Positions 1 through 64,000 of a DNA stretch of 64,000 nucleotides are shown here, piece by piece. Within the stretch, counting starts at the first letter, position 1. Every line of letters starts with the position of its first letter. The notes beneath the pieces were generated by a model. It saw only the letters and a program-made list of their open reading frames with translations, had not been told where the DNA came from and did not search any database. The translations under genes and the position numbers were made by a program. Where the stretch lies: the NCBI GenBank assembly GCA_947090755.1, contig CAMUPF010000004.1:1-64000 (forward strand). Direction: 5' to 3'. The stretch is from an uncultured Candidatus Melainabacteria bacterium (GTDB taxonomy: Bacteria > Cyanobacteriota > Vampirovibrionia > Gastranaerophilales > Gastranaerophilaceae).

Positions 1-188
1 GGGGGATTGCTCAGCAGGTAAAATTTGTTAATTTATGTGAAAATTGTCGTTAAAAAGTATATATTGCGTAGATAAAAATTTGATATGGTGGTATAAACGG
101 AGGATTTTTTGTCCTTTTACACCTTTTAAATGATGTGATTAATGATGAATATTATAGAATAGTAATGTGATATATTTTGGTAAAGGTA

Positions 189-1016
189 ATGAGCGAAAAT
201 TTTGATTTCACATCATACAATAACATAAAAAGGCTTCCTGAAAACGAATTGATTGAATTATGGAACAAGTATTTTCAGGATAAGTCTGACAAAGCGGTTA
301 GAGATTCGCTCATTGTTCAGTATATTTATTTGATAAGGTATGTGGTCGGCCGTATTAAAATGACTCTGCCAAGTGGGGTTTCGGCGGAAGATATTGCTGG
401 CTACGGGGTTGAAGGTTTGATTAACGCAATAGAACGTTTCTCTCTAGATAAGAATACAAAATTCGAAACGTATGCGTTGATAAGGATTCGCGGTACAATT
501 CTGGACAGAATCCGTTCAGAGGATTTTTTACCCAGAAGCGTTCGCACGAAGTTGAAAAAGATTAAGCAGGCTCAGGAAGAGTTGAAGCAAGAGCTTGGCA
601 GAATGCCGACCACCAAAGAAGTGGCTGAAGCTTTGGATATGGATGTTGATAAGGTGATTCAATTGATGTCAGAAGATGTGACGGTTTCGTCTATCTATGA
701 TAAGCAGGGCGCGTCAGAAGATAGTCTTGAAGTTATTGATACTATTCAGGATGAGAACAGTATGACCCCTTATGAAGTGGCCGAAGAGCAGAATGTTAAA
801 CAACAGTTGGAGAATGCCTTGAAAAGATTGCCTGAGCGTGAACGTAATATTATGGTTTTGTACTATCAAGAAAACATGACCCTCAAAGAAATAGGTCAAA
901 TGCTTGGAATGTCTGAATCCCGTGTTTGCCAGCTTCACGCTCAAAGTATTGTTAAACTCAAAAATATCCTTAACGAAAAACGTTCGCAAAGACTTCAAAA
1001 AAATATTATCGGTTAG
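189..1016 (+). CDS. RNA polymerase sigma factor, FliA/WhiG (sigma-28) type
   Basis: Alternative sigma factor that directs RNA polymerase to a special promoter set. About 275 residues. Region 2 is visible at about 40-120, with AEDIAGYGVEGLINAIERF and the FliA/WhiG-like stretch RIRGTILDRIRSEDFLPRSV. Region 3 is at about 137-160 (LGRMPTTKEVAEAL) and the region 4 helix-turn-helix at about 213-260 (LPERERNIMVLYY, then MTLKEIGQMLGMSESRV). The start is uncertain. A TTG at 177 opens the same frame, but the ATG at 189 gives the family-like length, although the AAAGG before it is only 2 nt away. No flagellar gene lies in the window, so its regulon cannot be read from context; type IV pili or stress genes are possible targets. 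It is convergent with the OmpA-like gene and overlaps it by 4 nt. Confidence 0.93.
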   Translation: MSENFDFTSYNNIKRLPENELIELWNKYFQDKSDKAVRDSLIVQYIYLIRYVVGRIKMTLPSGVSAEDIAGYGVEGLINAIERFSLDKNTKFETYALIRIRGTILDRIRSEDFLPRSVRTKLKKIKQAQEELKQELGRMPTTKEVAEALDMDVDKVIQLMSEDVTVSSIYDKQGASEDSLEVIDTIQDENSMTPYEVAEEQNVKQQLENALKRLPERERNIMVLYYQENMTLKEIGQMLGMSESRVCQLHAQSIVKLKNILNEKRSQRLQKNIIG

Positions 1017-1534
1017 CGATTCAGGTTGTACTCTTCAACAATAAAATCTATTCGGTCATTAAGCGCCTTATGGCCTTCGGTTTTGTTTCTTGTTGGCATT
1101 ATTGAGCCAAAGCCTATCGGGAAAATCTGGTTTATAAGACAGGATTCAATGTCTGTAAGATAATTCGTTATGGCGCCTGCACGTAATGAGGTTCTGGAAA
1201 TTCTGTCAACCTGCGTTTCGCCAACGGTTGTGTGGCATAGTATAAACCATTTGCGGCCGCTGAATTTCATTATTTCGGCCATAACTTTTAAAAGCATTTT
1301 GCCGCTGTCGTTAAGACATCCGCATTCGTCAAACATTAAATCATCTTTAATGCTTATCACAAAACCTGTCGGCGTGTAGCCGAGGTGTATATAATCTTTA
1401 ACCGGCTCAAGTTGTGTTTTTGCCTGCATTTCAATTGTCTTTACGGGCATAACAGAGCTTACGGGGCAAGCGCTTTGCGCCCCCGCAACGGACAAATGTA
1501 TGGCCAGTAGTGTTAAAATTATTCTTTTAATCAT
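1013..1534 (-). CDS. OmpA-like C-terminal domain protein, exported
   Basis: 173 residues. An N-terminal signal peptide (MIKRIILTLLAIHLSVAGAQSA) directs export. The C-terminal half ends with an OmpA/MotB-type peptidoglycan-binding signature: IFPIGFGSIMP, then an N..EGHKALNDRIDFIVEE stretch that matches the NR.VEF..  end of the family. The middle contains MLLKVMAEIMKFSGRKWFILCHT in place of the usual helix-strand unit. It probably lies in the periplasm and contacts peptidoglycan. The region before the cysteine near the cleavage site (QSAC) is a poor lipobox, so I do not call it a lipoprotein. Its 3' end overlaps the sigma factor gene tail to tail. Confidence 0.72.
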   Translation of the reverse strand: MIKRIILTLLAIHLSVAGAQSACPVSSVMPVKTIEMQAKTQLEPVKDYIHLGYTPTGFVISIKDDLMFDECGCLNDSGKMLLKVMAEIMKFSGRKWFILCHTTVGETQVDRISRTSLRAGAITNYLTDIESCLINQIFPIGFGSIMPTRNKTEGHKALNDRIDFIVEEYNLNR

Positions 1535-1585
1535 TTTTATTTATATTATCGGGTAAAATATGTTGCGGTTCATTAGTCTTTCGGG

Positions 1586-2800
1586 TTAGGGTTTTAATAT
1601 CGAAAGTACAAAATCCTCATCCGTAAAGTATTTTTTTGCGCATTCACGCAAATCTTCGACAGTTACGGCCTGAATTTTCTTTTTCATTTCGTCTAAGAAA
1701 TCAAATCCAAGATGTAATGTTCCGTAATGCGCAAGAAGTGCTGCCTGACGCTGGTTTGTTTCCAGTGAAAAAGCCCATTTGCCAAACAGATTGTTTTTGG
1801 CGTCTGCAAGTTCTTTTTCCGGAACAAGTTCGACTTTGATTTTGTCGATTTCTTCCTTGAAGCCGGCAAGTGCGGTTTCAATATTTTTAGGCTCTGTCGC
1901 GATGTAAATTCTGAAATTGGCAGCAGATAGTGCTGTTTCATAAGTACTTCTTACTACGTAAGCGAGCCCTTTTTTGTCGCGAAGTTCGCAAAATAGTCTT
2001 GAAGAAAGACCTGAGGCGCCCAGAATTACGTTCAGAAGCATAAACGCGCCAAAATCTTTGCCTTCGTAACTTGGAACAAGCCAGCCTTTAATTATATGTG
2101 CCTGATTTAAGTCTTCTTTTTCCTGCTCCAGTACAATTGTTTCAGTAAGCGGTGATTTGTGGAAAATAACGACTTCTTTTGAACTTTCTTCCAAGTCCCC
2201 GAATGCCCTGTCTGTTTCTTCAAGCGCCATGTTGAAATCAATATCGCCGACGATGGTTATAACTTTGCGGCTGTTTTCTCTGATTTCTTTATAGGCGTTT
2301 TGAATATTTTCTTTTGTGATTTTATCAAGGTTTTCAAGGATAATTGTTTCAGTGTTGCCGTAAGGGTGGTTTGCATAAATATTTTTGTAATAGGCTTCAA
2401 TAGCTTTATTACGCGGTGAATCCATTGCAACCTGAATTTCGCCTTCATATTTAACAATTTCTTTTTGAAAATCGTCAAATGTTGTATTTTTTACGACATC
2501 GGTCAGAATTTCGAGGGCTTTGGCAAAATCCTCGTTAAGGCAAATGAATTTGAAACTTAAATAATCGGATTTAAGTTCGCAGATTAATTCAATTGCGTAT
2601 TCGTCAAGTTCCTGTGCGAGTTCTTCTGCAGTGCGGTTTTTAGTGCCCTGCATAAATAATCTTGTCATAACCGAATACAATCCCGGAATCGCTTCCTCCT
2701 GATTAAGTGAAAAATTTAGGCAAAATGCCGTTCTCGGGGTGTTGTCGCTCTTTTTATATAAAAATTTGGTTCCGTTTTTTAAATCTCTAATTTCTCTCAT
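1586..2800 (-). CDS. M16 family peptidase homologue lacking the zinc motif
   Basis: 404 residues with the fold signatures of an M16B (processing-peptidase-like) protein: an N-terminal LKNGTKFLYKK strand, and a C-terminal RLFCELRDKKGLAYVVRS segment that corresponds to the R/Y substrate-binding pair of the family. Where active members carry HxxEH, this protein reads GLYSVMTRLFMQGT, so both histidines and the glutamate are replaced. It is therefore probably the inactive partner of an M16 heterodimer, or a chaperone-like relic. A fused active M16 protein lies at 8255-10834 in the same window and could be related functionally. A hairpin at 2809-2838 separates it from the upstream prepilin gene. 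Confidence 0.85.
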   Translation of the reverse strand: MREIRDLKNGTKFLYKKSDNTPRTAFCLNFSLNQEEAIPGLYSVMTRLFMQGTKNRTAEELAQELDEYAIELICELKSDYLSFKFICLNEDFAKALEILTDVVKNTTFDDFQKEIVKYEGEIQVAMDSPRNKAIEAYYKNIYANHPYGNTETIILENLDKITKENIQNAYKEIRENSRKVITIVGDIDFNMALEETDRAFGDLEESSKEVVIFHKSPLTETIVLEQEKEDLNQAHIIKGWLVPSYEGKDFGAFMLLNVILGASGLSSRLFCELRDKKGLAYVVRSTYETALSAANFRIYIATEPKNIETALAGFKEEIDKIKVELVPEKELADAKNNLFGKWAFSLETNQRQAALLAHYGTLHLGFDFLDEMKKKIQAVTVEDLRECAKKYFTDEDFVLSILKP

Positions 2801-2808
2801 AATAAAAT

Positions 2809-2838
2809 AATAGCACCAACAAAAAAGTTGGTGCTATT
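2809..2838 (-). terminator. Hairpin between prepilin and M16 homologue
   Basis: Inverted repeat AATAGCACCAAC / GTTGGTGCTATT (12 bp, 6 nt loop). Read on the minus strand it is followed by the T-rich ATTTTATTAT. It lies just after the prepilin gene at 2862-3662 and just before the M16 start codon, so it probably ends the prepilin transcript. Confidence 0.7.
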
Positions 2839-2861
2839 TTAATATAAATTTACACTTTGTC

Positions 2862-3662
2862 TTACGAGTGGTCAGCGAGCGCTGCGTCAACAGCGTTAAG
2901 CGCAGGAATTACAGTTGCACCGTAGATTAGGACAGGGAATACGTCGTTAATTCTCATTGCATCTATAGTGCACGCTCCCTTTTTGGTAGTGCCGCTGTAG
3001 TAATCGTGCCACTTCGTATCGTCATCACCACTCTCTTTCCAGTACTTCCAGTAACCTGTGTTGCTGTCATTAGCGCAGGTTATTAACATATTTGGAGGTT
3101 CAATACCGTTAACGTCGATATAAGCAAGGCAAGGCGAATCTTTTGTACAGCCTTCTTCTGCGATTTTTTTCTTGTCAGGGAAGATGTAATAGACACCTTC
3201 ACGGGTTTCAAAAATAGCACCGCCGTAGTCTTTAGATGCATCTATAGCCGCTCCGGTTGCTGTTTCGGTTGACGCTCTTGAAAGTTTTGCGTCACTATCA
3301 CTGATTGTTAATAATTTACCTGCAAACGGATGTGAAGTTTTATCAAGTTTTGTGATATCCATTGTTTTGGTTAAAAGATTTTCAACAGAAAGCTGTAATT
3401 CAACGGCCGGAGCGCCTGTACCGGTTTTATTAATAATTCTGTCTACGTCTGACATATTGTAATCAAGTTTTGTCTGTGCAATTCGCAGGGTTTGAGATAA
3501 AGTTGCATAAGCTTTTTGCAGCATTATTTTGTGAGATCTGCCGCTTGTATTCCCGAGAATCTGCGGAATCGTAAGGGCTGCAATGACCCCGATAATTGAC
3601 ATAGCAATTAGAATCTCTGCCATAGTAAATGCTGAGCGCGTCTGCCCAATATTTTTGAACAT
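2862..3662 (-). CDS. Type IV prepilin / pseudopilin-like protein
   Basis: 266 residues. The N-terminus has a short leader and a prepilin signal (AFTMAEILIAMSIIGVIAAL), with the hydrophobic helix of class III/type IV pilin signals. Here the motif is A-F-T-M-A-E, so the residue before M replaces the usual glycine and cleavage may be atypical. After residue 35 comes a long helix (RSHKIMLQKAYATLSQTLRI) and a soluble C-terminal domain with several cysteines (CTKDSPC, ITC, ACTIDAMR), probably disulfide-bonded. Unlike the two other prepilins in the window (7128-8157 and 28447-29467) it has no G tract after its start and reads straight through. It is probably a minor pilin or pseudopilin; the exact system is unknown. 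Confidence 0.85.
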   Translation of the reverse strand: MFKNIGQTRSAFTMAEILIAMSIIGVIAALTIPQILGNTSGRSHKIMLQKAYATLSQTLRIAQTKLDYNMSDVDRIINKTGTGAPAVELQLSVENLLTKTMDITKLDKTSHPFAGKLLTISDSDAKLSRASTETATGAAIDASKDYGGAIFETREGVYYIFPDKKKIAEEGCTKDSPCLAYIDVNGIEPPNMLITCANDSNTGYWKYWKESGDDDTKWHDYYSGTTKKGACTIDAMRINDVFPVLIYGATVIPALNAVDAALADHS

Positions 3663-3793
3663 AAATATTCCTTTCTACTTTCCAATATCCTTTTTCATTA
3701 TAACATTGCCGTCGGTGTTTGTAAAGTTTATGTAACAAAATGGCAAGATGTTCAGGATTTGTGTTTTTATATATATGTGAAAGGTGTGTGTTT

Positions 3794-3931
3794 ATGTTTA
3801 GTGAAAAGTTTATGCGATATTTAATGAATTATCAGAAGTCTGAGTTTACCCCTGCGCCCACGCAGAAGGAAATCCGCTTTAAAAATAAAGGCGGAAAAGC
3901 CGTTCGTGTGACTGTTGAGGTTAAGAAATAA
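3794..3931 (+). CDS. Small protein of 45 residues, unknown
   Basis: The frame is open from 3740, but the ATG at 3794 has a good ribosome-binding site (AAAGGTGTG) and gives MFSEKFMRYLMNYQKSEF... ending KAVRVTVEVKK. The protein is basic, has no membrane segment, and resembles nothing I can name. It sits between the prepilin (divergent) and rqcH (convergent; the last 11 nt overlap). The start codon context and acceptable codon use argue for a real gene, but the short length leaves doubt. Confidence 0.5.
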   Translation: MFSEKFMRYLMNYQKSEFTPAPTQKEIRFKNKGGKAVRVTVEVKK

Positions 3932-5501
3932 TTATTTCCTCTTCATTCTTATAGGTTACATACCCTAAAGGCGCTTTTGGCGGCTTTTTGAGGTTCTTGC
4001 GTTTTGTGTAAATAACGCCGACTTTTGATGAGAGCTTTGCGCTTGAATATTCTTTTGCGAGTTTCGCGCACTCGAAAATAAGTTCATCGGAAGGGTCTGC
4101 ACATTTTAAAAGGACATGTGAACCTGCACAGCCGTGTGTGTGGAACCAGTAGTCCTCATCTTTTGATAGTTTTGATACGATAAAATCGTTTTGTTTGTTG
4201 TTGCGTCCGATGAAAACTTTACAGCCGTGGATTTCTTTTTCCATAAGTTCAGTCAGCGCTGCTTTTTTATTATTCTGAAAAACAGGAAGAATTTCGTTTT
4301 TTATATCGAAAAGTTCCTGATAATCCCGCGCTTCATCAAGTGCGTAGAGGGTTTGTTCGTAATAATTTATTTGAATCCCGTTTTCTTCGAGCATTTCGTT
4401 GATTTTTTCGATAGATTTTTTAGACTTGTTGTAACGCTTGTAAAACTTGTTTGCATTGTCTTTGAGTGTCAAAAGCGGGTCAAGTTCAATTGTTATATTC
4501 TTATTGTTTTCCCAGTCAAAAACTTCAATCGAAGGCGTATAATCCTTGCCGTTGTAAAGGTTTGCCATAATTAAATCCCCCCATAAGCGGTATTCAAAGC
4601 CTTTTTCTTCCCGTTCAAGCTGTTCAAGCATCAGGTTTTCATTCTTGCGGTGTTTTGAAAGTTTTTTGTTTATAAGGGTTTTTAATTCTTGCGTAATGGA
4701 TTTAATTTTTCCGTGTTCAATGTGATATGAAAAATATTCGTCTATCATTTCGTTGACGCTTGTGCAGGTCAGAGCGTCGGGTAAGAGTTCGGAAAATAGA
4801 GAAAATTCGCTGTAATCACTGCTAATTGCCGGTGAAATTCCACGTAATTCAACGAAATTTTTGAGTTTTTCAAGCGACTGGCCCTTGCATTGCGTAGCAA
4901 ATGCTTTTGAGAAAAAGAAAAATCCCTCCAGCGGTTCAATAATTTCGGCCTGCACTTGAGAAATATCAAATTTATTCTGTTTTGGCGGGTAAATATAGGG
5001 CAGTGTGCCGGCCATTTCGCGCTCACGGCTTTTTTCTGCACCGACATTGTGCGCGCAGCCGATAATTATATTTGTGTCGGCGTTGTAAAGCACAATATTT
5101 GAATGTTTGCCCATCAGTTCTATTGCAAGGCAAAGTTCGATTTTTTCCTGCAACTCGTTAAAGGTTTCGACATAAATTTCAAAAATCCGCTCGTGGTTTG
5201 GTTGATTAACCTTGACGATTTTCGCGTTTTCAAGATATTTGCGCAACTGCATACAAAACATTGGCGGCTTCAGCGGGATTTCTAAAAATCTTCGCGCCTC
5301 GGTTTCTTTATTAATAAAGCAAATATGATGAAACTGCGGGTTAATATTTATATAAAATTTCCTTGATTCGCCGTTATTACGAAGTGTCAAAAGCACTTCG
5401 CGTCTGGTCGGCTGCTGGATTTTTTGAATACGGCTTCCGGTGAAAAACTTCCTGTTTTCCTCTAAAAATGCCTTCATTGTAAGACTGTCAAATGTAATCA
5501 T
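3921..5501 (-). CDS. rqcH: RqcH / NFACT family ribosome quality control protein
   Basis: 526 residues, close to the family length of about 560. RqcH binds stalled 50S subunits carrying peptidyl-tRNA and directs addition of C-terminal alanine tails. The N-terminal NFACT-N domain begins MITFDSLTMKAFLEE and includes RIQKIQQPTRREVLLTLRN. A long coiled-coil middle follows (about 270-400). The C-terminal NFACT-R domain carries FIGRNNKQNDFIVSK and DYWFHTHGCAGSHVLLK, which align with the D.W.H....PGSHV signature. It was formerly annotated as fibronectin-binding protein. It is a single gene, convergent with the small ORF at 3794. Confidence 0.93.
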   Translation of the reverse strand: MITFDSLTMKAFLEENRKFFTGSRIQKIQQPTRREVLLTLRNNGESRKFYININPQFHHICFINKETEARRFLEIPLKPPMFCMQLRKYLENAKIVKVNQPNHERIFEIYVETFNELQEKIELCLAIELMGKHSNIVLYNADTNIIIGCAHNVGAEKSREREMAGTLPYIYPPKQNKFDISQVQAEIIEPLEGFFFFSKAFATQCKGQSLEKLKNFVELRGISPAISSDYSEFSLFSELLPDALTCTSVNEMIDEYFSYHIEHGKIKSITQELKTLINKKLSKHRKNENLMLEQLEREEKGFEYRLWGDLIMANLYNGKDYTPSIEVFDWENNKNITIELDPLLTLKDNANKFYKRYNKSKKSIEKINEMLEENGIQINYYEQTLYALDEARDYQELFDIKNEILPVFQNNKKAALTELMEKEIHGCKVFIGRNNKQNDFIVSKLSKDEDYWFHTHGCAGSHVLLKCADPSDELIFECAKLAKEYSSAKLSSKVGVIYTKRKNLKKPPKAPLGYVTYKNEEEIIIS

Positions 5502-5525
5502 ACGCTTATTATATCACAATAATTA

Positions 5526-5554
5526 TTGACAAGAGTGAGAAAAACTTTTACAAT
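5526..5554 (+). promoter_or_regulatory. Sigma-70 promoter of the nfeD-stomatin operon
   Basis: TTGACA (5526-5531), a 17 nt spacer, then TACAAT (5549-5554), located 25 nt before the nfeD-like start. The gene has an AAAGGAG ribosome-binding site. Confidence 0.75.
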
Positions 5555-5578
5555 TAAATTTATTTAAAGGAGTTTTAT

Positions 5579-6010
5579 ATGACATACTGGCAGATTTTTT
5601 TGATTGTAGCGATTGTTGCATTTGTGCTTGAAATGTTTACGCCTGCAATGTTTTTCCTGAGTGTTGCGATAGCGGCGCTCATAACCGCGTTTGCGGCAAT
5701 CTGGAATCCGGATATTCATATTTTAATCATAGCGTGCGCGGCGTTATCTGTGTTAATCCTGCTTTTTATCCGTCCTTTGATGAAAAGATTTATGCACGAA
5801 ATGCCCAAAGGTGTTGATTTTGATTCTGAATATATCGGCAAAATCGTAAAAGTTACAGAGGAAATCACAAATACAACCGGCGCAATTGCGGTTTACGGAG
5901 AACGCTGGGACGCAAGACTTGCTAATCCTGAGGCGGAACCGGTTCCGGCAGGTGCAGAGGTTAAAATTATACGAAACGAGAGCATCGTTTTATTTGTTGA
6001 GAAAGTTTAA
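5579..6010 (+). CDS. NfeD-like membrane protein
   Basis: 143 residues, the short (NfeD1b/YbbK) form without the serine-protease domain. Two or three hydrophobic segments cover residues 1-70 (YWQIFLIVAIVAFVLEMFTP; ALITAFAAIWNPDIHILIIA). An OB-fold domain follows at about 85-143 (YIGKIVKVTEEITNTTGAIAVYGERWDARL), where GE.W.A is a typical NfeD signature. NfeD proteins pair with SPFH/stomatin proteins to organise membrane microdomains. The stomatin homologue starts 13 nt downstream, which supports the call. Confidence 0.9.
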   Translation: MTYWQIFLIVAIVAFVLEMFTPAMFFLSVAIAALITAFAAIWNPDIHILIIACAALSVLILLFIRPLMKRFMHEMPKGVDFDSEYIGKIVKVTEEITNTTGAIAVYGERWDARLANPEAEPVPAGAEVKIIRNESIVLFVEKV

Positions 6011-6023
6011 TTAAGGAGGAAAT

Positions 6024-6998
6024 ATGTTTTTTCTATTAGCATTATTAATCGCTGCGGCGGTAGTTTTTATCGTCAAAGGCGTTATTATCGTAGAACAACA
6101 GGAAGTTGTTATTATTCAAAGACTGGGTAAATATTTGCGCACGCTTAGCGCAGGGTTTAATCTTATAATCCCGTTCTTGGACGCACCAAGACCAATCGCT
6201 AAAAAGGTTAGCAAAAAAACTTATGACGGAAATACTTATTCTTACACCGTTATGTCTGACAGAATTGATTTGCGTGAATCTGTTTATGACTTCCCGCGTC
6301 AGAACGTAATTACTAAAGATAACGTTTCTATCACAATCAACGCGCTTTTGTACTTCCAGATTGTTGACGCACACAAAGCCGTTTACGGAATCGACAACCT
6401 TCCGGAAGCAATCGAGAAACTTACTCAAACAAACCTCAGAAACCTCGTTGGTCAAATGGAACTTCAAGACACCCTTACTTCACGTGAAAAAATTAACAGT
6501 GAATTAAGAACTATTCTGGACGATGCGACTAACAAATGGGGCGTTAAAGTTAACCGTGTAGAACTTCAAGACATTATTCCGCCTGCTGATATTCAAGCGG
6601 CAATGGACAAACAAATGAAGGCTGAACGTGAAAAACGTGCGATGATTTACGAAGCGGAAGGGCAGAAAGAAGCCGCAATCAGAATCGCGGAAGGTCAGCG
6701 TGAAGCGGCGATTAAAAAGGCTGAAGGTGAAAAACAGGCTGCGATTTTGACTGCAGAAGGTGTTGCTCAAGCCCGTGTCGTTGAGGCAGAAGCTGAAAAA
6801 ACAGCGATTCGTCAAATTATCGACGCTTTAGCAGATAAAGGCCAGCCGGATAAATATTTAATTGCAATGAAATATCTTGAAACCCTTACTTCAATGACAG
6901 ATGGCAAAGATAATAAAGTTATCTATATGCCGTATGAAGCAACAGGAATTTTAAGTTCTGTAGACGGCATTAAGGAAATGTTTAAAGGAACGAAGTAG
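6024..6998 (+). CDS. SPFH/stomatin-like protein (QmcA/YbbK type)
   Basis: 324 residues. The N-terminal membrane segment is MFFLLALLIAAAVVFIVKGV; the SPFH domain runs from about 25 to 190 (VIIQRLGKYLRTLSAGFNLI, DFPRQNVITKDNVSITINA). Then comes the Ala/Glu-rich coiled coil at about 190-270, in which AEGQKEAAIRIAEGQREAAI-type units repeat, and a C-terminal oligomerisation segment (YLETLTSMTDGKDNKVIYMP). Such proteins form membrane rings that scaffold or regulate proteases such as FtsH. It is co-transcribed with the nfeD-like gene from the promoter at 5526 and ends in a hairpin. Confidence 0.93.
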   Translation: MFFLLALLIAAAVVFIVKGVIIVEQQEVVIIQRLGKYLRTLSAGFNLIIPFLDAPRPIAKKVSKKTYDGNTYSYTVMSDRIDLRESVYDFPRQNVITKDNVSITINALLYFQIVDAHKAVYGIDNLPEAIEKLTQTNLRNLVGQMELQDTLTSREKINSELRTILDDATNKWGVKVNRVELQDIIPPADIQAAMDKQMKAEREKRAMIYEAEGQKEAAIRIAEGQREAAIKKAEGEKQAAILTAEGVAQARVVEAEAEKTAIRQIIDALADKGQPDKYLIAMKYLETLTSMTDGKDNKVIYMPYEATGILSSVDGIKEMFKGTK

Positions 6999-7000
6999 TA

Positions 7001-7022
7001 AAAGGGGGCGAAAGCCCCCTTT
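7001..7022 (+). terminator. Terminator-like hairpin after stomatin gene
   Basis: AAAGGGGGC - gaaa - GCCCCCTTT, a GC-rich 9 bp stem with a GNRA-like tetraloop directly after the stop codon. The T tail is weak (TTACTAAT). Confidence 0.75.
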
Positions 7023-7042
7023 ACTAATAATAAACCATGCTG

Positions 7043-7127
7043 TATAATGACAATATAGAAAGTGAGTCAGGCTGAGCCTGTTCTACAATAGAACCCGAGC
7101 ACGACTTGGGAGGAAGGAAGGGTAAAT
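7043..7127 (+). promoter_or_regulatory. Promoter and three-hairpin leader of G-tract prepilin 1
   Basis: A consensus -10 box TATAAT lies at 7043-7048. The leader that follows can fold into three consecutive hairpins: CAGGC/GCCTG (7068-7072 with 7076-7080), TTCTA/TAGAA (7081-7085 with 7089-7093) and CCCGAG/CTTGGG (7094-7099 with 7105-7110, one G-U pair). The last stem abuts a very purine-rich ribosome-binding site (AGGAAGGAAGGG, 7111-7122). The leader is structured right up to the Shine-Dalgarno sequence, so translation could be controlled there; no known riboswitch class is recognised. Confidence 0.5.
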
Positions 7128-8157
7128 ATGAAAAAAGATAGCAATGTATCAACATGGACAGGGGGGGGGGGGGCGTGCCTTAACAGGCACATCTAAGCGC
7201 TTAGCGTTTACAATGGCGGAGATACTTCTGTCGTTGACAATAATCGGCGTGGTGGCTGCGATAACGCTTCCGTCGCTGACCGGAAATATTAACGAGCGCA
7301 CATGGAATACACAGAGAAAAGCTTTATATGCAAGATTCAGTCAGGCAATCGCCCTAATGCCGGCGTTGAACGGTTTTGGCACGCTTACGGAAGACGAGAA
7401 TGCTAGTGTGACGGCCGATACCGCCGCCGAAACATTTGTAACAGAAGGCCTCGGTAAAGTTCTCAAAATCAATAATATCTGTGATAGTGAACATTTAGCC
7501 GACTGTGGTGTGGTTTCATCGTTGACCACTATGGCGGGTAGTTCTTTAACAACGCCAACGACCCTTTATGAATTAAACAGCTGGTTTAAAAATGCTTCAT
7601 ATAGTGAACAATCATATTCTGCTCCGAATACAAAAGTCGCCGCATTTGAAACTCAAAATGGCGAAAGTGTTATAGTTTATTATAACGGGTTATGTCGCAC
7701 GGATTATTTAAACCAGTCAATACTTACGAGTGCTGGTGATTTATTCGGGTTTCCGGAGGCGAATATGTGTGCAAATTTTGTTTATGATTTGAACGGGAAT
7801 AAGGGTCCGAATACAATTGGTAAGGATATGGGTGTTATTACTGTTTTTAATGCTACTGATTCTAATGTTGTTTCGCCGCTGCCGGCTTCTATGTATGATG
7901 AGGGCCGATTTACCTGGTATGATTCATCACGTGCCTGTACGAACAGCAATCCGGAATCACGCTTGCCCAATATCGATGAATTATCTGCATTAATGATAAA
8001 CCGAAATTTATTTAATATTTCGACGAACTATTATTTTAACTCAAGTTCAGTTGTAGGCGGCAGTCAGAATAAAATTTGGCTTTTTGGTGCTGAATTTGGT
8101 GTGCGAGTTGGCGGTGGAAAGCAATATAATCATGTTGTTCGCTGCATAAAACGATAA
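7128..8157 (+). CDS. Prepilin-like protein 1, reading frame split by a 13-G tract
   Basis: The main body (in frame from about 7144) is a prepilin. AFTMAEILLSLTIIGVVAAI is followed by a helix (RTWNTQRKALYARFSQAIAL), repeated pilin-like blocks, and a C-terminal domain containing RLPNIDELSALM and FGVRVGGG...VVRCIKR, which resembles DUF1566/Lcl_C (C-type-lectin-like fold). The only start with a strong ribosome-binding site is the ATG at 7128 (MKKDSNVSTWT). With 13 G at 7161-7173 this start runs into TAA at 7194; with 12 G it reads straight into the prepilin. An in-frame ATG at 7144 has no ribosome-binding site. The gene therefore looks switched off, or rescued by slippage, in this sequence. It is a close paralogue of 28447-29467. 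A homopolymer sequencing error is the alternative. Confidence 0.8.
7161..7173 (+). repeat. Poly-G tract (13 G) after prepilin start codon
   Basis: Thirteen consecutive G lie 33 nt downstream of the ATG at 7128, in a genome with otherwise low GC content. Length changes of one base would move the prepilin in and out of frame, as at phase-variable contingency loci. The paralogous gene at 28447-29467 has a 12-G tract at the same relative place. Confidence 0.9.
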
Positions 8158-8163
8158 ATTTTT

Positions 8164-8194
8164 AAAATAGCCGACTCCCGCAGTCGGCTATTTT
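8164..8194 (+). terminator. Rho-independent terminator of prepilin 1
   Basis: AAAATAGCCGACT / AGTCGGCTATTTT, a 13 bp stem with loop cccgc followed by ATTTTTTT. It is located 6 nt after the prepilin stop codon. Confidence 0.9.
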
Positions 8195-8254
8195 ATTTTT
8201 TTCTATATTTGGTGTAGAATATTTACAAGAGAGTATTAGGGGAGAATGTGTAGA

Positions 8255-10834
8255 ATGAAAAAACTTTTTCTGGCAACCTTGGTTGTATTTTTAAACGCGG
8301 GAATTGCTTTTTGCGCCGATTTTTCGGTGTTTAAGCTGGACAACGGGCAGAATGTTATTATTCAGGAGGTTCGTAATAATCCGATTGTGACTATCGATAC
8401 GTGGATTAAGACGGGCTCTATTAACGAAAATGATGAAAACAACGGGGTTTCTCACTTTCTGGAACACCTTTTCTTCAAAGGTACTGCAAAACATCCGACC
8501 GGTGAGTTTGACAAAATGCTTGAAAGCAAAGGCGCTATTACAAACGCCGCTACAAGTAAGGATTTTACACATTATTATATAACTATCCCTTCTAAATTTT
8601 TCGACTTAGCGCTTGAAATGCATGCGGATATGCTTTTGAACCCGCTTGTCCCGGGTAAGGAACTGGAAAAAGAACGCAAAGTTGTTCTTGAAGAAATTTC
8701 AAAAGACGAACATCTTCCTAATACAATTTGTTATGAGAACCTTGTGAAAATGCTTTATAATAAACATCCGTACAAGCGTAAGGTTATCGGTGAACGAGAG
8801 ATTATTGAGAACATTTCGCGCGATGAGATAATGGATTATTATAATAAGTTTTACTCACCTGCCAATATGGTAACGATTGTTGTGGGTGATGTTGATACGC
8901 AGGAAACTTTGCAGAAAATTAAGTCCGCATTTAATTCTAAAACAGCGGCTGCTCCGAGTTTTAATTACCCAAAAGATGGAGCCTTGAAAGAACAGGCTAA
9001 AATGATTAAGTTTGAAGATGTTCAATCAGGATATCTTTTGATTGGTTATCGCGGAACGCCGATTAGCGCAAAAGATTCTTATGCACTGGATGTTCTGTCT
9101 ACAATTCTTGGTGATGGCCGTTCTTCTGTTTTTTATAGAAAGATTAAGGATGAAAAACAACTTGCATTCAGTATTTCGGCCTACAACTCCGGATTCAAAG
9201 ATGATGGAATCTTTTATATCAGCGCAAATTTTACTCCTGAAAAATATCAGGCGTTAGAAAATGAGATTTTCAAGATAGTACAGGAAATTCAACGTACCGG
9301 AGTGACAGAAGAACAGGTTCAACTTGCCAAAAATATTATTGAGCGTGATACGTTTTACAGCCGTGAAAGCGTTTCTAACATCGCAAACCAACTGGGATAT
9401 ACGTTTGTAACCTCAGGAGATGCAGCGTATTACGATAATTATCTGAAAAATATCGCAAAGGTTACGCCGCAAGAGGTTAAAGACGCGGCCGTTAAATATT
9501 TGCAGATGAACAAATCTGCGGTTTCTGTTGTATTGCCAAAAGATACAGGCGTAGAACGCCCTGTTTCAAACGTAATTCCGGCAACTGCTACAACGAAACT
9601 TCTGGCTGAGATTAATGATACACAAAAATATCTTTTGCCGAATTATTCTACGCTTTTGTTAACGCCGAACACTGTAAATGATATTATCGGGATTAATATT
9701 GTTGTAAAAGGCGGGCTTTTGGATGAAGGCAAAAAAAGTGTTGCGAAATTGATGTCTGCGACCATGCAAAAAGGCACCAAACGCTATACCGCGCAGGAAC
9801 TGGCTGAACTTCTTGAAAGCCACGGAATTAATATTTCTTCAAGTGTCGGTCGTGACGCCTTGAATATTGATGTTTTGACAACCAAAAACGAATATCCGCT
9901 GACGTTGGAAATTTTGCACGAAATCCTTAATAACGCAAAGTTTGACGAATACGAAATTGAAAAAACAAGAAACAATATTATGCAGGGGATTAAACAGTCC
10001 GAGGATAAGCCGCTTTCTGTTGCAATAGAAACTTTTAAGTCAAAGATTTATGGCGGCGCTACGTATAATAATTCAATCTATGCCCTTAAAGACACGCTTC
10101 CGGCTGTTACTCAAAATGATATCTTTAATTATTATGATAACATTTTTAACCCTGAAGATATTGTTATTTCAATTAACGGGAATGTCGACAAGGATTTGAC
10201 AATTGAGAAGTTTACGGATATGTTTAAACTCCGCAATACGAAGGCATTTGATTTTAAAGAGTATACAATTCCGACAATAGCCTCCGCTCAAAATATTCAT
10301 AAAAAAGTCGCTAAAACCAATACCGCGTGGATAATCCTTGGATGGCAAACCGCAGGACTTCAAAATCTTAAAGAAGTTGCGACATTACAGGTGATAAATG
10401 CTATTCTTGGAACCGGCATGGATTCACGCCTCTTTAAAAATCTGCGCGGTGAAGACGGGCTTGCATATCAAATCGGTACGGGCTATGCTCCAAATATGCT
10501 TAAAGGCCACTTCCTTGCGTACATCGGTACTAATCCTGAAAATATCTCCGTTGCAACAGACAAAATGCTTGCCGAAATTAACAGCTTAAAGACAGAATTT
10601 GTAAGTAATAATGAATTGCAGGAGGCAAAAGATAAGATTCTCGGCCAATATATTCTTGCACAGGAAACAAACCTTGAAAAAGCCACAACGCTCGGCTGGT
10701 ACGAGGCGACAGGCAGAGGGTTTAATTTTAAAACCGAATACGAAAAATTGCTTAACTCCGTCACGGAATCTGATATTATTGATGTGGCAAACAGAATTTT
10801 TAACGACAGATATGTAAAAGTTATTGTTGACTAG
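8255..10834 (+). CDS. Two-domain M16 zinc metalloprotease, exported
   Basis: 859 residues from the ATG at 8255, which is better spaced from GGGGAG (8239-8244) than the ATG at 8246. An N-terminal signal peptide (MKKLFLATLVVFLNAGIAFC) predicts periplasmic location. The first M16 half carries the intact zinc motif HFLEH (within GVSHFLEHLFFKGT) and the downstream glutamate region (ERKVVLEEISKDE). The second half, from about residue 440, repeats the fold, but its HxxEH position reads KLMSATMQKGT without metal ligands. It contains the family R/Y segment (SRLFKNLRGEDGLAYQIGTGY). Active and inactive halves in one chain are the PqqL-like arrangement. It probably degrades or processes peptides in the periplasm. 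Confidence 0.93.
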   Translation: MKKLFLATLVVFLNAGIAFCADFSVFKLDNGQNVIIQEVRNNPIVTIDTWIKTGSINENDENNGVSHFLEHLFFKGTAKHPTGEFDKMLESKGAITNAATSKDFTHYYITIPSKFFDLALEMHADMLLNPLVPGKELEKERKVVLEEISKDEHLPNTICYENLVKMLYNKHPYKRKVIGEREIIENISRDEIMDYYNKFYSPANMVTIVVGDVDTQETLQKIKSAFNSKTAAAPSFNYPKDGALKEQAKMIKFEDVQSGYLLIGYRGTPISAKDSYALDVLSTILGDGRSSVFYRKIKDEKQLAFSISAYNSGFKDDGIFYISANFTPEKYQALENEIFKIVQEIQRTGVTEEQVQLAKNIIERDTFYSRESVSNIANQLGYTFVTSGDAAYYDNYLKNIAKVTPQEVKDAAVKYLQMNKSAVSVVLPKDTGVERPVSNVIPATATTKLLAEINDTQKYLLPNYSTLLLTPNTVNDIIGINIVVKGGLLDEGKKSVAKLMSATMQKGTKRYTAQELAELLESHGINISSSVGRDALNIDVLTTKNEYPLTLEILHEILNNAKFDEYEIEKTRNNIMQGIKQSEDKPLSVAIETFKSKIYGGATYNNSIYALKDTLPAVTQNDIFNYYDNIFNPEDIVISINGNVDKDLTIEKFTDMFKLRNTKAFDFKEYTIPTIASAQNIHKKVAKTNTAWIILGWQTAGLQNLKEVATLQVINAILGTGMDSRLFKNLRGEDGLAYQIGTGYAPNMLKGHFLAYIGTNPENISVATDKMLAEINSLKTEFVSNNELQEAKDKILGQYILAQETNLEKATTLGWYEATGRGFNFKTEYEKLLNSVTESDIIDVANRIFNDRYVKVIVD

Positions 10835-10839
10835 ATACA

Positions 10840-10866
10840 AAAAGACCGGCAATAAGCCGGTCTTTT
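10840..10866. terminator. Bidirectional terminator between M16 and DUF2229 genes
   Basis: AAAAGACCGGC - aataa - GCCGGTCTTTT, an 11 bp GC-rich stem with A and T runs on both sides, lying between two convergent genes. Confidence 0.92.
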
Positions 10867-10875
10867 AATTATTTG

Positions 10876-11946
10876 TTACTTTGTTTCGATGTATTGAGCA
10901 TTTATTTCCGTGCTTGTTTCGTCTTTGAATTTCATGTTGTTAATAAGTTTGGCACGTTTTTTGCGGAAAAGCATATCAACAAACGCTTCAAGTCTTGTGA
11001 TGAAACCGGCTTCGCCTGTTTGTTCATCAATTGTCAGGTTTAAAAGCGGTTTGTTAAAGGATTTAGCTTTGCGTGTAATTTTTTCAATCATCAGCGAGTC
11101 AGGGCCGCAGCCGAATGCTGTAACAGTTATGATACCGTCGACTTTGTTATCTTTAAGATAGTGGCCGGCAGCACCTGTCATTTCGTATTCGTTAGCCCAG
11201 TAAGCCTGTTGGCCTAAAGTTTTAACGCCTTCTGACATCTGTTCTTTTGATAATTGAAGGGCTGAAAGCACTTTAACGTCCATTTTATCCAGTTTGTCGA
11301 AAATTTTCATTGAAGTTCTTTCGTCATAAATATTGTACCCGTGCGAAATCAGCGCAACTGTAATCGGCTGGCCTTTTTCTTCCGAATCAATGATGATTTT
11401 ACCCTGTTTTGCGTAGTTGAGTGCTTTAGGGTAACTTAAACCGGATTTGCACATAACCATAAAGTTATTGTAGATTTTCCAGCCTTCTTTTGACGCGTTT
11501 TTAATAACGGTTTCATCAGTTATTCCGAACGGCGCTGCACATTCTTTAAGGAATGAATATAGCCCCTGATTTTTTTCTGATTTATCTAAAGTCGCTTCAA
11601 TCATAGTGAAATCTTGTTTGATTACGTTTCTGATTAAGTCCGGCAACCCTCTGATTTTAGAGCAGTTATAAATCTTGTGTGCGACGGATTGGAGTGACGG
11701 AACAAGAATTTTATCAACGCCTTTGTCTAAGAGGTTTAGAACATGGCCTACGTAAACTTTGATAGGCAGGCAGGTTTCAGTCACGACTAATGATGCGCCT
11801 CTTGAAAGGGTTTGTTTTGTTGTTATGTCAGAAAGTACGATTTCTATGCCGAGTGCCTTGAAAAATCCGTAGTAGAACGGGTAATTGTGATAATAAGACA
11901 TGGCTCTCGGAATACCGATTTTCATTGAATTGTTTGTTTTTGGCAT
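10876..11946 (-). CDS. 2-hydroxyacyl-CoA dehydratase-related (DUF2229/HgdB-like) Fe-S protein
   Basis: 356 residues. It begins KIGIPRAMSYYHNYPFYYGF, the typical opening of DUF2229 and of the HgdB-like parts of large CoA-dehydratase activase proteins. Conserved cysteines that could hold an Fe-S cluster are in VVTETCLPIKVYVGH, YNCSKIRG and VTAFGCGPDS. The usual partner, a BadF/HgdC ATPase activase, is neither fused nor adjacent, so it is an orphan in this window. The substrate is unknown. Divergent from rsmE, with a palindrome between them. Confidence 0.8.
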   Translation of the reverse strand: MPKTNNSMKIGIPRAMSYYHNYPFYYGFFKALGIEIVLSDITTKQTLSRGASLVVTETCLPIKVYVGHVLNLLDKGVDKILVPSLQSVAHKIYNCSKIRGLPDLIRNVIKQDFTMIEATLDKSEKNQGLYSFLKECAAPFGITDETVIKNASKEGWKIYNNFMVMCKSGLSYPKALNYAKQGKIIIDSEEKGQPITVALISHGYNIYDERTSMKIFDKLDKMDVKVLSALQLSKEQMSEGVKTLGQQAYWANEYEMTGAAGHYLKDNKVDGIITVTAFGCGPDSLMIEKITRKAKSFNKPLLNLTIDEQTGEAGFITRLEAFVDMLFRKKRAKLINNMKFKDETSTEINAQYIETK

Positions 11947-11974
11947 AATATTCTCCTGCTGATATTATAGTTTA

Positions 11975-12017
11975 AACACGAAAAAATTTGCGCGTTTTTC
12001 GTGTTTTTTGTTATAAT
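11975..12017 (+). promoter_or_regulatory. Palindrome and -10 box upstream of rsmE
   Basis: AACACGAAAAA (11975-11985) pairs with TTTTTCGTGTT (11995-12005), followed by more T and then TATAAT at 12012-12017. The -10 box 23 nt before the rsmE start probably drives rsmE-cca. The palindrome lies between two divergent genes and could be a regulator-binding site or a leader structure. Confidence 0.5.
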
Positions 12018-12039
12018 AATTAATATTCAAGGAGAAGTA

Positions 12040-12762
12040 ATGCCGCATTTTTTTATAAATTCAAAATCAGTAGACGGGGAAAAAATCGAGTTCAGCGAGG
12101 ATTATAAACATCTGGTGAAATCGCTGAGGTTGCGCACCGGTGAAAAACTTTTGCTGATAGACGAAAACGGGATTCAGTATGAAACAAGAGTTAATGAAAT
12201 TAAACCGGAATCTATTGTTGCAGAAATAGAAAAGAGTTATCCATCTACGCGTGAACTGAATTTTGAACTTCATCTTGCGCAAAGCCCGCTAAGAAGTGAC
12301 GCTCAGAGCCTTGTTGTAGAGAAAGCAACAGAACTCGGCGTTCACACGCTTCATCCTGTTTATACCGACAATTGTGCGCTTGCAAAAGATGTTATTACGA
12401 AAAAAATTGAAAAGTGGCAAAAGATTATGGTTGAATCTTCTAAGCAGTGCGAACGTGCGAAAATTCCGACCTGCGCTCCGATGACAACGCTTGAAGAGGT
12501 CATTAAGGGGTTTGACCGTGTGATTGCCTTTTGCGAAAGGCATACAGAATTCCCGTTGAAGGATTATCTGCGTACAAATCCGATTAAACGGGGCGAAAAG
12601 GTCCTTGTCATTGTTGGGCCGGAAGGCGGGTTTTCTGAGCGTGAATTTGCATTTTTTGACAGTGCCGGTATTGTGAAGGCTTCGCTGGGGGATTTGATTT
12701 TGCGTGCAGAAACGGCCGTAATCGTAGGGTTGGGGAATATTATTTATGAAAACGCTGATTGA
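12040..12762 (+). CDS. rsmE: 16S rRNA (uracil(1498)-N(3))-methyltransferase
   Basis: 240 residues from the ATG at 12040, which has AAGGAGAAG just upstream; the longer frame starting at 12001 lacks a ribosome-binding site. N-terminal PUA-like domain (MPHFFINSKSVDGEKIEFSE) and C-terminal SPOUT methyltransferase with the knot signature VIVGPEGGFSEREFAFF and LGDLILRAETAVIVGL. It methylates U1498 of 16S rRNA using S-adenosylmethionine. The last 17 nt overlap the cca start, so the two are translationally linked. Confidence 0.95.
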   Translation: MPHFFINSKSVDGEKIEFSEDYKHLVKSLRLRTGEKLLLIDENGIQYETRVNEIKPESIVAEIEKSYPSTRELNFELHLAQSPLRSDAQSLVVEKATELGVHTLHPVYTDNCALAKDVITKKIEKWQKIMVESSKQCERAKIPTCAPMTTLEEVIKGFDRVIAFCERHTEFPLKDYLRTNPIKRGEKVLVIVGPEGGFSEREFAFFDSAGIVKASLGDLILRAETAVIVGLGNIIYENAD

Positions 12763-14140
12763 GAATGATTTTATTTTAAAAGCTATTTGTGAGAATTTTG
12801 ACGAGGAAATCTATCTTGTCGGCGGCGCCGTTCGTGATTTTTTGAACGGAAAAACCTCTTATGACCGTGATTTGTTAGTTTTAAATACGGATGTTAAAGA
12901 GTTTTCTAAGCGTCTGGCAGAGTTTTTTGACGCAACTTTTATTGAACTTGATTCTGAAAACGAGATTTACAGGCTGGTTTTACGCGATAAAGAGAATTAT
13001 TTAGACATTACAAAACCGCTAAATAACTCTATTGAAGAAGATTTGAAACACCGTGATTTGACGATAAATTCCGTTGCGGTGAACATTAGAACCGCAGAAC
13101 TTATTGATGTCACCGGCGGTGTGGCGGATTTCCGGCATGGAGTTTTAAGATGCTTTGACGAAAAAGCTATCGTTGATGACCCACTCAGATTATTGAGGGT
13201 TTTCAGGTTTCAGGCGCTTTACGGCTTTAAAATTGAGCCGCAGACTTTTGAGTGGATAAAAAAATACCGCCAACTTCTTGAAAAACCGGCAGTTGAACGT
13301 AAAAATTACGAAATTATACGAATGTTTGGCGGAAATTTTGCACATAACGCCCTGTTGGCCTTGGATGAAGCAGGGCTTTTAGAAGATATTTTTCCGTTTG
13401 TGTGTGAATATAAAAAGGTTACGCCAAATACTCACCACCATCTCGATTTGTTTCACCATTTGATTGAAACGGTACGGCAAATTCAGATTATCTATGATGG
13501 CGCACCGCAGGAAGTCAAAGCACACCTTGACGCCGTTGATTTTGGCGCGCAAAGCAGGCTTGCGCATTTAAAATTTGCCGGTTTTTTGCACGATTTAGGA
13601 AAGTTTTCTACATGGACAATTGAAGAGGACGGGCGTCACCGTTTTATCAAACATGACGATGTCGGTGCTAAAATGGCAAAAGAGTTTTTAACCCGTAAGA
13701 AGTTTTCAAAAAAACAAATCGCTTATCTTACATCCATGATTAAAAATCATATTTATCCGTCAAGTGTAATGTGCGCGCCGGAGGTTAACGACAAGATTAT
13801 GATGCGTTTTGTGCGCAAAATGACCGACGACGCGATTGATGTGATTACGCTTGCAAAGGCTGATAGGCTTTCGGCACGGGGCGAAGCCGTGAGTGATGAA
13901 ATGGTAGAAACAAATATAAATAATTTGACGCGTTTACAAGATTTTTATCTGGCTAAAAAAGATACGCTTAATCTTGAAAAACTTCTTTCAGGCGAAGAAA
14001 TTATGGCTATATTAAGTATTCAGGCCGGCCCGCAGCTGGGGGCAATAATAAAAGAACTAACAGAGGCACAACTCAATGGTGATGTCGTAACGAGAGAAGA
14101 TGCCGAACAATTCGTTAATTTAATTGTAAAAAAAATGTAA
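12746..14140 (+). CDS. cca: CCA tRNA nucleotidyltransferase with HD domain
   Basis: 464 residues. The class II nucleotidyltransferase head is clear: YLVGGAVRDFLNGKTSYDRDLLV contains the GG and catalytic aspartates, then HRDLTINSVAV, and RLLRVFRF for the primer/NTP-binding motifs. An HD phosphohydrolase domain follows at about 285-345 (FLHDLGKFSTW, then FIKHDDVGAKMAKEFL), as in many poly(A) polymerase/CCA family members. This window's tRNA-Arg does not encode CCA (the bases after its discriminator are ATAC), so a CCA-adding enzyme is needed. Expressed with rsmE. Confidence 0.93.
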   Translation: MKTLIENDFILKAICENFDEEIYLVGGAVRDFLNGKTSYDRDLLVLNTDVKEFSKRLAEFFDATFIELDSENEIYRLVLRDKENYLDITKPLNNSIEEDLKHRDLTINSVAVNIRTAELIDVTGGVADFRHGVLRCFDEKAIVDDPLRLLRVFRFQALYGFKIEPQTFEWIKKYRQLLEKPAVERKNYEIIRMFGGNFAHNALLALDEAGLLEDIFPFVCEYKKVTPNTHHHLDLFHHLIETVRQIQIIYDGAPQEVKAHLDAVDFGAQSRLAHLKFAGFLHDLGKFSTWTIEEDGRHRFIKHDDVGAKMAKEFLTRKKFSKKQIAYLTSMIKNHIYPSSVMCAPEVNDKIMMRFVRKMTDDAIDVITLAKADRLSARGEAVSDEMVETNINNLTRLQDFYLAKKDTLNLEKLLSGEEIMAILSIQAGPQLGAIIKELTEAQLNGDVVTREDAEQFVNLIVKKM

Positions 14141-14215
14141 CAATTGTTTGAAATTAAGCAAAATTTTTATTTACATGGTTTATAAAAGCAGAAATGTAGT
14201 AAAATGGAGGTTAGC

Positions 14216-15409
14216 ATGTTCGTAAACCCGATTAGTAATTTTAATATTCAAAGCGCAGGAAAGTTTAATGCGTTAAGAGATAATGAAGGTTCAGAAAAGC
14301 CGTCACCGGCTGAACCAAAACCGGCTCCACAACCGGAATCACCAAAAATGAGAGCTCAATTGATGCAAGATACTGTAAGCTTTGGTGATAACAATGGCAA
14401 AAAACATAATAAAGCAAAAGCTCTTGCTAACGTTGCAGCAGCGGCAGCACTTGTTGCAGGCGGCCCGCTCGTAACTTCTTGCGATAAAGATTACGTGAGC
14501 AATACTTCTTTAAGTTCTTCAACAACTATTAATTTAAAAGATTATCATAAATGCGGATGTGATTCGTTCCCGATTGTTATTCCGGGCGGCAGAGATACCG
14601 TTTATATTCCGATTCCGGGTGAAGTAGTTCATGATACTATTTATGTAGAAAAACCGGGAGAAACAGTCCGTGATACTATTTATATCGATAATCCGCCTGA
14701 TACAATCTATGTAGATAGACCGGTGTATGACACAATTTACGTAGATAGACCGGTTTATGATACGATTTATGTGGACAGACCTGTACACGATACAATCTGG
14801 ATTAAGCCTGATACCGTTTATATCCCTAAAAAACCTCACTTCGAAATAAACGACAGTATCAACAAAGATATTGATGATTTTGATATCCCGACAGAAGGCG
14901 ACGGCGATTTCGTTTACGCATTCCAAGGCAGAAATGAATACTTAGGAGTTCAACACTTAATGTTATTCAATGGTTTCTTCTCTAATGAACACAAATCGTC
15001 ATTTATTGACCACTCTTTTGATGAAGATGATATTCCGGCAGGTGGCAGCAAACCAAGCAAATATTATTACACACGTTATGATATAAGTTCTGATTACCAA
15101 AACGGTCGCAGACTTGTTCAAATGTATCTTCCAAGAGCAAACCAACACCAGCTTCCTGATGACAAGAAAAGTGGTGAAGCAGGATGGCAATATGCAGGCG
15201 AGTTTTACGTTAAAAACGCATCTGTTGCTGGTACTGCTCAGTTAATCGCTAACGATATGGAAGGAACTATGAGAGCAAGAATTACCAAAAACGAAAAACG
15301 CGGCCCTGGTAACCTTTACAAGGAATGGCCGTTGGATGATGGTCAGGTTCCAAAAACAACAATCCAAAAAGTTAAAGCCTACAGAAAAGACCTTAACAAT
15401 TTAGATTAA
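14216..15409 (+). CDS. DTIYVDRP-repeat protein with internal lipoprotein-like signal
   Basis: 397 residues from the ATG at 14216, with GGAGG 5 nt upstream. Residues 1-60 are hydrophilic and proline-rich. At about 61-89 there is a classical signal-like stretch (KKHNKAK, then an Ala-rich helix, then VTSC) that would be a lipobox if translation began at M45 or M50. Residues about 125-205 are repeats of D-T-(I/V)-Y-(V/I)-x-x-P spaced 9-14 residues apart. The C-terminal 180 residues form an unrecognised globular domain ending KTTIQKVKAYRKDLNNLD. I know no family for it; a cell-surface role is inferred only from the signal-like stretch and repeats. Confidence 0.75.
   Translation: MFVNPISNFNIQSAGKFNALRDNEGSEKPSPAEPKPAPQPESPKMRAQLMQDTVSFGDNNGKKHNKAKALANVAAAAALVAGGPLVTSCDKDYVSNTSLSSSTTINLKDYHKCGCDSFPIVIPGGRDTVYIPIPGEVVHDTIYVEKPGETVRDTIYIDNPPDTIYVDRPVYDTIYVDRPVYDTIYVDRPVHDTIWIKPDTVYIPKKPHFEINDSINKDIDDFDIPTEGDGDFVYAFQGRNEYLGVQHLMLFNGFFSNEHKSSFIDHSFDEDDIPAGGSKPSKYYYTRYDISSDYQNGRRLVQMYLPRANQHQLPDDKKSGEAGWQYAGEFYVKNASVAGTAQLIANDMEGTMRARITKNEKRGPGNLYKEWPLDDGQVPKTTIQKVKAYRKDLNNLD
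14592..14830 (+). repeat. In-gene repeats encoding D-T-I-Y units
   Basis: Eight or so tandem units of GATAC(A/T)ATTTA(T/C)-type sequence, encoding DTVYIP, DTIYVE, DTIYID, three DTIYVDRP, DTIWIK and DTVYIP. The three central DTIYVDRP units are nearly identical at DNA level and could expand or contract by recombination. Confidence 0.85.
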
Positions 15410-15410
15410 T

Positions 15411-15530
15411 GTCCGAAAAATTTTCGCGATAAGATATGTGAGCGAAAATTTTGAGTGGCGTATTAGACAGCGAGCCGCGGATTGGCAAACCGCGTTTGCC
15501 AAACAGGCGGCGAAGAACTGCTTTTAATAA
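15411..15530 (+). ncRNA. Structured element, copy 1 (pairs with copy at 47803)
   Basis: Hairpin 1 is an 11 bp stem, AAAATTTTCGC (15417-15427) with GCGAAAATTTT (15442-15452). It is followed by the conserved word GAGTGGCGTATTAGACAGCG. A nested hairpin follows, with outer stem GCCGC/GCGGC and inner stem GGCAAA/TTTGCC, then AGAACTGCTTTTAA. The copy at 47803-47915 has the same unpaired words but different stem bases that still pair. It sits between the DTIYVDRP gene and a terminator. It may be a 3' UTR RNA or a small palindromic mobile element; I cannot name a family. Confidence 0.6.
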
Positions 15531-15536
15531 AAGTAC

Positions 15537-15564
15537 AAAAAGCCCTCATTTCTGAGGGCTTTTT
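15537..15564 (+). terminator. Terminator upstream of leuS
   Basis: AAAAAGCCCTCA - tttc - TGAGGGCTTTTT, a 12 bp stem ending in a T run. It ends transcription from the DTIYVDRP gene and structured element. Confidence 0.93.
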
Positions 15565-15624
15565 ATTGCGTTAAATTTTTATTCGTGTTAATATTACCCT
15601 TGAAAGTTAGGGAGAAAATTATAG

Positions 15625-18102
15625 ATGAAAGAGAATTATTTTCCGCAAGAAATAGAAAAAAAATGGCAGAAAATCTGGGAAGAAAACGACGCGTTTAATG
15701 TTCCGGAGGATTCTGATAAACCTAAATATTTTGCACTGTCAATGTTTCCGTACCCGTCAGGCAAACTCCACATGGGCCACGTTAGAAACTATACAATTAC
15801 TGACGTCATAGCACGCTTCAAAAAGGCGCAAGGGTTTAATGTTCTTCACCCGATGGGCTGGGATAGCTTCGGGCTTCCGGCTGAAAACGCTGCGATGAAA
15901 CACGGCGCTAACCCTGAAGTTTGGACGGATGAAAATATTGCTTATATGACTAAACAGCTTAAAATGCTGGGGCTTTCTTACGATTGGAAGCGTGAAGTTA
16001 CAACCTGCAAACCTGATTACTACAAATGGACTCAGTGGCTGTTTTTACAATTGTACAAAAAAGGTTTAGCATATAAAAAAGAAGCGGCAGTTAACTGGTG
16101 TGAAGAATGCGGAACCGTTCTTGCTAACGAACAGGTAATTGATGGCAAATGCTGGAGATGTGACAGCGTTGTTGAGAAAAAATATCTTTCTCAATGGTTC
16201 TTTAAAATCACTGATTATGCGGAAGTTCTTCTTGAAGACTTAGACAAACTCCCCGGCTGGGGTGACAACGTTAAAACAATGCAGGCTAACTGGATTGGTA
16301 AATCTCAAGGTGCGATTTTCAAATTTAAGGTTAAAGAAATTGATGGACTTGAGGTTCCTGTTTATACAACCCGTCCTGATACGGTTCACGGTATAACTTA
16401 CCTTGTTGTTGCGCCTGAATACAAAGATATTGAAAAACTTACAACACCTGAAAACAAGGCTGCAGTTGAAGAATATCGTGCAAATGCACGCAAAATGACA
16501 GAAATTGAACGTCTTTCAACAGACCGTGTTAAAACAGGCGTTCCGCTCGGAACCCATTGTATTAATCCGTTTACCGGCGAAGAGTTCCCGCTGTGGACTG
16601 CGGACTATGCGCTTGTTGAATACGGTACCGGCGCTGTTATGGCCGTTCCGACCCACGATACACGCGACTTTGACTTCGCGAAGAAATTTAATCTTCCGAT
16701 GAAAGTTGTTATTCAAAACCCTGAAAATCCGTCAGACTGCAAAGATTCGGCATATACTGAACCGGGGGTTCTTGTGAATTCCGGTGAATTTAACGGAATG
16801 TCGAACGAAGCGGCTAAAAAAGCTATTACCGAAAAAGCCGTACGTGAAGGATTTGGAGAATTTAAGACTCAATACAGACTTCGCGACTGGCTTATTTCCC
16901 GTCAACGTTACTGGGGCGCGCCAATTCCGGTTGTTTACTGCGAAAAATGCGGCATTGTTCCTGTCCCTGAAGAACAGTTGCCGGTATTATTGCCGAAAGA
17001 TGTTGATTTCTCAGTTGTGGGCAAATCCCCGATTACAACATCACCGACTTTCGCTGAAACCACCTGCCCTCACTGCGGCGGCAAGGCAAGACGTGAAACC
17101 GATACGATGGATACTTTCGTTTGCTCTAGCTGGTACTATTTGAGATACTCTGACGCACGCAACTCAGAAATGCCGTTTGCGAAGGACAAAGTTAACAAAT
17201 GGCTTCCGGTTGACCAGTATGTCGGCGGTATCGAACACGCAATTCTTCACCTCTTGTATTCAAGATTTTTTACAAAAGCGTTGCGTGACCTTGGCCTGTT
17301 AGACTTTGACGAACCGTTCAAAAACCTTCTTACTCAAGGTATGGTTCTCAAAGACGGCTCTAAAATGTCTAAATCTAAAGGCAATACCGTTGACCCTGAC
17401 GAAATCTTTGAAAATTACGGCGCGGATACTGCAAGATTGTTTATCCTTTCAGATTCACCTCCGGCACGTGATTTCGACTGGTCTGATGCAGGTGTTGAAG
17501 GCTGTTATAAGTTCCTCAACCGTGTATGGCGTTTAATCGCTTCTAATGCAAACGATATTTCAATGGATTACAAATTGGAATTCCCGTTGGCTAAAGCGAA
17601 CGACGATTTGGTCAGAAATGTTCATATCGCAATGAAAGGCATTACAAACGATATTTCTAACGATTTCCAATTTAACACCGTAATTTCTAAATACCGTGAA
17701 CTTACAAACGCTATTTACGAATGGCGCGGTGCTAAAAAAGAACTTAACGCTGAAGATAAAGCGGTTATGAGCTTTGCAATTCTTTCGTTAATAAAACTTA
17801 TGTCGCCGGTTGCTGTCCACCTGACAGAAGAAGCGTGGAAAGAACTCGGTGGCAAAGGCTCAATCCATGACGAACCTTGGTGTGAGTGGGATGAAAACCT
17901 TGCAAAAGCAAGTTCTATAACTCTTGTCGTTCAGGTTAACGGTAAAGTTAAAGACAAACTTGAAGTCGACGAGGCGCTATCGCAAGAAGAGCTTAAAGCC
18001 GTTGCAATGGAAAGCCCGAAAGTTAAAGAATTAACTGACGGCAAAGAAATCGTAAAAGTCATTGTAGTTCCGAAAAAACTCGTAAATATTGTTGTTAAAT
18101 AA
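15625..18102 (+). CDS. leuS: Leucyl-tRNA synthetase
   Basis: 825 residues, the bacterial length. Class I signatures: the HIGH-type motif in PSGKLHMGHVRNYT near residue 50 and KMSKSKGN near residue 581. A zinc-ribbon insertion (NWCEECG, then CWRCD) is at about 155-180. The CP1 editing domain lies between about 220 and 420, with YTTRPDTVHG and the T-rich editing site. A second cysteine cluster (CEKCG, then CPHCGGK) precedes the catalytic return. C-terminal anticodon-binding and LeuS-specific domains end with VNGKVKDKLEVDE. It charges tRNA-Leu and hydrolyses mischarged products. Confidence 0.98.
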   Translation: MKENYFPQEIEKKWQKIWEENDAFNVPEDSDKPKYFALSMFPYPSGKLHMGHVRNYTITDVIARFKKAQGFNVLHPMGWDSFGLPAENAAMKHGANPEVWTDENIAYMTKQLKMLGLSYDWKREVTTCKPDYYKWTQWLFLQLYKKGLAYKKEAAVNWCEECGTVLANEQVIDGKCWRCDSVVEKKYLSQWFFKITDYAEVLLEDLDKLPGWGDNVKTMQANWIGKSQGAIFKFKVKEIDGLEVPVYTTRPDTVHGITYLVVAPEYKDIEKLTTPENKAAVEEYRANARKMTEIERLSTDRVKTGVPLGTHCINPFTGEEFPLWTADYALVEYGTGAVMAVPTHDTRDFDFAKKFNLPMKVVIQNPENPSDCKDSAYTEPGVLVNSGEFNGMSNEAAKKAITEKAVREGFGEFKTQYRLRDWLISRQRYWGAPIPVVYCEKCGIVPVPEEQLPVLLPKDVDFSVVGKSPITTSPTFAETTCPHCGGKARRETDTMDTFVCSSWYYLRYSDARNSEMPFAKDKVNKWLPVDQYVGGIEHAILHLLYSRFFTKALRDLGLLDFDEPFKNLLTQGMVLKDGSKMSKSKGNTVDPDEIFENYGADTARLFILSDSPPARDFDWSDAGVEGCYKFLNRVWRLIASNANDISMDYKLEFPLAKANDDLVRNVHIAMKGITNDISNDFQFNTVISKYRELTNAIYEWRGAKKELNAEDKAVMSFAILSLIKLMSPVAVHLTEEAWKELGGKGSIHDEPWCEWDENLAKASSITLVVQVNGKVKDKLEVDEALSQEELKAVAMESPKVKELTDGKEIVKVIVVPKKLVNIVVK

Positions 18103-18110
18103 GCAAGAGG

Positions 18111-18135
18111 GCCGGTTTTTAAACCGGCCTTTTTG
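18111..18135 (+). terminator. Terminator of leuS
   Basis: GGCCGGTTT - tt - AAACCGGCC followed by TTTTT, 9 nt after the leuS stop codon. Confidence 0.93.
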
Positions 18136-18230
18136 TAAATTTTTGTAAATATACTAGTATATTTAGTATTTTTTGCGTGCAAAAAATACTTTATATCTCT
18201 GTATGGTCATAAAGAGCGAGGTATAAATTT

Positions 18231-18923
18231 ATGAGTGGAGTAAACAAAGTTTCTGCACCACAGAGTACAAACGGTACTCAAGGTACATCACAAATTCATC
18301 AGGAAAACGGTAAAGTCGTTTTGAGCTTTAAGGGCAAAAAATACGAATTGACGAAAAAACAGGCTGATCAGTATAATGAACTTTTGTATAATCTTAACTA
18401 TACAAAAAATCGAATTGGTGAGTTAAAAGCTGAAATGGGGGCTAAAGGCGTTTCAGCCGAACGCAAAGCTGAAATTCAGGCTGAATTAAAAACTTTACAG
18501 GCAAAATATGCCAAGCAGCAGGCCACAGCAAGTTTTGATATTTTACCTGCCGGAAACGGTGATATGTACGTGGCATTTAATATGAAAAAAGATATTAATG
18601 CCGAAGAATTTAAGAAATTATTTAATATCGAAGACGGCGCTTTAAGATATAGTTTGAAAAAAGAAGCGCTGGAAGATGGTATCGGAATTGAAAAAATGCA
18701 CGAACGTGACGAGAATAAACCCTTTGCAACGTATGATGATGCAATGATGACAGGCGGGCTTCCTTTTGAATTTTCAAATGGTGTAGTGCTTGTTCCCAGT
18801 GATGATGCCGGGCATTACTATCCGGATTACTCGGGCGCGAATCTTTATGGCGGACAAACTTATAATGTTGCCGGCGCCTATGTTGATGCTCCTGAAACAA
18901 AACCGTGGTGGAAGTTCTGGTAA
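18231..18923 (+). CDS. Unknown 230-residue protein with coiled coil
   Basis: It begins MSGVNKVSAPQSTNGTQGT, a low-complexity Ser/Thr/Gln-rich head with no signal peptide. VVLSFKGKKYELTKKQADQY follows, then a predicted coiled coil at about 55-105 (LYNLNYTKNRIGELKAEMGA and QAELKTLQAKYAKQQ). The rest is a mixed domain, and the chain ends in an aromatic tail, PWWKFW. No family recognised. A promoter-like AT-rich stretch with repeated TATA words precedes it (18148-18205). It is convergent with the SDR gene; their stop codons are back to back. Confidence 0.72.
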   Translation: MSGVNKVSAPQSTNGTQGTSQIHQENGKVVLSFKGKKYELTKKQADQYNELLYNLNYTKNRIGELKAEMGAKGVSAERKAEIQAELKTLQAKYAKQQATASFDILPAGNGDMYVAFNMKKDINAEEFKKLFNIEDGALRYSLKKEALEDGIGIEKMHERDENKPFATYDDAMMTGGLPFEFSNGVVLVPSDDAGHYYPDYSGANLYGGQTYNVAGAYVDAPETKPWWKFW

Positions 18924-19625
18924 TTAAATACCAACGCTTAAACCTGCACAAAGATTTATAGATTGGCCTGTTATTCCTCTGGCGTCATCGCTTATGAGGT
19001 AGCGGGCCAATTTTGCGATTTCTTCGGGTTTTACAAACCGGCGTTGCGGAATACATTCAATGATTTCATCACGCGAAAATTCACTTTCTTCAATTGATTG
19101 ATTGCCCAGTTCTGTGTCGACCCACCCGGGGTTGATTGTGTTTACGGTAATATTGTCAGCCGCAAGTTCAAGCGCCAGCGCCTTTGTTAAACCCACAAGC
19201 CCCGCCTTTGTCGCAGAGTAAAGGCTCGCGTTTGCCTCGCCCATTACGCCGGAAATTGAACCAATATTTATAATTCTGCCCCATTTTTGTTCTTTCATAT
19301 AAGGAACTGCCTGTGATATCAAAAATGTCGGTGTTTCGAGGTTGGTTCTGAAAATCCTTTCGATTTGCGCGGGTGTCATTTCGTCAATTTCGCCATAGAT
19401 GTATTCACCGGCGTTGTTCACAAGAACATCAATTTTATTCTCTTTAATAAATGCGCCGAGTCTTTCAGCGTCGCGTGTAAGGTCGCAAACGCAGTAACCC
19501 GCCGCGTTTAATTCCTGCAATGCCGATTCGTTTCGCGCCGTTACGTAAAGGCTGCCAAGTGATTTCAATTCCTCTGCTATCGCACGCCCGATGCCTTTTG
19601 AGGCGCCTGTGACTAAAATGTTCAT
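18924..19625 (-). CDS. SDR family oxidoreductase (FabG-like)
   Basis: 233 residues. Classical short-chain dehydrogenase with the Rossmann glycine motif (VTGASKGIGRAIAEEL), NNAG (VLVNNAGEYIYG), the catalytic serine (INIGSISG) and YSATK (YSATKAGLVGLTKALALEL). NTINPGWVDT follows. It is NAD(P)H-dependent. The substrate cannot be deduced: it could act on 3-oxoacyl-ACP or another carbonyl. Last gene of a four-gene operon with 4 nt overlap to tcdA. Confidence 0.9.
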   Translation of the reverse strand: MNILVTGASKGIGRAIAEELKSLGSLYVTARNESALQELNAAGYCVCDLTRDAERLGAFIKENKIDVLVNNAGEYIYGEIDEMTPAQIERIFRTNLETPTFLISQAVPYMKEQKWGRIINIGSISGVMGEANASLYSATKAGLVGLTKALALELAADNITVNTINPGWVDTELGNQSIEESEFSRDEIIECIPQRRFVKPEEIAKLARYLISDDARGITGQSINLCAGLSVGI

Positions 19626-20359
19626 CGTCTTAATTCCTTTATAATATAAAAAGCCATAAAAATTCCTGCTGTTGAAGCGACAAATGGTGTTGAGGCAGGA
19701 ATTATTTTGTTAAATTCTACAATCTCGCCAGAGTTTGTTTCTATATGTTCAAGTTCGGAAATTTTTTCTTGTGAAAACGGTTTTTCGCGGCTTGCAACGA
19801 CCGTAATTCCTGTTTCAATTCCGCGTTTTTTGAGTTGATAAATTACATTGGAAACGAACGGCGCGTTTTTATTCTCGATTTCAGAAATGTCGCAGATGTA
19901 AAGCTGTGTCGGGTCAACGCGGTTTCCGGCGCCCATGGAGCTTATTACCGGAACCCCAAGCTTATGGCAGGTTTCCAGCAGATGAATTTTTGAGCGCATA
20001 CTGTCTATTGCATCAACTACGTAGTCAAATTGCGCAAGGTCAAGTGCCAAATTTTCGCTGTAAAAATCGTCAATTGTCGTGATTTCAATCGCCGGATTAA
20101 TATTTTTCAAGCGATTTTCAAAAAGTTTTGTCTTTTTTTCGCCTATATTTGACTGCAATGCAATAATCTGACGGTTGAGGTTTGAGGTAGAAACCGTATC
20201 AAAGTCAACAAGTGTAAGCTTTCCGACGCCGGCGCGGGCGAGCATTTCGGCCGTGTAGCCGCCGACACCGCCAAGTCCAAGAATGCAGATATTTTTTGAG
20301 GCAAGGTTTTCTTGAAACTCCTTGCCCCAGAATAAAATATTTCTTGAAAATAGTTCCAT
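19622..20359 (-). CDS. tcdA: tRNA threonylcarbamoyladenosine dehydratase (TcdA/CsdL), ThiF/E1-like
   Basis: 245 residues. Adenylating E1-like fold with ILGLGGVGGYTAEMLARAG nucleotide loop, VDFDTVSTSNLNRQI and DAIDSMRSKIHLL. Length and sequence fit TcdA, which converts t6A37 of ANN-decoding tRNAs to the cyclic form, rather than ThiF or MoeB, because there are no paired zinc CxxC motifs. A hydrophobic C-terminal segment (FVASTAGIFMAFYII) is typical of TcdA. Start overlaps the secG stop by 1 nt and its stop overlaps the SDR start. Confidence 0.9.
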   Translation of the reverse strand: MELFSRNILFWGKEFQENLASKNICILGLGGVGGYTAEMLARAGVGKLTLVDFDTVSTSNLNRQIIALQSNIGEKKTKLFENRLKNINPAIEITTIDDFYSENLALDLAQFDYVVDAIDSMRSKIHLLETCHKLGVPVISSMGAGNRVDPTQLYICDISEIENKNAPFVSNVIYQLKKRGIETGITVVASREKPFSQEKISELEHIETNSGEIVEFNKIIPASTPFVASTAGIFMAFYIIKELRR

Positions 20360-20580
20360 TATTTTATCAAATACCCTAAGATAAATGTGCAGATAACAAA
20401 GATTCCTGCGATAATGCCTGTGAGTTGGTTTAATCCTTTTTCAGCGCTTTTTTGTGACGCGAAAACATGTGACATTCCGCCCATCCCCGCGATGCCGTCA
20501 CCTTTAGGTGAGTGAAGCAGAATTAAAATTACAAGTAGAAATGCTGAGATGATTTGTACAGCCCATATAAAATTTATCAT
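20359..20580 (-). CDS. secG: Preprotein translocase subunit SecG
   Basis: 73 residues with two membrane helices (INFIWAVQIISAFLLVILIL and LTGIIAGIFVICTFILGYLI), separated by a short loop with HSPKGDGIAGMGG, the family signature. It assists SecYE-mediated export. Its neighbours overlap on both sides (4 nt upstream, 1 nt downstream), so it is translated as part of a tight operon. Confidence 0.95.
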   Translation of the reverse strand: MINFIWAVQIISAFLLVILILLHSPKGDGIAGMGGMSHVFASQKSAEKGLNQLTGIIAGIFVICTFILGYLIK

Positions 20581-21269
20581 TTAATTTTCTCCTTTTTTTT
20601 GCCGGATATGAAGTGAGCGCGTTTAGAATTAAGCTTGATATCTTCAAATGTGTATAATCTGGCCGGTCTTTTTGAAGATGATTTTGTGTATTCATCCAGT
20701 TCAATCAAGCCTTCTGTCGCGATTGCCTTTTTACGGAAGTTGCGTTTATCAAGTTCCTTGCTCATAATCAGTTCATAAGCTTTTTGCATTTCCGTGAGGG
20801 TAAATTTTTCGTTCAAAAGCTGGTATGCAACAGGGCAGATTTCAAGTCTTTCGCGTGTACGTTTCATTGAGTATTCAATAATATCTTTGTGGTCGAACGC
20901 GAGTTTTGGCAAATCAGAAACCTTGAACCACGTAAGTTCATCGGTTGTAACGATATTCAAATCTTCCGCTCTAACAAGCGCGAAGTATGCACAGGTTATA
21001 ACCCTTGCATTAGGGTGACGAAGCGGATCGCCAAATGTGTAAAGCTGTTCAAGATAAATGTTATCAACATTGGTTCGTTCTTTAAGCACCCTCAATGCAG
21101 CTTCATCAAGGTTTTCTGATAACCTTACGTAACCTCCCGGGATTGCCCATTTATCTTTGAATGGTTCATTTAATCTTTTTACTAAAAGTACCTGAATGGC
21201 ATTATTTTTTAGTGTTAGAATTACAACGTCAACCGTAATCTCGTGTGTTTTTGTTTCATTAAATATCAT
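20577..21269 (-). CDS. NUDIX-domain protein with winged-helix tail (NrtR-like)
   Basis: 230 residues. The N-terminal NUDIX domain begins HEITVDVVILTLKNNAIQVL and has DKWAIPGGYV. The expected catalytic box GX5EX7REUXEE reads LDEAALRVLKERTNV, with the RE and final EE replaced, so hydrolysis is doubtful. The C-terminal part (LTEMQKAYELIMSKELDKRNFRKKAI...) is the winged-helix domain of NrtR, a repressor of NAD metabolism genes. It is therefore more likely a transcription factor sensing ADP-ribose-type ligands. First gene of the operon with secG, tcdA and an SDR gene. Confidence 0.85.
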   Translation of the reverse strand: MIFNETKTHEITVDVVILTLKNNAIQVLLVKRLNEPFKDKWAIPGGYVRLSENLDEAALRVLKERTNVDNIYLEQLYTFGDPLRHPNARVITCAYFALVRAEDLNIVTTDELTWFKVSDLPKLAFDHKDIIEYSMKRTRERLEICPVAYQLLNEKFTLTEMQKAYELIMSKELDKRNFRKKAIATEGLIELDEYTKSSSKRPARLYTFEDIKLNSKRAHFISGKKKEKIK

Positions 21270-21421
21270 ACTAATTACCCTATATTCCTATCATATAATA
21301 AAAATGAATTCTTTAGAAACTATCCGATTTACTAATTAACAATTGTTAACATTACGAATTATTCCGGCAATTCTATAAAAATTGCATACTTTATATATAT
21401 ATACGAGGATAAGGGATAAAT

Positions 21422-22270
21422 ATGACTTTTCAACCTTATATAAACAGTATAAATTTATCGGACAGCATTAAAAGCTTTTCACCGCTTTCAATGCCGAATT
21501 TTTCATTTTCTTATTCTTTACCGTCATTTTTGCCGTCATTCGCTAATATATGGAGTCCGTCTTATTCAAGTTTTAGTTTGCCGTCTTATTCCGGTTTATT
21601 CACGACAGGTTTAACAGGAAAAAACTCCAATGCTTATGATTTCAGCTTTTTAAATTCATCTTATCGTCCATCTTCTAATGTAGCGGCTGGAACGGTTGGC
21701 CGTGTTAGCGGAAAATTTTCTTACAAGGCTGTTTCCGGCAAGGCACAACGGAATTTAGGCCCTGAATTCCTTGCAAGAGTTAAGGAAGTTGCGCAAAATA
21801 TTAACTGTGATTATAAAGATTTGCTTGCTGTTATGAATTCTGAATCCGGACTTAATCCGTCTATTCAGAATCAGGCTGGTTATCAGGCTTACGGTTTAAT
21901 TCAATTTACACCGCAGACAGCGAGTGATCTGGGAACATCTGTAGAAAAACTGGTTAAAATGTCTGCAGTCGAACAATTAGATTATGTTGAAAAATTCTAT
22001 TTGCAAGCACGCAAAACAAGAGGTTTTGGCAATAAGAAGTTTACGGCCGCAGATTTGTACGCAGTAACATTCCTGCCGGCACGTGCAAATCAAAATGTAC
22101 TATGCGTTAAAGGCGAACGCTGGGAGTCCGGACGTAAAAAAGGACAATTGAAAAACTGGTATGAAGCTAACACCGCATTTGATAAAGATGGAAATCACAA
22201 GATTGAAAAATGGGAATTGCAAGAACGTATGAATGCCTGCCGCGTTAACGAAAATATCTTCCTAGCGTAA
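21422..22270 (+). CDS. Lytic transglycosylase (SLT) domain protein with EF-hand-like tail
   Basis: 282 residues. Residues 1-110 are Ser/Pro/Tyr/Phe-rich and low in complexity, without a clear signal peptide. The SLT-like domain at about 118-210 carries LLAVMNSESGLNPSIQNQAG (catalytic glutamate) and AYGLIQFTPQTA. The tail at about 255-275 contains DKDGNHKIEKWEL, a single EF-hand-type calcium loop. It probably cleaves peptidoglycan. An AT-rich promoter region with TATATATATATA lies just upstream (21390-21405). How it leaves the cytoplasm is unclear; type IV pilus or secretion machinery is possible. Confidence 0.82.
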   Translation: MTFQPYINSINLSDSIKSFSPLSMPNFSFSYSLPSFLPSFANIWSPSYSSFSLPSYSGLFTTGLTGKNSNAYDFSFLNSSYRPSSNVAAGTVGRVSGKFSYKAVSGKAQRNLGPEFLARVKEVAQNINCDYKDLLAVMNSESGLNPSIQNQAGYQAYGLIQFTPQTASDLGTSVEKLVKMSAVEQLDYVEKFYLQARKTRGFGNKKFTAADLYAVTFLPARANQNVLCVKGERWESGRKKGQLKNWYEANTAFDKDGNHKIEKWELQERMNACRVNENIFLA

Positions 22271-22362
22271 CTTTTTATTACATTTCTACATAATTTCTTG
22301 TCTTAGGTTTTTATTTCAGATATCATCAAAGAATGAAAGACTAAGATTAGGAAGGTGTGTAA

Positions 22363-23406
22363 ATGTTTGACGGGGAAGAATTTTTGGAAAACGAAGTAAA
22401 CGTTGACGAAACTAACGTTGAAACCGCTAATGTTAATGAAGAGGATCCGGCTTTTATTGAAAACGGGTTTATTGTTGATGTAACTGATGCTAAGAAAATT
22501 TCTGATGTTATTTATCAACTCAGCACGGTACTTGATCTTCCGGAGGCACAGGAAAAACAAATCTGTATAAAACTTGGCAACATAGACCTTTCCGGAACCC
22601 AGCTTTCAAGTATTCGCGCTCTCGTTGAAACAATGAATTCAACCGTCGCTTTTATTAGCACAACCTCCGATATTACTGAAAGTTCCGCTTACGAAGTAGG
22701 AATGAAGGTTTCTAAACTTGAAAATAAAATTGTTACCCCTGATTTTGAATCAAATAAAGACGGCAGTGTAGAATTGGAAAAAGCATTAGACAAAATTTTT
22801 GGCGGTGTGTCTAATGAAGCAATGAAAATAAAAGAAAAGATTTCGCAGATTGCAAAACCTGCCAGAAACACAGATTCTGAAAAACAGGAAGAAGTTATCG
22901 TCGAAAATCTTCTTGCCGATGATATCGGTGCTGATATAGATATTAATGAGTATGAAAAATTTAATAAAGAACTGGAAGAGGCGAATAACATTTCAGCCGA
23001 AGAGGAAGAAAGATTAAGAAAAGAATTGCAGGCAAAACTGCAGTTAACCGAAAAATTGCCGACGCTTTATATTCAAAGAACCCTGCGTTCCGGCCAGAGC
23101 CTGACCGCTGACGGAAACATCGTTATCATTGGTGATGTTAATCCGGGTTCTGAAATTAAAGCTGTTGGTGACATTACGGTATGGGGCATTCTGGGCGGTA
23201 TCGCTCACGCCGGAATCGAAGGTAACGAGTTCGCAAAAATTCGCGCGCTCAAAATGAATGCAATTCAAATAAGAATAGCGGAAGTATTTGCAAGACGTCC
23301 GGATAGCGCAAATATTCCATATATACAGAAAACCGACACTTACGTTCCGGAAGAAGCCAGTGTCGAAGGTAACCATATAATTATTCAAAAAATAATTAAC
23401 AGATAA
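22363..23406 (+). CDS. minC: Septum site-determining protein MinC
   Basis: 347 residues. The C-terminal MinC beta-helix domain is clear: LYIQRTLRSGQSLTADGNIV, then GDVNPGSEIKAVGDI and VWGILGGIAHAG, with ARRPD near the end. The N-terminus is longer than in E. coli and starts with about 35 acidic residues, followed by a MinC_N-like domain. It inhibits FtsZ assembly away from midcell, with MinD. First gene of the minCDE operon. Confidence 0.95.
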   Translation: MFDGEEFLENEVNVDETNVETANVNEEDPAFIENGFIVDVTDAKKISDVIYQLSTVLDLPEAQEKQICIKLGNIDLSGTQLSSIRALVETMNSTVAFISTTSDITESSAYEVGMKVSKLENKIVTPDFESNKDGSVELEKALDKIFGGVSNEAMKIKEKISQIAKPARNTDSEKQEEVIVENLLADDIGADIDINEYEKFNKELEEANNISAEEEERLRKELQAKLQLTEKLPTLYIQRTLRSGQSLTADGNIVIIGDVNPGSEIKAVGDITVWGILGGIAHAGIEGNEFAKIRALKMNAIQIRIAEVFARRPDSANIPYIQKTDTYVPEEASVEGNHIIIQKIINR

Positions 23407-23418
23407 TAAGGAGAAATA

Positions 23419-24237
23419 ATGACCGGTCGAGTTATTGTAATTACCTCGGGTAAAGGCGGGGTAGGAAAAACAACCACAAATGCCAATATCGGTACTGCGC
23501 TTGCACGACAAGGCAAAAAAGTGGTTATGATTGATACAGATTTGGGGCTTAGAAACCTCGATTTGTTATTAGGTTTAGAAAATAGAATTGTTTATACAAT
23601 CGTTGATGTTGTTGAAAAACGCTGCAAACTTAAACAGGCACTCGTTAAAGATAAGAAAAATCCTAACCTTTGCCTTCTTGCCGCGGCTCAGACTAAAGAT
23701 AAATCTGCGGTTACAGAAGAACAATTAAAAGAAATTTGCGAAGAATTGAAAAAAGATTTCGATTTTATCCTCGTTGACTGTCCTGCGGGTATCGAACAGG
23801 GCTTCCAGAACGCTGTAGCAGGCGCGTCTGAAGCAATAGTCGTAACAACACCTGAGATGTCTGCCGTTCGTGACGCCGATAGAATTATAGGGCTGCTTGA
23901 AGCAAAAGAAGAAATTCAATCTTATAAATTATTGCTCAACAGAGTTCGTCCTAATCTTATCAAATCTAAAGATATGATGAGTATTGATGATGTCGTTGAA
24001 CTTCTTTCTGTTGATTTGATTGGTATAATTCCTGAAGATACAGGCATTATTTCTTCAACCAACAAGGGTGAACCGATTGTCAATGATGATAAATCCTTAG
24101 CGGGCCGTGCTTACAAAAATGTGGCTCAAAGAATTATGGGTAACGATGTTCCTTTAATGGATTTGGAAGCAGAAACAAGCGTCGTTGCCAAGTTTAAAAA
24201 GTTTTTAGCTGGACTCGTCGGTAAGGAGAAACAATAA
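23419..24237 (+). CDS. minD: Septum site-determining ATPase MinD
   Basis: 272 residues. The deviant Walker A motif GKGGVGKTT is at about 11-19, with IDTDLGLRNLDLLLGLENR, DCPAGIEQGFQNA and TTPEMSAVRDADRIIG. The C-terminal amphipathic membrane-targeting helix is KFKKFLAGLVGKEK. It binds the membrane as an ATP dimer, recruits MinC and is stimulated by MinE. It follows minC by 12 nt, and its stop overlaps the minE start. Confidence 0.97.
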   Translation: MTGRVIVITSGKGGVGKTTTNANIGTALARQGKKVVMIDTDLGLRNLDLLLGLENRIVYTIVDVVEKRCKLKQALVKDKKNPNLCLLAAAQTKDKSAVTEEQLKEICEELKKDFDFILVDCPAGIEQGFQNAVAGASEAIVVTTPEMSAVRDADRIIGLLEAKEEIQSYKLLLNRVRPNLIKSKDMMSIDDVVELLSVDLIGIIPEDTGIISSTNKGEPIVNDDKSLAGRAYKNVAQRIMGNDVPLMDLEAETSVVAKFKKFLAGLVGKEKQ

Positions 24238-24701
24238 TGGGCGAAAATATTTTTACTGATATTTATAATAAAGTAATGGGTTTCTTCCGCCAGACTGACG
24301 CTGAGGAAACCGCTAAAGATACGGCTTGCAATCGTTTGAGAGTCGTCTTAATGCAAGACAGAACAAATCTTAATCCTCAACTTCTTGAAAAAATGAGAAA
24401 AGAGTTAATCGAACTCCTTTCAAAATATGTTGAAATGGACAAGGAAGCACTTGAACTTAACTTCGAACAAGAAGGCGAACAAATGGCATTGATGCTTTCA
24501 ATCCCTGTTCTCAGAGCAAGACCGGAAGAGGAAATTGAAAAGGCTCTGGCTGAAGAAGTTAAACCGGAAGAGGATGCGGATGAATCTTGTGAAGATGCGG
24601 TGGTTGATGAAAATCCTGAAGAGGATGAGGCTGCTGAAGAAACCGAATCTGAGGAAGAAATTCACGAAGAAGACGAAAATAAATCAGAAGATAATGAATA
24701 A
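24237..24701 (+). CDS. minE: MinE with long acidic C-terminal extension
   Basis: 154 residues, against about 85-100 for usual MinE. The conserved part covers residues 1-95: membrane-targeting start, ARNRL-like ACNRLRVVLMQDR, and the dimerisation domain ELIELLSKYVEMDKEALEL. From about residue 98 comes a tail of 55 residues made almost only of Glu, Asp and Ala (for example EDEAAEETESEEEIHEEDE). It dissociates MinD from the membrane. The role of the tail is unknown. Located 1 nt within the minD stop codon. Confidence 0.92.
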   Translation: MGENIFTDIYNKVMGFFRQTDAEETAKDTACNRLRVVLMQDRTNLNPQLLEKMRKELIELLSKYVEMDKEALELNFEQEGEQMALMLSIPVLRARPEEEIEKALAEEVKPEEDADESCEDAVVDENPEEDEAAEETESEEEIHEEDENKSEDNE

Positions 24702-24705
24702 TGTT

Positions 24706-24730
24706 GAAGGGCTTGTTAAACAAGCCCTTT
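24706..24730 (+). terminator. Terminator of minCDE
   Basis: AAGGGCTTG - ttaaa - CAAGCCCTT followed by T-rich sequence just after the minE stop codon. Confidence 0.85.
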
Positions 24731-24784
24731 CATTTATGGCAAAAATATTTATGTTTGTGTTTTCTATGAAAAAAGGTGTTTGTT

Positions 24785-25366
24785 ATGCGTGTAGAAAATA
24801 TTCAATCAAATAATTACAATGTGCGGCCGGCATTCGGGCGTGTTATTAAAACCCGCTTTTTTGAAATTTTACCCGATAACTCTGCCGCACAAATTCAAGA
24901 GCATGATTTGATTAAATCTTTGTGTAAGCGGCTTACATACCATCTGGGCTGTGTGTATAGAAATCGTAAGGATAGGCTCCATGATTTGCCGGCAATGCTG
25001 GCAAAAGCTGACAAAGATTATGCTTATGAGCCAAGTATAAGGCGGATTTTTAATTTTAACAGACCTTATGATAATTGTTTTTATTTGATTACCGGCCCCG
25101 ATGCGGTTTCGCTGGAACACGGAGCAAGAGCTGCCACCGGTAGTCAAAAGAAGGCGCAGATTATAGAAAACCACTGGAAACTCGTTAGAGATTCCTCAAA
25201 GCGGCTTTGTGATGAAAACAAAGAGGAATTGGCGCTTAATGTCTTTTTGAGAAAAGGCAAGCATCCGAAAACGCAGGAAGAGTGTTTTTTGTTCAGAACC
25301 GCGAAATTTATACAGGAAAGATTTATGCATTTCCCTTATCGGCTTCGTGGTGAGAATTTGAAATAA
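24785..25366 (+). CDS. Unknown 193-residue protein
   Basis: ATG at 24785 with AAAGGTG 9 nt upstream gives MRVENIQSNNYNVRPAFGRV. No signal peptide or membrane helix. The middle is basic and aromatic (YHLGCVYRNRKDRLHDLPAM, IFNFNRPYDNCFYLITGPD); the last 60 residues are highly charged (LVRDSSKRLCDENKEELALN). The start resembles other lineage proteins in this window, such as the protein at 36286-36639 (MEVSRIQATPAF). No family recognised. Single gene between two terminators. Confidence 0.7.
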   Translation: MRVENIQSNNYNVRPAFGRVIKTRFFEILPDNSAAQIQEHDLIKSLCKRLTYHLGCVYRNRKDRLHDLPAMLAKADKDYAYEPSIRRIFNFNRPYDNCFYLITGPDAVSLEHGARAATGSQKKAQIIENHWKLVRDSSKRLCDENKEELALNVFLRKGKHPKTQEECFLFRTAKFIQERFMHFPYRLRGENLK

Positions 25367-25367
25367 A

Positions 25368-25396
25368 AAATGCCGCGGGTGATACCCGCGGCATTT
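25368..25396. terminator. Bidirectional terminator
   Basis: AAATGCCGCGGGT - gat - ACCCGCGGCATTT, a 13 bp GC-rich stem flanked by A and T runs, between two convergent genes. Confidence 0.93.
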
Positions 25397-25408
25397 GAAC
25401 TTTTATGA

Positions 25409-27088
25409 CTATGCGTTCAATAGAGATTTTGCTCTTTCTAACTGTAATGTGATTGTTGTGATGTCACATACAGAGCTTGGGCCAAAGTATTGAACCGCAC
25501 CAGGGAATAAATATCTGTCGTTCATTGCCCATTCTTCACGGTGTTCTTCAAGTTTCTTGAATACAGGGCCATCAAGTTTAACGAGCGCTTTTTGAATAAC
25601 AGGTTTCCATTCGCCGTGGCGTTTTTCCATGTTCATCATCATTGTCAACGGAATGCCGCCAGCAATCCAGTTGCTAGCAACGTCAGTAAGGTTTCTTACA
25701 GAAGATAAGTAACCTGTGAAGCCGTTGTTAATCAATGCGAATGCGTTGTAACCCAATGAGTAGCAGTAGTCAGCGTCGAAGTTTGACGGGAATGCGCAGC
25801 GTCCTTCGTAGCCGAAGAAGTGTGCTTGATCCGCAAATTTACCAACATATTTGCCTGCTTTTTTCATTTCGTTTAAACGTGTTCTAATCATTTCGATTAA
25901 AAGTTTTTCAGTTTCGATTTTAGAAACTTGAACGTTACCGTGCGGGTCTCTGTCCATTAACAATTGAGATTTAATCAATGTCGGAAGTGAAGAGAACACT
26001 TTTGCGTTTTCGCTTGAAAGAGTGTTTTCGATGATAGCGAATTTTTCATCCTGAGAGCCTTCTGTGTAGCGTGAATCTTTTTCCAGAGCGCTCATAATGT
26101 CATTTAAGTTAGAAATCATTGATTTCATTTCAGGGATGAATTCGATTAAGCCTTCCGGAATGATTGCAATACCGAAGTTTTTGCCGTTAGCTGCACGTCT
26201 TGCGATAATGTCTGACATGTAAGAAATTATGCTGTCAAGTGACATTTTCTTTTCTTCAACTTCTTCACTGATTAAAGTGATGTTTGGCTGAGTTTGAAGC
26301 GCAGCTTCGATTGCTACGTGAGAAGCGCTTCTGCCCATGATTTTGATGAAGTGCCAGTATTTTTTAGCAGAGTTTGCGTCACGTTGAATGTTTCCGATTA
26401 ATTCTGCGTAAGTTTTTGTAGCTGTGTCAAAACCGAAAGAAATTTCGATTTGTTCGTTTTTCAAGTCGCCATCGATTGTTTTAGGACATCCGATAACCTG
26501 AATACCTGTGTTGTTTTTAACAAACCATTCAGCCAATAACGCTGCGTTTGTGTTTGAATCGTCGCCGCCGATGATTACAACTGCTGAAATGTTTAATTTT
26601 TTGCAAACTTCAAGTGAAGATTTGAATTGTTCTTCTGTTTCGAGTTTGGTTCTGCCAGAACCGATGATATCGAAACCGCCGGTGTTTCTGTATGCGTTGA
26701 TGAATTCGTCGTTGAATTCAATGTATTTGCCTTCAATAATACCTGAAGGACCGCCTAAGAAACCGTATAATTTGTTTTCAGAATTTGCAGATTTCAACGC
26801 GTCATAAAGACCTGCGATAACGTTATGTCCGCCCGGTGCTTGGCCGCCTGAAAGAATTACACCTACGTTTCTTACAGGTGATTGTTTTGATGATGCTGAT
26901 TTTTTGAAAGTTACGGTTGGTTTGCCGTAAGTGTTCGCAAATAATTCTTTGATTTGTTCCTGATCTCTAACTGATTCTGTTGCAGAACCCTCAGAAACTT
27001 CTAATGAATTAATACCGCTTGATAAGCTTTCAGGAAGCTTCGGCTGGTATTTTAATCTCTCAATTTGAAGTGGTGATAAGTTTTTCAT
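25409..27088 (-). CDS. Pyrophosphate-dependent 6-phosphofructokinase, long form
   Basis: 559 residues, the long PPi-PFK clade rather than the 320-residue ATP enzyme. Motifs: [14 protein letters not shown], then [52 protein letters not shown] and [16 protein letters not shown]. The aspartate in GGDD and the lysine in PKTIDGD mark use of pyrophosphate instead of ATP. It catalyses reversible phosphorylation of fructose 6-phosphate. The pgk gene is divergent from it; both belong to glycolysis. Confidence 0.93.
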
Positions 27089-27198
27089 ATCTCACTGCCT
27101 TTCTTATTTCTTTAACAATAGCATTATACAACAAAAATACTTTACAACGAACCATGTTGTTAATAAAATTAAAGAGTTAAGTAAATAAGGAGAAAATC

Positions 27199-28407
27199 AT
27201 GAAAAAATCAATCAAAGATTTAGGTGATGTTAGAGGAAAGAGAGCGCTCGTAAGAGTTGACGTTAACGTTCCTTTGGACAAAGACAAAAATGTTACAGAT
27301 GATACAAGAATTCAAGCTATCATTCCGACGGTTCGTGAATTACAAAATAAAGGCGCTAAAATTATTTTGATGGCGCACTTAGGCAGACCTCAAAAACTTA
27401 AAGAAGGCGAAACTTTAGCTGATATGTCACTTGCACCTGTTGCAAAATATATGTCTAAAGTTTTAGGCGAAGAAGTTGTTTTCATCCCTGGCGTTGAAGA
27501 AGCAGCACCGTATGTTGAAAAACTTCAAGACGGACAGGTTGCTTTGTTGGAAAACATCCGTTACTACAAAGCTGAAGAAGCAAAAGATGACGATATGACA
27601 TTCGCTAAAGAATTGGCTAAATTAGGTGATTTCTATGTAAACGACGCATTCGGTGCGGCTCACAGAAAACACACTTCAACAGCTAAATTGGCTGAAATCC
27701 TTAAACCTGCAGTTTCCGGCTTGTTGATGGAAAAAGAAATCAGATGCTTATCACAAGCACTTGATAATCCTGAAAGACCTTTCACAGCAATCGTTGGCGG
27801 CGCAAAAGTTTCTTCTAAAATCGGTGTTCTTGAAAACTTAATCGACAAAGTTGATAACTTGATTATCGGCGGCGGCATGGCTTACACATTCGTTAAAGCT
27901 AATGGCGGTAAAATCGGTAACTCTATTTGCGAAGATGATCAAATGGAAGTTGCTAAAGCTATTGAAAAGAAAGCGGCTGAAAAAGGCGTTAAATTAGTTA
28001 TGGCAACTGACGTTCTTGTTGCTGACGATTTCTCAGGCAACGGAACAAACAAATTCGTTAAAATCGACGAAATTCCGGACGGATTTGAAGGCGTTGACGC
28101 AGGCCCAGATTCAAGAAAAGCTTTTGCAGATGTAATCAAATCTTCAAAAACAATTCTTATGAACGGTCCTGTTGGCGCGTTTGAAAACCCTAAATTCGCA
28201 GAAGGTACAAAAGCAGTTTTAGAAGCTGTAGTTGAAGCAACTAAAAACGGCGCAACTTCTGTAATCGGCGGCGGTGACTCAGTTTCAGCGGCTAAGAAAT
28301 TTTTCAAAGCAGAAGATTTCACCCACGTATCAACCGGTGGCGGCGCATCATTAGAATTTATCGAAGGAAAGGTTCTTCCTGGCGTTGCAGCATTGGATGA
28401 TAAGTAA
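27199..28407 (+). CDS. pgk: Phosphoglycerate kinase
   Basis: 402 residues. Motifs: KRALVRVDVNVPLDKDKNVT, then ILMAHLGRPQ, ENIRYYKAEEAKD, DAFGAAHRKHTST, GGAKVSSKIGVLENLI, NGPVGAFENPKFAEGT and GGGDSVSAAKKF. ATP-generating step from 1,3-bisphosphoglycerate. Preceded by AAGGAG and followed by a strong terminator. Confidence 0.98.
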   Translation: MKKSIKDLGDVRGKRALVRVDVNVPLDKDKNVTDDTRIQAIIPTVRELQNKGAKIILMAHLGRPQKLKEGETLADMSLAPVAKYMSKVLGEEVVFIPGVEEAAPYVEKLQDGQVALLENIRYYKAEEAKDDDMTFAKELAKLGDFYVNDAFGAAHRKHTSTAKLAEILKPAVSGLLMEKEIRCLSQALDNPERPFTAIVGGAKVSSKIGVLENLIDKVDNLIIGGGMAYTFVKANGGKIGNSICEDDQMEVAKAIEKKAAEKGVKLVMATDVLVADDFSGNGTNKFVKIDEIPDGFEGVDAGPDSRKAFADVIKSSKTILMNGPVGAFENPKFAEGTKAVLEAVVEATKNGATSVIGGGDSVSAAKKFFKAEDFTHVSTGGGASLEFIEGKVLPGVAALDDK

Positions 28408-28413
28408 TAAATT

Positions 28414-28440
28414 AAAAGCCCGCTTTTAAAGCGGGCTTTT
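28414..28440. terminator. Terminator between pgk and prepilin 2
   Basis: AAAAGCCCGCTTT - t - AAAGCGGGCTTTT followed by T run, lying between convergent genes; works in both directions. Confidence 0.92.
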
Positions 28441-28446
28441 TTAATT

Positions 28447-29467
28447 TTATCGTTTTACACAAAGAACTCGATGTTTATCTGTATTACCGTTTATTAGTCT
28501 AACACCTATTGTTGCATCTTGAACCCAGGCCTGAGTTGGCGAGATTTTTGTGCTGGACCAGTAATCAACGATGTCCGCTTGATCCTTTAGACCCGAGAAT
28601 TTTTTGTTGATTGCCATAGACGATAGTTCGTTTATATTTGGCAGTCTTGTTTCATTATTTTGTCGGCAAGCGGTAAGGGCTTCATCTAATGTCATTTCTT
28701 TTGCATTGTTTGCGTCTTTAAAATCTGGTATAGGAGCAACAACTATTGAATCGGTTGCGTTAAACGCTGTTAAAAAACCAATATCTTTCCCAACGGTATT
28801 TGGCCCTTTGTTGCCATTTAAGTCATATATAAAATTAGCGCACATTGTAGTTTGTGCAAATCCAAAATTTCTACCTAAATAATCAATTGTTTCTCCATTT
28901 GAATATTGTGTAATACAGCTTGGGTTGTAATAAACTATAATTGATTCACCATTTTGAGTTTCAAATGCTGCTGCTTTTGTATTCTTTGTTGAATAACTAT
29001 TTCCTCCCCAATCTGCAGAACGAAAATAATCCGCAAGTGTGTATAATGTTGTTGGTATATCTTGTTGTATTCCGCTTAAATTCGTGAATTTTTCAGTAAT
29101 ACCACAATCTTTTAAATGTTCATTGTCGCAGATATTGTTTATTTTTAGAACTTTTGATAGCCCTTCAGTGACAAAGGTTTCGGCGGCAGTGTCTGTGGTG
29201 TTGTCAAGTGTGCCGTAACCGTTGAGTGCAGGCATTAGTGCTATGGCTTGCGAGAACCGTGCATAAAGAGCTTTGCGCTGAGTATTCCAAGTTCGCTCGT
29301 TAATATTACCAGTCAACGATGGTAAAGTTATAGCTGCTACCACACCGATGATCGTGAGAGATAAGAGGATTTCTGCCATTGTAAAGGCCGCAATATTTCG
29401 ACGATACCCCCCCCCCCCGACTCATCAGGGCCTTACTACAAGGGTTTTCAGAGTTTGAATTTTTCAT
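28447..29467 (-). CDS. Prepilin-like protein 2, reading frame split by a 12-G tract
   Basis: The in-frame body (from 29379) is a prepilin starting FTMAEILLSLTIIGVVAAI, over 80 % like prepilin 1 in the first 65 residues, more divergent in the middle. Its C-terminal region includes RLPNINELSSMA, DYWSSTKISPTQAWVQDA and IGVRLINGNTDKHRVLC; W-S-S-T and GVR..NG are hallmarks of DUF1566/Lcl_C. The well-placed start is ATG at 29467, with AAGGAAGAAAGGAAAG upstream, giving MKNSNSENPCSKALMSR. With 12 G in the coding strand (29407-29418) it is out of frame; 11 or 14 G would join it to the prepilin. Promoter candidate: TTGACA with CATAAT 17 nt on, minus strand near 29490-29520. Sequencing error is the alternative. 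Confidence 0.8.
29407..29418 (-). repeat. Poly-G tract (12 G on the coding strand) after prepilin 2 start
   Basis: Twelve C on the + strand, hence 12 G on the coding strand, located 49 nt inside the start codon at 29467. Off by one from the length that restores the prepilin frame, as in prepilin 1. Confidence 0.9.
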
Positions 29468-29581
29468 ATCTTTCCTTTCTTCCTTTTTATTTTATTATGA
29501 TTTATTTTTTACATTTTGTCAATATAAAACACTTGAAAAATTTTTATGTTTGTATTAATGTGATGAGGTACCCGATATTAT

Positions 29582-29734
29582 AAGCGTGCGTAGCTCAGTT
29601 GCCCCGCGGCGAGCGGTGAGGCAAGGAGGGCGAAGCCCGACGGAGCGCAGTCAACGGTGTTGGCTTGCGAGAGCAAGACAAGCAGGTTGACAAGCGGAGC
29701 CGTTATCACGGTACAAGCATGACATTATGACGAC
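29582..29734 (+). repeat. Duplicated tRNA-Arg 5' end plus 133 bp structured GC-rich insert
   Basis: The 20-mer AAGCGTGCGTAGCTCAGTTG at 29582-29601 is repeated exactly at 29735-29754 as the start of tRNA-Arg. Between them lie 133 bp (29602-29734) of much higher GC content than the surroundings. It contains hairpin GGGC/GCCC and a nested hairpin GTCAAC/GTTGAC enclosing CTTGC/GCAAG, whose layout matches the second hairpin of the elements at 15411 and 47803. The copy breaks off in the D-loop. Confidence 0.75.
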
Positions 29735-29736
29735 AA

Positions 29737-29809
<73 letters not shown>

Positions 29810-29810
<1 letters not shown>

Positions 29811-29853
29811 ATACAAATGAGGATATAACTTATGTTATATCCTCATTTGTATT
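29810..29853. terminator. 20 bp perfect palindrome after tRNA-Arg
   Basis: AATACAAATGAGGATATAAC (29810-29829) pairs exactly with 29834-29853 around a TTAT loop. It starts at the last base of the tRNA. It may end transcription or guide 3' processing, although no T run follows. Confidence 0.6.
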
Positions 29854-29865
29854 ATGAGTCGTAGC

Positions 29866-30017
29866 AGGTACGCGAACCCCACACGGTGTAGCCATGTCAA
29901 GGGGTTCGAGCGCGAGGCGGCAGAGGGCGGAGTGCTTTTGATGAGTGACAAAGTCACTCCAGCAAAACACGTAGACCCGTTTAACGCCGCCGGGCAAGAT
30001 AATCCCTCCGCTCGTAC
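29866..30017 (+). mobile_element. tRNA-Arg 3' remnant interrupted in the T-loop by a 91 bp structured insert
   Basis: GGGGTTCGA (29901-29909) and AATCCCTCCGCTCGTA (30001-30016) are the two parts of a T arm plus acceptor 3' strand nearly identical to tRNA-Arg (one base different). Between them is a 91 bp insert (29910-30000) beginning GCGCGAG and ending GCAAGAT. The insert has a central 7 bp hairpin GAGTGAC/GTCACTC (29943-29959) and outer arms GGCGGC/GCCGCC. Upstream, CGAACCCC (29873-29880) forms an 8 bp inverted repeat with GGGGTTCG. The insert lines up base for base with the insert at 51339. Confidence 0.65.
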
Positions 30018-30062
30018 CATTTTAAAAGAACCTTATGGCACTTTTTATGGTATAATACTTTT

Positions 30063-30983
30063 ATGAAAAAGATTTTAATTAGTTTGTTATCATTAACAGT
30101 TGCGGCATCGGCCGGGGCTTTTGCCGCAAAATACAAGGTTAATACCGGTGGGACAGTCGTGTCGCCGACCGGACAGGTACAGACTAATTCTACGATAATT
30201 TCTCCGCAGCCGTCATATAATAATATTTATAATAACTATTATTCACAGAATTATGTTGCGAGTAAGCAGGTTATGGCGAATCCCGTCGGTACTATTGATA
30301 TCGTTATGGATTATTCCGGAAGTATGTCCTACTGGATTGAGGCTGCTAAAAAATCCATGACCTCTATTGTTGCTCAACTTCCGGCAACTACCAGAATAGG
30401 TTTCAGGGTTTTCGGGCATGACGGCGGAAATAACCCGTACAGCGCGATTCTGAATAAAGTAAAAAGCGTTAGCAAAAATAAAAAGGGAAAATATAAGGTC
30501 AACACTCAAACGGCCTCATATTTAGGTTCGATTTCTGGTTCGTGCTCTGCTACAACTCAGGTTTCACCCGTTGCTCCGAATAGCGCTTCTGCGCTTCTTA
30601 ACGGAATGAATTCGGTTCGAATTGGCGGTTCTACACCGCTGACGCTTGCTCTTGAACAGGCTGTTGCCTCAGATTTTAAAGCATTGCCAATGACTTCGCC
30701 TAAGAAAATAATTTTAATCACTGACGGCGGGGAAAATTGCGGCGGTGACCCGTGTGCGTTTGCAAAAGCTCTTATGGCTCAAAGGACTGATATTACGATT
30801 GATGTTGTCCTAGTTTCGTCAAATTCAAAGGAACTTATTTGTCTTTCGCAAACCACAGGCGGCAAATTCTATAATACAAATGATGTTTACAGCTTTACAA
30901 ATGTTCTGATGGAGTTAATGCAGGACGCTCCGCAATCTGTCGTTCCAGAACAAACGCAGCAATATGAATTTATCGGAAATTAA
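30063..30983 (+). CDS. Secreted von Willebrand factor A domain protein
   Basis: 306 residues. Signal peptide MKKILISLLSLTVAASAGAF cleaves after AFA. Residues about 78-275 form a vWA domain with a full metal-ion-dependent adhesion site: DYSGS (DxSxS), the threonine in GSTPLTLAL and the aspartate in ITDGGENCGGDPC. Cysteines (CSATT, ENCGGDPC, LICLS) suggest disulfides. A Gln/Asn/Tyr-rich linker precedes the domain. It faces a six-gene envelope operon that contains another vWA protein and overlaps its last gene by 4 nt tail to tail, so the two may work together. Confidence 0.88.
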   Translation: MKKILISLLSLTVAASAGAFAAKYKVNTGGTVVSPTGQVQTNSTIISPQPSYNNIYNNYYSQNYVASKQVMANPVGTIDIVMDYSGSMSYWIEAAKKSMTSIVAQLPATTRIGFRVFGHDGGNNPYSAILNKVKSVSKNKKGKYKVNTQTASYLGSISGSCSATTQVSPVAPNSASALLNGMNSVRIGGSTPLTLALEQAVASDFKALPMTSPKKIILITDGGENCGGDPCAFAKALMAQRTDITIDVVLVSSNSKELICLSQTTGGKFYNTNDVYSFTNVLMELMQDAPQSVVPEQTQQYEFIGN

Positions 30984-31918
30984 CGAAGGCTAACTTCAAA
31001 TTGTCCGCCGTAAATTTTCACTGAAAGTGTCAGGGTTTCGTTTTTGTAGCCCTCAGGTGGGGCTTTGAATGTCGGATTTTGAAGCATTGCGGCATAAACT
31101 GCGTCGTTTAGGCTATCGTTGGTTGATTGTACAGAAAAAGCTCGGCCTGTGAGGTTTCCGGAATGGTCGAGTTTGAATGTTATTGCGCATTGGCCATCCC
31201 CAATTACTGCCGCAAAATTTATATTGTTGCCCAGTTTGTTTCGAAGAGCGGTTTTGTATGCGTTTAATTCTCGCTTTTGAGCCCCGTAATCAATTTGTGG
31301 AGGCTCCGGCTGTTTAACTGTTGGCTGTGGCGCTGGGGCCGGCTCCTGAACCTTTTGGGGCTGCGCCGGCGTTTTAGAAGTCGTTAGTTTTTTGATGATT
31401 TCTTGTTTTTGTTGTTCTGTCATCGCAGGAGCAGTTGTTTTTGGCGTCGCGGGCTGGGTTGGAATAACAGGCTGTTTTGAAACAACAGGCGCTGGCTGCG
31501 GCAGAGGTTTTTGTGCCGTTTTAGTGGCGGGTACCATTTTGGTTTGAACCGGTACAGGTTGAACATCAACTACCTTAACTTCAAAGTTTTTGGGTGGTAT
31601 ATCGGTGTCTTTCCAAAGTTTATCGATTGATGGAATGCTTACAACTTTTTGAGGAGGGTGCGGTGTTGATGGGGGTTCAGGCTTACCGTTGTCGCGTCCG
31701 ATAAAAATCCACGACAAAATTGAAAGAACAATACAGATTGAAAAAATTATTAGTGACGGCAAATCAACGGGTTTACGTGTTGTCTGCGTACGGGGTGTAA
31801 ATGCGTATGATGGCTGCGGTGCTTGATTTTTAACAATTTCTTCGAATAAATCATTACCACAGTCACAGTAATCGGGTTTTATTTCAAATTCTTGTCCGCA
31901 GTCTGTACATTTAAACAT
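30980..31918 (-). CDS. Zinc-ribbon, single-TM, TonB-like C-terminal protein
   Basis: 312 residues. N-terminal cysteine ribbon (MFKCTDCGQEF, then YCDCGNDLF) in the cytoplasm, one membrane helix (SLIIFSICIVLSILSWIFIG, about 55-75), then a Pro/Gln/Lys-rich periplasmic spacer to about 210. The C-terminal domain (FAAVIGDGQCAITFKLDHSG to TFKAPPEGYKNETLTLSVKI) follows the TonB/TolA C-terminal pattern. A TonB-like protein with a cytoplasmic zinc ribbon is unusual. Last gene of the operon 30980-36234. Confidence 0.8.
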   Translation of the reverse strand: MFKCTDCGQEFEIKPDYCDCGNDLFEEIVKNQAPQPSYAFTPRTQTTRKPVDLPSLIIFSICIVLSILSWIFIGRDNGKPEPPSTPHPPQKVVSIPSIDKLWKDTDIPPKNFEVKVVDVQPVPVQTKMVPATKTAQKPLPQPAPVVSKQPVIPTQPATPKTTAPAMTEQQKQEIIKKLTTSKTPAQPQKVQEPAPAPQPTVKQPEPPQIDYGAQKRELNAYKTALRNKLGNNINFAAVIGDGQCAITFKLDHSGNLTGRAFSVQSTNDSLNDAVYAAMLQNPTFKAPPEGYKNETLTLSVKIYGGQFEVSLR

Positions 31919-31920
31919 TT

Positions 31921-32715
31921 TTAATCCTTTTGAATAATTTTTTCTGAATCTTTGTAGTCGTCAGGTGTACTAAATTTTGCTGTTTGTGAGATTTTCCAGC
32001 CGCCTTCAACGGTTGTACTAACTCGGTTTGAGCCCTGCGGGAAGTTGAGAATTTCATGTCCCTGATATCCCCTGATTACCGGTGCAATGTATTGAATTGC
32101 GTAAGGCGTACACGCAGGTGTCAGTGACCATGTTTGTACATTACTTATTTTACCATACATATCAACATCAAACGAAAATTTGAAGATTGTTCCTTCCGGC
32201 ATTATCGGAAGTTTTACGTCGGACATAATTTTGTTTTGCAGGTCTGAACGCCATTTGTTCCAGAGAATCACTTCCTGACGCGCTTTTTCTTCTTCGGTAA
32301 TGGTTTTTGGCGTCGGCGTTTGTGTTTGCTGTGTTTGAGTTTGAACTTGCGGAACCGTTTTTGTTGAAGTTTCTTTTAGTACACTTAAAAGCGGGTTTGT
32401 TGTTGTTTGTTGTTGGGTTTTAATTGCAGGAGCGGGCGTTTCTTCCACACGAATAGTGGTTTGCTTTTTGGGCGAAGATGTCTTTGGCGCCTGCAAAACT
32501 TTTTTCTCAACAGTTTTTGTAACTTTCTGTGCCGGCGGACGGTTAGTCTGCGTCGGAAGATTCTTTGTTGTTACAACTTGTTTTTGAGGTTCTACAACGG
32601 TATAGTCTGAATCGTAAACAAAAAGAGTCTTGTGCATTTTTGGCTGAAACGCGCCAATGCACAGCGTAGTAACTGCTAAAATTCCTGATATTAAAATAAA
32701 CACAAGTTTATACAC
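31921..32715 (-). CDS. TonB/TolA-like protein with N-terminal membrane anchor
   Basis: 264 residues. The N-terminal helix (YKLVFILISGILAVTTLCIG) is followed by FQPKMHKTLFVYD, a motif shared with the small protein at 36037 (SNPKMHKPFQLNII). A Lys/Pro/Gln/Thr-rich spacer runs from about 40 to 150. The C-terminal domain (WRSDLQNKIMSDVKLPIMPE, FKFSFDVDMYGKISNVQTWS) fits the TolA/TonB C-terminal fold. Probably spans the periplasm and couples inner-membrane motion to the outer membrane. It lies 2 nt from each neighbour in the operon. Confidence 0.8.
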   Translation of the reverse strand: MYKLVFILISGILAVTTLCIGAFQPKMHKTLFVYDSDYTVVEPQKQVVTTKNLPTQTNRPPAQKVTKTVEKKVLQAPKTSSPKKQTTIRVEETPAPAIKTQQQTTTNPLLSVLKETSTKTVPQVQTQTQQTQTPTPKTITEEEKARQEVILWNKWRSDLQNKIMSDVKLPIMPEGTIFKFSFDVDMYGKISNVQTWSLTPACTPYAIQYIAPVIRGYQGHEILNFPQGSNRVSTTVEGGWKISQTAKFSTPDDYKDSEKIIQKD

Positions 32716-32717
32716 GG

Positions 32718-34316
32718 TTAATCTCTGTCCATTTTCGCAATCAATTCATCGCAGGCGTGAATGTCAAATTTTGTCTGACTAAGCATATAGGTTTCGGCAA
32801 TCAATAGCGCTGTCGGAACCATTGCCGCTACAGCACTCAAAAACATGCCGCCTAAGTCGCCGCCCATTTCCTGCATAAAGTATGAAATGTTCATTGAAAA
32901 TTCAATGAATATAATGCAAAGCCCGATTATAAATGAACGTTGCATATCAAGGTTAAGTTTTCTCATTCCTTCAAGTCCGTAAATTTCAACGCCGTGTTTC
33001 AAATAACTGCTGAATCCATCATTTTTCAGTATGTTAGAAGCCTGAATCTTTTTGTTGCAAAGGAAGCCGTTAACAAAGGCGAAGAATGCAAAAATAATCA
33101 TAAATGTTGCCAAAACGAGGAATACCGGAGAGAATCTTAAACCTGAAATTCTTACCCAGCCGGCGGCTTCAGGAAAGCACATAGCAAGAGTGTTAGAAAC
33201 ACCATAGGCCAAAAACGGTGCAGTTAGAATTCCAAGGGTAATTTCTCCTAAAGCTTTTATTTGCAACATGAATGCTTTATCCTTAATGTTTCTTATTTTC
33301 GCAGGGCTCAAGTTGTTGATAAAACGTTCAATCCATTGCTGGTATTCATTTACGAGGATTTCAAAATCCTCTCTGTATTCGTATTTGCTTAATTCTTTTG
33401 AAAGTTCAACCTTGCTGCTTTTGAAGTAGCCGCAGGCAAACGCTAATGCCGCCGCAGTTCCGGTAAAGAAAAGTGACATAAATATTGCAAAGAAAGCCAT
33501 TGACCCTGGGCCCATATAATAAAGCAGATTTATTAAATAAATGGCTCCGTAGAAAATTACGCCAAGCACAAGCATAAATTTTTCAGCGGCAGAGTTGCTA
33601 AGCGAAAGGTCTTGAGATTTGTTTTGGAAAAATAGGTAAATTCCCTGTTTGAATACAAGTCCAACGCCATAAATAATCAGTGAGTACATTAGAACAAGTT
33701 TCATATTAACAGGCATTTGAATAATGCTTCCGGCTTCTTTCAACGGAAGTCCGGTTAAATAATTCGCGACACCGAAAGCCAGTATAAGTGACGCAACAAA
33801 AAGGCCGATATGAAGTAAAATTCCGGATTTTGAATTCATCGAAATTTTGCTTTTTAAATCGTTTATCTGGAACGCAACCTGTTTAATTATAGAAACGCGG
33901 GCTTCTTCAAGTTCGGCTTTGCGTTTTTCGATTTTTAGTCTGGCAGAGGCGTTAACATCATCACCGTAAACTTCTTTGATATCCTGTTCGGTAAGTGCTT
34001 CGTGTGCGACACGGGTGTTTCCGGCTGAAGCAAGAACCTTTATACTTATATATTCATCGGTGTCTTTCACCATAATTTTGCACATTTTATCAAGTTCCAG
34101 ACGTTGAGGAATCGGCTGGCCTTTGAATAGAAAACTTTGGCAGTTAAACGGGTTCAAAAGTGAGTATTTGCCGGTGCTTTTATTAAATTCAACAGTCAGC
34201 ATATAGTCAAACCCGAAATCTATCCGGCAATCGGTTCCTTCTTTTGAGGATATATTAACGAGTTCTTTGTCTGCAAATGTTTTTTCGCCGTGTTTAGTAA
34301 TTATCGTAAAAGTCAT
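32718..34316 (-). CDS. 8-TM membrane protein with cytoplasmic beta domain
   Basis: 532 residues. The first about 100 residues form a beta-rich domain that weakly resembles FHA (IDFGFDYMLTVEFNKSTGKYSL), without the conserved phosphothreonine-binding residues. A helical stalk follows (EKRKAELEEARVSIIKQVAF), then about eight membrane helices (for example LLHIGLFVASLILAFGVANY; MLVLGVIFYGAIYLINLLYY; FLVLATFMIIFAFFAFVNGF; SFIIGLCIIFIEFSMNISYF). A charged loop (about 300-350) splits the helices. It could provide the ion-driven part of a Tol/Exb-like complex, but I see no ExbB/TolQ signature. Function unknown. Confidence 0.75.
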   Translation of the reverse strand: MTFTIITKHGEKTFADKELVNISSKEGTDCRIDFGFDYMLTVEFNKSTGKYSLLNPFNCQSFLFKGQPIPQRLELDKMCKIMVKDTDEYISIKVLASAGNTRVAHEALTEQDIKEVYGDDVNASARLKIEKRKAELEEARVSIIKQVAFQINDLKSKISMNSKSGILLHIGLFVASLILAFGVANYLTGLPLKEAGSIIQMPVNMKLVLMYSLIIYGVGLVFKQGIYLFFQNKSQDLSLSNSAAEKFMLVLGVIFYGAIYLINLLYYMGPGSMAFFAIFMSLFFTGTAAALAFACGYFKSSKVELSKELSKYEYREDFEILVNEYQQWIERFINNLSPAKIRNIKDKAFMLQIKALGEITLGILTAPFLAYGVSNTLAMCFPEAAGWVRISGLRFSPVFLVLATFMIIFAFFAFVNGFLCNKKIQASNILKNDGFSSYLKHGVEIYGLEGMRKLNLDMQRSFIIGLCIIFIEFSMNISYFMQEMGGDLGGMFLSAVAAMVPTALLIAETYMLSQTKFDIHACDELIAKMDRD

Positions 34317-34325
34317 TTATTTCTC

Positions 34326-34994
34326 CTATCTTCCGATTGCGTCCAGCAGTTTACGCTGTGATTTTTGCGCGGTTTGTTCGTTTACCACAATTAATTTCTT
34401 TTCGCCAAGAACCGGTGTTAATTTCGTTTTTACCAGATCCAGTTTTTCAGGATGTGCGTAAGCAAACATCATTGAAATTTCAGGGATGTATTGTTTTATG
34501 TTTTCGACGTTTTGCGGCAGTGTTTCCCAGTTGATTTGTTTTGAGATGTCCCCCTCGTTTTCAAGGTCGCCGATAACAACAATTGACGGGATATAACCTT
34601 CTTTTTTCATTGTCAGGGCGTGCTCGAATGCTTTTTTCAACGCTTCGCCGTAGGCTGTTCCGTAGTCCTTCGCGTCAAATTTTGTAAACTCCTGCAGTGT
34701 ATCGTTAATCGCCGAACCGTCAGTCGGTGCGCCTTCATAAATTAAATACGATTTTTCTGAAACTCTCAAGATTTTTATAGTATCTTCAGGGTCTAAAATC
34801 GTACAAAGTGAACGTAAGTATTTGATTTCAGTCTGAAGCATTGCCTGATTTGAAGCTGAAGAATCAATTACAAAGATTACTGACGCAGGGTGAAATTCAT
34901 CAACCTTAATATTTTTGAACGCTGAAAAAAGTAATTTACCTATAACTGACAGTGCCAAAATTAAAAGTCCTACAATTATTAATCTTTTATTCAT
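34326..34994 (-). CDS. Membrane-anchored von Willebrand factor A domain protein
   Basis: 222 residues. N-terminal membrane helix (RLIIVGLLILALSVIGKLLF), then a vWA domain: VIFVIDSSASNQAM holds the DxSxS site; DYGTAYGEALKKAFEHAL and SIVVIGDLENEGD give the other metal ligands in weaker form. The domain faces the periplasm. Such proteins often act as metal-dependent assembly or adhesion modules. Gene order places it between the 8-TM protein and the glycine-zipper protein. Confidence 0.82.
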   Translation of the reverse strand: MNKRLIIVGLLILALSVIGKLLFSAFKNIKVDEFHPASVIFVIDSSASNQAMLQTEIKYLRSLCTILDPEDTIKILRVSEKSYLIYEGAPTDGSAINDTLQEFTKFDAKDYGTAYGEALKKAFEHALTMKKEGYIPSIVVIGDLENEGDISKQINWETLPQNVENIKQYIPEISMMFAYAHPEKLDLVKTKLTPVLGEKKLIVVNEQTAQKSQRKLLDAIGR

Positions 34995-35005
34995 ATTATT
35001 TCCCT

Positions 35006-36040
35006 TTAATAATTAAATATTACGTTAATATTTTCTTCTACGACGACTTCAAGTTCTGTATAAGATGGAATCTCTGCATCAACGCCTTTTTCAGCTACTG
35101 ATGAAACAAGCGAAACCCCTCCTGAAATCCCGGCGCCGATTGCCGCTCCTGAACCAATATCTCCTTTGCTCAAAAGCGCGAATGCAAGTCCGGCGAGGGC
35201 GCCTACAGCAGAGGCAACAGCAACTCTGGAAACGGTAGATTTTAATTTCCCTTCATTTGTAACGTCGAAATCTATTGGCTGTGTTACTAAATCATAAGAT
35301 TTCCCGTCAGGCGTTACTATTTTATTGAAATCAATTACCACTCCGCCGTTTCTCAGCCCGTGTCGGGCAGAAACAGCTTTGGTAAGGTTTCCGTAAACTA
35401 CGCTTCCCTGAGGTGCTATCAGGTGTAGGCCATCAACAATCCAATCGGTTTTCAGAACTCCCACAACATTGTCGCCGACATTAGCCGTCGCAGTATTTAT
35501 CGCATTTTGAAGATAAACCTCCAAAACAGAACCGCTTCCAACACTTGCTACAAATCCTTTTAACACATTAGACGGCTGCGGCCTTTGAGTTTGAACCTGT
35601 TTATATTGCGGTTGTTGAGGTGTGTCAAAAGAGTATGTCTTTTGCTCACCTGTCATTGCTTTTTGTGCCATCTGTGCGAAATGTTTTAGATACATATCCC
35701 CATAGTATTCCTGATATGAGATATTTTGGTCTTCAAGCAGTTTTAAAAAGGCTTTATTAAAACTTTTTCCTTTTTTATTCGCTTCAATATAATAAAATAA
35801 GTTTTGTCCTGTGGGTTCAAGTATTACAACAGCATAATTTTCAGGGTTTTTGTTGGAAACAGCCCAGAACGGATTTTTCTTTTTTACTGTATAATTTTTG
35901 TCTAATAAAAGCGCTTCAACCTGCGGCGCAAGCTTTTCACGGTTGACATTGTTTAAATAGTAAAGTTCATTTAGCGCCAACGCTGCATTCGCAGAGAAAA
36001 GATAAACAAGTGAAATAAACAAGGTTAGAAATTTCTTCAT
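35006..36040 (-). CDS. Exported protein with VirB10-like barrel and glycine zipper
   Basis: 344 residues. Signal peptide MKKFLTLFISLVYLFSANAALA. Residues about 25-130 form an unknown domain (KNPFWAVSNKNPENYAVVIL). From about 175 to 280 there is a beta-rich region, VLEVYLQNAINTATANVGDN, then GSVVYGNLTKAVSARHG and VVIDFNKIVTPDGKSYDL, which resembles the C-terminal barrel of VirB10/TrbI proteins. A glycine zipper (GALAGLAFALLSKGDIGSGA) could insert in a membrane. It might form an outer-membrane or trans-periplasmic channel for the cluster. The comparison is by pattern only. Confidence 0.65.
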   Translation of the reverse strand: MKKFLTLFISLVYLFSANAALALNELYYLNNVNREKLAPQVEALLLDKNYTVKKKNPFWAVSNKNPENYAVVILEPTGQNLFYYIEANKKGKSFNKAFLKLLEDQNISYQEYYGDMYLKHFAQMAQKAMTGEQKTYSFDTPQQPQYKQVQTQRPQPSNVLKGFVASVGSGSVLEVYLQNAINTATANVGDNVVGVLKTDWIVDGLHLIAPQGSVVYGNLTKAVSARHGLRNGGVVIDFNKIVTPDGKSYDLVTQPIDFDVTNEGKLKSTVSRVAVASAVGALAGLAFALLSKGDIGSGAAIGAGISGGVSLVSSVAEKGVDAEIPSYTELEVVVEENINVIFNY

Positions 36041-36234
36041 CTATCCTCCTGTTTTATCACTGTTGTTGTAACACTTTTGGTTGATGTGACGCTTCCGTCT
36101 GCGTTAATTTTTAAGATATATTCGATAATATTAAGCTGAAAAGGCTTATGCATTTTTGGATTCGAAATGCACAGAGCAACTGTTAATACAGTTAAAATAA
36201 TTAATCCCAGAATCGAAAATAATCTAAAACGCAT
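36037..36234 (-). CDS. Small single-TM protein, 65 residues
   Basis: N-terminal helix RLFSILGLIILTVLTVALCI, then SNPKMHKPFQLNIIEYI, closely like the segment after the helix in the TonB-like protein at 31921 (FQPKMHKTLFVYD). The rest is short and polar (DGSVTSTKSVTTTVIKQEDR). The two share an anchor, suggesting a common docking partner. It overlaps the next gene by 4 nt and is the first gene of the envelope operon. Confidence 0.72.
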   Translation of the reverse strand: MRFRLFSILGLIILTVLTVALCISNPKMHKPFQLNIIEYILKINADGSVTSTKSVTTTVIKQEDR

Positions 36235-36285
36235 ACATCCCCACTTTTGTTACAATTATACTATAAAAAACAAGTTTGGGAAATA

Positions 36286-36639
36286 TTATTTAGTATTGTT
36301 ACTTTCGACTTCTTCTTTTGTTACAGTCGGAGAAAGTCCTTTGATGGCAAACGGTTTGGCAAAATAATATGCGCTAAGAATGTTTAACCCCCAACCGATA
36401 ATGTTTACTGTCGGTTTCACCTTTTTGGGCAGAAAATTTGACATTGCCATCAGACCTGTTCCGGCCATAAGTGCAATATAAGCCTTGAAGATTCCACGCG
36501 GAACCGCTACGCAATCGTTTACGTCGCGCGGGTTCTTCACGTTGTCCGCTATAACGTCGATGATTTCACGCTTTCTAGGCTTCTGTTCCGGCTGATTATT
36601 GTGAAATGCCGGTGTCGCTTGAATTCTTGAAACTTCCAT
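36286..36639 (-). CDS. Unknown protein with two membrane segments
   Basis: The open frame runs from 36777, but its first 46 codons overlap the divergent EamA gene, whose start is at 36688; ATG at 36639 gives 117 residues beginning MEVSRIQATPAFHNNQPEQK. Two hydrophobic stretches are at about 55-95 (GIFKAYIALMAGTGLMAMSN; VNIIGWGLNILSAYYF). No family recognised. No clear ribosome-binding site precedes the chosen start. Confidence 0.62.
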   Translation of the reverse strand: MEVSRIQATPAFHNNQPEQKPRKREIIDVIADNVKNPRDVNDCVAVPRGIFKAYIALMAGTGLMAMSNFLPKKVKPTVNIIGWGLNILSAYYFAKPFAIKGLSPTVTKEEVESNNTK

Positions 36640-36687
36640 AGATAAATTAAAACACGTAAAAATATTTTTTGCTAGTATAATTAAAAT

Positions 36688-37512
36688 ATGTTTTACACGA
36701 TTACCGGTGTTATAATTAGGATTTTTAGTAATTCTTACCTGAATGTCTGGCAGAAAATCTTGACCGGCATGGGGCAACGGCCGTCGGTCGTAAATTTTTA
36801 TACCTATCTCGGGCTTGCTATCCTTGTTCTGCCGCTTATTCCCTTCTGCGCATTCAATACCGAAATTGCGCTGAACTTTATCGTAATGGGTTTGTTGGGT
36901 GCATTAGGAAACTATTTTATAATCAAGGCTCTATCAATTGGCGAGCTTTCAACCCTCGCCCCGATTAATTCTTATAAACCCGTTGTAGCATTGATTGCAG
37001 GAGTGCTTTATTTGAAAGAAATCCCCTCCCCGCAGGCGATTATGGCGATTGCGTTGATTATCGCGGGCACTTTCTTTGTACTCGATTCTCAAACCGGAGA
37101 TTTCAACTTAAAAGCAATATTCTTCAGGGTACTTGCATTGATTTTTTCTGCTTCGGAAGCTGTTTTTATTAAGAAAATTATAATCCTAACTGATATTACA
37201 AGTGCTTTTGTACTCTGGGTTTTAGCGGGTCTGATGTTTTCAGCCTTTTTTGTTTTCTCACGGCACGGAAATATGAAACTCGTATCTTTGAAATACCAGA
37301 TTTTATTGATTTTATCTGTAGCCATCATGCAATATTCGACAAACTATGTTTTTGCGCGTATGGATGTTGCCTATGCACTGGCATTATTCCAACTTTCGAC
37401 ACTATTAAGTGTCGTTTTGGGTGCAAATTTATTCAATGAAAAGAATCTAAAACGTAAGTTAATAGGTTCGTGCATAATGGTTTGCGGCGCAGCCATACTA
37501 ATCTTGGCTTAA
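36688..37512 (+). CDS. EamA/DMT family transporter
   Basis: 274 residues with about nine to ten membrane helices. The EamA pattern repeats twice: first half APINSYKPVVALIAGVLYLK followed by IMAIALIIAGTFFVL, second half DVAYALALFQLSTLLSVVLG followed by IGSCIMVCGAAILIL. Small-molecule export is the usual role; the substrate is unknown. Another, longer DMT protein is at 52333. Stands alone. Confidence 0.85.
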   Translation: MFYTITGVIIRIFSNSYLNVWQKILTGMGQRPSVVNFYTYLGLAILVLPLIPFCAFNTEIALNFIVMGLLGALGNYFIIKALSIGELSTLAPINSYKPVVALIAGVLYLKEIPSPQAIMAIALIIAGTFFVLDSQTGDFNLKAIFFRVLALIFSASEAVFIKKIIILTDITSAFVLWVLAGLMFSAFFVFSRHGNMKLVSLKYQILLILSVAIMQYSTNYVFARMDVAYALALFQLSTLLSVVLGANLFNEKNLKRKLIGSCIMVCGAAILILA

Positions 37513-37548
37513 ATGTCACCATTGGGTGACATGATAGATGTTTTGTCA

Positions 37549-38088
37549 CTATATAGTGTCGTTATTCGGTGGAAAATATTGTCCCGACTGGATATAGATT
37601 TCAAACTTTTCTTGCGGGGATGAACTTACCGCAGATAACGTGTAATCTCCGAGTTTATATGTTTTGCCCGAATATGCTTCTGTACCAAGTTTATATTTAG
37701 CCTCATAGAGTGTCCATTCTGCGTAAAACTCGTCGAGTGTGCTGCATTTAAACCCCATACGGTCTGCGATTTTTTCAAAATCGCGCTGAGTATTTTTTTC
37801 TATATCAATTCCGCACGGTGAATCAGAAAAAGCCAGTGCTATAAATTCTTTACTGTGGCTAATGCTAAAATGTTTCGCGCCTGTTTTTAAAAGAGGTTTG
37901 CGGCCGTCAAAGATTATTTCGCGGTTTTCAATATGGTAAAATTCGCGCAGAATTCTATCAACCATAAGGTATGACAGACAATGCTGGTTGAGCTTTTTAG
38001 CGTCTGATATGTCTTTCTTCTTAAATTCTAATAGGAGTTTTTGATGAACGCTGTCTGCGTCTGTGATTTCAATAACGAAAATATCCAT
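37549..38088 (-). CDS. 4'-phosphopantetheinyl transferase, Sfp type
   Basis: 179 residues. Catalytic motifs: FSISHSKEFIALAFSDSPCG, then GIDIEKNTQRDFEK (GxD metal ligand) and EWTLYEAKYK (the W..KEA.-type motif, with KE changed to YE). It moves phosphopantetheine from CoA onto carrier proteins, probably fatty-acid ACP or secondary-metabolite carriers. It is shorter than Sfp (about 225). No carrier-protein gene lies nearby. Confidence 0.88.
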   Translation of the reverse strand: MDIFVIEITDADSVHQKLLLEFKKKDISDAKKLNQHCLSYLMVDRILREFYHIENREIIFDGRKPLLKTGAKHFSISHSKEFIALAFSDSPCGIDIEKNTQRDFEKIADRMGFKCSTLDEFYAEWTLYEAKYKLGTEAYSGKTYKLGDYTLSAVSSSPQEKFEIYIQSGQYFPPNNDTI

Positions 38089-38109
38089 AAAATTATTTTA
38101 GCATAAAAA

Positions 38110-38133
38110 TGAACCCGCGGTTAAGCGGGTTCA
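38110..38133 (-). terminator. Terminator of the 1107-residue gene
   Basis: TGAACCCGC / GCGGGTTCA with a 6 nt loop; on the minus strand followed by TTTTTATG, 15 nt after the stop codon. Confidence 0.88.
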
Positions 38134-38147
38134 ATATTAGGGTGGTT

Positions 38148-41100
38148 TTATAATTTAGGAATTTCTCCCGGGAAGTCGTTACCTGTATCTTCACGATATT
38201 TAGCTCTTGCGGTAGCTTCATCGTTAACGATTTCTACTTGGCCGTTACAACGTGTAACGTGGAATTTTGTTGTACCAGGAATTTTAGTGATTTGAGCCTG
38301 TCCTCCCGGAGCAATACCTTTGTTGTTGCCGCCTTTGGATAATGGACGTTTATGCGTTGGTATTGTGTAAGATGATTTTCGTTTGATAACTGTTCCGTTA
38401 GGAAGTTTGAGTTCCGGCGGTAACATTACGTTTGCAGGAGGGTTCGGTTTGTCTGCCGAGTAACCGTTACGTTGCTGAATCGCTCTATAAACATCTTTGA
38501 GTGAAATTTTAGAGGTGTCATAGTCGTATGCGTTCGCAAAGTCATACCAGTATGAAAGTCTGTCTGTATTTTTATGATAAGATTTTGCATATTGTACGTC
38601 TTCGGGTTCAGTTTTACCGGCAATATCTTGGCGTTTAATATCCGCTTTGCAATCATTATCAATTTCGTCGCCTTCATCATCGCCATCATCATCAGGTGGT
38701 ACAACAGGTGGTGTAGGTGGTGTATCTTTTATAGGCGTTTGTTCGACACCTTTTTTAGCCAGAACATTTCGTTTAATTGTTTCGCCGCGCATACCTTCGT
38801 CAACTATTTTTGGTAAATCCGGTAACGACGCAATTACGTTCATACCACCGGCAATTAAACCGGCATTGAGAACATTGTTCATATTGATTTTCGCTCTGCC
38901 TCTGGTTGTGCCGCTGACTTCTTTTTCGCCGCTGTATTCAGCTTCGCCTGAAACTTCAATATCATCTTCGACGACAGCTTCCCAGTGAACTTCACCGTTA
39001 ACGTCGATTACCTGACGGTAATGTTGTGTAACATCGCCGCCAACCGTGCCGGAGTAGTGGACTGTACCGTCGGCAGAAACATGAATTGTACCTTCATAGC
39101 CGTACGGAATTTCAATTTTACCGCCGTATGGAAGTGTTACTTCAACATTTTCTGTATATTCGCCGATTAAGTATCCGTTTTGATAATCTTTGTGTGTTAC
39201 AGGAACTGTACTTGTGGTATTGCCACTGTATTCACCTGTCGCAACACCGGTACCGGAGTAGCCATGATCGCCCTCATAATGCCAGTCTGCGTCGCCTTCG
39301 TAGCCAAATTCTACGTGGGTTGTTACGTCGCCTTCTGCTACAACCTGATCATGATACTGGCTGGTGCCCTGTACTGTTTTGCTGTAGTGGACAATTTTAG
39401 ACCAAGGCACTGAACCACTATATTGTACAAGTTTTGAGAATTTAGATTCAACAACTTTTGTTGTACTGATATATTCAGAAAGTAATCCTGCGGCACTGCC
39501 GGCAACAAAGCCTTTTGCAAATGCTTTACCCAGATGCGCAATACGCAAACCGGTTGTTCTGTCGCCTTCAATTTCAATACCTGCAGTTTTGAAACATTTA
39601 GCCGCAAATCTTCTGTCGCCGAATTTGTGTTTTGCTTCTTCACCTTTACGTGCACGGGTGATTTTCTTTCTATCCTGCAAGTCTGCACGATAGTCTGCAT
39701 TATGTGCGGCATCTGTCGCTTCGTCATTGTCAAGATTGTTGTCATTCGAATATGCAAGCATTTTGTTCTTGAACATATCACTGCTGAATTTCCAGTATTT
39801 CTTTTCAATGACTGGGTTGACGTCTTTGTCGAATGTCGGGCGTCCTTTGTCATCTTTGACATGAACTTCCTGTACGTAGTCTGCAGTCTTTTCGTCCGCT
39901 TTTTCAAAGAAGTCTTCAGGAGTTTCTTGAATCCATTCTTTGATATCTTTATCAAGCTTGTCATGTTTTACAACGGTTGTGTTGAATTTATGTTCCGCGC
40001 GTTGTTTGTGGATTTGGGTTTCAGCCATGATTTTGGCAATGTCGTCAAGATTTTCCGTCAAAACTTTGTTGTTTTCTTCATTAGATTCTTTCATTGTTTT
40101 TTGAATCTTTGCTTCAAGTTTTTCGATTTTATCTCTGACTTTTTGAGGAAGTGCGTTATAAGCCTCTGTTGAAGCTTTGTCACGTGCTTCTGCTCTTTCT
40201 TTCTGCAAATCTTCTGCCTGTTTCAATTTTGTTTGATCCATAGCAGCTGTAATGCTTTTTTGCGCTTCAGCTTTATCTGCCAGACGTTTTTGCTCTAATG
40301 CTTCAGCTTCCGCTTCATTGCCGGCTTTCCGAAGTCGTGCAACTTCTGCTCTTGTTGCACGGTTTTGAGCATCTGCTTGCTCACGTAATTTTTTAGATTC
40401 CGGTGTTTCCGCTTCCTGAAGCAGTTGGTTTATTTGATCTGCATATTCACGGTCAGCCATTATGGCTTTATTTTGTACCCTTTGTGCTTCAGGTGAGTTT
40501 TTAACTGCCTCAGCTTTTAAGTCGGCAATTTCTTTACGCATTTTTTGAACTTCGGCCATACCTTTGTTAAAGTTTTGTTCACTTACTGCGCTGATTGCCA
40601 TTTCTTCAATTTTGCCTTCTGTGATATCAAAAGCGTCTGTTGCCTTCAAATCAATAATCGCCATGATTTGTTCGGTTGTAAGGTGTTCACCTGGTTGAAC
40701 CCAGTCTTTTTCCTGAACTTTTTCATGAGGCGGACGTAAAGAGTTATAAGCGTCTAATGCCGCTTTATCGCATGCTTTTGCTCTGCGTTCCTGTGCGTCC
40801 TTAATTTTAGCCTCAATTTCTGCCCTGCCTGCTGCGTCATTCGGGTCAAGCAGTGCTAAATCATCTTGAAGGCTTCGTATTTCTTGATCGTATTTTGCCC
40901 GCGGCCCATCGATATATAACTTACGAAGTTCATCTCTTCTGGCTGCATAACGTTCTTTTTCTTCTTCTGATGCAAATCCTTCTGCAAGATATTTGCTTTT
41001 AAGCTGGATATTGGCTTTAGTATCGCGCATCATCGCTTGAAGTCCGGCTTTAACCTGACGAACTTCTTTTGAATACATGACCTGAACAATATCGCGTCTT

Positions 41101-41471
41101 GCTTCCATAGGGTTTTGTTTGTAGCGTTCCATGAAATATTGTTCCCACTGCGCTTCATTCAAGTTTCTCATATCTTTATTATCCATGTCTTTGGCCGTGA
41201 TTTGTGTCGCAGTAGTTCTTAAATTTTCCAGCTTTTGTTCCGGCGTTACTTCGCCTTCTTCGGCTTTTTCGACCGCTAAACCTTTAATTTGTACATTTTC
41301 ATAGTAAGCATTAAGGTCTTTAGCCTCAATCCCCTTACTAAGTTGTCTGGCAATCTGGTTTGCCAGTTTTGGTTCTTGCGCACATGCCTCTTGAAGTTTT
41401 GGACTAAGTTTGTTCCAATCTAACCTTGAGATTCCGTACTCAGATGAATAAATTGCTCCATTACCACCCAT
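38148..41471 (-). CDS. Large orphan protein (1107 residues) with coiled coil and repeat region
   Basis: No family recognised. Residues 1-270 are helical with charged patches (MGGNGAIYSSEYGISRLDWN at the start). About 280-560 is a long coiled coil rich in Ala/Glu/Lys/Arg. A glycine-rich hydrophobic segment (GKAFAKGFVAGSAAGLLSEY) is near 650. About 700-870 is a beta region with many Y-S-G and Y-E-G units (VHYSGTVGGD, GEAEYSGEKEVSG), with pseudo-repeats of about 20 residues. Another hydrophobic stretch (NVLNAGLIAGGMNVIASL) precedes a Pro/Asp linker (TPPTPPVVPPDDDGDDEGDE). The tail has paired cysteines. No N-terminal signal peptide. Surface location is possible but unproven. Confidence 0.72.
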   Translation of the reverse strand: MGGNGAIYSSEYGISRLDWNKLSPKLQEACAQEPKLANQIARQLSKGIEAKDLNAYYENVQIKGLAVEKAEEGEVTPEQKLENLRTTATQITAKDMDNKDMRNLNEAQWEQYFMERYKQNPMEARRDIVQVMYSKEVRQVKAGLQAMMRDTKANIQLKSKYLAEGFASEEEKERYAARRDELRKLYIDGPRAKYDQEIRSLQDDLALLDPNDAAGRAEIEAKIKDAQERRAKACDKAALDAYNSLRPPHEKVQEKDWVQPGEHLTTEQIMAIIDLKATDAFDITEGKIEEMAISAVSEQNFNKGMAEVQKMRKEIADLKAEAVKNSPEAQRVQNKAIMADREYADQINQLLQEAETPESKKLREQADAQNRATRAEVARLRKAGNEAEAEALEQKRLADKAEAQKSITAAMDQTKLKQAEDLQKERAEARDKASTEAYNALPQKVRDKIEKLEAKIQKTMKESNEENNKVLTENLDDIAKIMAETQIHKQRAEHKFNTTVVKHDKLDKDIKEWIQETPEDFFEKADEKTADYVQEVHVKDDKGRPTFDKDVNPVIEKKYWKFSSDMFKNKMLAYSNDNNLDNDEATDAAHNADYRADLQDRKKITRARKGEEAKHKFGDRRFAAKCFKTAGIEIEGDRTTGLRIAHLGKAFAKGFVAGSAAGLLSEYISTTKVVESKFSKLVQYSGSVPWSKIVHYSKTVQGTSQYHDQVVAEGDVTTHVEFGYEGDADWHYEGDHGYSGTGVATGEYSGNTTSTVPVTHKDYQNGYLIGEYTENVEVTLPYGGKIEIPYGYEGTIHVSADGTVHYSGTVGGDVTQHYRQVIDVNGEVHWEAVVEDDIEVSGEAEYSGEKEVSGTTRGRAKINMNNVLNAGLIAGGMNVIASLPDLPKIVDEGMRGETIKRNVLAKKGVEQTPIKDTPPTPPVVPPDDDGDDEGDEIDNDCKADIKRQDIAGKTEPEDVQYAKSYHKNTDRLSYWYDFANAYDYDTSKISLKDVYRAIQQRNGYSADKPNPPANVMLPPELKLPNGTVIKRKSSYTIPTHKRPLSKGGNNKGIAPGGQAQITKIPGTTKFHVTRCNGQVEIVNDEATARAKYREDTGNDFPGEIPKL

Positions 41472-41798
41472 AGTTGTCCTTTCTGCACCTTTCCCCCTAC
41501 CGAGCCGGTGCTTTAACTGTATTTACCTAATATGTGGTATCTGTTTCGGCAAAATTTTATCACAAGTTTAATGGTAGTTTGGGCTTGTTTTTGAAATTTT
41601 CTTGATATGATTGGGTTCTAGCCGTAAAAATTGAAGTTTACAATTCTTAACGTGTTTATATTACTTAATAAAACCTTACGAAATTGTAAAACTTTGTAAA
41701 TTTTTAGCGAAAAATACTCAATTTTTTGCATAAATTTACCGTTTATATAAATATATATACAGCAAGTGTAATGTGACATAATAGATAAAGAGGTTGCT
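41472..41798. other. AT-rich divergent intergenic region
   Basis: 327 bases without a plausible gene. It holds the control regions of two large divergent genes. Near the left edge, GCACC/GGTGC (minus strand reading AGCACCGGCTC, then AAAGGTGC) could form a stem just ahead of the 1107-residue gene start. The right half is AT-rich, with TATATAAATATATATA near 41744-41760 before the adhesin gene. No strong consensus promoter is visible. Confidence 0.5.
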
Positions 41799-44700
41799 AT
41801 GAGAGGATCAAAAAAAACCGACAAAAAATTAATCCCGCTGATATTATGTTCAGTGTTGGTTTTACAGCAAACATTCGTTAATGCTTCGTTTGCCTCTGAG
41901 ATTATTGATGGGGCAGGAAATGCAGTTATCAAGCATCCGGGCACTCATGATTATCAGATTAGACCGGATTTATATAATGGCAAAGTAGGATTTAAGGAGT
42001 TTAATAAATTAGATCTTTCTAATGGTGATGTCTTAAACTTTATTTTTCAGGCATATAGAGGTTCTGTGCCGGAATCTCAGTACTGGGATATAGATACATT
42101 TGTTAACTTCGTTAACAGCCAAATCAATATTAAAGGTGTTGTTAATACTTTAAATACTTTTGCAGGTGAATTAAAGCAAAACGGTAATTTGGTATTTATT
42201 TCACCTGAAGGCATGGTTGTTGGCGCAAGCGGTGTTTTGAATGTTGGCAGTTTGAGTGTTTTCACTCCAACTACAGATGCATTTAATACATTGAAAGACG
42301 GTATGAGAACCGTTCCTACAAACTCAGTAGGACAGCAAATGGGTGAAGCAACCGATAAAACCTGGAATCCGAACGACGCTGCATTATATACCGGCGCCGG
42401 CCCGATTACAATTGACGGTAAAATCTTTGCCAGAGGCAATGTAGAACTCAACGGCGGTCAAATCGGTGTCGGAAGTACCGGTGCTGTTATTGCGGGACTC
42501 GGCGGGGACGCTGCTTCTACTATTATTACAAGTGCTGCGGCTGCCGAAACCTTGTTTAATCAGCTTGTTAGTACTGACAATATGGTAATCGGTAATGATT
42601 TTGCAAATTCTAACGGCGAAATTAAGATTACATCTAAAACCGGCACATCAGTCGCTGAAGGCGGAGCAATCAGAAACTTCGCAACAAACAGAAGTAACAC
42701 TACTATTACAAATACCGGCTCTAACGGTATTAATATTAACGGTGAGGTTTCTAACCCTAACGGTAATTTGACTATTACAAACAATGCAGGCGCGTTAAAT
42801 GTAGGTACTGCAGGTGATTTGAAAAACAAAGGTAATATGACCATTATCGGCCAAACTTCTAACACCGGCGTTACAATTAACGGTAAAGCTACTAACGATG
42901 GCAACATGGTTATTAAAAATAATGTTGGTGCTAACGGTTTGAAAATTGGCGGTAAAGTTACTAACAATACCGGAACCGCTGAAATTACTAACGTTCAAGG
43001 CGGTTTGCAGGTTACAAGCGGCGGTGTCGTTACATCCAACGGTACAAGCTTATTGATGGATAACCAAGGCGCGGGCGGCTTTACTGTTGACGGAACCGTT
43101 AACAACAATGCAGGTACCGCTACTCTTACTAACAGTAACAATGAGTTGTTAATCTCTTCAACGGGACGTGTTAATTCTAAAGGCACAAAATTGGATGTAA
43201 CAAATACAGGTACTAACGGCATGCATGTTCAAGGTATTGTAAGCCACCGCAATCCGTCAGGTACTGTTAACTTTACAAACTCTAATTCAAATATGATTAT
43301 CGGTCACGGCAGTACTGATTTTAACATTACTTCAGACGCTGATGTTAATATTAATGTTAATAACGGTAATGCTTATAACTACGGCGTTGTTAAAACTTTA
43401 ATCCAAACTATTAACGGTGCGGATTTGAATATTACCGCAACTAACGGTGCGATTGGTAAAGAAGTCGGCCCTTGTGCGGATGGCGTTTGCACCGGTATCG
43501 GCGGCGCTGACGCAAGAGATTTGACTAAATCAATCAACACCGAAATTGACGGTATTATTACCGCTAACAGCAAAGGCACTAGTGCCCTTGTTAATATGGC
43601 AAGTTTAAATAAAGATATGCACATCAACCAGATTAATTCTGATGGTCGTGTAATCCTTCTCGCCGACGACAAAATAAGCAAAGGTAGAACCGCTTATGAC
43701 ATTCTAAACAGAGCATTGGATTCTACAAAACCTAACGTTCAAGGTACAGGAATCTCAATTATTGCAAGCGGCGACATCGGTAAAAAATCTAATAAACTTA
43801 CATTTATCCAGAAAAATGGTGATTTCAACGATGCGTCATGGAACAATGATAAATTTAATTACAATCCGAAAAGCGGAGTCCAAGGCGTTGATATGTTAGC
43901 TATTAAAGATGTCAATGTTAAAGGACTTGATAACGCAGACGGAACTAAAAATGATACAAATGTTTGTGCAATTATTTCAAGAACAGGCAGCATTGATGCA
44001 GAATTCTCAGGCGATACTTACATCAAAGATATTACCGCTGAAAACAGAATTGATCTTGTTAACCGCGGCAAAAATATGTATATCGAAAACTTAGGCCAAT
44101 CACCTACTTACTACCCTGTAAAAGGTGATTACTACGGAAATAAAACCAATGTAATTCCTGAAAGAGTAACTGTTAAAGTCCTCGATTTAGGTACGGTTTC
44201 CAGCCCTAACACCGCAGCTGATTCAACTTTAGTTATCAAAGGCGGTCAAATTAACGGTGATGGTCAAGGCAGACCTAGTAAAGATCAAGATTTAATCATT
44301 ACTGTTGATAACGGCTATGTTGACGGCTATTACTTCAATATGGGTAAAAACAGAATGCCGGGCCACTCAACTGTCACCAAGCATGACGGAACAAATACAA
44401 TTACAAGCCCTAACGGCACAACAATCTCTGTCAGGGGCGAAGCCGTAAGACCTCATGATGTTGAAGGTATCGGCAGAAACAGAATTGAACGTAATTACTA
44501 TTACGGAAGCGATACAGGCATGACAGATCCTAACGGAACAGGTTCTGAACAGGGTGATGATCCAAACTATGATGGTAAGGATAGTCCTGATGGTGATGAT
44601 GATAACCTTGTTATTCCGGAACCGGATAGACCGGAACCTCCCGGACCAATTGATCCGCCGGATCCAATAGACCCTGTTGATCCAGATGATCCGGATAACC

Positions 44701-45740
44701 CTGTAAATCCGGTAGACCCTGTTGATCCAATCGATCCGGTAGATCCTGTCGACCCTGTCGACCCTACAGATCCGGTTGATCCTGATAATCCGGACAAACC
44801 GGACCCTGTCGACCCGTCAGATCCTGATAAACCGGTAGATCCAACAGACCCTATAGATCCGTCAAATCCTGACAAACCGGTTAATCCTGTCGATCCGGAT
44901 CCTTCAGATCCAAAAGATCCTGTAAATCCTGTCGATCCGACAGACCCGACCGATCCGGATAATCCTGTAGACCCAATCAATCCTACAGATCCTGAAAATC
45001 CGGATAAACCGGATGTTCCAGATAAACCGGTTAACCCTGTCGATCCCGAAAGACCGGATACTCCGGACCCTGTTGACCCGGAAAAACCGGATGTTCCAGA
45101 TAAACCAGATCCGGTAGACCCTGTTAACCCTGATCAACCAGACAAACCGGTTAACCCTGTCGATCCTGAAAATCCGGATGAGCCAAACCCACCGGTTAAT
45201 CCAGAAGATCCCGATAAGCCAGTTCCACCAGGGCCAGACCAACCGGATCCTCCAGGACCAAACCCTCCAGGACCAACTCCACCGGGCCCTAACCCGCCGG
45301 TTGATCCCGATCCTGATAATCCTAGACCATTATTCCAGTACGGTTACAAGCAAAGAGTAATGGAACACGGTATCGAAGCTATCGACAAACGTACACAAAT
45401 TCGTGTAAATGTTAACGAAACTTCAACTCCATTGACAATTGCAGAAAATTCAGAAGTTGAGTCTGTTGTTGATATATCAAGAGGCGGTATGTCAGTAACA
45501 CACAAAGATAAACTCAAAGTCGGTGATGTCGTTCCGGTACATATCAAGTACGGTGATATCGAAATCGATGCAAACGTCAAAGTCGTTTCAGCTACTAAAA
45601 ATCGTGCCGGAACACAGTTCGTTGATCTGGATGAGGCAACAGCAAACAAATTATTATACCTGAGTTTGTTGATGGATGGCGAAATTGATACTAAAGTTAC
45701 ATATACGGTCGGTGAAACAAATATCGCCGGTATGAAATAA
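41799..45740 (+). CDS. TPS-type filamentous adhesin with C-terminal PilZ domain
   Basis: 1313 residues. Signal-like N-terminus (LIPLILCSVLVLQQTF, ending ASFAS), then a two-partner-secretion/FHA N-terminal domain with GNLVFISPEGMVVGASGVLN, the counterpart of the NPNGI segment. About 200-900 is a parallel beta-helix with T-N-x-G-x-x-x-I-N-G type units (ITNNAGALNVGTAGDLKNKG). Residues about 940-1180 are Asp/Pro/Val repeats. The C-terminal 120 residues are a PilZ domain: RTQIR (RxxxR) and DISRGG (DxSxxG). PilZ domains normally bind c-di-GMP inside the cell, so the pairing with an exported adhesin is odd. No TpsB partner is in the window. Confidence 0.88.
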   Translation: MRGSKKTDKKLIPLILCSVLVLQQTFVNASFASEIIDGAGNAVIKHPGTHDYQIRPDLYNGKVGFKEFNKLDLSNGDVLNFIFQAYRGSVPESQYWDIDTFVNFVNSQINIKGVVNTLNTFAGELKQNGNLVFISPEGMVVGASGVLNVGSLSVFTPTTDAFNTLKDGMRTVPTNSVGQQMGEATDKTWNPNDAALYTGAGPITIDGKIFARGNVELNGGQIGVGSTGAVIAGLGGDAASTIITSAAAAETLFNQLVSTDNMVIGNDFANSNGEIKITSKTGTSVAEGGAIRNFATNRSNTTITNTGSNGININGEVSNPNGNLTITNNAGALNVGTAGDLKNKGNMTIIGQTSNTGVTINGKATNDGNMVIKNNVGANGLKIGGKVTNNTGTAEITNVQGGLQVTSGGVVTSNGTSLLMDNQGAGGFTVDGTVNNNAGTATLTNSNNELLISSTGRVNSKGTKLDVTNTGTNGMHVQGIVSHRNPSGTVNFTNSNSNMIIGHGSTDFNITSDADVNINVNNGNAYNYGVVKTLIQTINGADLNITATNGAIGKEVGPCADGVCTGIGGADARDLTKSINTEIDGIITANSKGTSALVNMASLNKDMHINQINSDGRVILLADDKISKGRTAYDILNRALDSTKPNVQGTGISIIASGDIGKKSNKLTFIQKNGDFNDASWNNDKFNYNPKSGVQGVDMLAIKDVNVKGLDNADGTKNDTNVCAIISRTGSIDAEFSGDTYIKDITAENRIDLVNRGKNMYIENLGQSPTYYPVKGDYYGNKTNVIPERVTVKVLDLGTVSSPNTAADSTLVIKGGQINGDGQGRPSKDQDLIITVDNGYVDGYYFNMGKNRMPGHSTVTKHDGTNTITSPNGTTISVRGEAVRPHDVEGIGRNRIERNYYYGSDTGMTDPNGTGSEQGDDPNYDGKDSPDGDDDNLVIPEPDRPEPPGPIDPPDPIDPVDPDDPDNPVNPVDPVDPIDPVDPVDPVDPTDPVDPDNPDKPDPVDPSDPDKPVDPTDPIDPSNPDKPVNPVDPDPSDPKDPVNPVDPTDPTDPDNPVDPINPTDPENPDKPDVPDKPVNPVDPERPDTPDPVDPEKPDVPDKPDPVDPVNPDQPDKPVNPVDPENPDEPNPPVNPEDPDKPVPPGPDQPDPPGPNPPGPTPPGPNPPVDPDPDNPRPLFQYGYKQRVMEHGIEAIDKRTQIRVNVNETSTPLTIAENSEVESVVDISRGGMSVTHKDKLKVGDVVPVHIKYGDIEIDANVKVVSATKNRAGTQFVDLDEATANKLLYLSLLMDGEIDTKVTYTVGETNIAGMK
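44640..45320 (+). repeat. Tandem DPV/DKP/DNP coding repeats
   Basis: About 680 bp of near-periodic 9 bp units encoding Asp-Pro-Val, Asp-Pro-Thr, Asp-Lys-Pro and similar triplets. The codons are varied (GAC/GAT, CCT/CCG/CCA), which limits slippage. It forms a stiff acidic stalk between the beta-helix and the PilZ domain. Confidence 0.9.
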
Positions 45741-45745
45741 AAATT

Positions 45746-45773
45746 AAAGGTTCCTGAATAATCAGGAACCTTT
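45746..45773. terminator. Bidirectional terminator after adhesin
   Basis: AAAGGTTCCTGA - ataa - TCAGGAACCTTT followed by TTTTTT; lies between convergent genes. Confidence 0.93.
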
Positions 45774-45774
45774 T

Positions 45775-46698
45775 TTATATGTTTAATTTTTCTTTTACTA
45801 TGTATAGAGGTCTGTCTTTTGCTTCCTCATAAATCCTGCCGACATATTCTCCAAGTATTCCCAGCGCAAATAATTGAATTGCACCGGTTAAAAATACCGC
45901 AGCTATGACCGCGAGTATTAAAAATATCGGCGGATACGTAAATAGACCGAAGAAGAATATTACTAAAGATAAAATTAATAATATTACTCCCAGTATGTGG
46001 ATGAGTTTTAAGGGTTTTGTAGAAAAAGATAAAATTCCATCAGCCGCAAGTTTAAGCATTTTGGAAAGCGGATATTTTGTTGTTCCTGCAAATCGTTCAT
46101 CCCTGTCATAAAATAATGGCGTGCTTTTGAATCCGGCCCAAGGAACCATCGCCCGAAGAAATCTGTGTTTTTCCGGCATGTTTTGAATCGCTTCAACAAC
46201 TTCTCTTGTGATTAGTCTGAAATCTCCTGTATCTGTCGGAACTTTAACCTGACAGAGTGCATCAAAAACACGATAGAACGCAAAAGCTGTGAACTTTTTA
46301 AACGCAGTTTCTTTCCTGCGTTTAAGTCGTTTACCGTAAACGACTTGATATCCTTCTGTGGCTTTTTCATACATATCTTTGATAAGTTCAGGCGGATCTT
46401 GCAAATCTGCGTCGATTATCGCTGCATAATCCCCTTTTGAGTAATCAATTCCGGCGCTTACTGCAAACTGGTGGCCAAAATTACGTGAGAAACTCACCAC
46501 TTTTACAAACGGATATTTTTCTGAAAAGTCTTTTAAAATTTCAAAACTTTTGTCTTTTGAACCATCATCTACGAATATAAAATTTACATCCAATTGGGTG
46601 TAAAGTGATTCTCTAACATTTATTAGCCGCTTTAGTGTTTCAGACAGGCATTCTTCTTCATTGTAAACAGGTACAATAATATCAAGGGTTTTGCGCAT
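45775..46698 (-). CDS. Family 2 glycosyltransferase, polyprenyl-phosphate type
   Basis: 307 residues. Catalytic domain 1-225: DIIVPVYNEEECLSETLKRL, FVDDGSKD, YAAIIDADLQDPPELI (DAD and QDPPE) and GDFRLITREVVEAI. Two C-terminal membrane helices (ILGVILLILSLVIFFFGLFT; ILAVIAAVFLTGAIQLFALG) and GEYVGRIYEEAKDRPLYIV match GtrB/DPM-like enzymes that load sugar onto undecaprenyl phosphate. The neighbouring kdsD-like gene (1 nt overlap) suggests a role in envelope polysaccharide. Confidence 0.92.
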   Translation of the reverse strand: MRKTLDIIVPVYNEEECLSETLKRLINVRESLYTQLDVNFIFVDDGSKDKSFEILKDFSEKYPFVKVVSFSRNFGHQFAVSAGIDYSKGDYAAIIDADLQDPPELIKDMYEKATEGYQVVYGKRLKRRKETAFKKFTAFAFYRVFDALCQVKVPTDTGDFRLITREVVEAIQNMPEKHRFLRAMVPWAGFKSTPLFYDRDERFAGTTKYPLSKMLKLAADGILSFSTKPLKLIHILGVILLILSLVIFFFGLFTYPPIFLILAVIAAVFLTGAIQLFALGILGEYVGRIYEEAKDRPLYIVKEKLNI

Positions 46699-47678
46699 TA
46701 TACAACTCCATTGTTAAGTAAATCGTGGATGTGGATTACCCCGATTGGCTTATTGTTTTCGACGACAAATAGGTTTGTGATTTTCTTGTCATGCATTATT
46801 TTTAAGGCTTCGGAAGCGAGTGCTTCTTTAGAAATTGTTTTAGGGTTTCGGGTCATAAGACTGCAGGCCTGTTGCTCCAGGATTTGAGGGGAAAGACATC
46901 TTCTCAAGTCGCCATCAGTCAACATACCGGTTAAAAGTCCGGAAGCGTTTACGAAACCGACGCAGCCAAGACGTTTTGATGTCATTTCAAGTAATGCTGC
47001 CTGCATATTGGTATGTTCTTCCAGAATCGGCATTTCTTCGCCGGTGTGCATAAGATCTGAAACTCTTTGTAAAATTGAACCGAGTTTGCCGCCCGGATGT
47101 CTGGCGTTAAAGTCTTCTTTAGAAAATCCGTTACGTTCAATCATACCGATTGTGAGGATATCACCAAGAACTAACGTGGCAGTGGTAGAACTTGTAGGTG
47201 CAAGGCCTAAAGGGCATGCTTCGCCGTTATTTGGAAGCCGTAAAACAATATCGCCGGCTTTACCAAGTGAACTTTCAGAATTTTTTGTTACTGCAATTAG
47301 CGGTATACCGAAGCGTTTGCAGTAGTTAAGAATGTCAATAAGCTCTTTAGACTCCCCGCTGTTAGAAATTGCAATAACAACATCTTTTTCTGTAATCATC
47401 CCCAAATCACCGTGACTTGCTTCTGCCGGATGTACAAAAAATGACGGTGTGCCGGTTGAGGCTAAAGATGCCGCAATTTTTTTACCTATGTGGCCGGATT
47501 TACCCATTCCGGTAATAATGATTCTGCCTGCCGCTTTTTCCATTAAGTCAAGCGCCTGCGTAAGAGAACCGTCTGAAAGGGTTCCGCGAAGTTTGTTTAT
47601 TGTATCTATTTCCGAATCTATTGTTCTGAATGCTGAATTCAAGTCTGTATGTGTTTGTTCCGCCGTCATAGTAATCAT
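46698..47678 (-). CDS. kdsD: D-arabinose 5-phosphate isomerase (KdsD/KpsF/GutQ)
   Basis: 326 residues: SIS sugar isomerase domain (GRIIITGMGKSGHIGKKIAA, FVHPAEASHGDLGMI, ISNSGESKELIDIL) and two CBS domains (DLMHTGEEMPILEEHTNMQA; SLMTRNPKTISKEALASEA). It makes arabinose 5-phosphate, the precursor of KDO in lipopolysaccharide or capsule. ATG at 47678 has AGGAG 6 nt upstream. Overlap with the GT2 gene gives a two-gene operon. Confidence 0.93.
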   Translation of the reverse strand: MITMTAEQTHTDLNSAFRTIDSEIDTINKLRGTLSDGSLTQALDLMEKAAGRIIITGMGKSGHIGKKIAASLASTGTPSFFVHPAEASHGDLGMITEKDVVIAISNSGESKELIDILNYCKRFGIPLIAVTKNSESSLGKAGDIVLRLPNNGEACPLGLAPTSSTTATLVLGDILTIGMIERNGFSKEDFNARHPGGKLGSILQRVSDLMHTGEEMPILEEHTNMQAALLEMTSKRLGCVGFVNASGLLTGMLTDGDLRRCLSPQILEQQACSLMTRNPKTISKEALASEALKIMHDKKITNLFVVENNKPIGVIHIHDLLNNGVV

Positions 47679-47802
47679 ATTAACTCCTGTTATTCCTTAT
47701 CTGATTTAACCATAAATCGATAACGGTTGCCACTAGTATGAAGAAAATTTAACAACATGGGCAGGTTTTTAACCGCGTGTTAATATTATATAGTTGCCCT
47801 AG

Positions 47803-47915
47803 AAAGACTCGCGCTAAGGAACGTGAGAGAGTCTTTTGAGTGGCGTATTAGACAGCGGAGTCGCGGGTTGGCCTGCGTGAGCAGGACAAGCAGGCGACGG
47901 AGAACTGCTTTTAAC
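47803..47915 (+). ncRNA. Structured element, copy 2
   Basis: Hairpin 1 has stem AAAGACTC (47803-47810) / GAGTCTTT (47829-47836), around an 18 nt loop that agrees with copy 1 at 13 of 18 positions. It is followed by the identical word GAGTGGCGTATTAGACAGCG and a nested hairpin with GTCGC/GCGAC outside and CCTGC/GCAGG inside (GTGA loop), ending AGAACTGCTTTTAA. Compared with copy 1 at 15411, every stem has changed bases yet still pairs. It lies directly before the ribosome-binding site (AAGGAG) of the next gene, so it could be a 5' UTR control element. Confidence 0.65.
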
Positions 47916-47932
47916 TTATTAAGGAGTGTTTT

Positions 47933-49105
47933 ATGGATATCAAAATTAACGATAAATTGGTGGCGTTTACAGGTTGTATTGGCCGACGCTCATATATTTT
48001 GAATTTAATGTATATTTCAATGATTACAGCGATTTTATCGATGCCGTTTTCTATTTGGCTGGCGGCTTCTGTTCAAAATCCGCTTGAGGCGTTTAATGTA
48101 GGAGCGCTTCTTCGAACGGCTCCGGTGTTTGCGAAATTTTTCTGGGGTGTTGCCTGTGTGATTTCTTCGGTACTGGGTTCGGGACTGCTTTTACGCAGAA
48201 TCGCTGATATTCGAGGCGAAGAAGGACTTGCCGGGTACCTCTGGACGGCGGTTTTAGTTATTGCTCCTTATTTGTGGATTATTAAAACTAATCCGTTGAC
48301 GGTTCTGGTATTTATATTATGTCTTATCGCGGGATATTTGATGATGGCTCTCCCCGGTAAAATTACAGGTCAAATCCCCCATGACCCTCTAAAACGCTTC
48401 AACTGGGGCGCTTTTTGGGGAACATGGATTTGGGGCCTATTTAATAAAACATATATTACTTTATGGTCGCTTATTTTGTTCTTTACTCCTGCTTTCTTCT
48501 CCTGGGCAATTGTTTGCGGTATTAAGGGTAACGAGTGGGCGTTTCAAAATCAGAATTGTAATATAGAACATCTTGAAGAGTTTAATAAAGGTCAGAAACA
48601 TCAGGCAATCGTATGGAATGCTCTTGCCGCGTTTTTTATGTTTATCATGCCGGTAATAGTAACATTTTTGATTGTTGCGTTCCTTGTTACCGGAGCCTTA
48701 AAAGACCCGGAAGGTGCACAAAAATTTATGGAAAAATCTGAAAATTTCATAGCGTCAATAGTGGAAGACACATTTGACAGCTACGATATTGGTAAAGATG
48801 AAAACCGCTTTTATATTGACCCGCAAAAATGGGTTGGACTTACATATAACGAAAGATATAATACTCTTAAGGGTGCGGCAACACTTGCTTCTATAAAAAA
48901 ACACCATTCTGATGAGTCATATAAAGGAAGTCAGTCTTCTGAGATATTTAGGACAAAAATTTATAGCACTTACAACGATGAACTTCTTGCAGAATTTAAA
49001 ATGGATGAAACGCAGGATTTAAAGGATTTTAAATCAGCGTTCAAAGCAGTGATGAATGGTCTGTATTTTAATACAAATCCGGAACTCCCGCCGCCATTAC
49101 CATAA
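47933..49105 (+). CDS. DUF805/DUF2628-like multi-TM protein
   Basis: 390 residues. The N-terminal part (GCIGRRSYILNLMYISMITA, LLLRRIADIRGEEGLAGYLW) has the DUF805 outline; the middle (FNWGAFWGTWIWGLFNKTYI, GNEWAFQNQ) resembles DUF2628-type domains. About seven membrane helices up to residue 260 (last: MPVIVTFLIVAFLVTGAL), then a soluble 125-residue C-terminal domain (YIDPQKWVGLTYNERYNTLK) unlike any family known to me, ending in NPELPPPLP. The structured element at 47803 sits just upstream of its ribosome-binding site. Confidence 0.78.
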   Translation: MDIKINDKLVAFTGCIGRRSYILNLMYISMITAILSMPFSIWLAASVQNPLEAFNVGALLRTAPVFAKFFWGVACVISSVLGSGLLLRRIADIRGEEGLAGYLWTAVLVIAPYLWIIKTNPLTVLVFILCLIAGYLMMALPGKITGQIPHDPLKRFNWGAFWGTWIWGLFNKTYITLWSLILFFTPAFFSWAIVCGIKGNEWAFQNQNCNIEHLEEFNKGQKHQAIVWNALAAFFMFIMPVIVTFLIVAFLVTGALKDPEGAQKFMEKSENFIASIVEDTFDSYDIGKDENRFYIDPQKWVGLTYNERYNTLKGAATLASIKKHHSDESYKGSQSSEIFRTKIYSTYNDELLAEFKMDETQDLKDFKSAFKAVMNGLYFNTNPELPPPLP

Positions 49106-49128
49106 GATATAAAGAAGTGTTAAATGCT

Positions 49129-49159
49129 AAAAAAAAGAGGCTTTATGCCTCTTTTTTTT
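49129..49159. terminator. Terminator-like hairpin
   Basis: AAAAAAAAGAGGC - tttat - GCCTCTTTTTTTT, between two convergent genes. The stop codon of the minus-strand gene lies inside the hairpin. Confidence 0.85.
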
Positions 49160-50702
49160 CGTGGTAATCTGTCATGCCCGGGAAGCTGTTTTGTCCCGTC
49201 ATTTTGGCTGTTATCCAGTACTGGATTTTTGGAATCAACGTTGAAAGGAATAGTGCTGAAATTCCAAATCCTACTACTCTGTTGAAGGCGTTCTTCGCAA
49301 AATTCATTTTATCAGCGTTTTCAATCGTTTTGAGCGTAATCTTTTTGCCGCTGTGTTCTGCTTTTTTAATGATTGCTTCAATATAGGTTTTCATATCATC
49401 TTTTAATGATTTGAGTTCATCCTGTGATACAAATCTGTATGGATCCTGATGTTTGTAAGTAGTGGATTTGCCAAACATATCGTTATTAGACGCAAGTCCG
49501 TATAGATTATTTAAAAATTCCGGCATATTTAAGGCGCCGCCTTTGAATACATCTTCAACCTGAACTTTGGTCAGAACGCTTACACCCTCTTTTTTCGGCT
49601 GAAGGGTGGACATTCTTTTTGCGCAATCTATGTAATCTTTAATCTGTGCAGGTTTAAGTTCCGGATTTTTCTTGATTTGCGTAATCAAATCATCAAGTTT
49701 TATGATGTCATGGTCAAATTTTGAATCCAGTTCTTTTGTCATAAAGCCGGTATTTGTGTCATCGCCTAAGGCTAGTTTTCTAAACTCGGCCGCGCTCAAT
49801 CCGCCTTTATTATCCGCAAACGCAAGTTTTATCTGATCTGTAACCTGCTTAGATGCAACAGGATCGAGCCTTGTTTTTTTACCGGTATCAAGCCAGTTTA
49901 ACCATGAGTGGATGTTAGGAATACTGAACATATAGAAATAAATTGAAGATAGGTCGCGGAAAAGAACTTCGGTTCGTTCGTGCTGGTTTCTTGAACTTAT
50001 TGCACGACCGCCGGCAATACCTGCATCTGTTGAAAGTAGTTGATAAATATTATCGTTTTCAAAGTGGTTCGCGAGTGATAGGATTCCCTGCGCGGACATA
50101 CCAAATGAAAGTCCTTTTTTCTTGTTTCCATTTTCTTCTGTGAATTTGTCCATTGAATAATTAAAATATTCCTGTTGCTGTGGTTTATGTTGTCTTGCAG
50201 CGGCTTTCTCTTCTCGCTCATTGTGAAGTTTAACGGTAATTTTCTGGTTGATTCTAGGTACGACAAGCCCAACCAGAATGTTCGCTAAAATAATACTTGC
50301 ACCAACTTTTGCAAGTTTAAATTTGCCGATAGTTTTTTCGCTAATGCCCTTACCTTTGTCTTTTAAGTAGTTAGCAAGCGGGTTTCTAAGTCTGTCACGA
50401 CCAACATCAAAGTTCGTATCGACAAGGTTAAGTGTCTTTTTGCCAATCCAGTCGTTCATTCTGTTGAACATTTTAACGCCTGCAAACCAGAATGCCGCGC
50501 CTATAGCTTCTTCAGTGAATCGCTCTCTGGCCTCGTCAAATCCGCCTCTTTTGTAGGCCTGAATGGTTCTGCCGCCGGTAACGAAGCATTCCAAACCGAT
50601 CAAAGGAAGCATCGCTCCGGTGCCCATTCCACGGGCAAAACGGCGTGCAAAACCGTAATTGTTTATTGATTGAGGTTTTATACTTGTTGGATTAATCGGC
50701 AT
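49143..50702 (-). CDS. Unknown 519-residue membrane-associated protein
   Basis: It begins MPINPTSIKPQSINNYGFAR, followed by RRFARGMGTGAMLPLIGLEC and AIGAAFWFAGVKMFNRMNDW. Hydrophobic segments are near 20-40, 70-90, 130-155 (VGASIILANILVGLVVPRIN) and the C-terminus (VGFGISALFLSTLIPKIQYW). The middle (170-480) is soluble and helical. Its outline, with early and late hydrophobic segments and no signal peptide, recurs in the 370-residue protein at 59821; both are likely lineage-specific. Function unknown. Confidence 0.7.
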   Translation of the reverse strand: MPINPTSIKPQSINNYGFARRFARGMGTGAMLPLIGLECFVTGGRTIQAYKRGGFDEARERFTEEAIGAAFWFAGVKMFNRMNDWIGKKTLNLVDTNFDVGRDRLRNPLANYLKDKGKGISEKTIGKFKLAKVGASIILANILVGLVVPRINQKITVKLHNEREEKAAARQHKPQQQEYFNYSMDKFTEENGNKKKGLSFGMSAQGILSLANHFENDNIYQLLSTDAGIAGGRAISSRNQHERTEVLFRDLSSIYFYMFSIPNIHSWLNWLDTGKKTRLDPVASKQVTDQIKLAFADNKGGLSAAEFRKLALGDDTNTGFMTKELDSKFDHDIIKLDDLITQIKKNPELKPAQIKDYIDCAKRMSTLQPKKEGVSVLTKVQVEDVFKGGALNMPEFLNNLYGLASNNDMFGKSTTYKHQDPYRFVSQDELKSLKDDMKTYIEAIIKKAEHSGKKITLKTIENADKMNFAKNAFNRVVGFGISALFLSTLIPKIQYWITAKMTGQNSFPGMTDYHEKKEA

Positions 50703-50826
50703 AGTTATGAATTTAATATCTTTTTCCGGTCTTGTCGTACAGTGTTTGAAGTAATGTGAATGATGAAATTTGCTATATCTTTAAGAAATTGTAACATGAA
50801 AAGTATAAATGAAAAATTGTTCGGGC

Positions 50827-50854
50827 TTGAAAACGTGAAGAATTGTGTTAAAAT
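50827..50854 (+). promoter_or_regulatory. Promoter of tmRNA gene
   Basis: TTGAAA (50827-50832), 16 nt spacer, TAAAAT (50849-50854), 28 nt before the mature 5' end, leaving a short leader for RNase P to remove. Confidence 0.6.
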
Positions 50855-50882
50855 AATGAAAAGTACATTAAAAATTAAATAT

Positions 50883-51271
50883 GGGGATGTTCTGGATTAG
50901 ACAGGATGTTCGGTTGAAACAGGTTGCGTGTTCGGGTGCTGTTCCCGATTATCAACAAGCAAACTAATAAGTGCAAACAACACTGTAAACGCTCGTAACG
51001 CATTTTCATATGCACAAGCTGCCTAAGTCGCAGTAGAGCCTCTCGTAGTTCCCAGCTTGCCGGAATTGCGGGACAATTATGCAAGCCGCAGTATGTTGAT
51101 GACGGTAGACATATCAAGCAAGCCGTTGGAAGTTAGCCATTCTGCAAAAATGGCTTTGATGTATAGATGGTAGTGATTTTATCCTATATACATTGAGGGT
51201 AATTAAAATCTACACACGTAGAGATTTGTTTAAATCCATTTTGGACGCGGGTTCGACTCCCGCCATCTCCA
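50883..51271 (+). ncRNA. ssrA: Transfer-messenger RNA (tmRNA)
   Basis: About 389 nt. 5' GGGGATG pairs with 3' CATCTCC; T arm GCGGGTTCGACTCCCGC and discriminator A; CCA not encoded. The tag frame (50973-51026) reads ANNTVNARNAFSYAQAA, then TAA. It rescues stalled ribosomes with SmpB. The ANN start is like cyanobacterial tags; the end AQAA departs from the common ALAA. A strong terminator follows. Confidence 0.95.
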
Positions 51272-51303
51272 AAAATAAGGGGGCTTTAGCCTCCTTATTT
51301 TTG
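51269..51303 (+). terminator. Terminator of tmRNA
   Basis: AAAAATAAGG, G, GGC - ttta - GCC, T, CCTTATTTTT, a stem of about 13 bp with T run, overlapping the last base(s) of tmRNA. Confidence 0.92.
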
Positions 51304-51440
51304 GAGATAAGAGGTTGTAGAACACTATTGTGGTTCGAGCGCGAGCGAGCTGAGGCTGGAGCCGATTTGTAAGGGTTGAAAACCCGTAACAAATCGCGGA
51401 ATTGCCGTTACAAGCGAGCGAGCAAGACACTCCCGCCATC
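51304..51440 (+). mobile_element. tmRNA 3'-end copy interrupted in the T-loop by a 91 bp structured insert
   Basis: GTGGTTCGA (51330-51338) and CTCCCGCCATCTC (51430-51441) look like the T arm and acceptor 3' strand of tmRNA (which reads GGTTCGACTCCCGCCATCTC), split by about 91 bp. The insert begins GCGCGAG and ends GCAAGAC. A central nested hairpin is GATTTGT/ACAAATC enclosing GGGTT/AACCC (51364-51395). Direct repeats of GCGAGCGAGC lie near both ends. Its length, ends and hairpin position agree with the insert at 29910-30000 after tRNA-Arg. Confidence 0.65.
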
Positions 51441-51464
51441 TCACAAGTTTATAAGAGATATATT

Positions 51465-52274
51465 ATGATTAAATCGGTTAAAGAACTTTCAATTGAATCT
51501 AAAATTTTACGCAGGTTACAGAATAATCCTGTTTGTTTGAAGCTTGTTCATTATCTATTCGCGGATGAAGAACTGCAAGAGTTACAGGATTATGCAAATA
51601 ACGTTTCGATTAAACGTCTGGGGTTTAACGACCACGGGCCGGTTCACATGCGTCAGGTCGCTGGTAACGCTATAAAAATGCTTAATATTTTAAAAGAAGC
51701 AGGCATTAGCACATCACTTGAATGTGAGGGGATTGGCTCATTTGAAGACAGTATGTGCGCGGTGATTATGGCAGGGTTAATGCATGACCTCGGTATGTCT
51801 ATCGGGCGTCAGGGGCATGAAGAAATGTCTGTAATTCTTGCTCAGCCTATAATTGACAGAGCGCTTATGCATATTTTCCCTGAAGATTTGAAAAAACGCG
51901 TGATTATTAAATCACTTACGACGGAATGTATTATCGGCCACATGTCTTCAAGAAAAATCCATTCTATAGAGGCCGGAATAATTTTAATCGCTGACGGCTG
52001 CGATATGACCAAGGGACGTGCGCGTATTCCAATGGCAATAAATACCACTCCGCGTGTCGGGGATATTCATAAATATTCCGCTAATGCAATTAACCGTATC
52101 GGTATCCATCGCGGGGAGAGAAAACCTATTAAGATTAACGTCGAAATGTCCGGTGATGTCGGGTTCTTTCAAGTCGAAGAAGTCCTTTTGACAAAAATTG
52201 ATTCCAGCCCTGCCAAGCAGTATGTTGAACTGTATGCTGGTGTTCAGGGGCAAGAAGCTAAGTGCTATCTGTAG
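51465..52274 (+). CDS. HD-domain phosphohydrolase
   Basis: 269 residues from ATG at 51465 (earlier in-frame starts fall in the tmRNA copy). HD signature MAGLMHDLGMSIGRQGHEEM with additional histidine in IIGHMSSRKIHSIEAGIILI and the second aspartate in IADGCDMTKGRARIPM. Early histidine NDHGPVHMRQVAGNAIKML completes the metal site. Probable nucleotide phosphohydrolase; substrate unknown. The weak AAGAGA before the start is the only ribosome-binding site seen. Confidence 0.85.
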   Translation: MIKSVKELSIESKILRRLQNNPVCLKLVHYLFADEELQELQDYANNVSIKRLGFNDHGPVHMRQVAGNAIKMLNILKEAGISTSLECEGIGSFEDSMCAVIMAGLMHDLGMSIGRQGHEEMSVILAQPIIDRALMHIFPEDLKKRVIIKSLTTECIIGHMSSRKIHSIEAGIILIADGCDMTKGRARIPMAINTTPRVGDIHKYSANAINRIGIHRGERKPIKINVEMSGDVGFFQVEEVLLTKIDSSPAKQYVELYAGVQGQEAKCYL

Positions 52275-52332
52275 AAATTGATTGGAAATTTAATTTACCA
52301 TAAGTTATAATTACAGTAAGAGGTGTAGGACT

Positions 52333-53304
52333 ATGATGAGTAAAAGTTCTGTGAGAAAACTGTATTTATATTGTTATCTGGCACTGGTTTTGGCGGCTAT
52401 AATTCTGGGGATGTCTTTTGTTGCGCAAAAGGCCGGAATGCAGTACGTTGAACCTTTTACTTTCAATACGCTGAGATTTTTTATTGGAAGTCTGTCGTTG
52501 TTAGTTGTTATTGGGATTGGTGAAAAATTTCATATTTTTAGAGGTGAAAAACATTCGACTAAAGAACTTCTAAAAGGCGGTGTTGCCGCCGGTGTCGCGT
52601 TATTTTTCGCGTTTTCGATAAATCAGTACTGTATGCTTGAGGCGCAGGCGGGTAAAGCAGGGTTTATTACGGCGCTTTATATAATTTTTGTTCCGTTATT
52701 TTATACATTTCTCGGAAACCGCTTGAAACTTAACGTTAAAATCGGCGTCGTTCTTGCGCTTGTCGGACTTTATCTTTTATGCGTTAAGGGCGTTTCAGGA
52801 ATTCAGGCATGTGATGTTGGAATCCTGATAAGCGCTGTATTCTTTGCAATACATATTATGATTGTAAGTTTTTATACTAAGAAAGTCTGTGCAATGAAGC
52901 TTTCTTGTTTTCAGTTTTTTGTGGCGGGTTTGCTTTCTATGCCGTTAATGTTTTTAATGGAAAACCCTGCAATAAGTAATATTATCGCAGGGTATCGTCC
53001 GATTTTGTTTATAGGTGTCGTTGTTACGGCTGTTGCTTATACCCTTCAGATTTTTGGCCAGAAGGCTGCAAAGCCTGTTATCGCGACAATGATTTTAAGC
53101 AGTGAGGCCGTTTTTGCGGTTCTGGGCGGTGTGATTATGCTTGGAGAATCACTTAATGCCCGCGAAGTCCTGGGGTGTCTGCTTATGATTGCTGCAATTC
53201 TTATTTCACAGATGTCTGTAAAGCTGTTTCAACATCGCGAACAATTAAGTCCGTTGTCAGGTGATAACGCTCATAGAGTACTTCAAGCGGGACACGGTCG
53301 GTGA
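52333..53304 (+). CDS. DMT/EamA family exporter
   Basis: 323 residues with ten membrane helices. First half: AIILGMSFVAQKAGMQYVEP and PFTFNTLRFFIGSLSLLVV; conserved FITALYIIFVPLFYTFLG; second half: FLMENPAISNIIAGYRPILF and AVFAVLGGVIMLGESLNARE. Closer to the RhaT/YedA-type set than to the transporter at 36688. The last 30 residues are polar (FQHREQLSPLSGDNAHRVLQ) and overlap dxs on the other strand by 104 nt. Confidence 0.88.
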   Translation: MMSKSSVRKLYLYCYLALVLAAIILGMSFVAQKAGMQYVEPFTFNTLRFFIGSLSLLVVIGIGEKFHIFRGEKHSTKELLKGGVAAGVALFFAFSINQYCMLEAQAGKAGFITALYIIFVPLFYTFLGNRLKLNVKIGVVLALVGLYLLCVKGVSGIQACDVGILISAVFFAIHIMIVSFYTKKVCAMKLSCFQFFVAGLLSMPLMFLMENPAISNIIAGYRPILFIGVVVTAVAYTLQIFGQKAAKPVIATMILSSEAVFAVLGGVIMLGESLNAREVLGCLLMIAAILISQMSVKLFQHREQLSPLSGDNAHRVLQAGHGR

Positions 53305-54970
53305 ACTCTTTTTCGCCGCCGAAGTTAATAACTTTTATTCCTGACGGGCCATAGAAGCTTGCCACTTTTTCACCGAAGCCGCCTGAAAGGATTCCGTCTT
53401 CAAGTGTTATTACAAGTTCATGGTCTGTTTTGAGGTTTTCAAGAAGTTCTTTGTCAATGCCGGAAATATAAACTGGATTTATAAGTGTTGCGTTTATACC
53501 AAGACGTGATTTTAAGGCTTCTTTTACCTCTTTTGCTTTTCCTGCGAAGTTGCCCAAACCGAGAATCGCAACTTTTTCACCTTTTTCAAGCACCTTGTAT
53601 TTGTTTATATTTGAATAATCTGTTGTGTCACTGATACCTGACACTTCTAACGGGCCGAATGGAACACGTATTGCAACAGGGTGTTCGGTTTGTTCAAGTG
53701 ACCACTCAAGCATTGCAAGGTATTCTTCCTTGTTGGTCGGCGCAAGGTATACAATGTTTGGAATGTTACTAATGAGTGACATGTCGAATGAGCCAAGGTG
53801 GGTTGCGTCAGCACCTGAGAGTCCGCCCCAATATACGAGCATTGTCAGAGGTGAGTTGTTTAGCGCTAAGTCTTGTGAAAGCTGGTCATAAGTACGTTGT
53901 ACAAATGACGTCATTATTGCTAAGATTGGTTTAGCACCTTGACTTGCAAGTGCTGATGAAAATGCGACTGCGTGTTCTTCTGCGATACCAGTATCAACAT
54001 ATTGTTTGCCCAATTTTGCCCTGAACTCAGGTGTGAATCCGTGAACCCCTGGTGTCGCAGGGTTTATGACAATTACGTTTTTGTCTTTTGCTGCTTTATC
54101 AAGAATAAATTTTGTTGTGATTGAATTGTAATCCTCAATTTCATTCGCCGGTGAGTAATTGCATTTATCATCAAGTGTTCCTGGCAAAATCCAGTGGAAT
54201 GCTTCTTTGTTTGCCTCTGCAACCGCGCAGCCGTGACCTTTTACAGTTCTTAAGTGTACAACGACAGGATGGTCTGTATCTTTTACTTTTTCAAGCGTTT
54301 CGATAACTTTTTCGATGTTGTTTCCGTCATTAATATAATGATATTCAAATCCCATTGTTGTGAAGAAGTTATTTTCAGCTTTGCCATTTGTGTCACGCAA
54401 GAGTGACAGATTTGCATAAATTCCGCCCTGATTTTCGGCGATTGACATATTGTTATCATTTACGATTATAATCAGGTTGCTTCCCAGTACTGCAGCGTTA
54501 TTCAACCCTTCAAGCGCTTCGCCGCCGGTAAGCGAACCGTCACCGATGAGTGCGATTACGTTGTATTTTTCATCGCGTAAATCCCTTGCTTTGGCAACGC
54601 CGCAGGCCAAACTTAGAGATGTTGAAGTGTGACCGACTTTGAATAAGTCGTGCGGACTTTCCTCCGGTGCAGTGTAGCCGGTATAGGTAAGATATTTTTC
54701 AGGGTTTAAGAAGCCTTCTTTTCTTCCTGTAAGGATTTTGTGCGGGTAGCACTGGTGTGAAACGTCAAATACGATTTTGTCTACAGGTGAATTGAAAACA
54801 TAATGCATTGCTATTGTAGCCTCAATTATACCCAAGTTAGGGCCGAAGTGGCCGCCTGTAGTATTAACTTTTTTTATAATTACATCACGCATTTCGTCTG
54901 CTAGTGTGTTAAGTTCATCTGATGATAATTGTTTTAAATCATCAGGTGTGTTTACTTTGTCTAATATCAT
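53201..54970 (-). CDS. dxs: 1-deoxy-D-xylulose-5-phosphate synthase, short variant
   Basis: 589 residues from ATG at 54970, which has AGGAGAAAG just upstream; shorter than the usual about 620-640. TPP motif GDGSLTGGEALEGLNNA and NDNNMSIAENQGG; second domain with TGIAEEHAVAFSSALA; transketolase C-domain with GGFGEKVASFYG. The N-terminal signature reads TTGGHFGPNLGIIEATIAMH and VFDVSHQCYPHKILTGR, the variant form found in some Firmicutes and Bacteroidetes rather than GHLASNLG. It feeds the MEP isoprenoid path. Start overlaps the sulP stop by 4 nt. Confidence 0.9.
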   Translation of the reverse strand: MILDKVNTPDDLKQLSSDELNTLADEMRDVIIKKVNTTGGHFGPNLGIIEATIAMHYVFNSPVDKIVFDVSHQCYPHKILTGRKEGFLNPEKYLTYTGYTAPEESPHDLFKVGHTSTSLSLACGVAKARDLRDEKYNVIALIGDGSLTGGEALEGLNNAAVLGSNLIIIVNDNNMSIAENQGGIYANLSLLRDTNGKAENNFFTTMGFEYHYINDGNNIEKVIETLEKVKDTDHPVVVHLRTVKGHGCAVAEANKEAFHWILPGTLDDKCNYSPANEIEDYNSITTKFILDKAAKDKNVIVINPATPGVHGFTPEFRAKLGKQYVDTGIAEEHAVAFSSALASQGAKPILAIMTSFVQRTYDQLSQDLALNNSPLTMLVYWGGLSGADATHLGSFDMSLISNIPNIVYLAPTNKEEYLAMLEWSLEQTEHPVAIRVPFGPLEVSGISDTTDYSNINKYKVLEKGEKVAILGLGNFAGKAKEVKEALKSRLGINATLINPVYISGIDKELLENLKTDHELVITLEDGILSGGFGEKVASFYGPSGIKVINFGGEKEFTDRVPLEVLYERYHLTTDLIVRDVETALQTSVK

Positions 54971-56571
54971 AACTTTCTCCTTTTTAAACATCTTTTTGCA
55001 AATCTAATAGCTCTGGCTTCGTCAAAGAAAATGTGGTGTTTGCCGACTTGTTCTATAATTCCGTGGCTTTCCAACTGGTTATATAAATCCGGACTGTGCA
55101 ATATAAGAATAGTTCGGATTTTCTGTGAATTCAGGCGGACAATAATATCTTCCAGCGCGAATATTGCTGAAATATCCATTAAATCTTCTGATGAGTAGTT
55201 AAGAATCAGGTATTTGGTACCCAGCAGTTCGTCAAATTGTGATATAAGTTGGGTTGCAGAACCGAAAAAGAACTGGCCTTCAATATGAACAACCCGAATT
55301 TTATGTTCGAAATCCTGTTCAACCTGTTTCTCAATATCAATAATACTATTATCAGAAATATTTTTTTCGACAAGTTTTGTTTTGTCTGCGATTCGTTTTG
55401 CATAAAGTAGTGCGGCAAAGACGATTCCTGCACCTACTGCTACTATTAGATTATAAAACACAGTCAGAAAAAACACAAGAAACAGAACGTATAAATCGTC
55501 TTTCGGCGCGAATTTAATAACTTTTAACAGTTTAACATCAATAATATCAAAGCCGATTTTTATGAGAATTCCGGCAAGAACTGCTAGCGGGATTTGCGCG
55601 ACAAATGGTGAAAATTTAAAAACCAGTACTGCAAGGATTAGAGGCATAATCAATACCGTAAGTCTTGTCGTTGCACCGGCGTTAATCGCGGCAACGGTAC
55701 GCATTGTCGCCGCAGTACCCGAAAGCGAGCCGGTTAGTGCACAAAAAATATTACCGATTCCCTGTGCAAAAAGAAGTCGTTTGCTTGAGGTTTTGGTTTT
55801 TAAAAGTGAATCTGCCACAAGGCCGGTAAGTAAACTTTCTACGCATAGTACGATAGCGAGAGTTATTGCGTAATGAGCATAAGTTATTATTGCGTGAATA
55901 TTTGACTGCGGAATATGGATTTGCGGAAGTGTGATTGAAATTTCGGAAATTCGTGTGAGATTCAAGCCCATTTTTATAGAAATGCAGGTGCAGATTACAA
56001 GCGCCAGCACCTGTGACGGTATTATTTTATTGAGTTTTTTCGGAATTGCAAAAACGATTAGAAGCGTAATTAAACCGATGAAAAGTGAATCATGATTTAG
56101 ATGTGTGAGGTTTGTTATGAAGTAATGCAGGCTTTCAATGGTATTTGGTTTTGCGCTGAGTCCGAAAAGAGGGTTTAACTGCATTATTATCAAAATTACC
56201 CCGATTCCGTTCATAAACCCTGAAATTACCGGATACGGCATATATTTAATAATATGTGGAAAAGAAGTTAGGGCTAAGACGGTTTGTAAAATTCCGGCCA
56301 TTGCAAGGATTAGGATTACTGCGGAGATATCACCCTGCAGCGCGTGCATAATTGAAGCTATAACAATTGTGACGGGGCCTGTTATACCGGAGATAAACGG
56401 AACTTTCGGTCCTAAAATTGCAGTTATCAAACAAAGAATAATTGCACCCCAGATTCCGGCGCTTGCGCCTAAACCTGTTACGACTCCGAATGCTAGTAGT
56501 TGCGGCAGTGCTACAATTGCCGCACTCAGCGCGCCGAACGTATCGCCAATAAGAATTTTTAGTTTTAGCAT
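54967..56571 (-). CDS. SulP family anion transporter with STAS domain
   Basis: 534 residues from ATG at 56571; the longer frame to 56679 would overlap ilvD. About 10-12 membrane helices from GDTFGALSAAIVALPQLLAF; SulP signatures GVVTGLGASAGIWGAIILC and ALTGSLSGTAATMRTVAAIN. C-terminal STAS domain at about 420-525 (RVVHIEGQFFFGSATQLISQ, MDISAIFALEDIIVRLNSQK). Transports sulfate, bicarbonate or a dicarboxylate. Co-transcribed with dxs by overlap. Confidence 0.88.
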   Translation of the reverse strand: MLKLKILIGDTFGALSAAIVALPQLLAFGVVTGLGASAGIWGAIILCLITAILGPKVPFISGITGPVTIVIASIMHALQGDISAVILILAMAGILQTVLALTSFPHIIKYMPYPVISGFMNGIGVILIIMQLNPLFGLSAKPNTIESLHYFITNLTHLNHDSLFIGLITLLIVFAIPKKLNKIIPSQVLALVICTCISIKMGLNLTRISEISITLPQIHIPQSNIHAIITYAHYAITLAIVLCVESLLTGLVADSLLKTKTSSKRLLFAQGIGNIFCALTGSLSGTAATMRTVAAINAGATTRLTVLIMPLILAVLVFKFSPFVAQIPLAVLAGILIKIGFDIIDVKLLKVIKFAPKDDLYVLFLVFFLTVFYNLIVAVGAGIVFAALLYAKRIADKTKLVEKNISDNSIIDIEKQVEQDFEHKIRVVHIEGQFFFGSATQLISQFDELLGTKYLILNYSSEDLMDISAIFALEDIIVRLNSQKIRTILILHSPDLYNQLESHGIIEQVGKHHIFFDEARAIRFAKRCLKRRKL

Positions 56572-56599
56572 AAAGTTATGATAACATAAATCGTTGTTT

Positions 56600-56628
56600 T
56601 TGACAAAATTAAGCGATTGGAATAAAAT
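56600..56628 (+). promoter_or_regulatory. Consensus promoter giving a leaderless ilvD transcript
   Basis: TTGACA (56600-56605), 17 nt spacer, TAAAAT (56623-56628). The ilvD ATG at 56635 begins 6 nt after the -10 box, where transcription would start. Confidence 0.75.
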
Positions 56629-56634
56629 CAGGGT

Positions 56635-58293
56635 ATGAGAAGTGACAGTATTAAAGAAGGTATAGCAAGAGCGCCGCACCGCGGGTTACTAATGGCCGCA
56701 GGGGTCAGCAAGGAAAACATGAAGGCGCCGTTTATCGGTATTGCAAGTTCGTTTTCGGATCTTGTTCCGGGGCATATCGGAATGCGTGATTTAGAACGTC
56801 AGATTGAAAAAGGTATTCACTCTGCCGGCGGGCAGGCTTTTATCTTCGGGGTTCCGGCTGTTTGTGACGGAATCGCTATGGGGCATTCCGGCATGAGATA
56901 TTCTTTGCCGTCACGCGATTTGATTGCTGATTGCGTTGAAACTGTTGCCGAAGGTCATCAGCTTGACGGCCTTGTTTTGCTTTCTAACTGTGACAAAATT
57001 ACTCCCGCAATGTTGATTGCCGCAATACGTTTGAATATTCCGACAATTATAGTTACAGCAGGCCCTATGCTTGATGGTGAAAGCAAATGTGAAAAACTTA
57101 CTATGATAAAAGGTGCGTTTGAGGCTGTCGGAAAGTTTCGTGCGGGAATGATTGATGAAAAAAGGTTTGAAGAATTAATTGAGCATTCCTGCCCGTCTGC
57201 GGGTTCCTGTCAGGGGCTTTATACCGCAAACACAATGGCGTGTTTGACAGAAGTCATAGGCATGAGTCTTCCGTTTTGCGCAACTTCTGCGGCGGTTTCT
57301 TCACAAAAACGCAGAATCGCGTTTGAAAGCGGTATGGCCGTAGTAGAATTAGTTAAAAACAATCTTACTCCCGATAAAATTATTACAAAGAAATCTTTGC
57401 GCAACGCGATTATCACGGATTTAGCGCTTGGCGGGTCGACAAATTCGTTCCTGCATATTCTGGCAGTTGCTAACGCCGGCGGAATTGATATTACGCTAAA
57501 GGATTTTGAAGATTTGAGTGATAAAATCAGGCAAATTGTAAAATTAGACCCTTCATCAAGTTTTACGATGACTGATTTACACAATTCCGGCGGAATCCCT
57601 GCCATTTTAAGAACGCTTTTTGAGGGGGCTGTCGGCCTTGAAGATACTCCGGCAGTTTCCGGCATGATGCTATCCGAAATCGCGAAAGAAGCGTATGTTA
57701 ACACCGAATTAATCCATCCTTGCTCAGAACCGATTACGAAGGAAGCGGGGTTGGGCGTGCTTTATGGAAATATTGCACATGGCGGCGCTGTAACAAAGAT
57801 ATCAGGAATTGATGAAAGCTGTTACGAGTTTGAGGGCGTTGCAAACCCGTTTGACAGCGAAGAAGACGCTATGTATGCCTTAGAAAATAATCTGGTTAAA
57901 GCAGGCGACGTTATAATTATCCGCTATGAAGGCCCCAAAGGCGGCCCCGGAATGCGTGAAATGCTTGCTCCAACCTCGCTTCTTGTCGGCAAAGGCTTAG
58001 GTACAAGTTGTGCGCTTATTACTGATGGTCGTTTTTCAGGGGCAACACGCGGCGTTTGTATAGGCCATGTTTGTCCGGAAGCCGCGGATGGCGGTGTTAT
58101 AGCGTTAATACAAAAAGGCGACAGAATTAAAATTGATATTAATAAACGCACGGTTGATGTACTTGTTGACGACGCAACCCTTGAGGCTCGTCGTAAAAAT
58201 TGGGTCGCGCCGAAGCGTGAAAATCTTTCTAAATATCTTCAGCGTTATGCTAAAAATGTTGAAGATGCCTCTCATGGCGCGGTGATTTTATAA
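56635..58293 (+). CDS. ilvD: Dihydroxy-acid dehydratase
   Basis: 552 residues. Makes 2-keto acids for valine, isoleucine and CoA synthesis, with an Fe-S cluster. Motifs: [20 protein letters not shown] (cluster cysteine), [52 protein letters not shown] and [20 protein letters not shown]. No ribosome-binding site precedes the start; see the leaderless promoter. Immediately followed by a YkgJ-type gene in overlap. Confidence 0.96.
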
Positions 58294-58802
58294 TGTACGT
58301 ACAGTTTTTGAAAGAGTTTGATGCTAAACTTGCCGCTTATTTTAAACGTGATTCTGCAGCGATTAAGTGTCAAAAAGGCTGTTCGTTATGTTGTGAAAAT
58401 GGCGACTATCCGCTTTCCTATCTTGAAATGTCATATCTAATGCAAGGTTTTGCGTGTCTTGATAAAGAAAAACATGATTGTGTGCGTGAAAATATAATAA
58501 AAATTAAGGCGCAAAGAGAAACTTTAAAGGCTTACCCCTGTCCGTTTTTGCTTGACGGCTCGTGTTCTGTCTATCAATATCGCCCTTTAACCTGCCGTGT
58601 TCACGGTTTAGCCTATATGCGCTCCGACGGGATTGTAAAACTTCCTGAATGTGCGCGGTGCGGTTTGAATTATGCCCAAAATTTTGACGGTGAAACAGTA
58701 AACTTTGAACCGGTCAAAGAAGATTTAAACCTTGATAAAATCTTTGCGTCACGGCCGCATTTAGATTTTGGTCCGATAAAGTCAATGATTGATTTTTTTT
58801 AG
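58293..58802 (+). CDS. YkgJ-family cysteine cluster protein
   Basis: 169 residues. Zinc- or iron-binding cysteines: CQKGCSLCCENGDYPLS, YPCPFLLDGSCSVYQYRPLTCRVHG and CARCGLNYAQNF, the CxxxCxxCC ... CPFL ... C..Y..RP..CR pattern of UPF0153. Function unknown; thought to bind a metal cluster. Its ATG overlaps the ilvD stop (TAATG), implying coupled translation. Confidence 0.92.
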   Translation: MYVQFLKEFDAKLAAYFKRDSAAIKCQKGCSLCCENGDYPLSYLEMSYLMQGFACLDKEKHDCVRENIIKIKAQRETLKAYPCPFLLDGSCSVYQYRPLTCRVHGLAYMRSDGIVKLPECARCGLNYAQNFDGETVNFEPVKEDLNLDKIFASRPHLDFGPIKSMIDFF

Positions 58803-59492
58803 TTTTGCCATTGCAAGGTTAACGTAAAAATTGTTATCAAAATTAAGACCGTCAAGATTGTATCCGGCAGGAAGTTTTGAAAGCAGACGGGCGGTTTTTT
58901 CGCGAATTGTGTATTCTTCAATTTTTGAGGTTCGTTGCAACAGAGAAAACAGCTCGGAGGCCGCAAGATTTTTGAAAATCCCAAGAACCTCAAGGTACCA
59001 GTAAAGTTTGAAAATCTCTTTATTAGTCACATATTTGCGGTCTTTATAGTCAAAATTTTCTATCTTTTCTGTGACTGTAAGGGCATTGGCTATTACTTTT
59101 CGGGTAAAATATTCACAGAATTCGGCATTGCCGGTCAGTGATTCCAGTGCGTAAATTACGTTGCGGCAAATGTTGCCGTTTATGTCGATTATAGAGTCGA
59201 GGAAAATATTATAAAAATCTCCGCGCAGGAAAAGTTCCGGCGTTTGCGCTATAAATGTGCGGAGTTTAAACGAAACTGTTTCACGAACTTTGCCGTCGAT
59301 ACCGGTCAAATTATTCATAAGAATTTCGGCTTCATCAGAGTTCCGGCAGCTTTCAAGCCGGACGCAGGCAAGCTGTTTTTCTGCAATAGTGCCGGATTTC
59401 AGGCTCGCATAAAGTTCTTCGTGTGTAAGTTCCTTTTCGAAAAATTTACAGCATTCGTCAAAATTTGAAATGTTTTCTTCCGTGTAATTCAT
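58782..59492 (-). CDS. HEAT-repeat-like helical protein
   Basis: 236 residues, all helical. Repeats resembling HEAT units: IAEKQLACVRLESCRNSDEA, KVRETVSFKLRTFIAQTPEL, ICRNVIYALESLTGNAEFCE and IREKTARLLSKLPAG. No signal or membrane segment. A protein-binding role is likely. Tail-to-tail overlap with the YkgJ gene is 21 nt. Confidence 0.75.
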   Translation of the reverse strand: MNYTEENISNFDECCKFFEKELTHEELYASLKSGTIAEKQLACVRLESCRNSDEAEILMNNLTGIDGKVRETVSFKLRTFIAQTPELFLRGDFYNIFLDSIIDINGNICRNVIYALESLTGNAEFCEYFTRKVIANALTVTEKIENFDYKDRKYVTNKEIFKLYWYLEVLGIFKNLAASELFSLLQRTSKIEEYTIREKTARLLSKLPAGYNLDGLNFDNNFYVNLAMAKLKKINH

Positions 59493-59569
59493 CCTAATCT
59501 AAAATATACCATAAATATTAATGTTTTTGAAAATGTCGGTTTCATAATAATGGTATGTGAGGTGATATT

Positions 59570-59728
59570 ATGGTTAAATGTTTAAAAAGTATTAAAAATT
59601 TTGTAATTGACATGTTTACTCAGGATGAGAATGTAGGTTTGAAATCTCTTGAAAAAGTAAAAATTTCTCCGGAATTTACTTCTGTTAAAAAGAATGAAGA
59701 CTATAAACTCTCTGATATAATGAAATAA
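59570..59728 (+). CDS. Small protein of 52 residues, unknown
   Basis: ATG at 59570 with GAGGTGA about 6 nt upstream gives MVKCLKSIKNFVIDMFTQDE and continues to TAA at 59726-59728. It is basic with an amphipathic N-terminus and no membrane segment. An inverted repeat TGTAACA/TGTTACA follows the stop. It is too short for a reliable family call. Confidence 0.55.
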   Translation: MVKCLKSIKNFVIDMFTQDENVGLKSLEKVKISPEFTSVKKNEDYKLSDIMK

Positions 59729-59820
59729 TGTAACAATTTAGCCTGAAAATGTTACATACTGGCAAATTAGGGGCTTTAGGGGTTATATTAATATAGTGTG
59801 AAAAGGAGTAGAATAGCTGA

Positions 59821-60933
59821 ATGACCCTGAGTGTAAATAATACAAATACCCCTGATAAGAATTTTGGTTTACTTGCGGCGCATAAAGAATTACGTGCTGA
59901 AAAGCACAATACTGCGCTTGCACTGGCAAAAGAAGAGAAAAAGCAGGATACGGTTGAATTAACCAATAAATCAAAAGGAAAAAAAGATGAATATAACGAC
60001 CCGCTTTTGCAGTGGCCGTGGCGCGGGCTTGCGTTTACAAACGACATTGGTGCTGCAGTTATGGACATCGCACCGGGGTTAGGTATGGGGCTCTGGGTTC
60101 CGGCGTTAATGTATTTTGGCGCGGACATCTATGACAAATACAAAACTGATGAGCGCGAATACCAGCCAAGCGGCAAAAGAGCTTTCAAACAGGCTGTGTT
60201 TCAGGCCTGTGCTTCGGTAATGCTTCCTATTATTGTTGTTCATAACGGGCAAAAAGCAGCCTCCATACTCGGTGAAAAATCTAAAAACGGTATGTCTTTA
60301 CAGCTTCAGGAGGAGGTTGATAATTTTACTGTGCACCATTTGAAACGCCGAAAACTAAAGGATTATGAAGGTAATATTGAAGGGTTCAAAAAAGAATTTA
60401 ATGAACACTTGAAAACGCATCTTCTTGATCAGGAAAAATCTTTCAAAACAAAAAATCCATTCAAACTTCTTACCCGTTGGATTTTTGGTTCTAAGCATAC
60501 TGAAAAATTAAATGCCGCTAAGTTGAAAAAAGTTGAAGATTATTCTAATGAAAATATTGAAGAAATGTTTTCAATAAGGCAGGATTTGCTAGAGGATAAA
60601 CGCCCGAAATCCCTTAGCGATAAGCTTATGAAACTTTATGATAATACCAAACGTGAGTTTGCAAAAGATAAAAACACTATTGAAGGTCACGTAGAAGATT
60701 CAATAAAAGCGGTTTTGAAACAAAGACAGCGTGACAGGCTTTTCCGCACAAAACTCTGGAAAACCGCGGGCGGATTTATTGCTCTCGGTGTATCAATTCG
60801 ATTTATTGACCACTTCGTTGAAAAGTACGTTATTAAAAAACTTGTTGAACCGGGCTTAGAAAATATAGAGGTCGGTAAAAAAGGATTACAATTCGGCAAC
60901 CGGCATGACGATTCCAAAAATGCTCGGAACTAG
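59821..60933 (+). CDS. Unknown 370-residue membrane-associated protein
   Basis: It starts MTLSVNNTNTPDKNFGLLAA (AAAAGGAG lies upstream, spaced a little far). After a polar head come WPWRGLAFTNDIGAAVMDIA and PGLGMGLWVPALMYFGADIY, a glycine-rich membrane stretch; FQACASVMLPIIVVHNGQKA follows. The middle (150-310) is a highly charged helical region. A last hydrophobic segment (KTAGGFIALGVSIRFIDHFV) precedes a polar tail. The arrangement matches the protein at 49143. Function unknown. Confidence 0.7.
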   Translation: MTLSVNNTNTPDKNFGLLAAHKELRAEKHNTALALAKEEKKQDTVELTNKSKGKKDEYNDPLLQWPWRGLAFTNDIGAAVMDIAPGLGMGLWVPALMYFGADIYDKYKTDEREYQPSGKRAFKQAVFQACASVMLPIIVVHNGQKAASILGEKSKNGMSLQLQEEVDNFTVHHLKRRKLKDYEGNIEGFKKEFNEHLKTHLLDQEKSFKTKNPFKLLTRWIFGSKHTEKLNAAKLKKVEDYSNENIEEMFSIRQDLLEDKRPKSLSDKLMKLYDNTKREFAKDKNTIEGHVEDSIKAVLKQRQRDRLFRTKLWKTAGGFIALGVSIRFIDHFVEKYVIKKLVEPGLENIEVGKKGLQFGNRHDDSKNARN

Positions 60934-60965
60934 ACTTTTTTGTGTTTTTGTCATAAATTAACTTT

Positions 60966-62126
60966 ATGTTCGAAAGTTATGTAGAAGTTTTAGAAGAGTT
61001 AAAATTACATTCGCATCATCGCGAAATCAGGGATATTTCATTTAAGGACGGCAAGTATATTTTGTTTGGAGGCAAACGGCTTATAAATTTGTCTTCTAAC
61101 AATTATTTAGGACTTGCGGATAACAGCGCTGTTACTGCTGAATTCTTAAAATCCGGCGGGGATGAGTATTCATTCGGAAGCGCTTCTGCCAGACTCTTAA
61201 CCGGAAATTTGCCTGTTTATAATGAGTTGGAAAAACTCCTTAGCGGACTGTATCATAAAGACCGCGCATTAATCTTTAACAGCGGGTACCACGCAAATGT
61301 CGGGATAAATAGTTCACTTGCAGGCAGCGGTGATGTTATATTTTCCGATAAACTTAACCACGCCAGCATAATTGATGGTATGTGCCTTGGAAAAGCAAAA
61401 TTTTTCCGTTATCCGCATAAGGATATGGAGCGGCTTGAGGCGCTTTTAGAACGTGAACGCGGGCATTATAAAAATGCGGTTATCGTGACAGAAAGCATTT
61501 TTTCAATGGATGGCGATTGTGCGCCGCTTCAAAAACTTGTGGAACTTAAAGAAAAATTCAATTGCATTCTGGTCGTAGATGAAGCGCATGCGTTTGGGGT
61601 GTGGGGTGAAAAAGGACTTGGCGTTTGCGAGCATCTCGGTATAATTGATAAAGTTGATTTAATCGTCGGAACTTTCGGTAAAGCTGCGGGCTCTGTCGGT
61701 GCGTTTGTTGTCGGCAGCAAAATTCTGATTGACTATTTAACAAATAAAGCCCGTTCGTTTATATTTTCCACAGCTCTGCCACCTGTCAATATCGCGTTTA
61801 CTTTATGGATAATAGAAAATTATTTTGCGCAGATGAAAGAAGAGCGCTATAAAATGCTTGATTTGGGCCGGAAGCTGTATAAAAATTTAACCGGCAAAGA
61901 CGGACATTATTCTCACATAGTGCCTGTGATTATCGGCGATAATAAAAGAACCTGCGAGGTTTGCGAACGTTTATATCAAAATGGCTACTTTACGCTTCCT
62001 GTTCGCCCGCCAACCGTGCCGGAAGGAACGTCAAGGCTTCGGCTTTCACTTACAACCGATATTGAAGAAAAAGATTTAGAGAAATTAGTGGAGATTTTGG
62101 CTAATGAAACATATCTGGCTGAATAA
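60966..62126 (+). CDS. bioF: 8-amino-7-oxononanoate synthase (or alpha-oxoamine synthase family)
   Basis: 386 residues, pyridoxal-phosphate fold type I. Motifs: LSSNNYLGLADNS, FGSASARLLTGNLPVYNELE, NSGYHANVGINSSLAG, TESIFSMDGDCAPLQKL, VDEAHAFGVWGEKGLG and the PLP lysine in GTFGKAAGSVGAFVVGS. Condenses pimeloyl-thioester with alanine. A glycine C-acetyltransferase is possible from sequence alone, but bioG and bioC follow directly, which favours BioF. Confidence 0.93.
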   Translation: MFESYVEVLEELKLHSHHREIRDISFKDGKYILFGGKRLINLSSNNYLGLADNSAVTAEFLKSGGDEYSFGSASARLLTGNLPVYNELEKLLSGLYHKDRALIFNSGYHANVGINSSLAGSGDVIFSDKLNHASIIDGMCLGKAKFFRYPHKDMERLEALLERERGHYKNAVIVTESIFSMDGDCAPLQKLVELKEKFNCILVVDEAHAFGVWGEKGLGVCEHLGIIDKVDLIVGTFGKAAGSVGAFVVGSKILIDYLTNKARSFIFSTALPPVNIAFTLWIIENYFAQMKEERYKMLDLGRKLYKNLTGKDGHYSHIVPVIIGDNKRTCEVCERLYQNGYFTLPVRPPTVPEGTSRLRLSLTTDIEEKDLEKLVEILANETYLAE

Positions 62127-62757
62127 ATCGGGAAATAAAGATTTAATAATATTTTTTGCCGGCTGGAGTTTTGATGCCGAACCTTTTAAATTTCTTGCGG
62201 CAGATGATGTTGATGTCGTGGTGGTTTATGATTATCGCGATTTGACCTTTGATGTGGATTGGAACGGGTATGAGCGATATTATTTAATCGCGTGGTCTAT
62301 GGGCGTTTATATAGCTCCGCTTATCAAGGATTTGTTGCCTGATTTCGTCAATTCTGCGGCCTTGAATGGTACGCCAATGCCGATTGACAATGAATTTGGC
62401 ATACCGGTGAGAACTTTTGAACTGACGCTTAAATTCGCCGCAGAAGGTTTGAAAGGCAAGTTTTATCAAAATGTATTTTTTGATGAAGCGCAGGTTGAAA
62501 AATATTGGGCTAATCCCGTCAAGCGTTCAATTGAAGACCGTGTTGAAGAATTGAAGGCATTAAAATCATGGATTAATGACAAACCTGTGGACGCAAGCGG
62601 GGTTTATAAGAAAGCCTTTGTCAGTGAGCACGATAAAATTATACCGCCGAAAAATCAGGTGAACGCGTGGCAAAAACTTTTCGTTCCGATAACGTCGCTG
62701 CCCGATGGACATTTCTCGTTCTTTAATTTCAAAAGTTGGAAAGAAATATGCAAGTAA
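62104..62757 (+). CDS. bioG: Pimeloyl-ACP methyl ester esterase, BioG type
   Basis: 217 residues, DUF452 alpha/beta hydrolase. Starts LIIFFAGWSFDAEPFKFLAA; nucleophile in YLIAWSMGVYIAPL (AWSMG elbow); final histidine in LPDGHFSFFNF. Cleaves the methyl ester of pimeloyl-ACP to end the BioC-started chain extension. Overlaps bioF by 23 nt and bioC by 10 nt. Confidence 0.9.
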   Translation: MKHIWLNKSGNKDLIIFFAGWSFDAEPFKFLAADDVDVVVVYDYRDLTFDVDWNGYERYYLIAWSMGVYIAPLIKDLLPDFVNSAALNGTPMPIDNEFGIPVRTFELTLKFAAEGLKGKFYQNVFFDEAQVEKYWANPVKRSIEDRVEELKALKSWINDKPVDASGVYKKAFVSEHDKIIPPKNQVNAWQKLFVPITSLPDGHFSFFNFKSWKEICK

Positions 62758-63476
62758 ACCCTAAAATTTTAAAACAAAAATTTGAAAAAAGTATGCCAAA
62801 ATACAACGATAACGCGGTTGTGCAGCGAGAAATGGCGCAACGGCTTATTGCTATGCTTACCGAAAGCTGCGGCTCAGAATTCGCGCATATTCTGGAACTT
62901 GGCGCCGGCACAGGACTTTTGACAGAAATTATTGCGCAGAGTTTGAAATTTGACAGGCTTACCTGCAACGATTTAGTCGAAAAATCAAAGTTTTATGTCC
63001 AAAAGTTTGTGTCGGACGCTGAATTTATCGCCGGTAACTCCTGCAAAATTAAACCGTCAGGCAAAGTAAATCTTATAATTTCCAATGCGATGTTTCAATG
63101 GTTTTCTTCATTGGCGGCTCCGCTTGAGCATTATTCCTCTATTCTTGATAAAAACGGCGTGCTTGCGTTTTCAACTTTCTCAAAACAAAATTTTAAAGAG
63201 GTTCGAAACGCTCTGGGTGTTTCTTTGAATTATTTTTCGGTTGAAGAAATTCGAAGCCTTCTGGAAAAAGATTTTGAAATCCTTGATATAATTGAATTTG
63301 AACGTGTATTAAGGTTCAATACGCCGCTTGAACTCCTTGCTCATCTTAAAAATACTGGCGTAAACTCGCTTAACTCTAAAAAAATGACGTTTCATGATAT
63401 AAAAGATTTTTGTCTTAATAACAGCGCCTGCACGCTGACTTATGCACCGGTGCTTGTCATCGCCAAGAAAAAATAG
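62748..63476 (+). CDS. bioC: Malonyl-ACP O-methyltransferase
   Basis: 242 residues from ATG at 62748. SAM-binding motif HILELGAGTGLLTEIIAQS; NLIISNAMFQWFSSLAAPLE is the BioC-like N-A-x-x-Q-W segment. It begins with KQKFEKSMPKYNDNAVVQRE, the usual F..AA..YD..A..Q opening. Starts pimelate synthesis by methylating malonyl-ACP. Completes the bioF-bioG-bioC set; bioA, bioD and bioB are not in view. Confidence 0.93.
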   Translation: MQVNPKILKQKFEKSMPKYNDNAVVQREMAQRLIAMLTESCGSEFAHILELGAGTGLLTEIIAQSLKFDRLTCNDLVEKSKFYVQKFVSDAEFIAGNSCKIKPSGKVNLIISNAMFQWFSSLAAPLEHYSSILDKNGVLAFSTFSKQNFKEVRNALGVSLNYFSVEEIRSLLEKDFEILDIIEFERVLRFNTPLELLAHLKNTGVNSLNSKKMTFHDIKDFCLNNSACTLTYAPVLVIAKKK

Positions 63477-63577
63477 TTTGTTACAATCTGGTAACAATTT
63501 GTCTTTTATTCTAAAGTTTTTCTCCACCGCCGCCGAATATATTCTTGTAGACAGTTAGTTTATAAGGAGTATAAAGG

Positions 63578-63691
63578 ATGTATAGATATTCTTTCTGGCC
63601 CGGAGCATATAGCTTCAAAAACGAAATTTCTCTTTTTCTTCTTGCGCTAAAAGAAGAAATTGATAATTTACTGAAAAAGATTGAGCGATAG
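63578..63691 (+). CDS. Small protein of 37 residues, unknown
   Basis: ATG at 63578 with AAGGAG 8 nt upstream encodes MYRYSFWPGAYSFKNEISLF and ends LLKKIER, then TAG. Aromatic head and amphipathic helix tail. The strong ribosome-binding site argues for translation. Confidence 0.55.
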   Translation: MYRYSFWPGAYSFKNEISLFLLALKEEIDNLLKKIER

Positions 63692-63726
63692 GTACAAGGA
63701 TATCGCTGTTGATTAGAGATTTTGGA

Positions 63727-63752
63727 TAGGGTTCCGCATTGGAACCCTTATT
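63727..63752. terminator. Terminator-like hairpin
   Basis: GGGTTCC - gcatt - GGAACCC followed by TTATTTCTT; between the 37-residue gene and the convergent partial gene, whose stop lies within it. Confidence 0.7.
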
Positions 63753-64000
63753 TCTTATCTATAATCGCAAACGCGTTAAAATCAATCGAGCCATAGTTGA
63801 TTTTTACTTTATTTTCGTCAAAATCATCAAGGGTTAAATAGTTGATATGTTCGTCAAAAAGGTCTTCTTCGGTTTCCTGTGCGGGGAATTTTGCCACCAG
63901 ATAGTGCGCCTGATAAAGCTTCATTGTGACAAATCCCTCGTCATCTTTTTCGAAAACCGCCTGATAATGACCAATAGGTAATGTTCCGCCATCTAGCTTT
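63748..64000 (-). CDS. Partial protein, C-terminal 83 residues
   Basis: Open frame from the right edge to TAA at 63748-63750, incomplete at its 5' end. Visible: GGTLPIGHYQAVFEKDDEGF, YQAHYLVAKFPAQETEEDLF, and an end NYGSIDFNAFAIIDKK. Acidic; no family recognised. Confidence 0.7.
   Translation of the reverse strand, partial: KLDGGTLPIGHYQAVFEKDDEGFVTMKLYQAHYLVAKFPAQETEEDLFDEHINYLTLDDFDENKVKINYGSIDFNAFAIIDKK

Follow-up and report, generated by a model that had tools for sequence, protein, structure and literature searches.

The run of 13 G at positions 7161 to 7173 of the window, the 64,000-nucleotide stretch of DNA analyzed here, is best explained as a slipped-strand phase-variation switch. 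It lies within the leader-coding segment of one type IV pilin-like gene from a repertoire of approximately 115 to 120 dispersed paralogues, and we place the probability of this reading at roughly 0.78. The source genome (1.78 Mb) falls in the Candidatus Gastranaerophilus group. Phase variation had been proposed for this site in an earlier note on the DNA, and that proposal is supported, since the tract, the start, and the frame logic recur in paralogues and in sister species. By this device the cell would probably switch surface fibers on and off at random. The case is built from sequence: the anatomy of the site, the size of the family, the way tract length relates to reading frame, selection that acts on the frame as well as on the protein, and a comparison with relatives.

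The features of the window are collected in Table 1. The earlier note had read the switch site exactly, with a start at 7128 behind a good ribosome-binding site, 33 nt from this ATG (7128-7130) to the tract, 13 G, and a stop at 7194; the frame so defined has 22 codons and ends in TAA. It was equally correct that removal of one G joins 7128 to the leader. The 12-G version reads MKKDSNVSTWTGGGG-RALTGTSKRLA-FTMAEIL, a canonical prepilin, and the same start is in frame with the pilin at 9 or 15 G. A second ATG at 7144 had been overlooked; it is weak but lies in the pilin frame, and in the assembled sequence it opens an intact ORF of 337 amino acids.

Table 1. Coordinates of the switch site and of other features in the window
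Feature	Position	Strand	Remark
Ribosome-binding site GGGAGGAAGGAAGGG	7108..7122	+	Shine-Dalgarno sequence ahead of ATG 7128
Start codon and opening 11 codons of prepilin leader	7128..7160	+	
G13 tract, proposed slipped-strand switch	7161..7173	+	State +1 as assembled
Second ATG	7144..7146	+	Without good ribosome-binding site; pilin frame in 13-G state
Remaining leader RALTGTSKRLA	7174..7206	+	Cleavage after A
Mature pilin, 316 aa, stop codon included	7207..8157	+	Helix at N terminus, then middle and Lcl_C-like C-terminal domains
Promoter-like site TTTACT-17-TATAAT	7020..7048	+	10/12 matches
Terminator-like stem-loop, then T run	8163..8195	+	Directly after pilin stop
Second switch tract, 12 G	29407..29418	-	Start ATG 29467-29465
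Second pilin of same family, stop codon included	28447..29385	-	Lcl_C 31.2 bits
Different prepilin, normal start	2862..3662	-	Without G tract (contrast)

In the stretch around 7020, promoter-like sites were no more frequent than expected from shuffled sequence; a box similar to the one listed was also present upstream of other pilin copies. Terminator-like hairpins did not exceed shuffle expectation either, the listed one being the only one found in that stretch, and the sequences 3' of the stop codon differ among pilin copies. The second tract becomes readable with 11 or 14 G and, like the first, was assembled in state +1, that is, one G beyond a readable length. No homopolymer of G or C in the window measured between 7 and 11 nt, and the only longer ones are the 13 G at 7161 and the 12 G at 29407, each ahead of a pilin of this family.

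Across the whole genome, G tracts numbered 117 at a minimum length of 8 and 115 at a minimum length of 9; for the latter class, the distribution of run lengths predicts approximately 0.6. Tract lengths were mostly 13, 12, and 11, and most tracts directly precede members of one pilin family. A genome-wide tblastn search returned 129 matches to the pilin, about 122 of them strong; some matches are fragments split at contig ends, and the number of pilin genes was therefore set at approximately 115 to 120. Nearly all of these carry 11 to 14 G between the start with its ribosome-binding site and the prepilin cleavage site. The statistics cover the tracts with flanks of 3 kb upstream and downstream (approximately 726 kb), in addition to the genome-wide searches. 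Within the examined stretches a tract was present in 82 of 91 full-length copies, and most of the nine tract-less copies are truncated by contig ends. The exceptions, one copy with G6 and one with no tract, are both in frame with their own start. The tracts display features expected of slipped-strand phase-variable genes: an abundance beyond chance, a position in the 5' part of the coding sequence, and a length great enough for hypermutability.

Two types of 5' region were distinguished by the distance between the tract and the ATG that follows a Shine-Dalgarno sequence (SD-ATG). In type A this codon lies 27, 30, or 33 nt ahead of the tract, with few exceptions, distances that are all multiples of three; in type B it lies 46 to 52 nt ahead. 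Because the start-to-tract distance differs, so does the number of G needed to read through: type A requires 12 (subclass 9/12/15), whereas the subtypes of B require 10/13 or 11/14. Tract length follows the frame required by the start of each copy, which argues, at the level of sequence, that selection acts with the SD-ATG as the start. A change in length moves this supported start codon in or out of frame. All three frame states were found, and both length and state differ among homologous genes and among genomes (one genome per species).

Among the 76 scorable copies of the source genome, 56 were in state +1, 15 in frame, and 5 in state -1; contig ends sit at some tracts, and some of these lengths may be wrong by one. 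When lengths were permuted among the copies, a mean of 33 fell in state +1 and none of 20,000 permutations reached 56. With P values that are indicative only, because copies are related, state +1 also prevailed in the sister genomes CANAJP, CALUQY, and CALVBO pooled (20 of 27; P, 5e-5) and in G006 (12 of 12; P, 1.5e-4), two tests that are not fully independent in that the G006 and CANAJP records possibly represent one species. The in-frame share of the source genome, 15 of 76, lies below one third (P, 0.01). Its proportions of states differ from those of G002 (P, 4e-5), where 21 copies were in frame, 15 in state +1, and 10 in state -1, making the in-frame state the commonest. In genome G027 of another genus, g22, a divergent pilin carries 10 to 11 G at the same place, with 22 of 29 copies in state -1 and 6 in frame. 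In G004 many tracts have N between two G runs, scaffolds having been joined across them, and their lengths were unusable. Most copies as assembled are off by one base, in a direction that varies between lineages. An alternative start was ruled out as the general cause of state +1, since most out-of-frame copies have no in-frame codon like the one at 7144. It was also ruled out for subclass B1, in which a TGA immediately before the tract in the needed frame means that no start yields the pilin in state +1. A general preference for state +1 was ruled out across genera, as G027 prefers -1.

Seven genomes of the genus were compared, and six of them, among these the source genome, contain approximately 87 to 132 tracts and at least 110 pilin candidates each. 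The seventh, G005, has zero tracts and only six long pilin matches with short ordinary leaders, so that tracts and family expansion go together within the genus. This genome provides a natural contrast for dating the system. Public records JAMPIJ010000001-47 (L121, L127, and others), which are titled "Fusobacterium sp.," carry the Gastranaerophilus pilin family and are probably mislabelled.

At the protein level, every one of 198 copies from six genomes has Ala or Gly at position -1, and in copies with no leader after the tract the last tract codon supplies the -1 glycine. Phe at +1 and Glu at +5 are invariant in 73 sequences, which together with Gly/Ala at -1 constitutes a prepilin site. Although the site itself is canonical, the window copy scored 16.1 bits with PF07963 (N_methyl), below the curated cut-off of 21.2. 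It reached 15.5 bits with TIGR02532 (cut-off, 16.3), and both this gene (22.5 bits) and the second window copy (31.2 bits) remained below 34.9 with PF07603 (Lcl_C). An AlphaFold2 model computed on the 73-sequence alignment (mean pLDDT 90, pTM 0.86) comprises three parts: a 47-residue N-terminal helix (residues 3 to 49, the model being less confident up to residue 30), a middle domain, and a C-terminal domain. The best PDB match of the modelled C-terminal domain was 8q4e (Legionella Lcl; Foldseek E, 3e-5), followed by C-type lectins. The predicted architecture joins a pilin helix to a tip that resembles Lcl and C-type lectins. A prepilin peptidase (Peptidase_A24) and T2SSE-type ATPases are encoded in the genome.

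The first 40 residues are approximately 99% identical among the 91 copies of the source genome, and the C-terminal halves share only approximately 25 to 45% identity over long stretches. Where N-terminal residues are identical, codons agree in 39 to 46% of cases, with 34% expected at saturation. The paralogues are therefore old, and each has been under selection at the protein level. For the off copies, too, this selection is strong, because the N terminus is conserved and synonymous sites are near-random. Gene conversion was ruled out as the source of N-terminal identity, as the codons differ. A recent mobile cassette was likewise ruled out: the synonymous sites have almost reached saturation, the 3' flanks are dissimilar, and long near-identical stretches are almost absent. 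In the source genome the leader between tract and FTMAEIL varies from 0 to 82 residues (e.g., L036, L054, and L057). Some leaders contain recurring GC-rich, partly palindromic segments (CCGGCTGAGCCGG...) whose frame is kept open; these resemble small dispersed repeats inserted right after the tract, with few sites elsewhere.

If the tract is a slipped-strand switch, one G gained or lost at replication would move start 7128 into or out of the prepilin frame. At 12 G, prepilin would be made and prepilin peptidase would cut off the entire leader, glycines too, so that the mature subunit would bear no mark of the switch. With 13 G, a ribosome starting at 7128 would stop after 22 codons and product would arise only through weak initiation at 7144. 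Most genes would be off at any moment, and because each would switch independently, a population could display many combinations of C-type-lectin-like pilins. Tract lengths presumably change within the population, the pilin is presumably secreted and assembled into a fiber, and selection by host, phage, or mucus glycans may hold most copies off. Slippage within the leader accounts for the presence and location of the tract, for the logic of three frame states, for genes that are intact, and for the variety of states seen. What speaks against simple random slippage is that fewer than one third of copies are in frame and that off copies are almost all in state +1; selection against the on state combined with a lineage-specific slippage bias would suffice to produce such one-sided off states. 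The N_methyl and Lcl_C scores of the window copy, below their curated cut-offs, also count against the switch reading. MutS and MutL are present and apparently intact, so the tracts do not seem destabilized by a lack of mismatch repair, and its loss was ruled out as a cause.

The one-sidedness could also mean that off-by-one is not plainly "off" and that selection holds the tract one base from frame whatever its length, a notion that we regard as rather unlikely. If it held, it would imply either regulated low expression through slippage on the G run or a rule of keeping nearly all genes off, with pilins one slip from on and a cell that displays few fibers at once. The main rival, to which we give still less credence, is programmed slippage; slippage that sets a low level had also been raised in the earlier note. 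Here, state +1 would be the working setting and each pilin would be made at a steady low level, through an RNA polymerase that drops one G or a ribosome that shifts +1 in the G run. The excess of +1 over -1 whatever the absolute length (56:5 in the source genome, 12:0 in G006) is what such a device would give, and +1 copies of subclass B1 have no usable pilin start while their proteins are still conserved. However, a programmed device is expected to keep one state, whereas all states are common in G002 and genus g22 sits mostly at -1.

Two further readings are very improbable. One holds that true lengths are in frame and that the short-read consensus or the library adds one G. The assemblies do look like short-read metagenomes, with many contig ends at tracts and, in G004, N inside many of them. 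Yet in the source genome the +1 offset is found at needed lengths from 10 to 13 and 15 copies are in frame, whereas most G002 copies lack the offset and G027 shows the opposite one; the conserved relation of start, tract, and prepilin frame is independent of the exact count. The earlier note had considered a consensus error at 7161-7173, which is very unlikely because tracts occur in all three frames and length tracks need; a start at the position of 7128, whose absence from homologues it would have counted as a refutation, is present in them at the type A distances. The other reading, of similarly low standing, sees in the copies a silent archive for recombination similar to pilE/pilS, in which the G tract would serve for exchange or as a quadruplex signal. 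Where both flanks of a slot are conserved between species, different pilins occupied it in 19 of 21 pairs, N- and C-terminal segments have different nearest neighbors with uncorrelated patterns of similarity, and 5' modules match as far as the tract while the bodies differ. Against such an archive are the frame-dependent tract length, which requires translation through the tract, the count of only 5 recent-looking stretches shared within bodies, and the start and ribosome-binding site that copies have of their own, unlike the promoterless silent copies beside a single expression site in pilE/pilS. Judged from these patterns, old shuffling among pilin copies is likely and recent exchange appears to be rare. 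Slots occupied by non-orthologous pilins, such as L036/L154/L175, L055/L127/L130, and L086/L124/L194, suggest turnover of cassettes at fixed sites.

Slipped-strand phase variation is a mechanism of a known kind. The poly-G tract of pilC sits in the signal-peptide region. In Neisseria pilC1 and pilC2 the tract lies in the reading frame and the number of G sets the ON or OFF state (PMC5953494), as proposed here for the start-proximal coding region of a pilus gene; unlike pilC, an accessory or adhesin gene of one or two copies, the present genes encode pilin-like subunits, number more than 100 paralogues, and occur in another phylum. Contingency genes of Campylobacter and Helicobacter contain poly-G tracts, mostly of 9 to 10 G, in many unrelated families, with 81 putative loci, high for its species, in the genome of C. 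jejuni subsp. doylei (PMC6321876, PMC2823697). They share with our system G tracts near the 5' end of ORFs, many loci in a small genome, and surface functions, but here the tracts have 11 to 14 G and belong to essentially one family. The Opa proteins of Neisseria, encoded by up to about 12 genes with pentamer repeats in the signal peptide (PMC5953494), are likewise paralogous surface adhesins with a repeat inside each leader; the unit here is a single G, the genes are about ten times more numerous, and the predicted secretion follows the prepilin route. The C-terminal domain has the fold of Legionella Lcl (8q4e, PF07603; TM 0.62 on the target) at approximately 22% identity, with a type IV pilin helix instead of the collagen-like stalk. 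While the mechanism is established for Neisseria pilC and Campylobacter genes (PMC5953494, PMC6321876), the open-licence papers searched, those on Melainabacteria included, described neither phase variation for this lineage nor a poly-G switch in pilin subunit genes at such copy number.

If the reading is true, the family would be among the largest single phase-variable families in a bacterium, with approximately 115 to 120 genes that take up roughly 6 to 7% of a 1.8-Mb genome. It occurs in uncultured gut relatives of cyanobacteria. Such a family would suggest that these commensals diversify lectin-like surface fibers on the scale of mucosal pathogens and would point to strong selection by phages, immunity, or glycans of the host. 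For this group, ORF calls and assemblies would be systematically unreliable at tract sites.

G tracts were also observed outside the pilin family. Locus L060 (G000:C8:13310-26472) resembles a surface-polysaccharide locus, with aminotransferase-, nucleotidyltransferase-, and acetyltransferase-like genes, and has tracts of 14, 13, and 15 G at 3002, 9045, and 10156 within ORFs; one is in frame and two are out, as in ordinary contingency genes beside the pilins. On contig C1, runs of G12 (L033 at 3002) and G14 (L034 at 2995) lie near the start of ORFs of approximately 500 amino acids or more. A G8 run (L043 at 3002; G000:C4:80996) is in frame as assembled within a very long ORF, which we take to resemble DNA polymerase III alpha.
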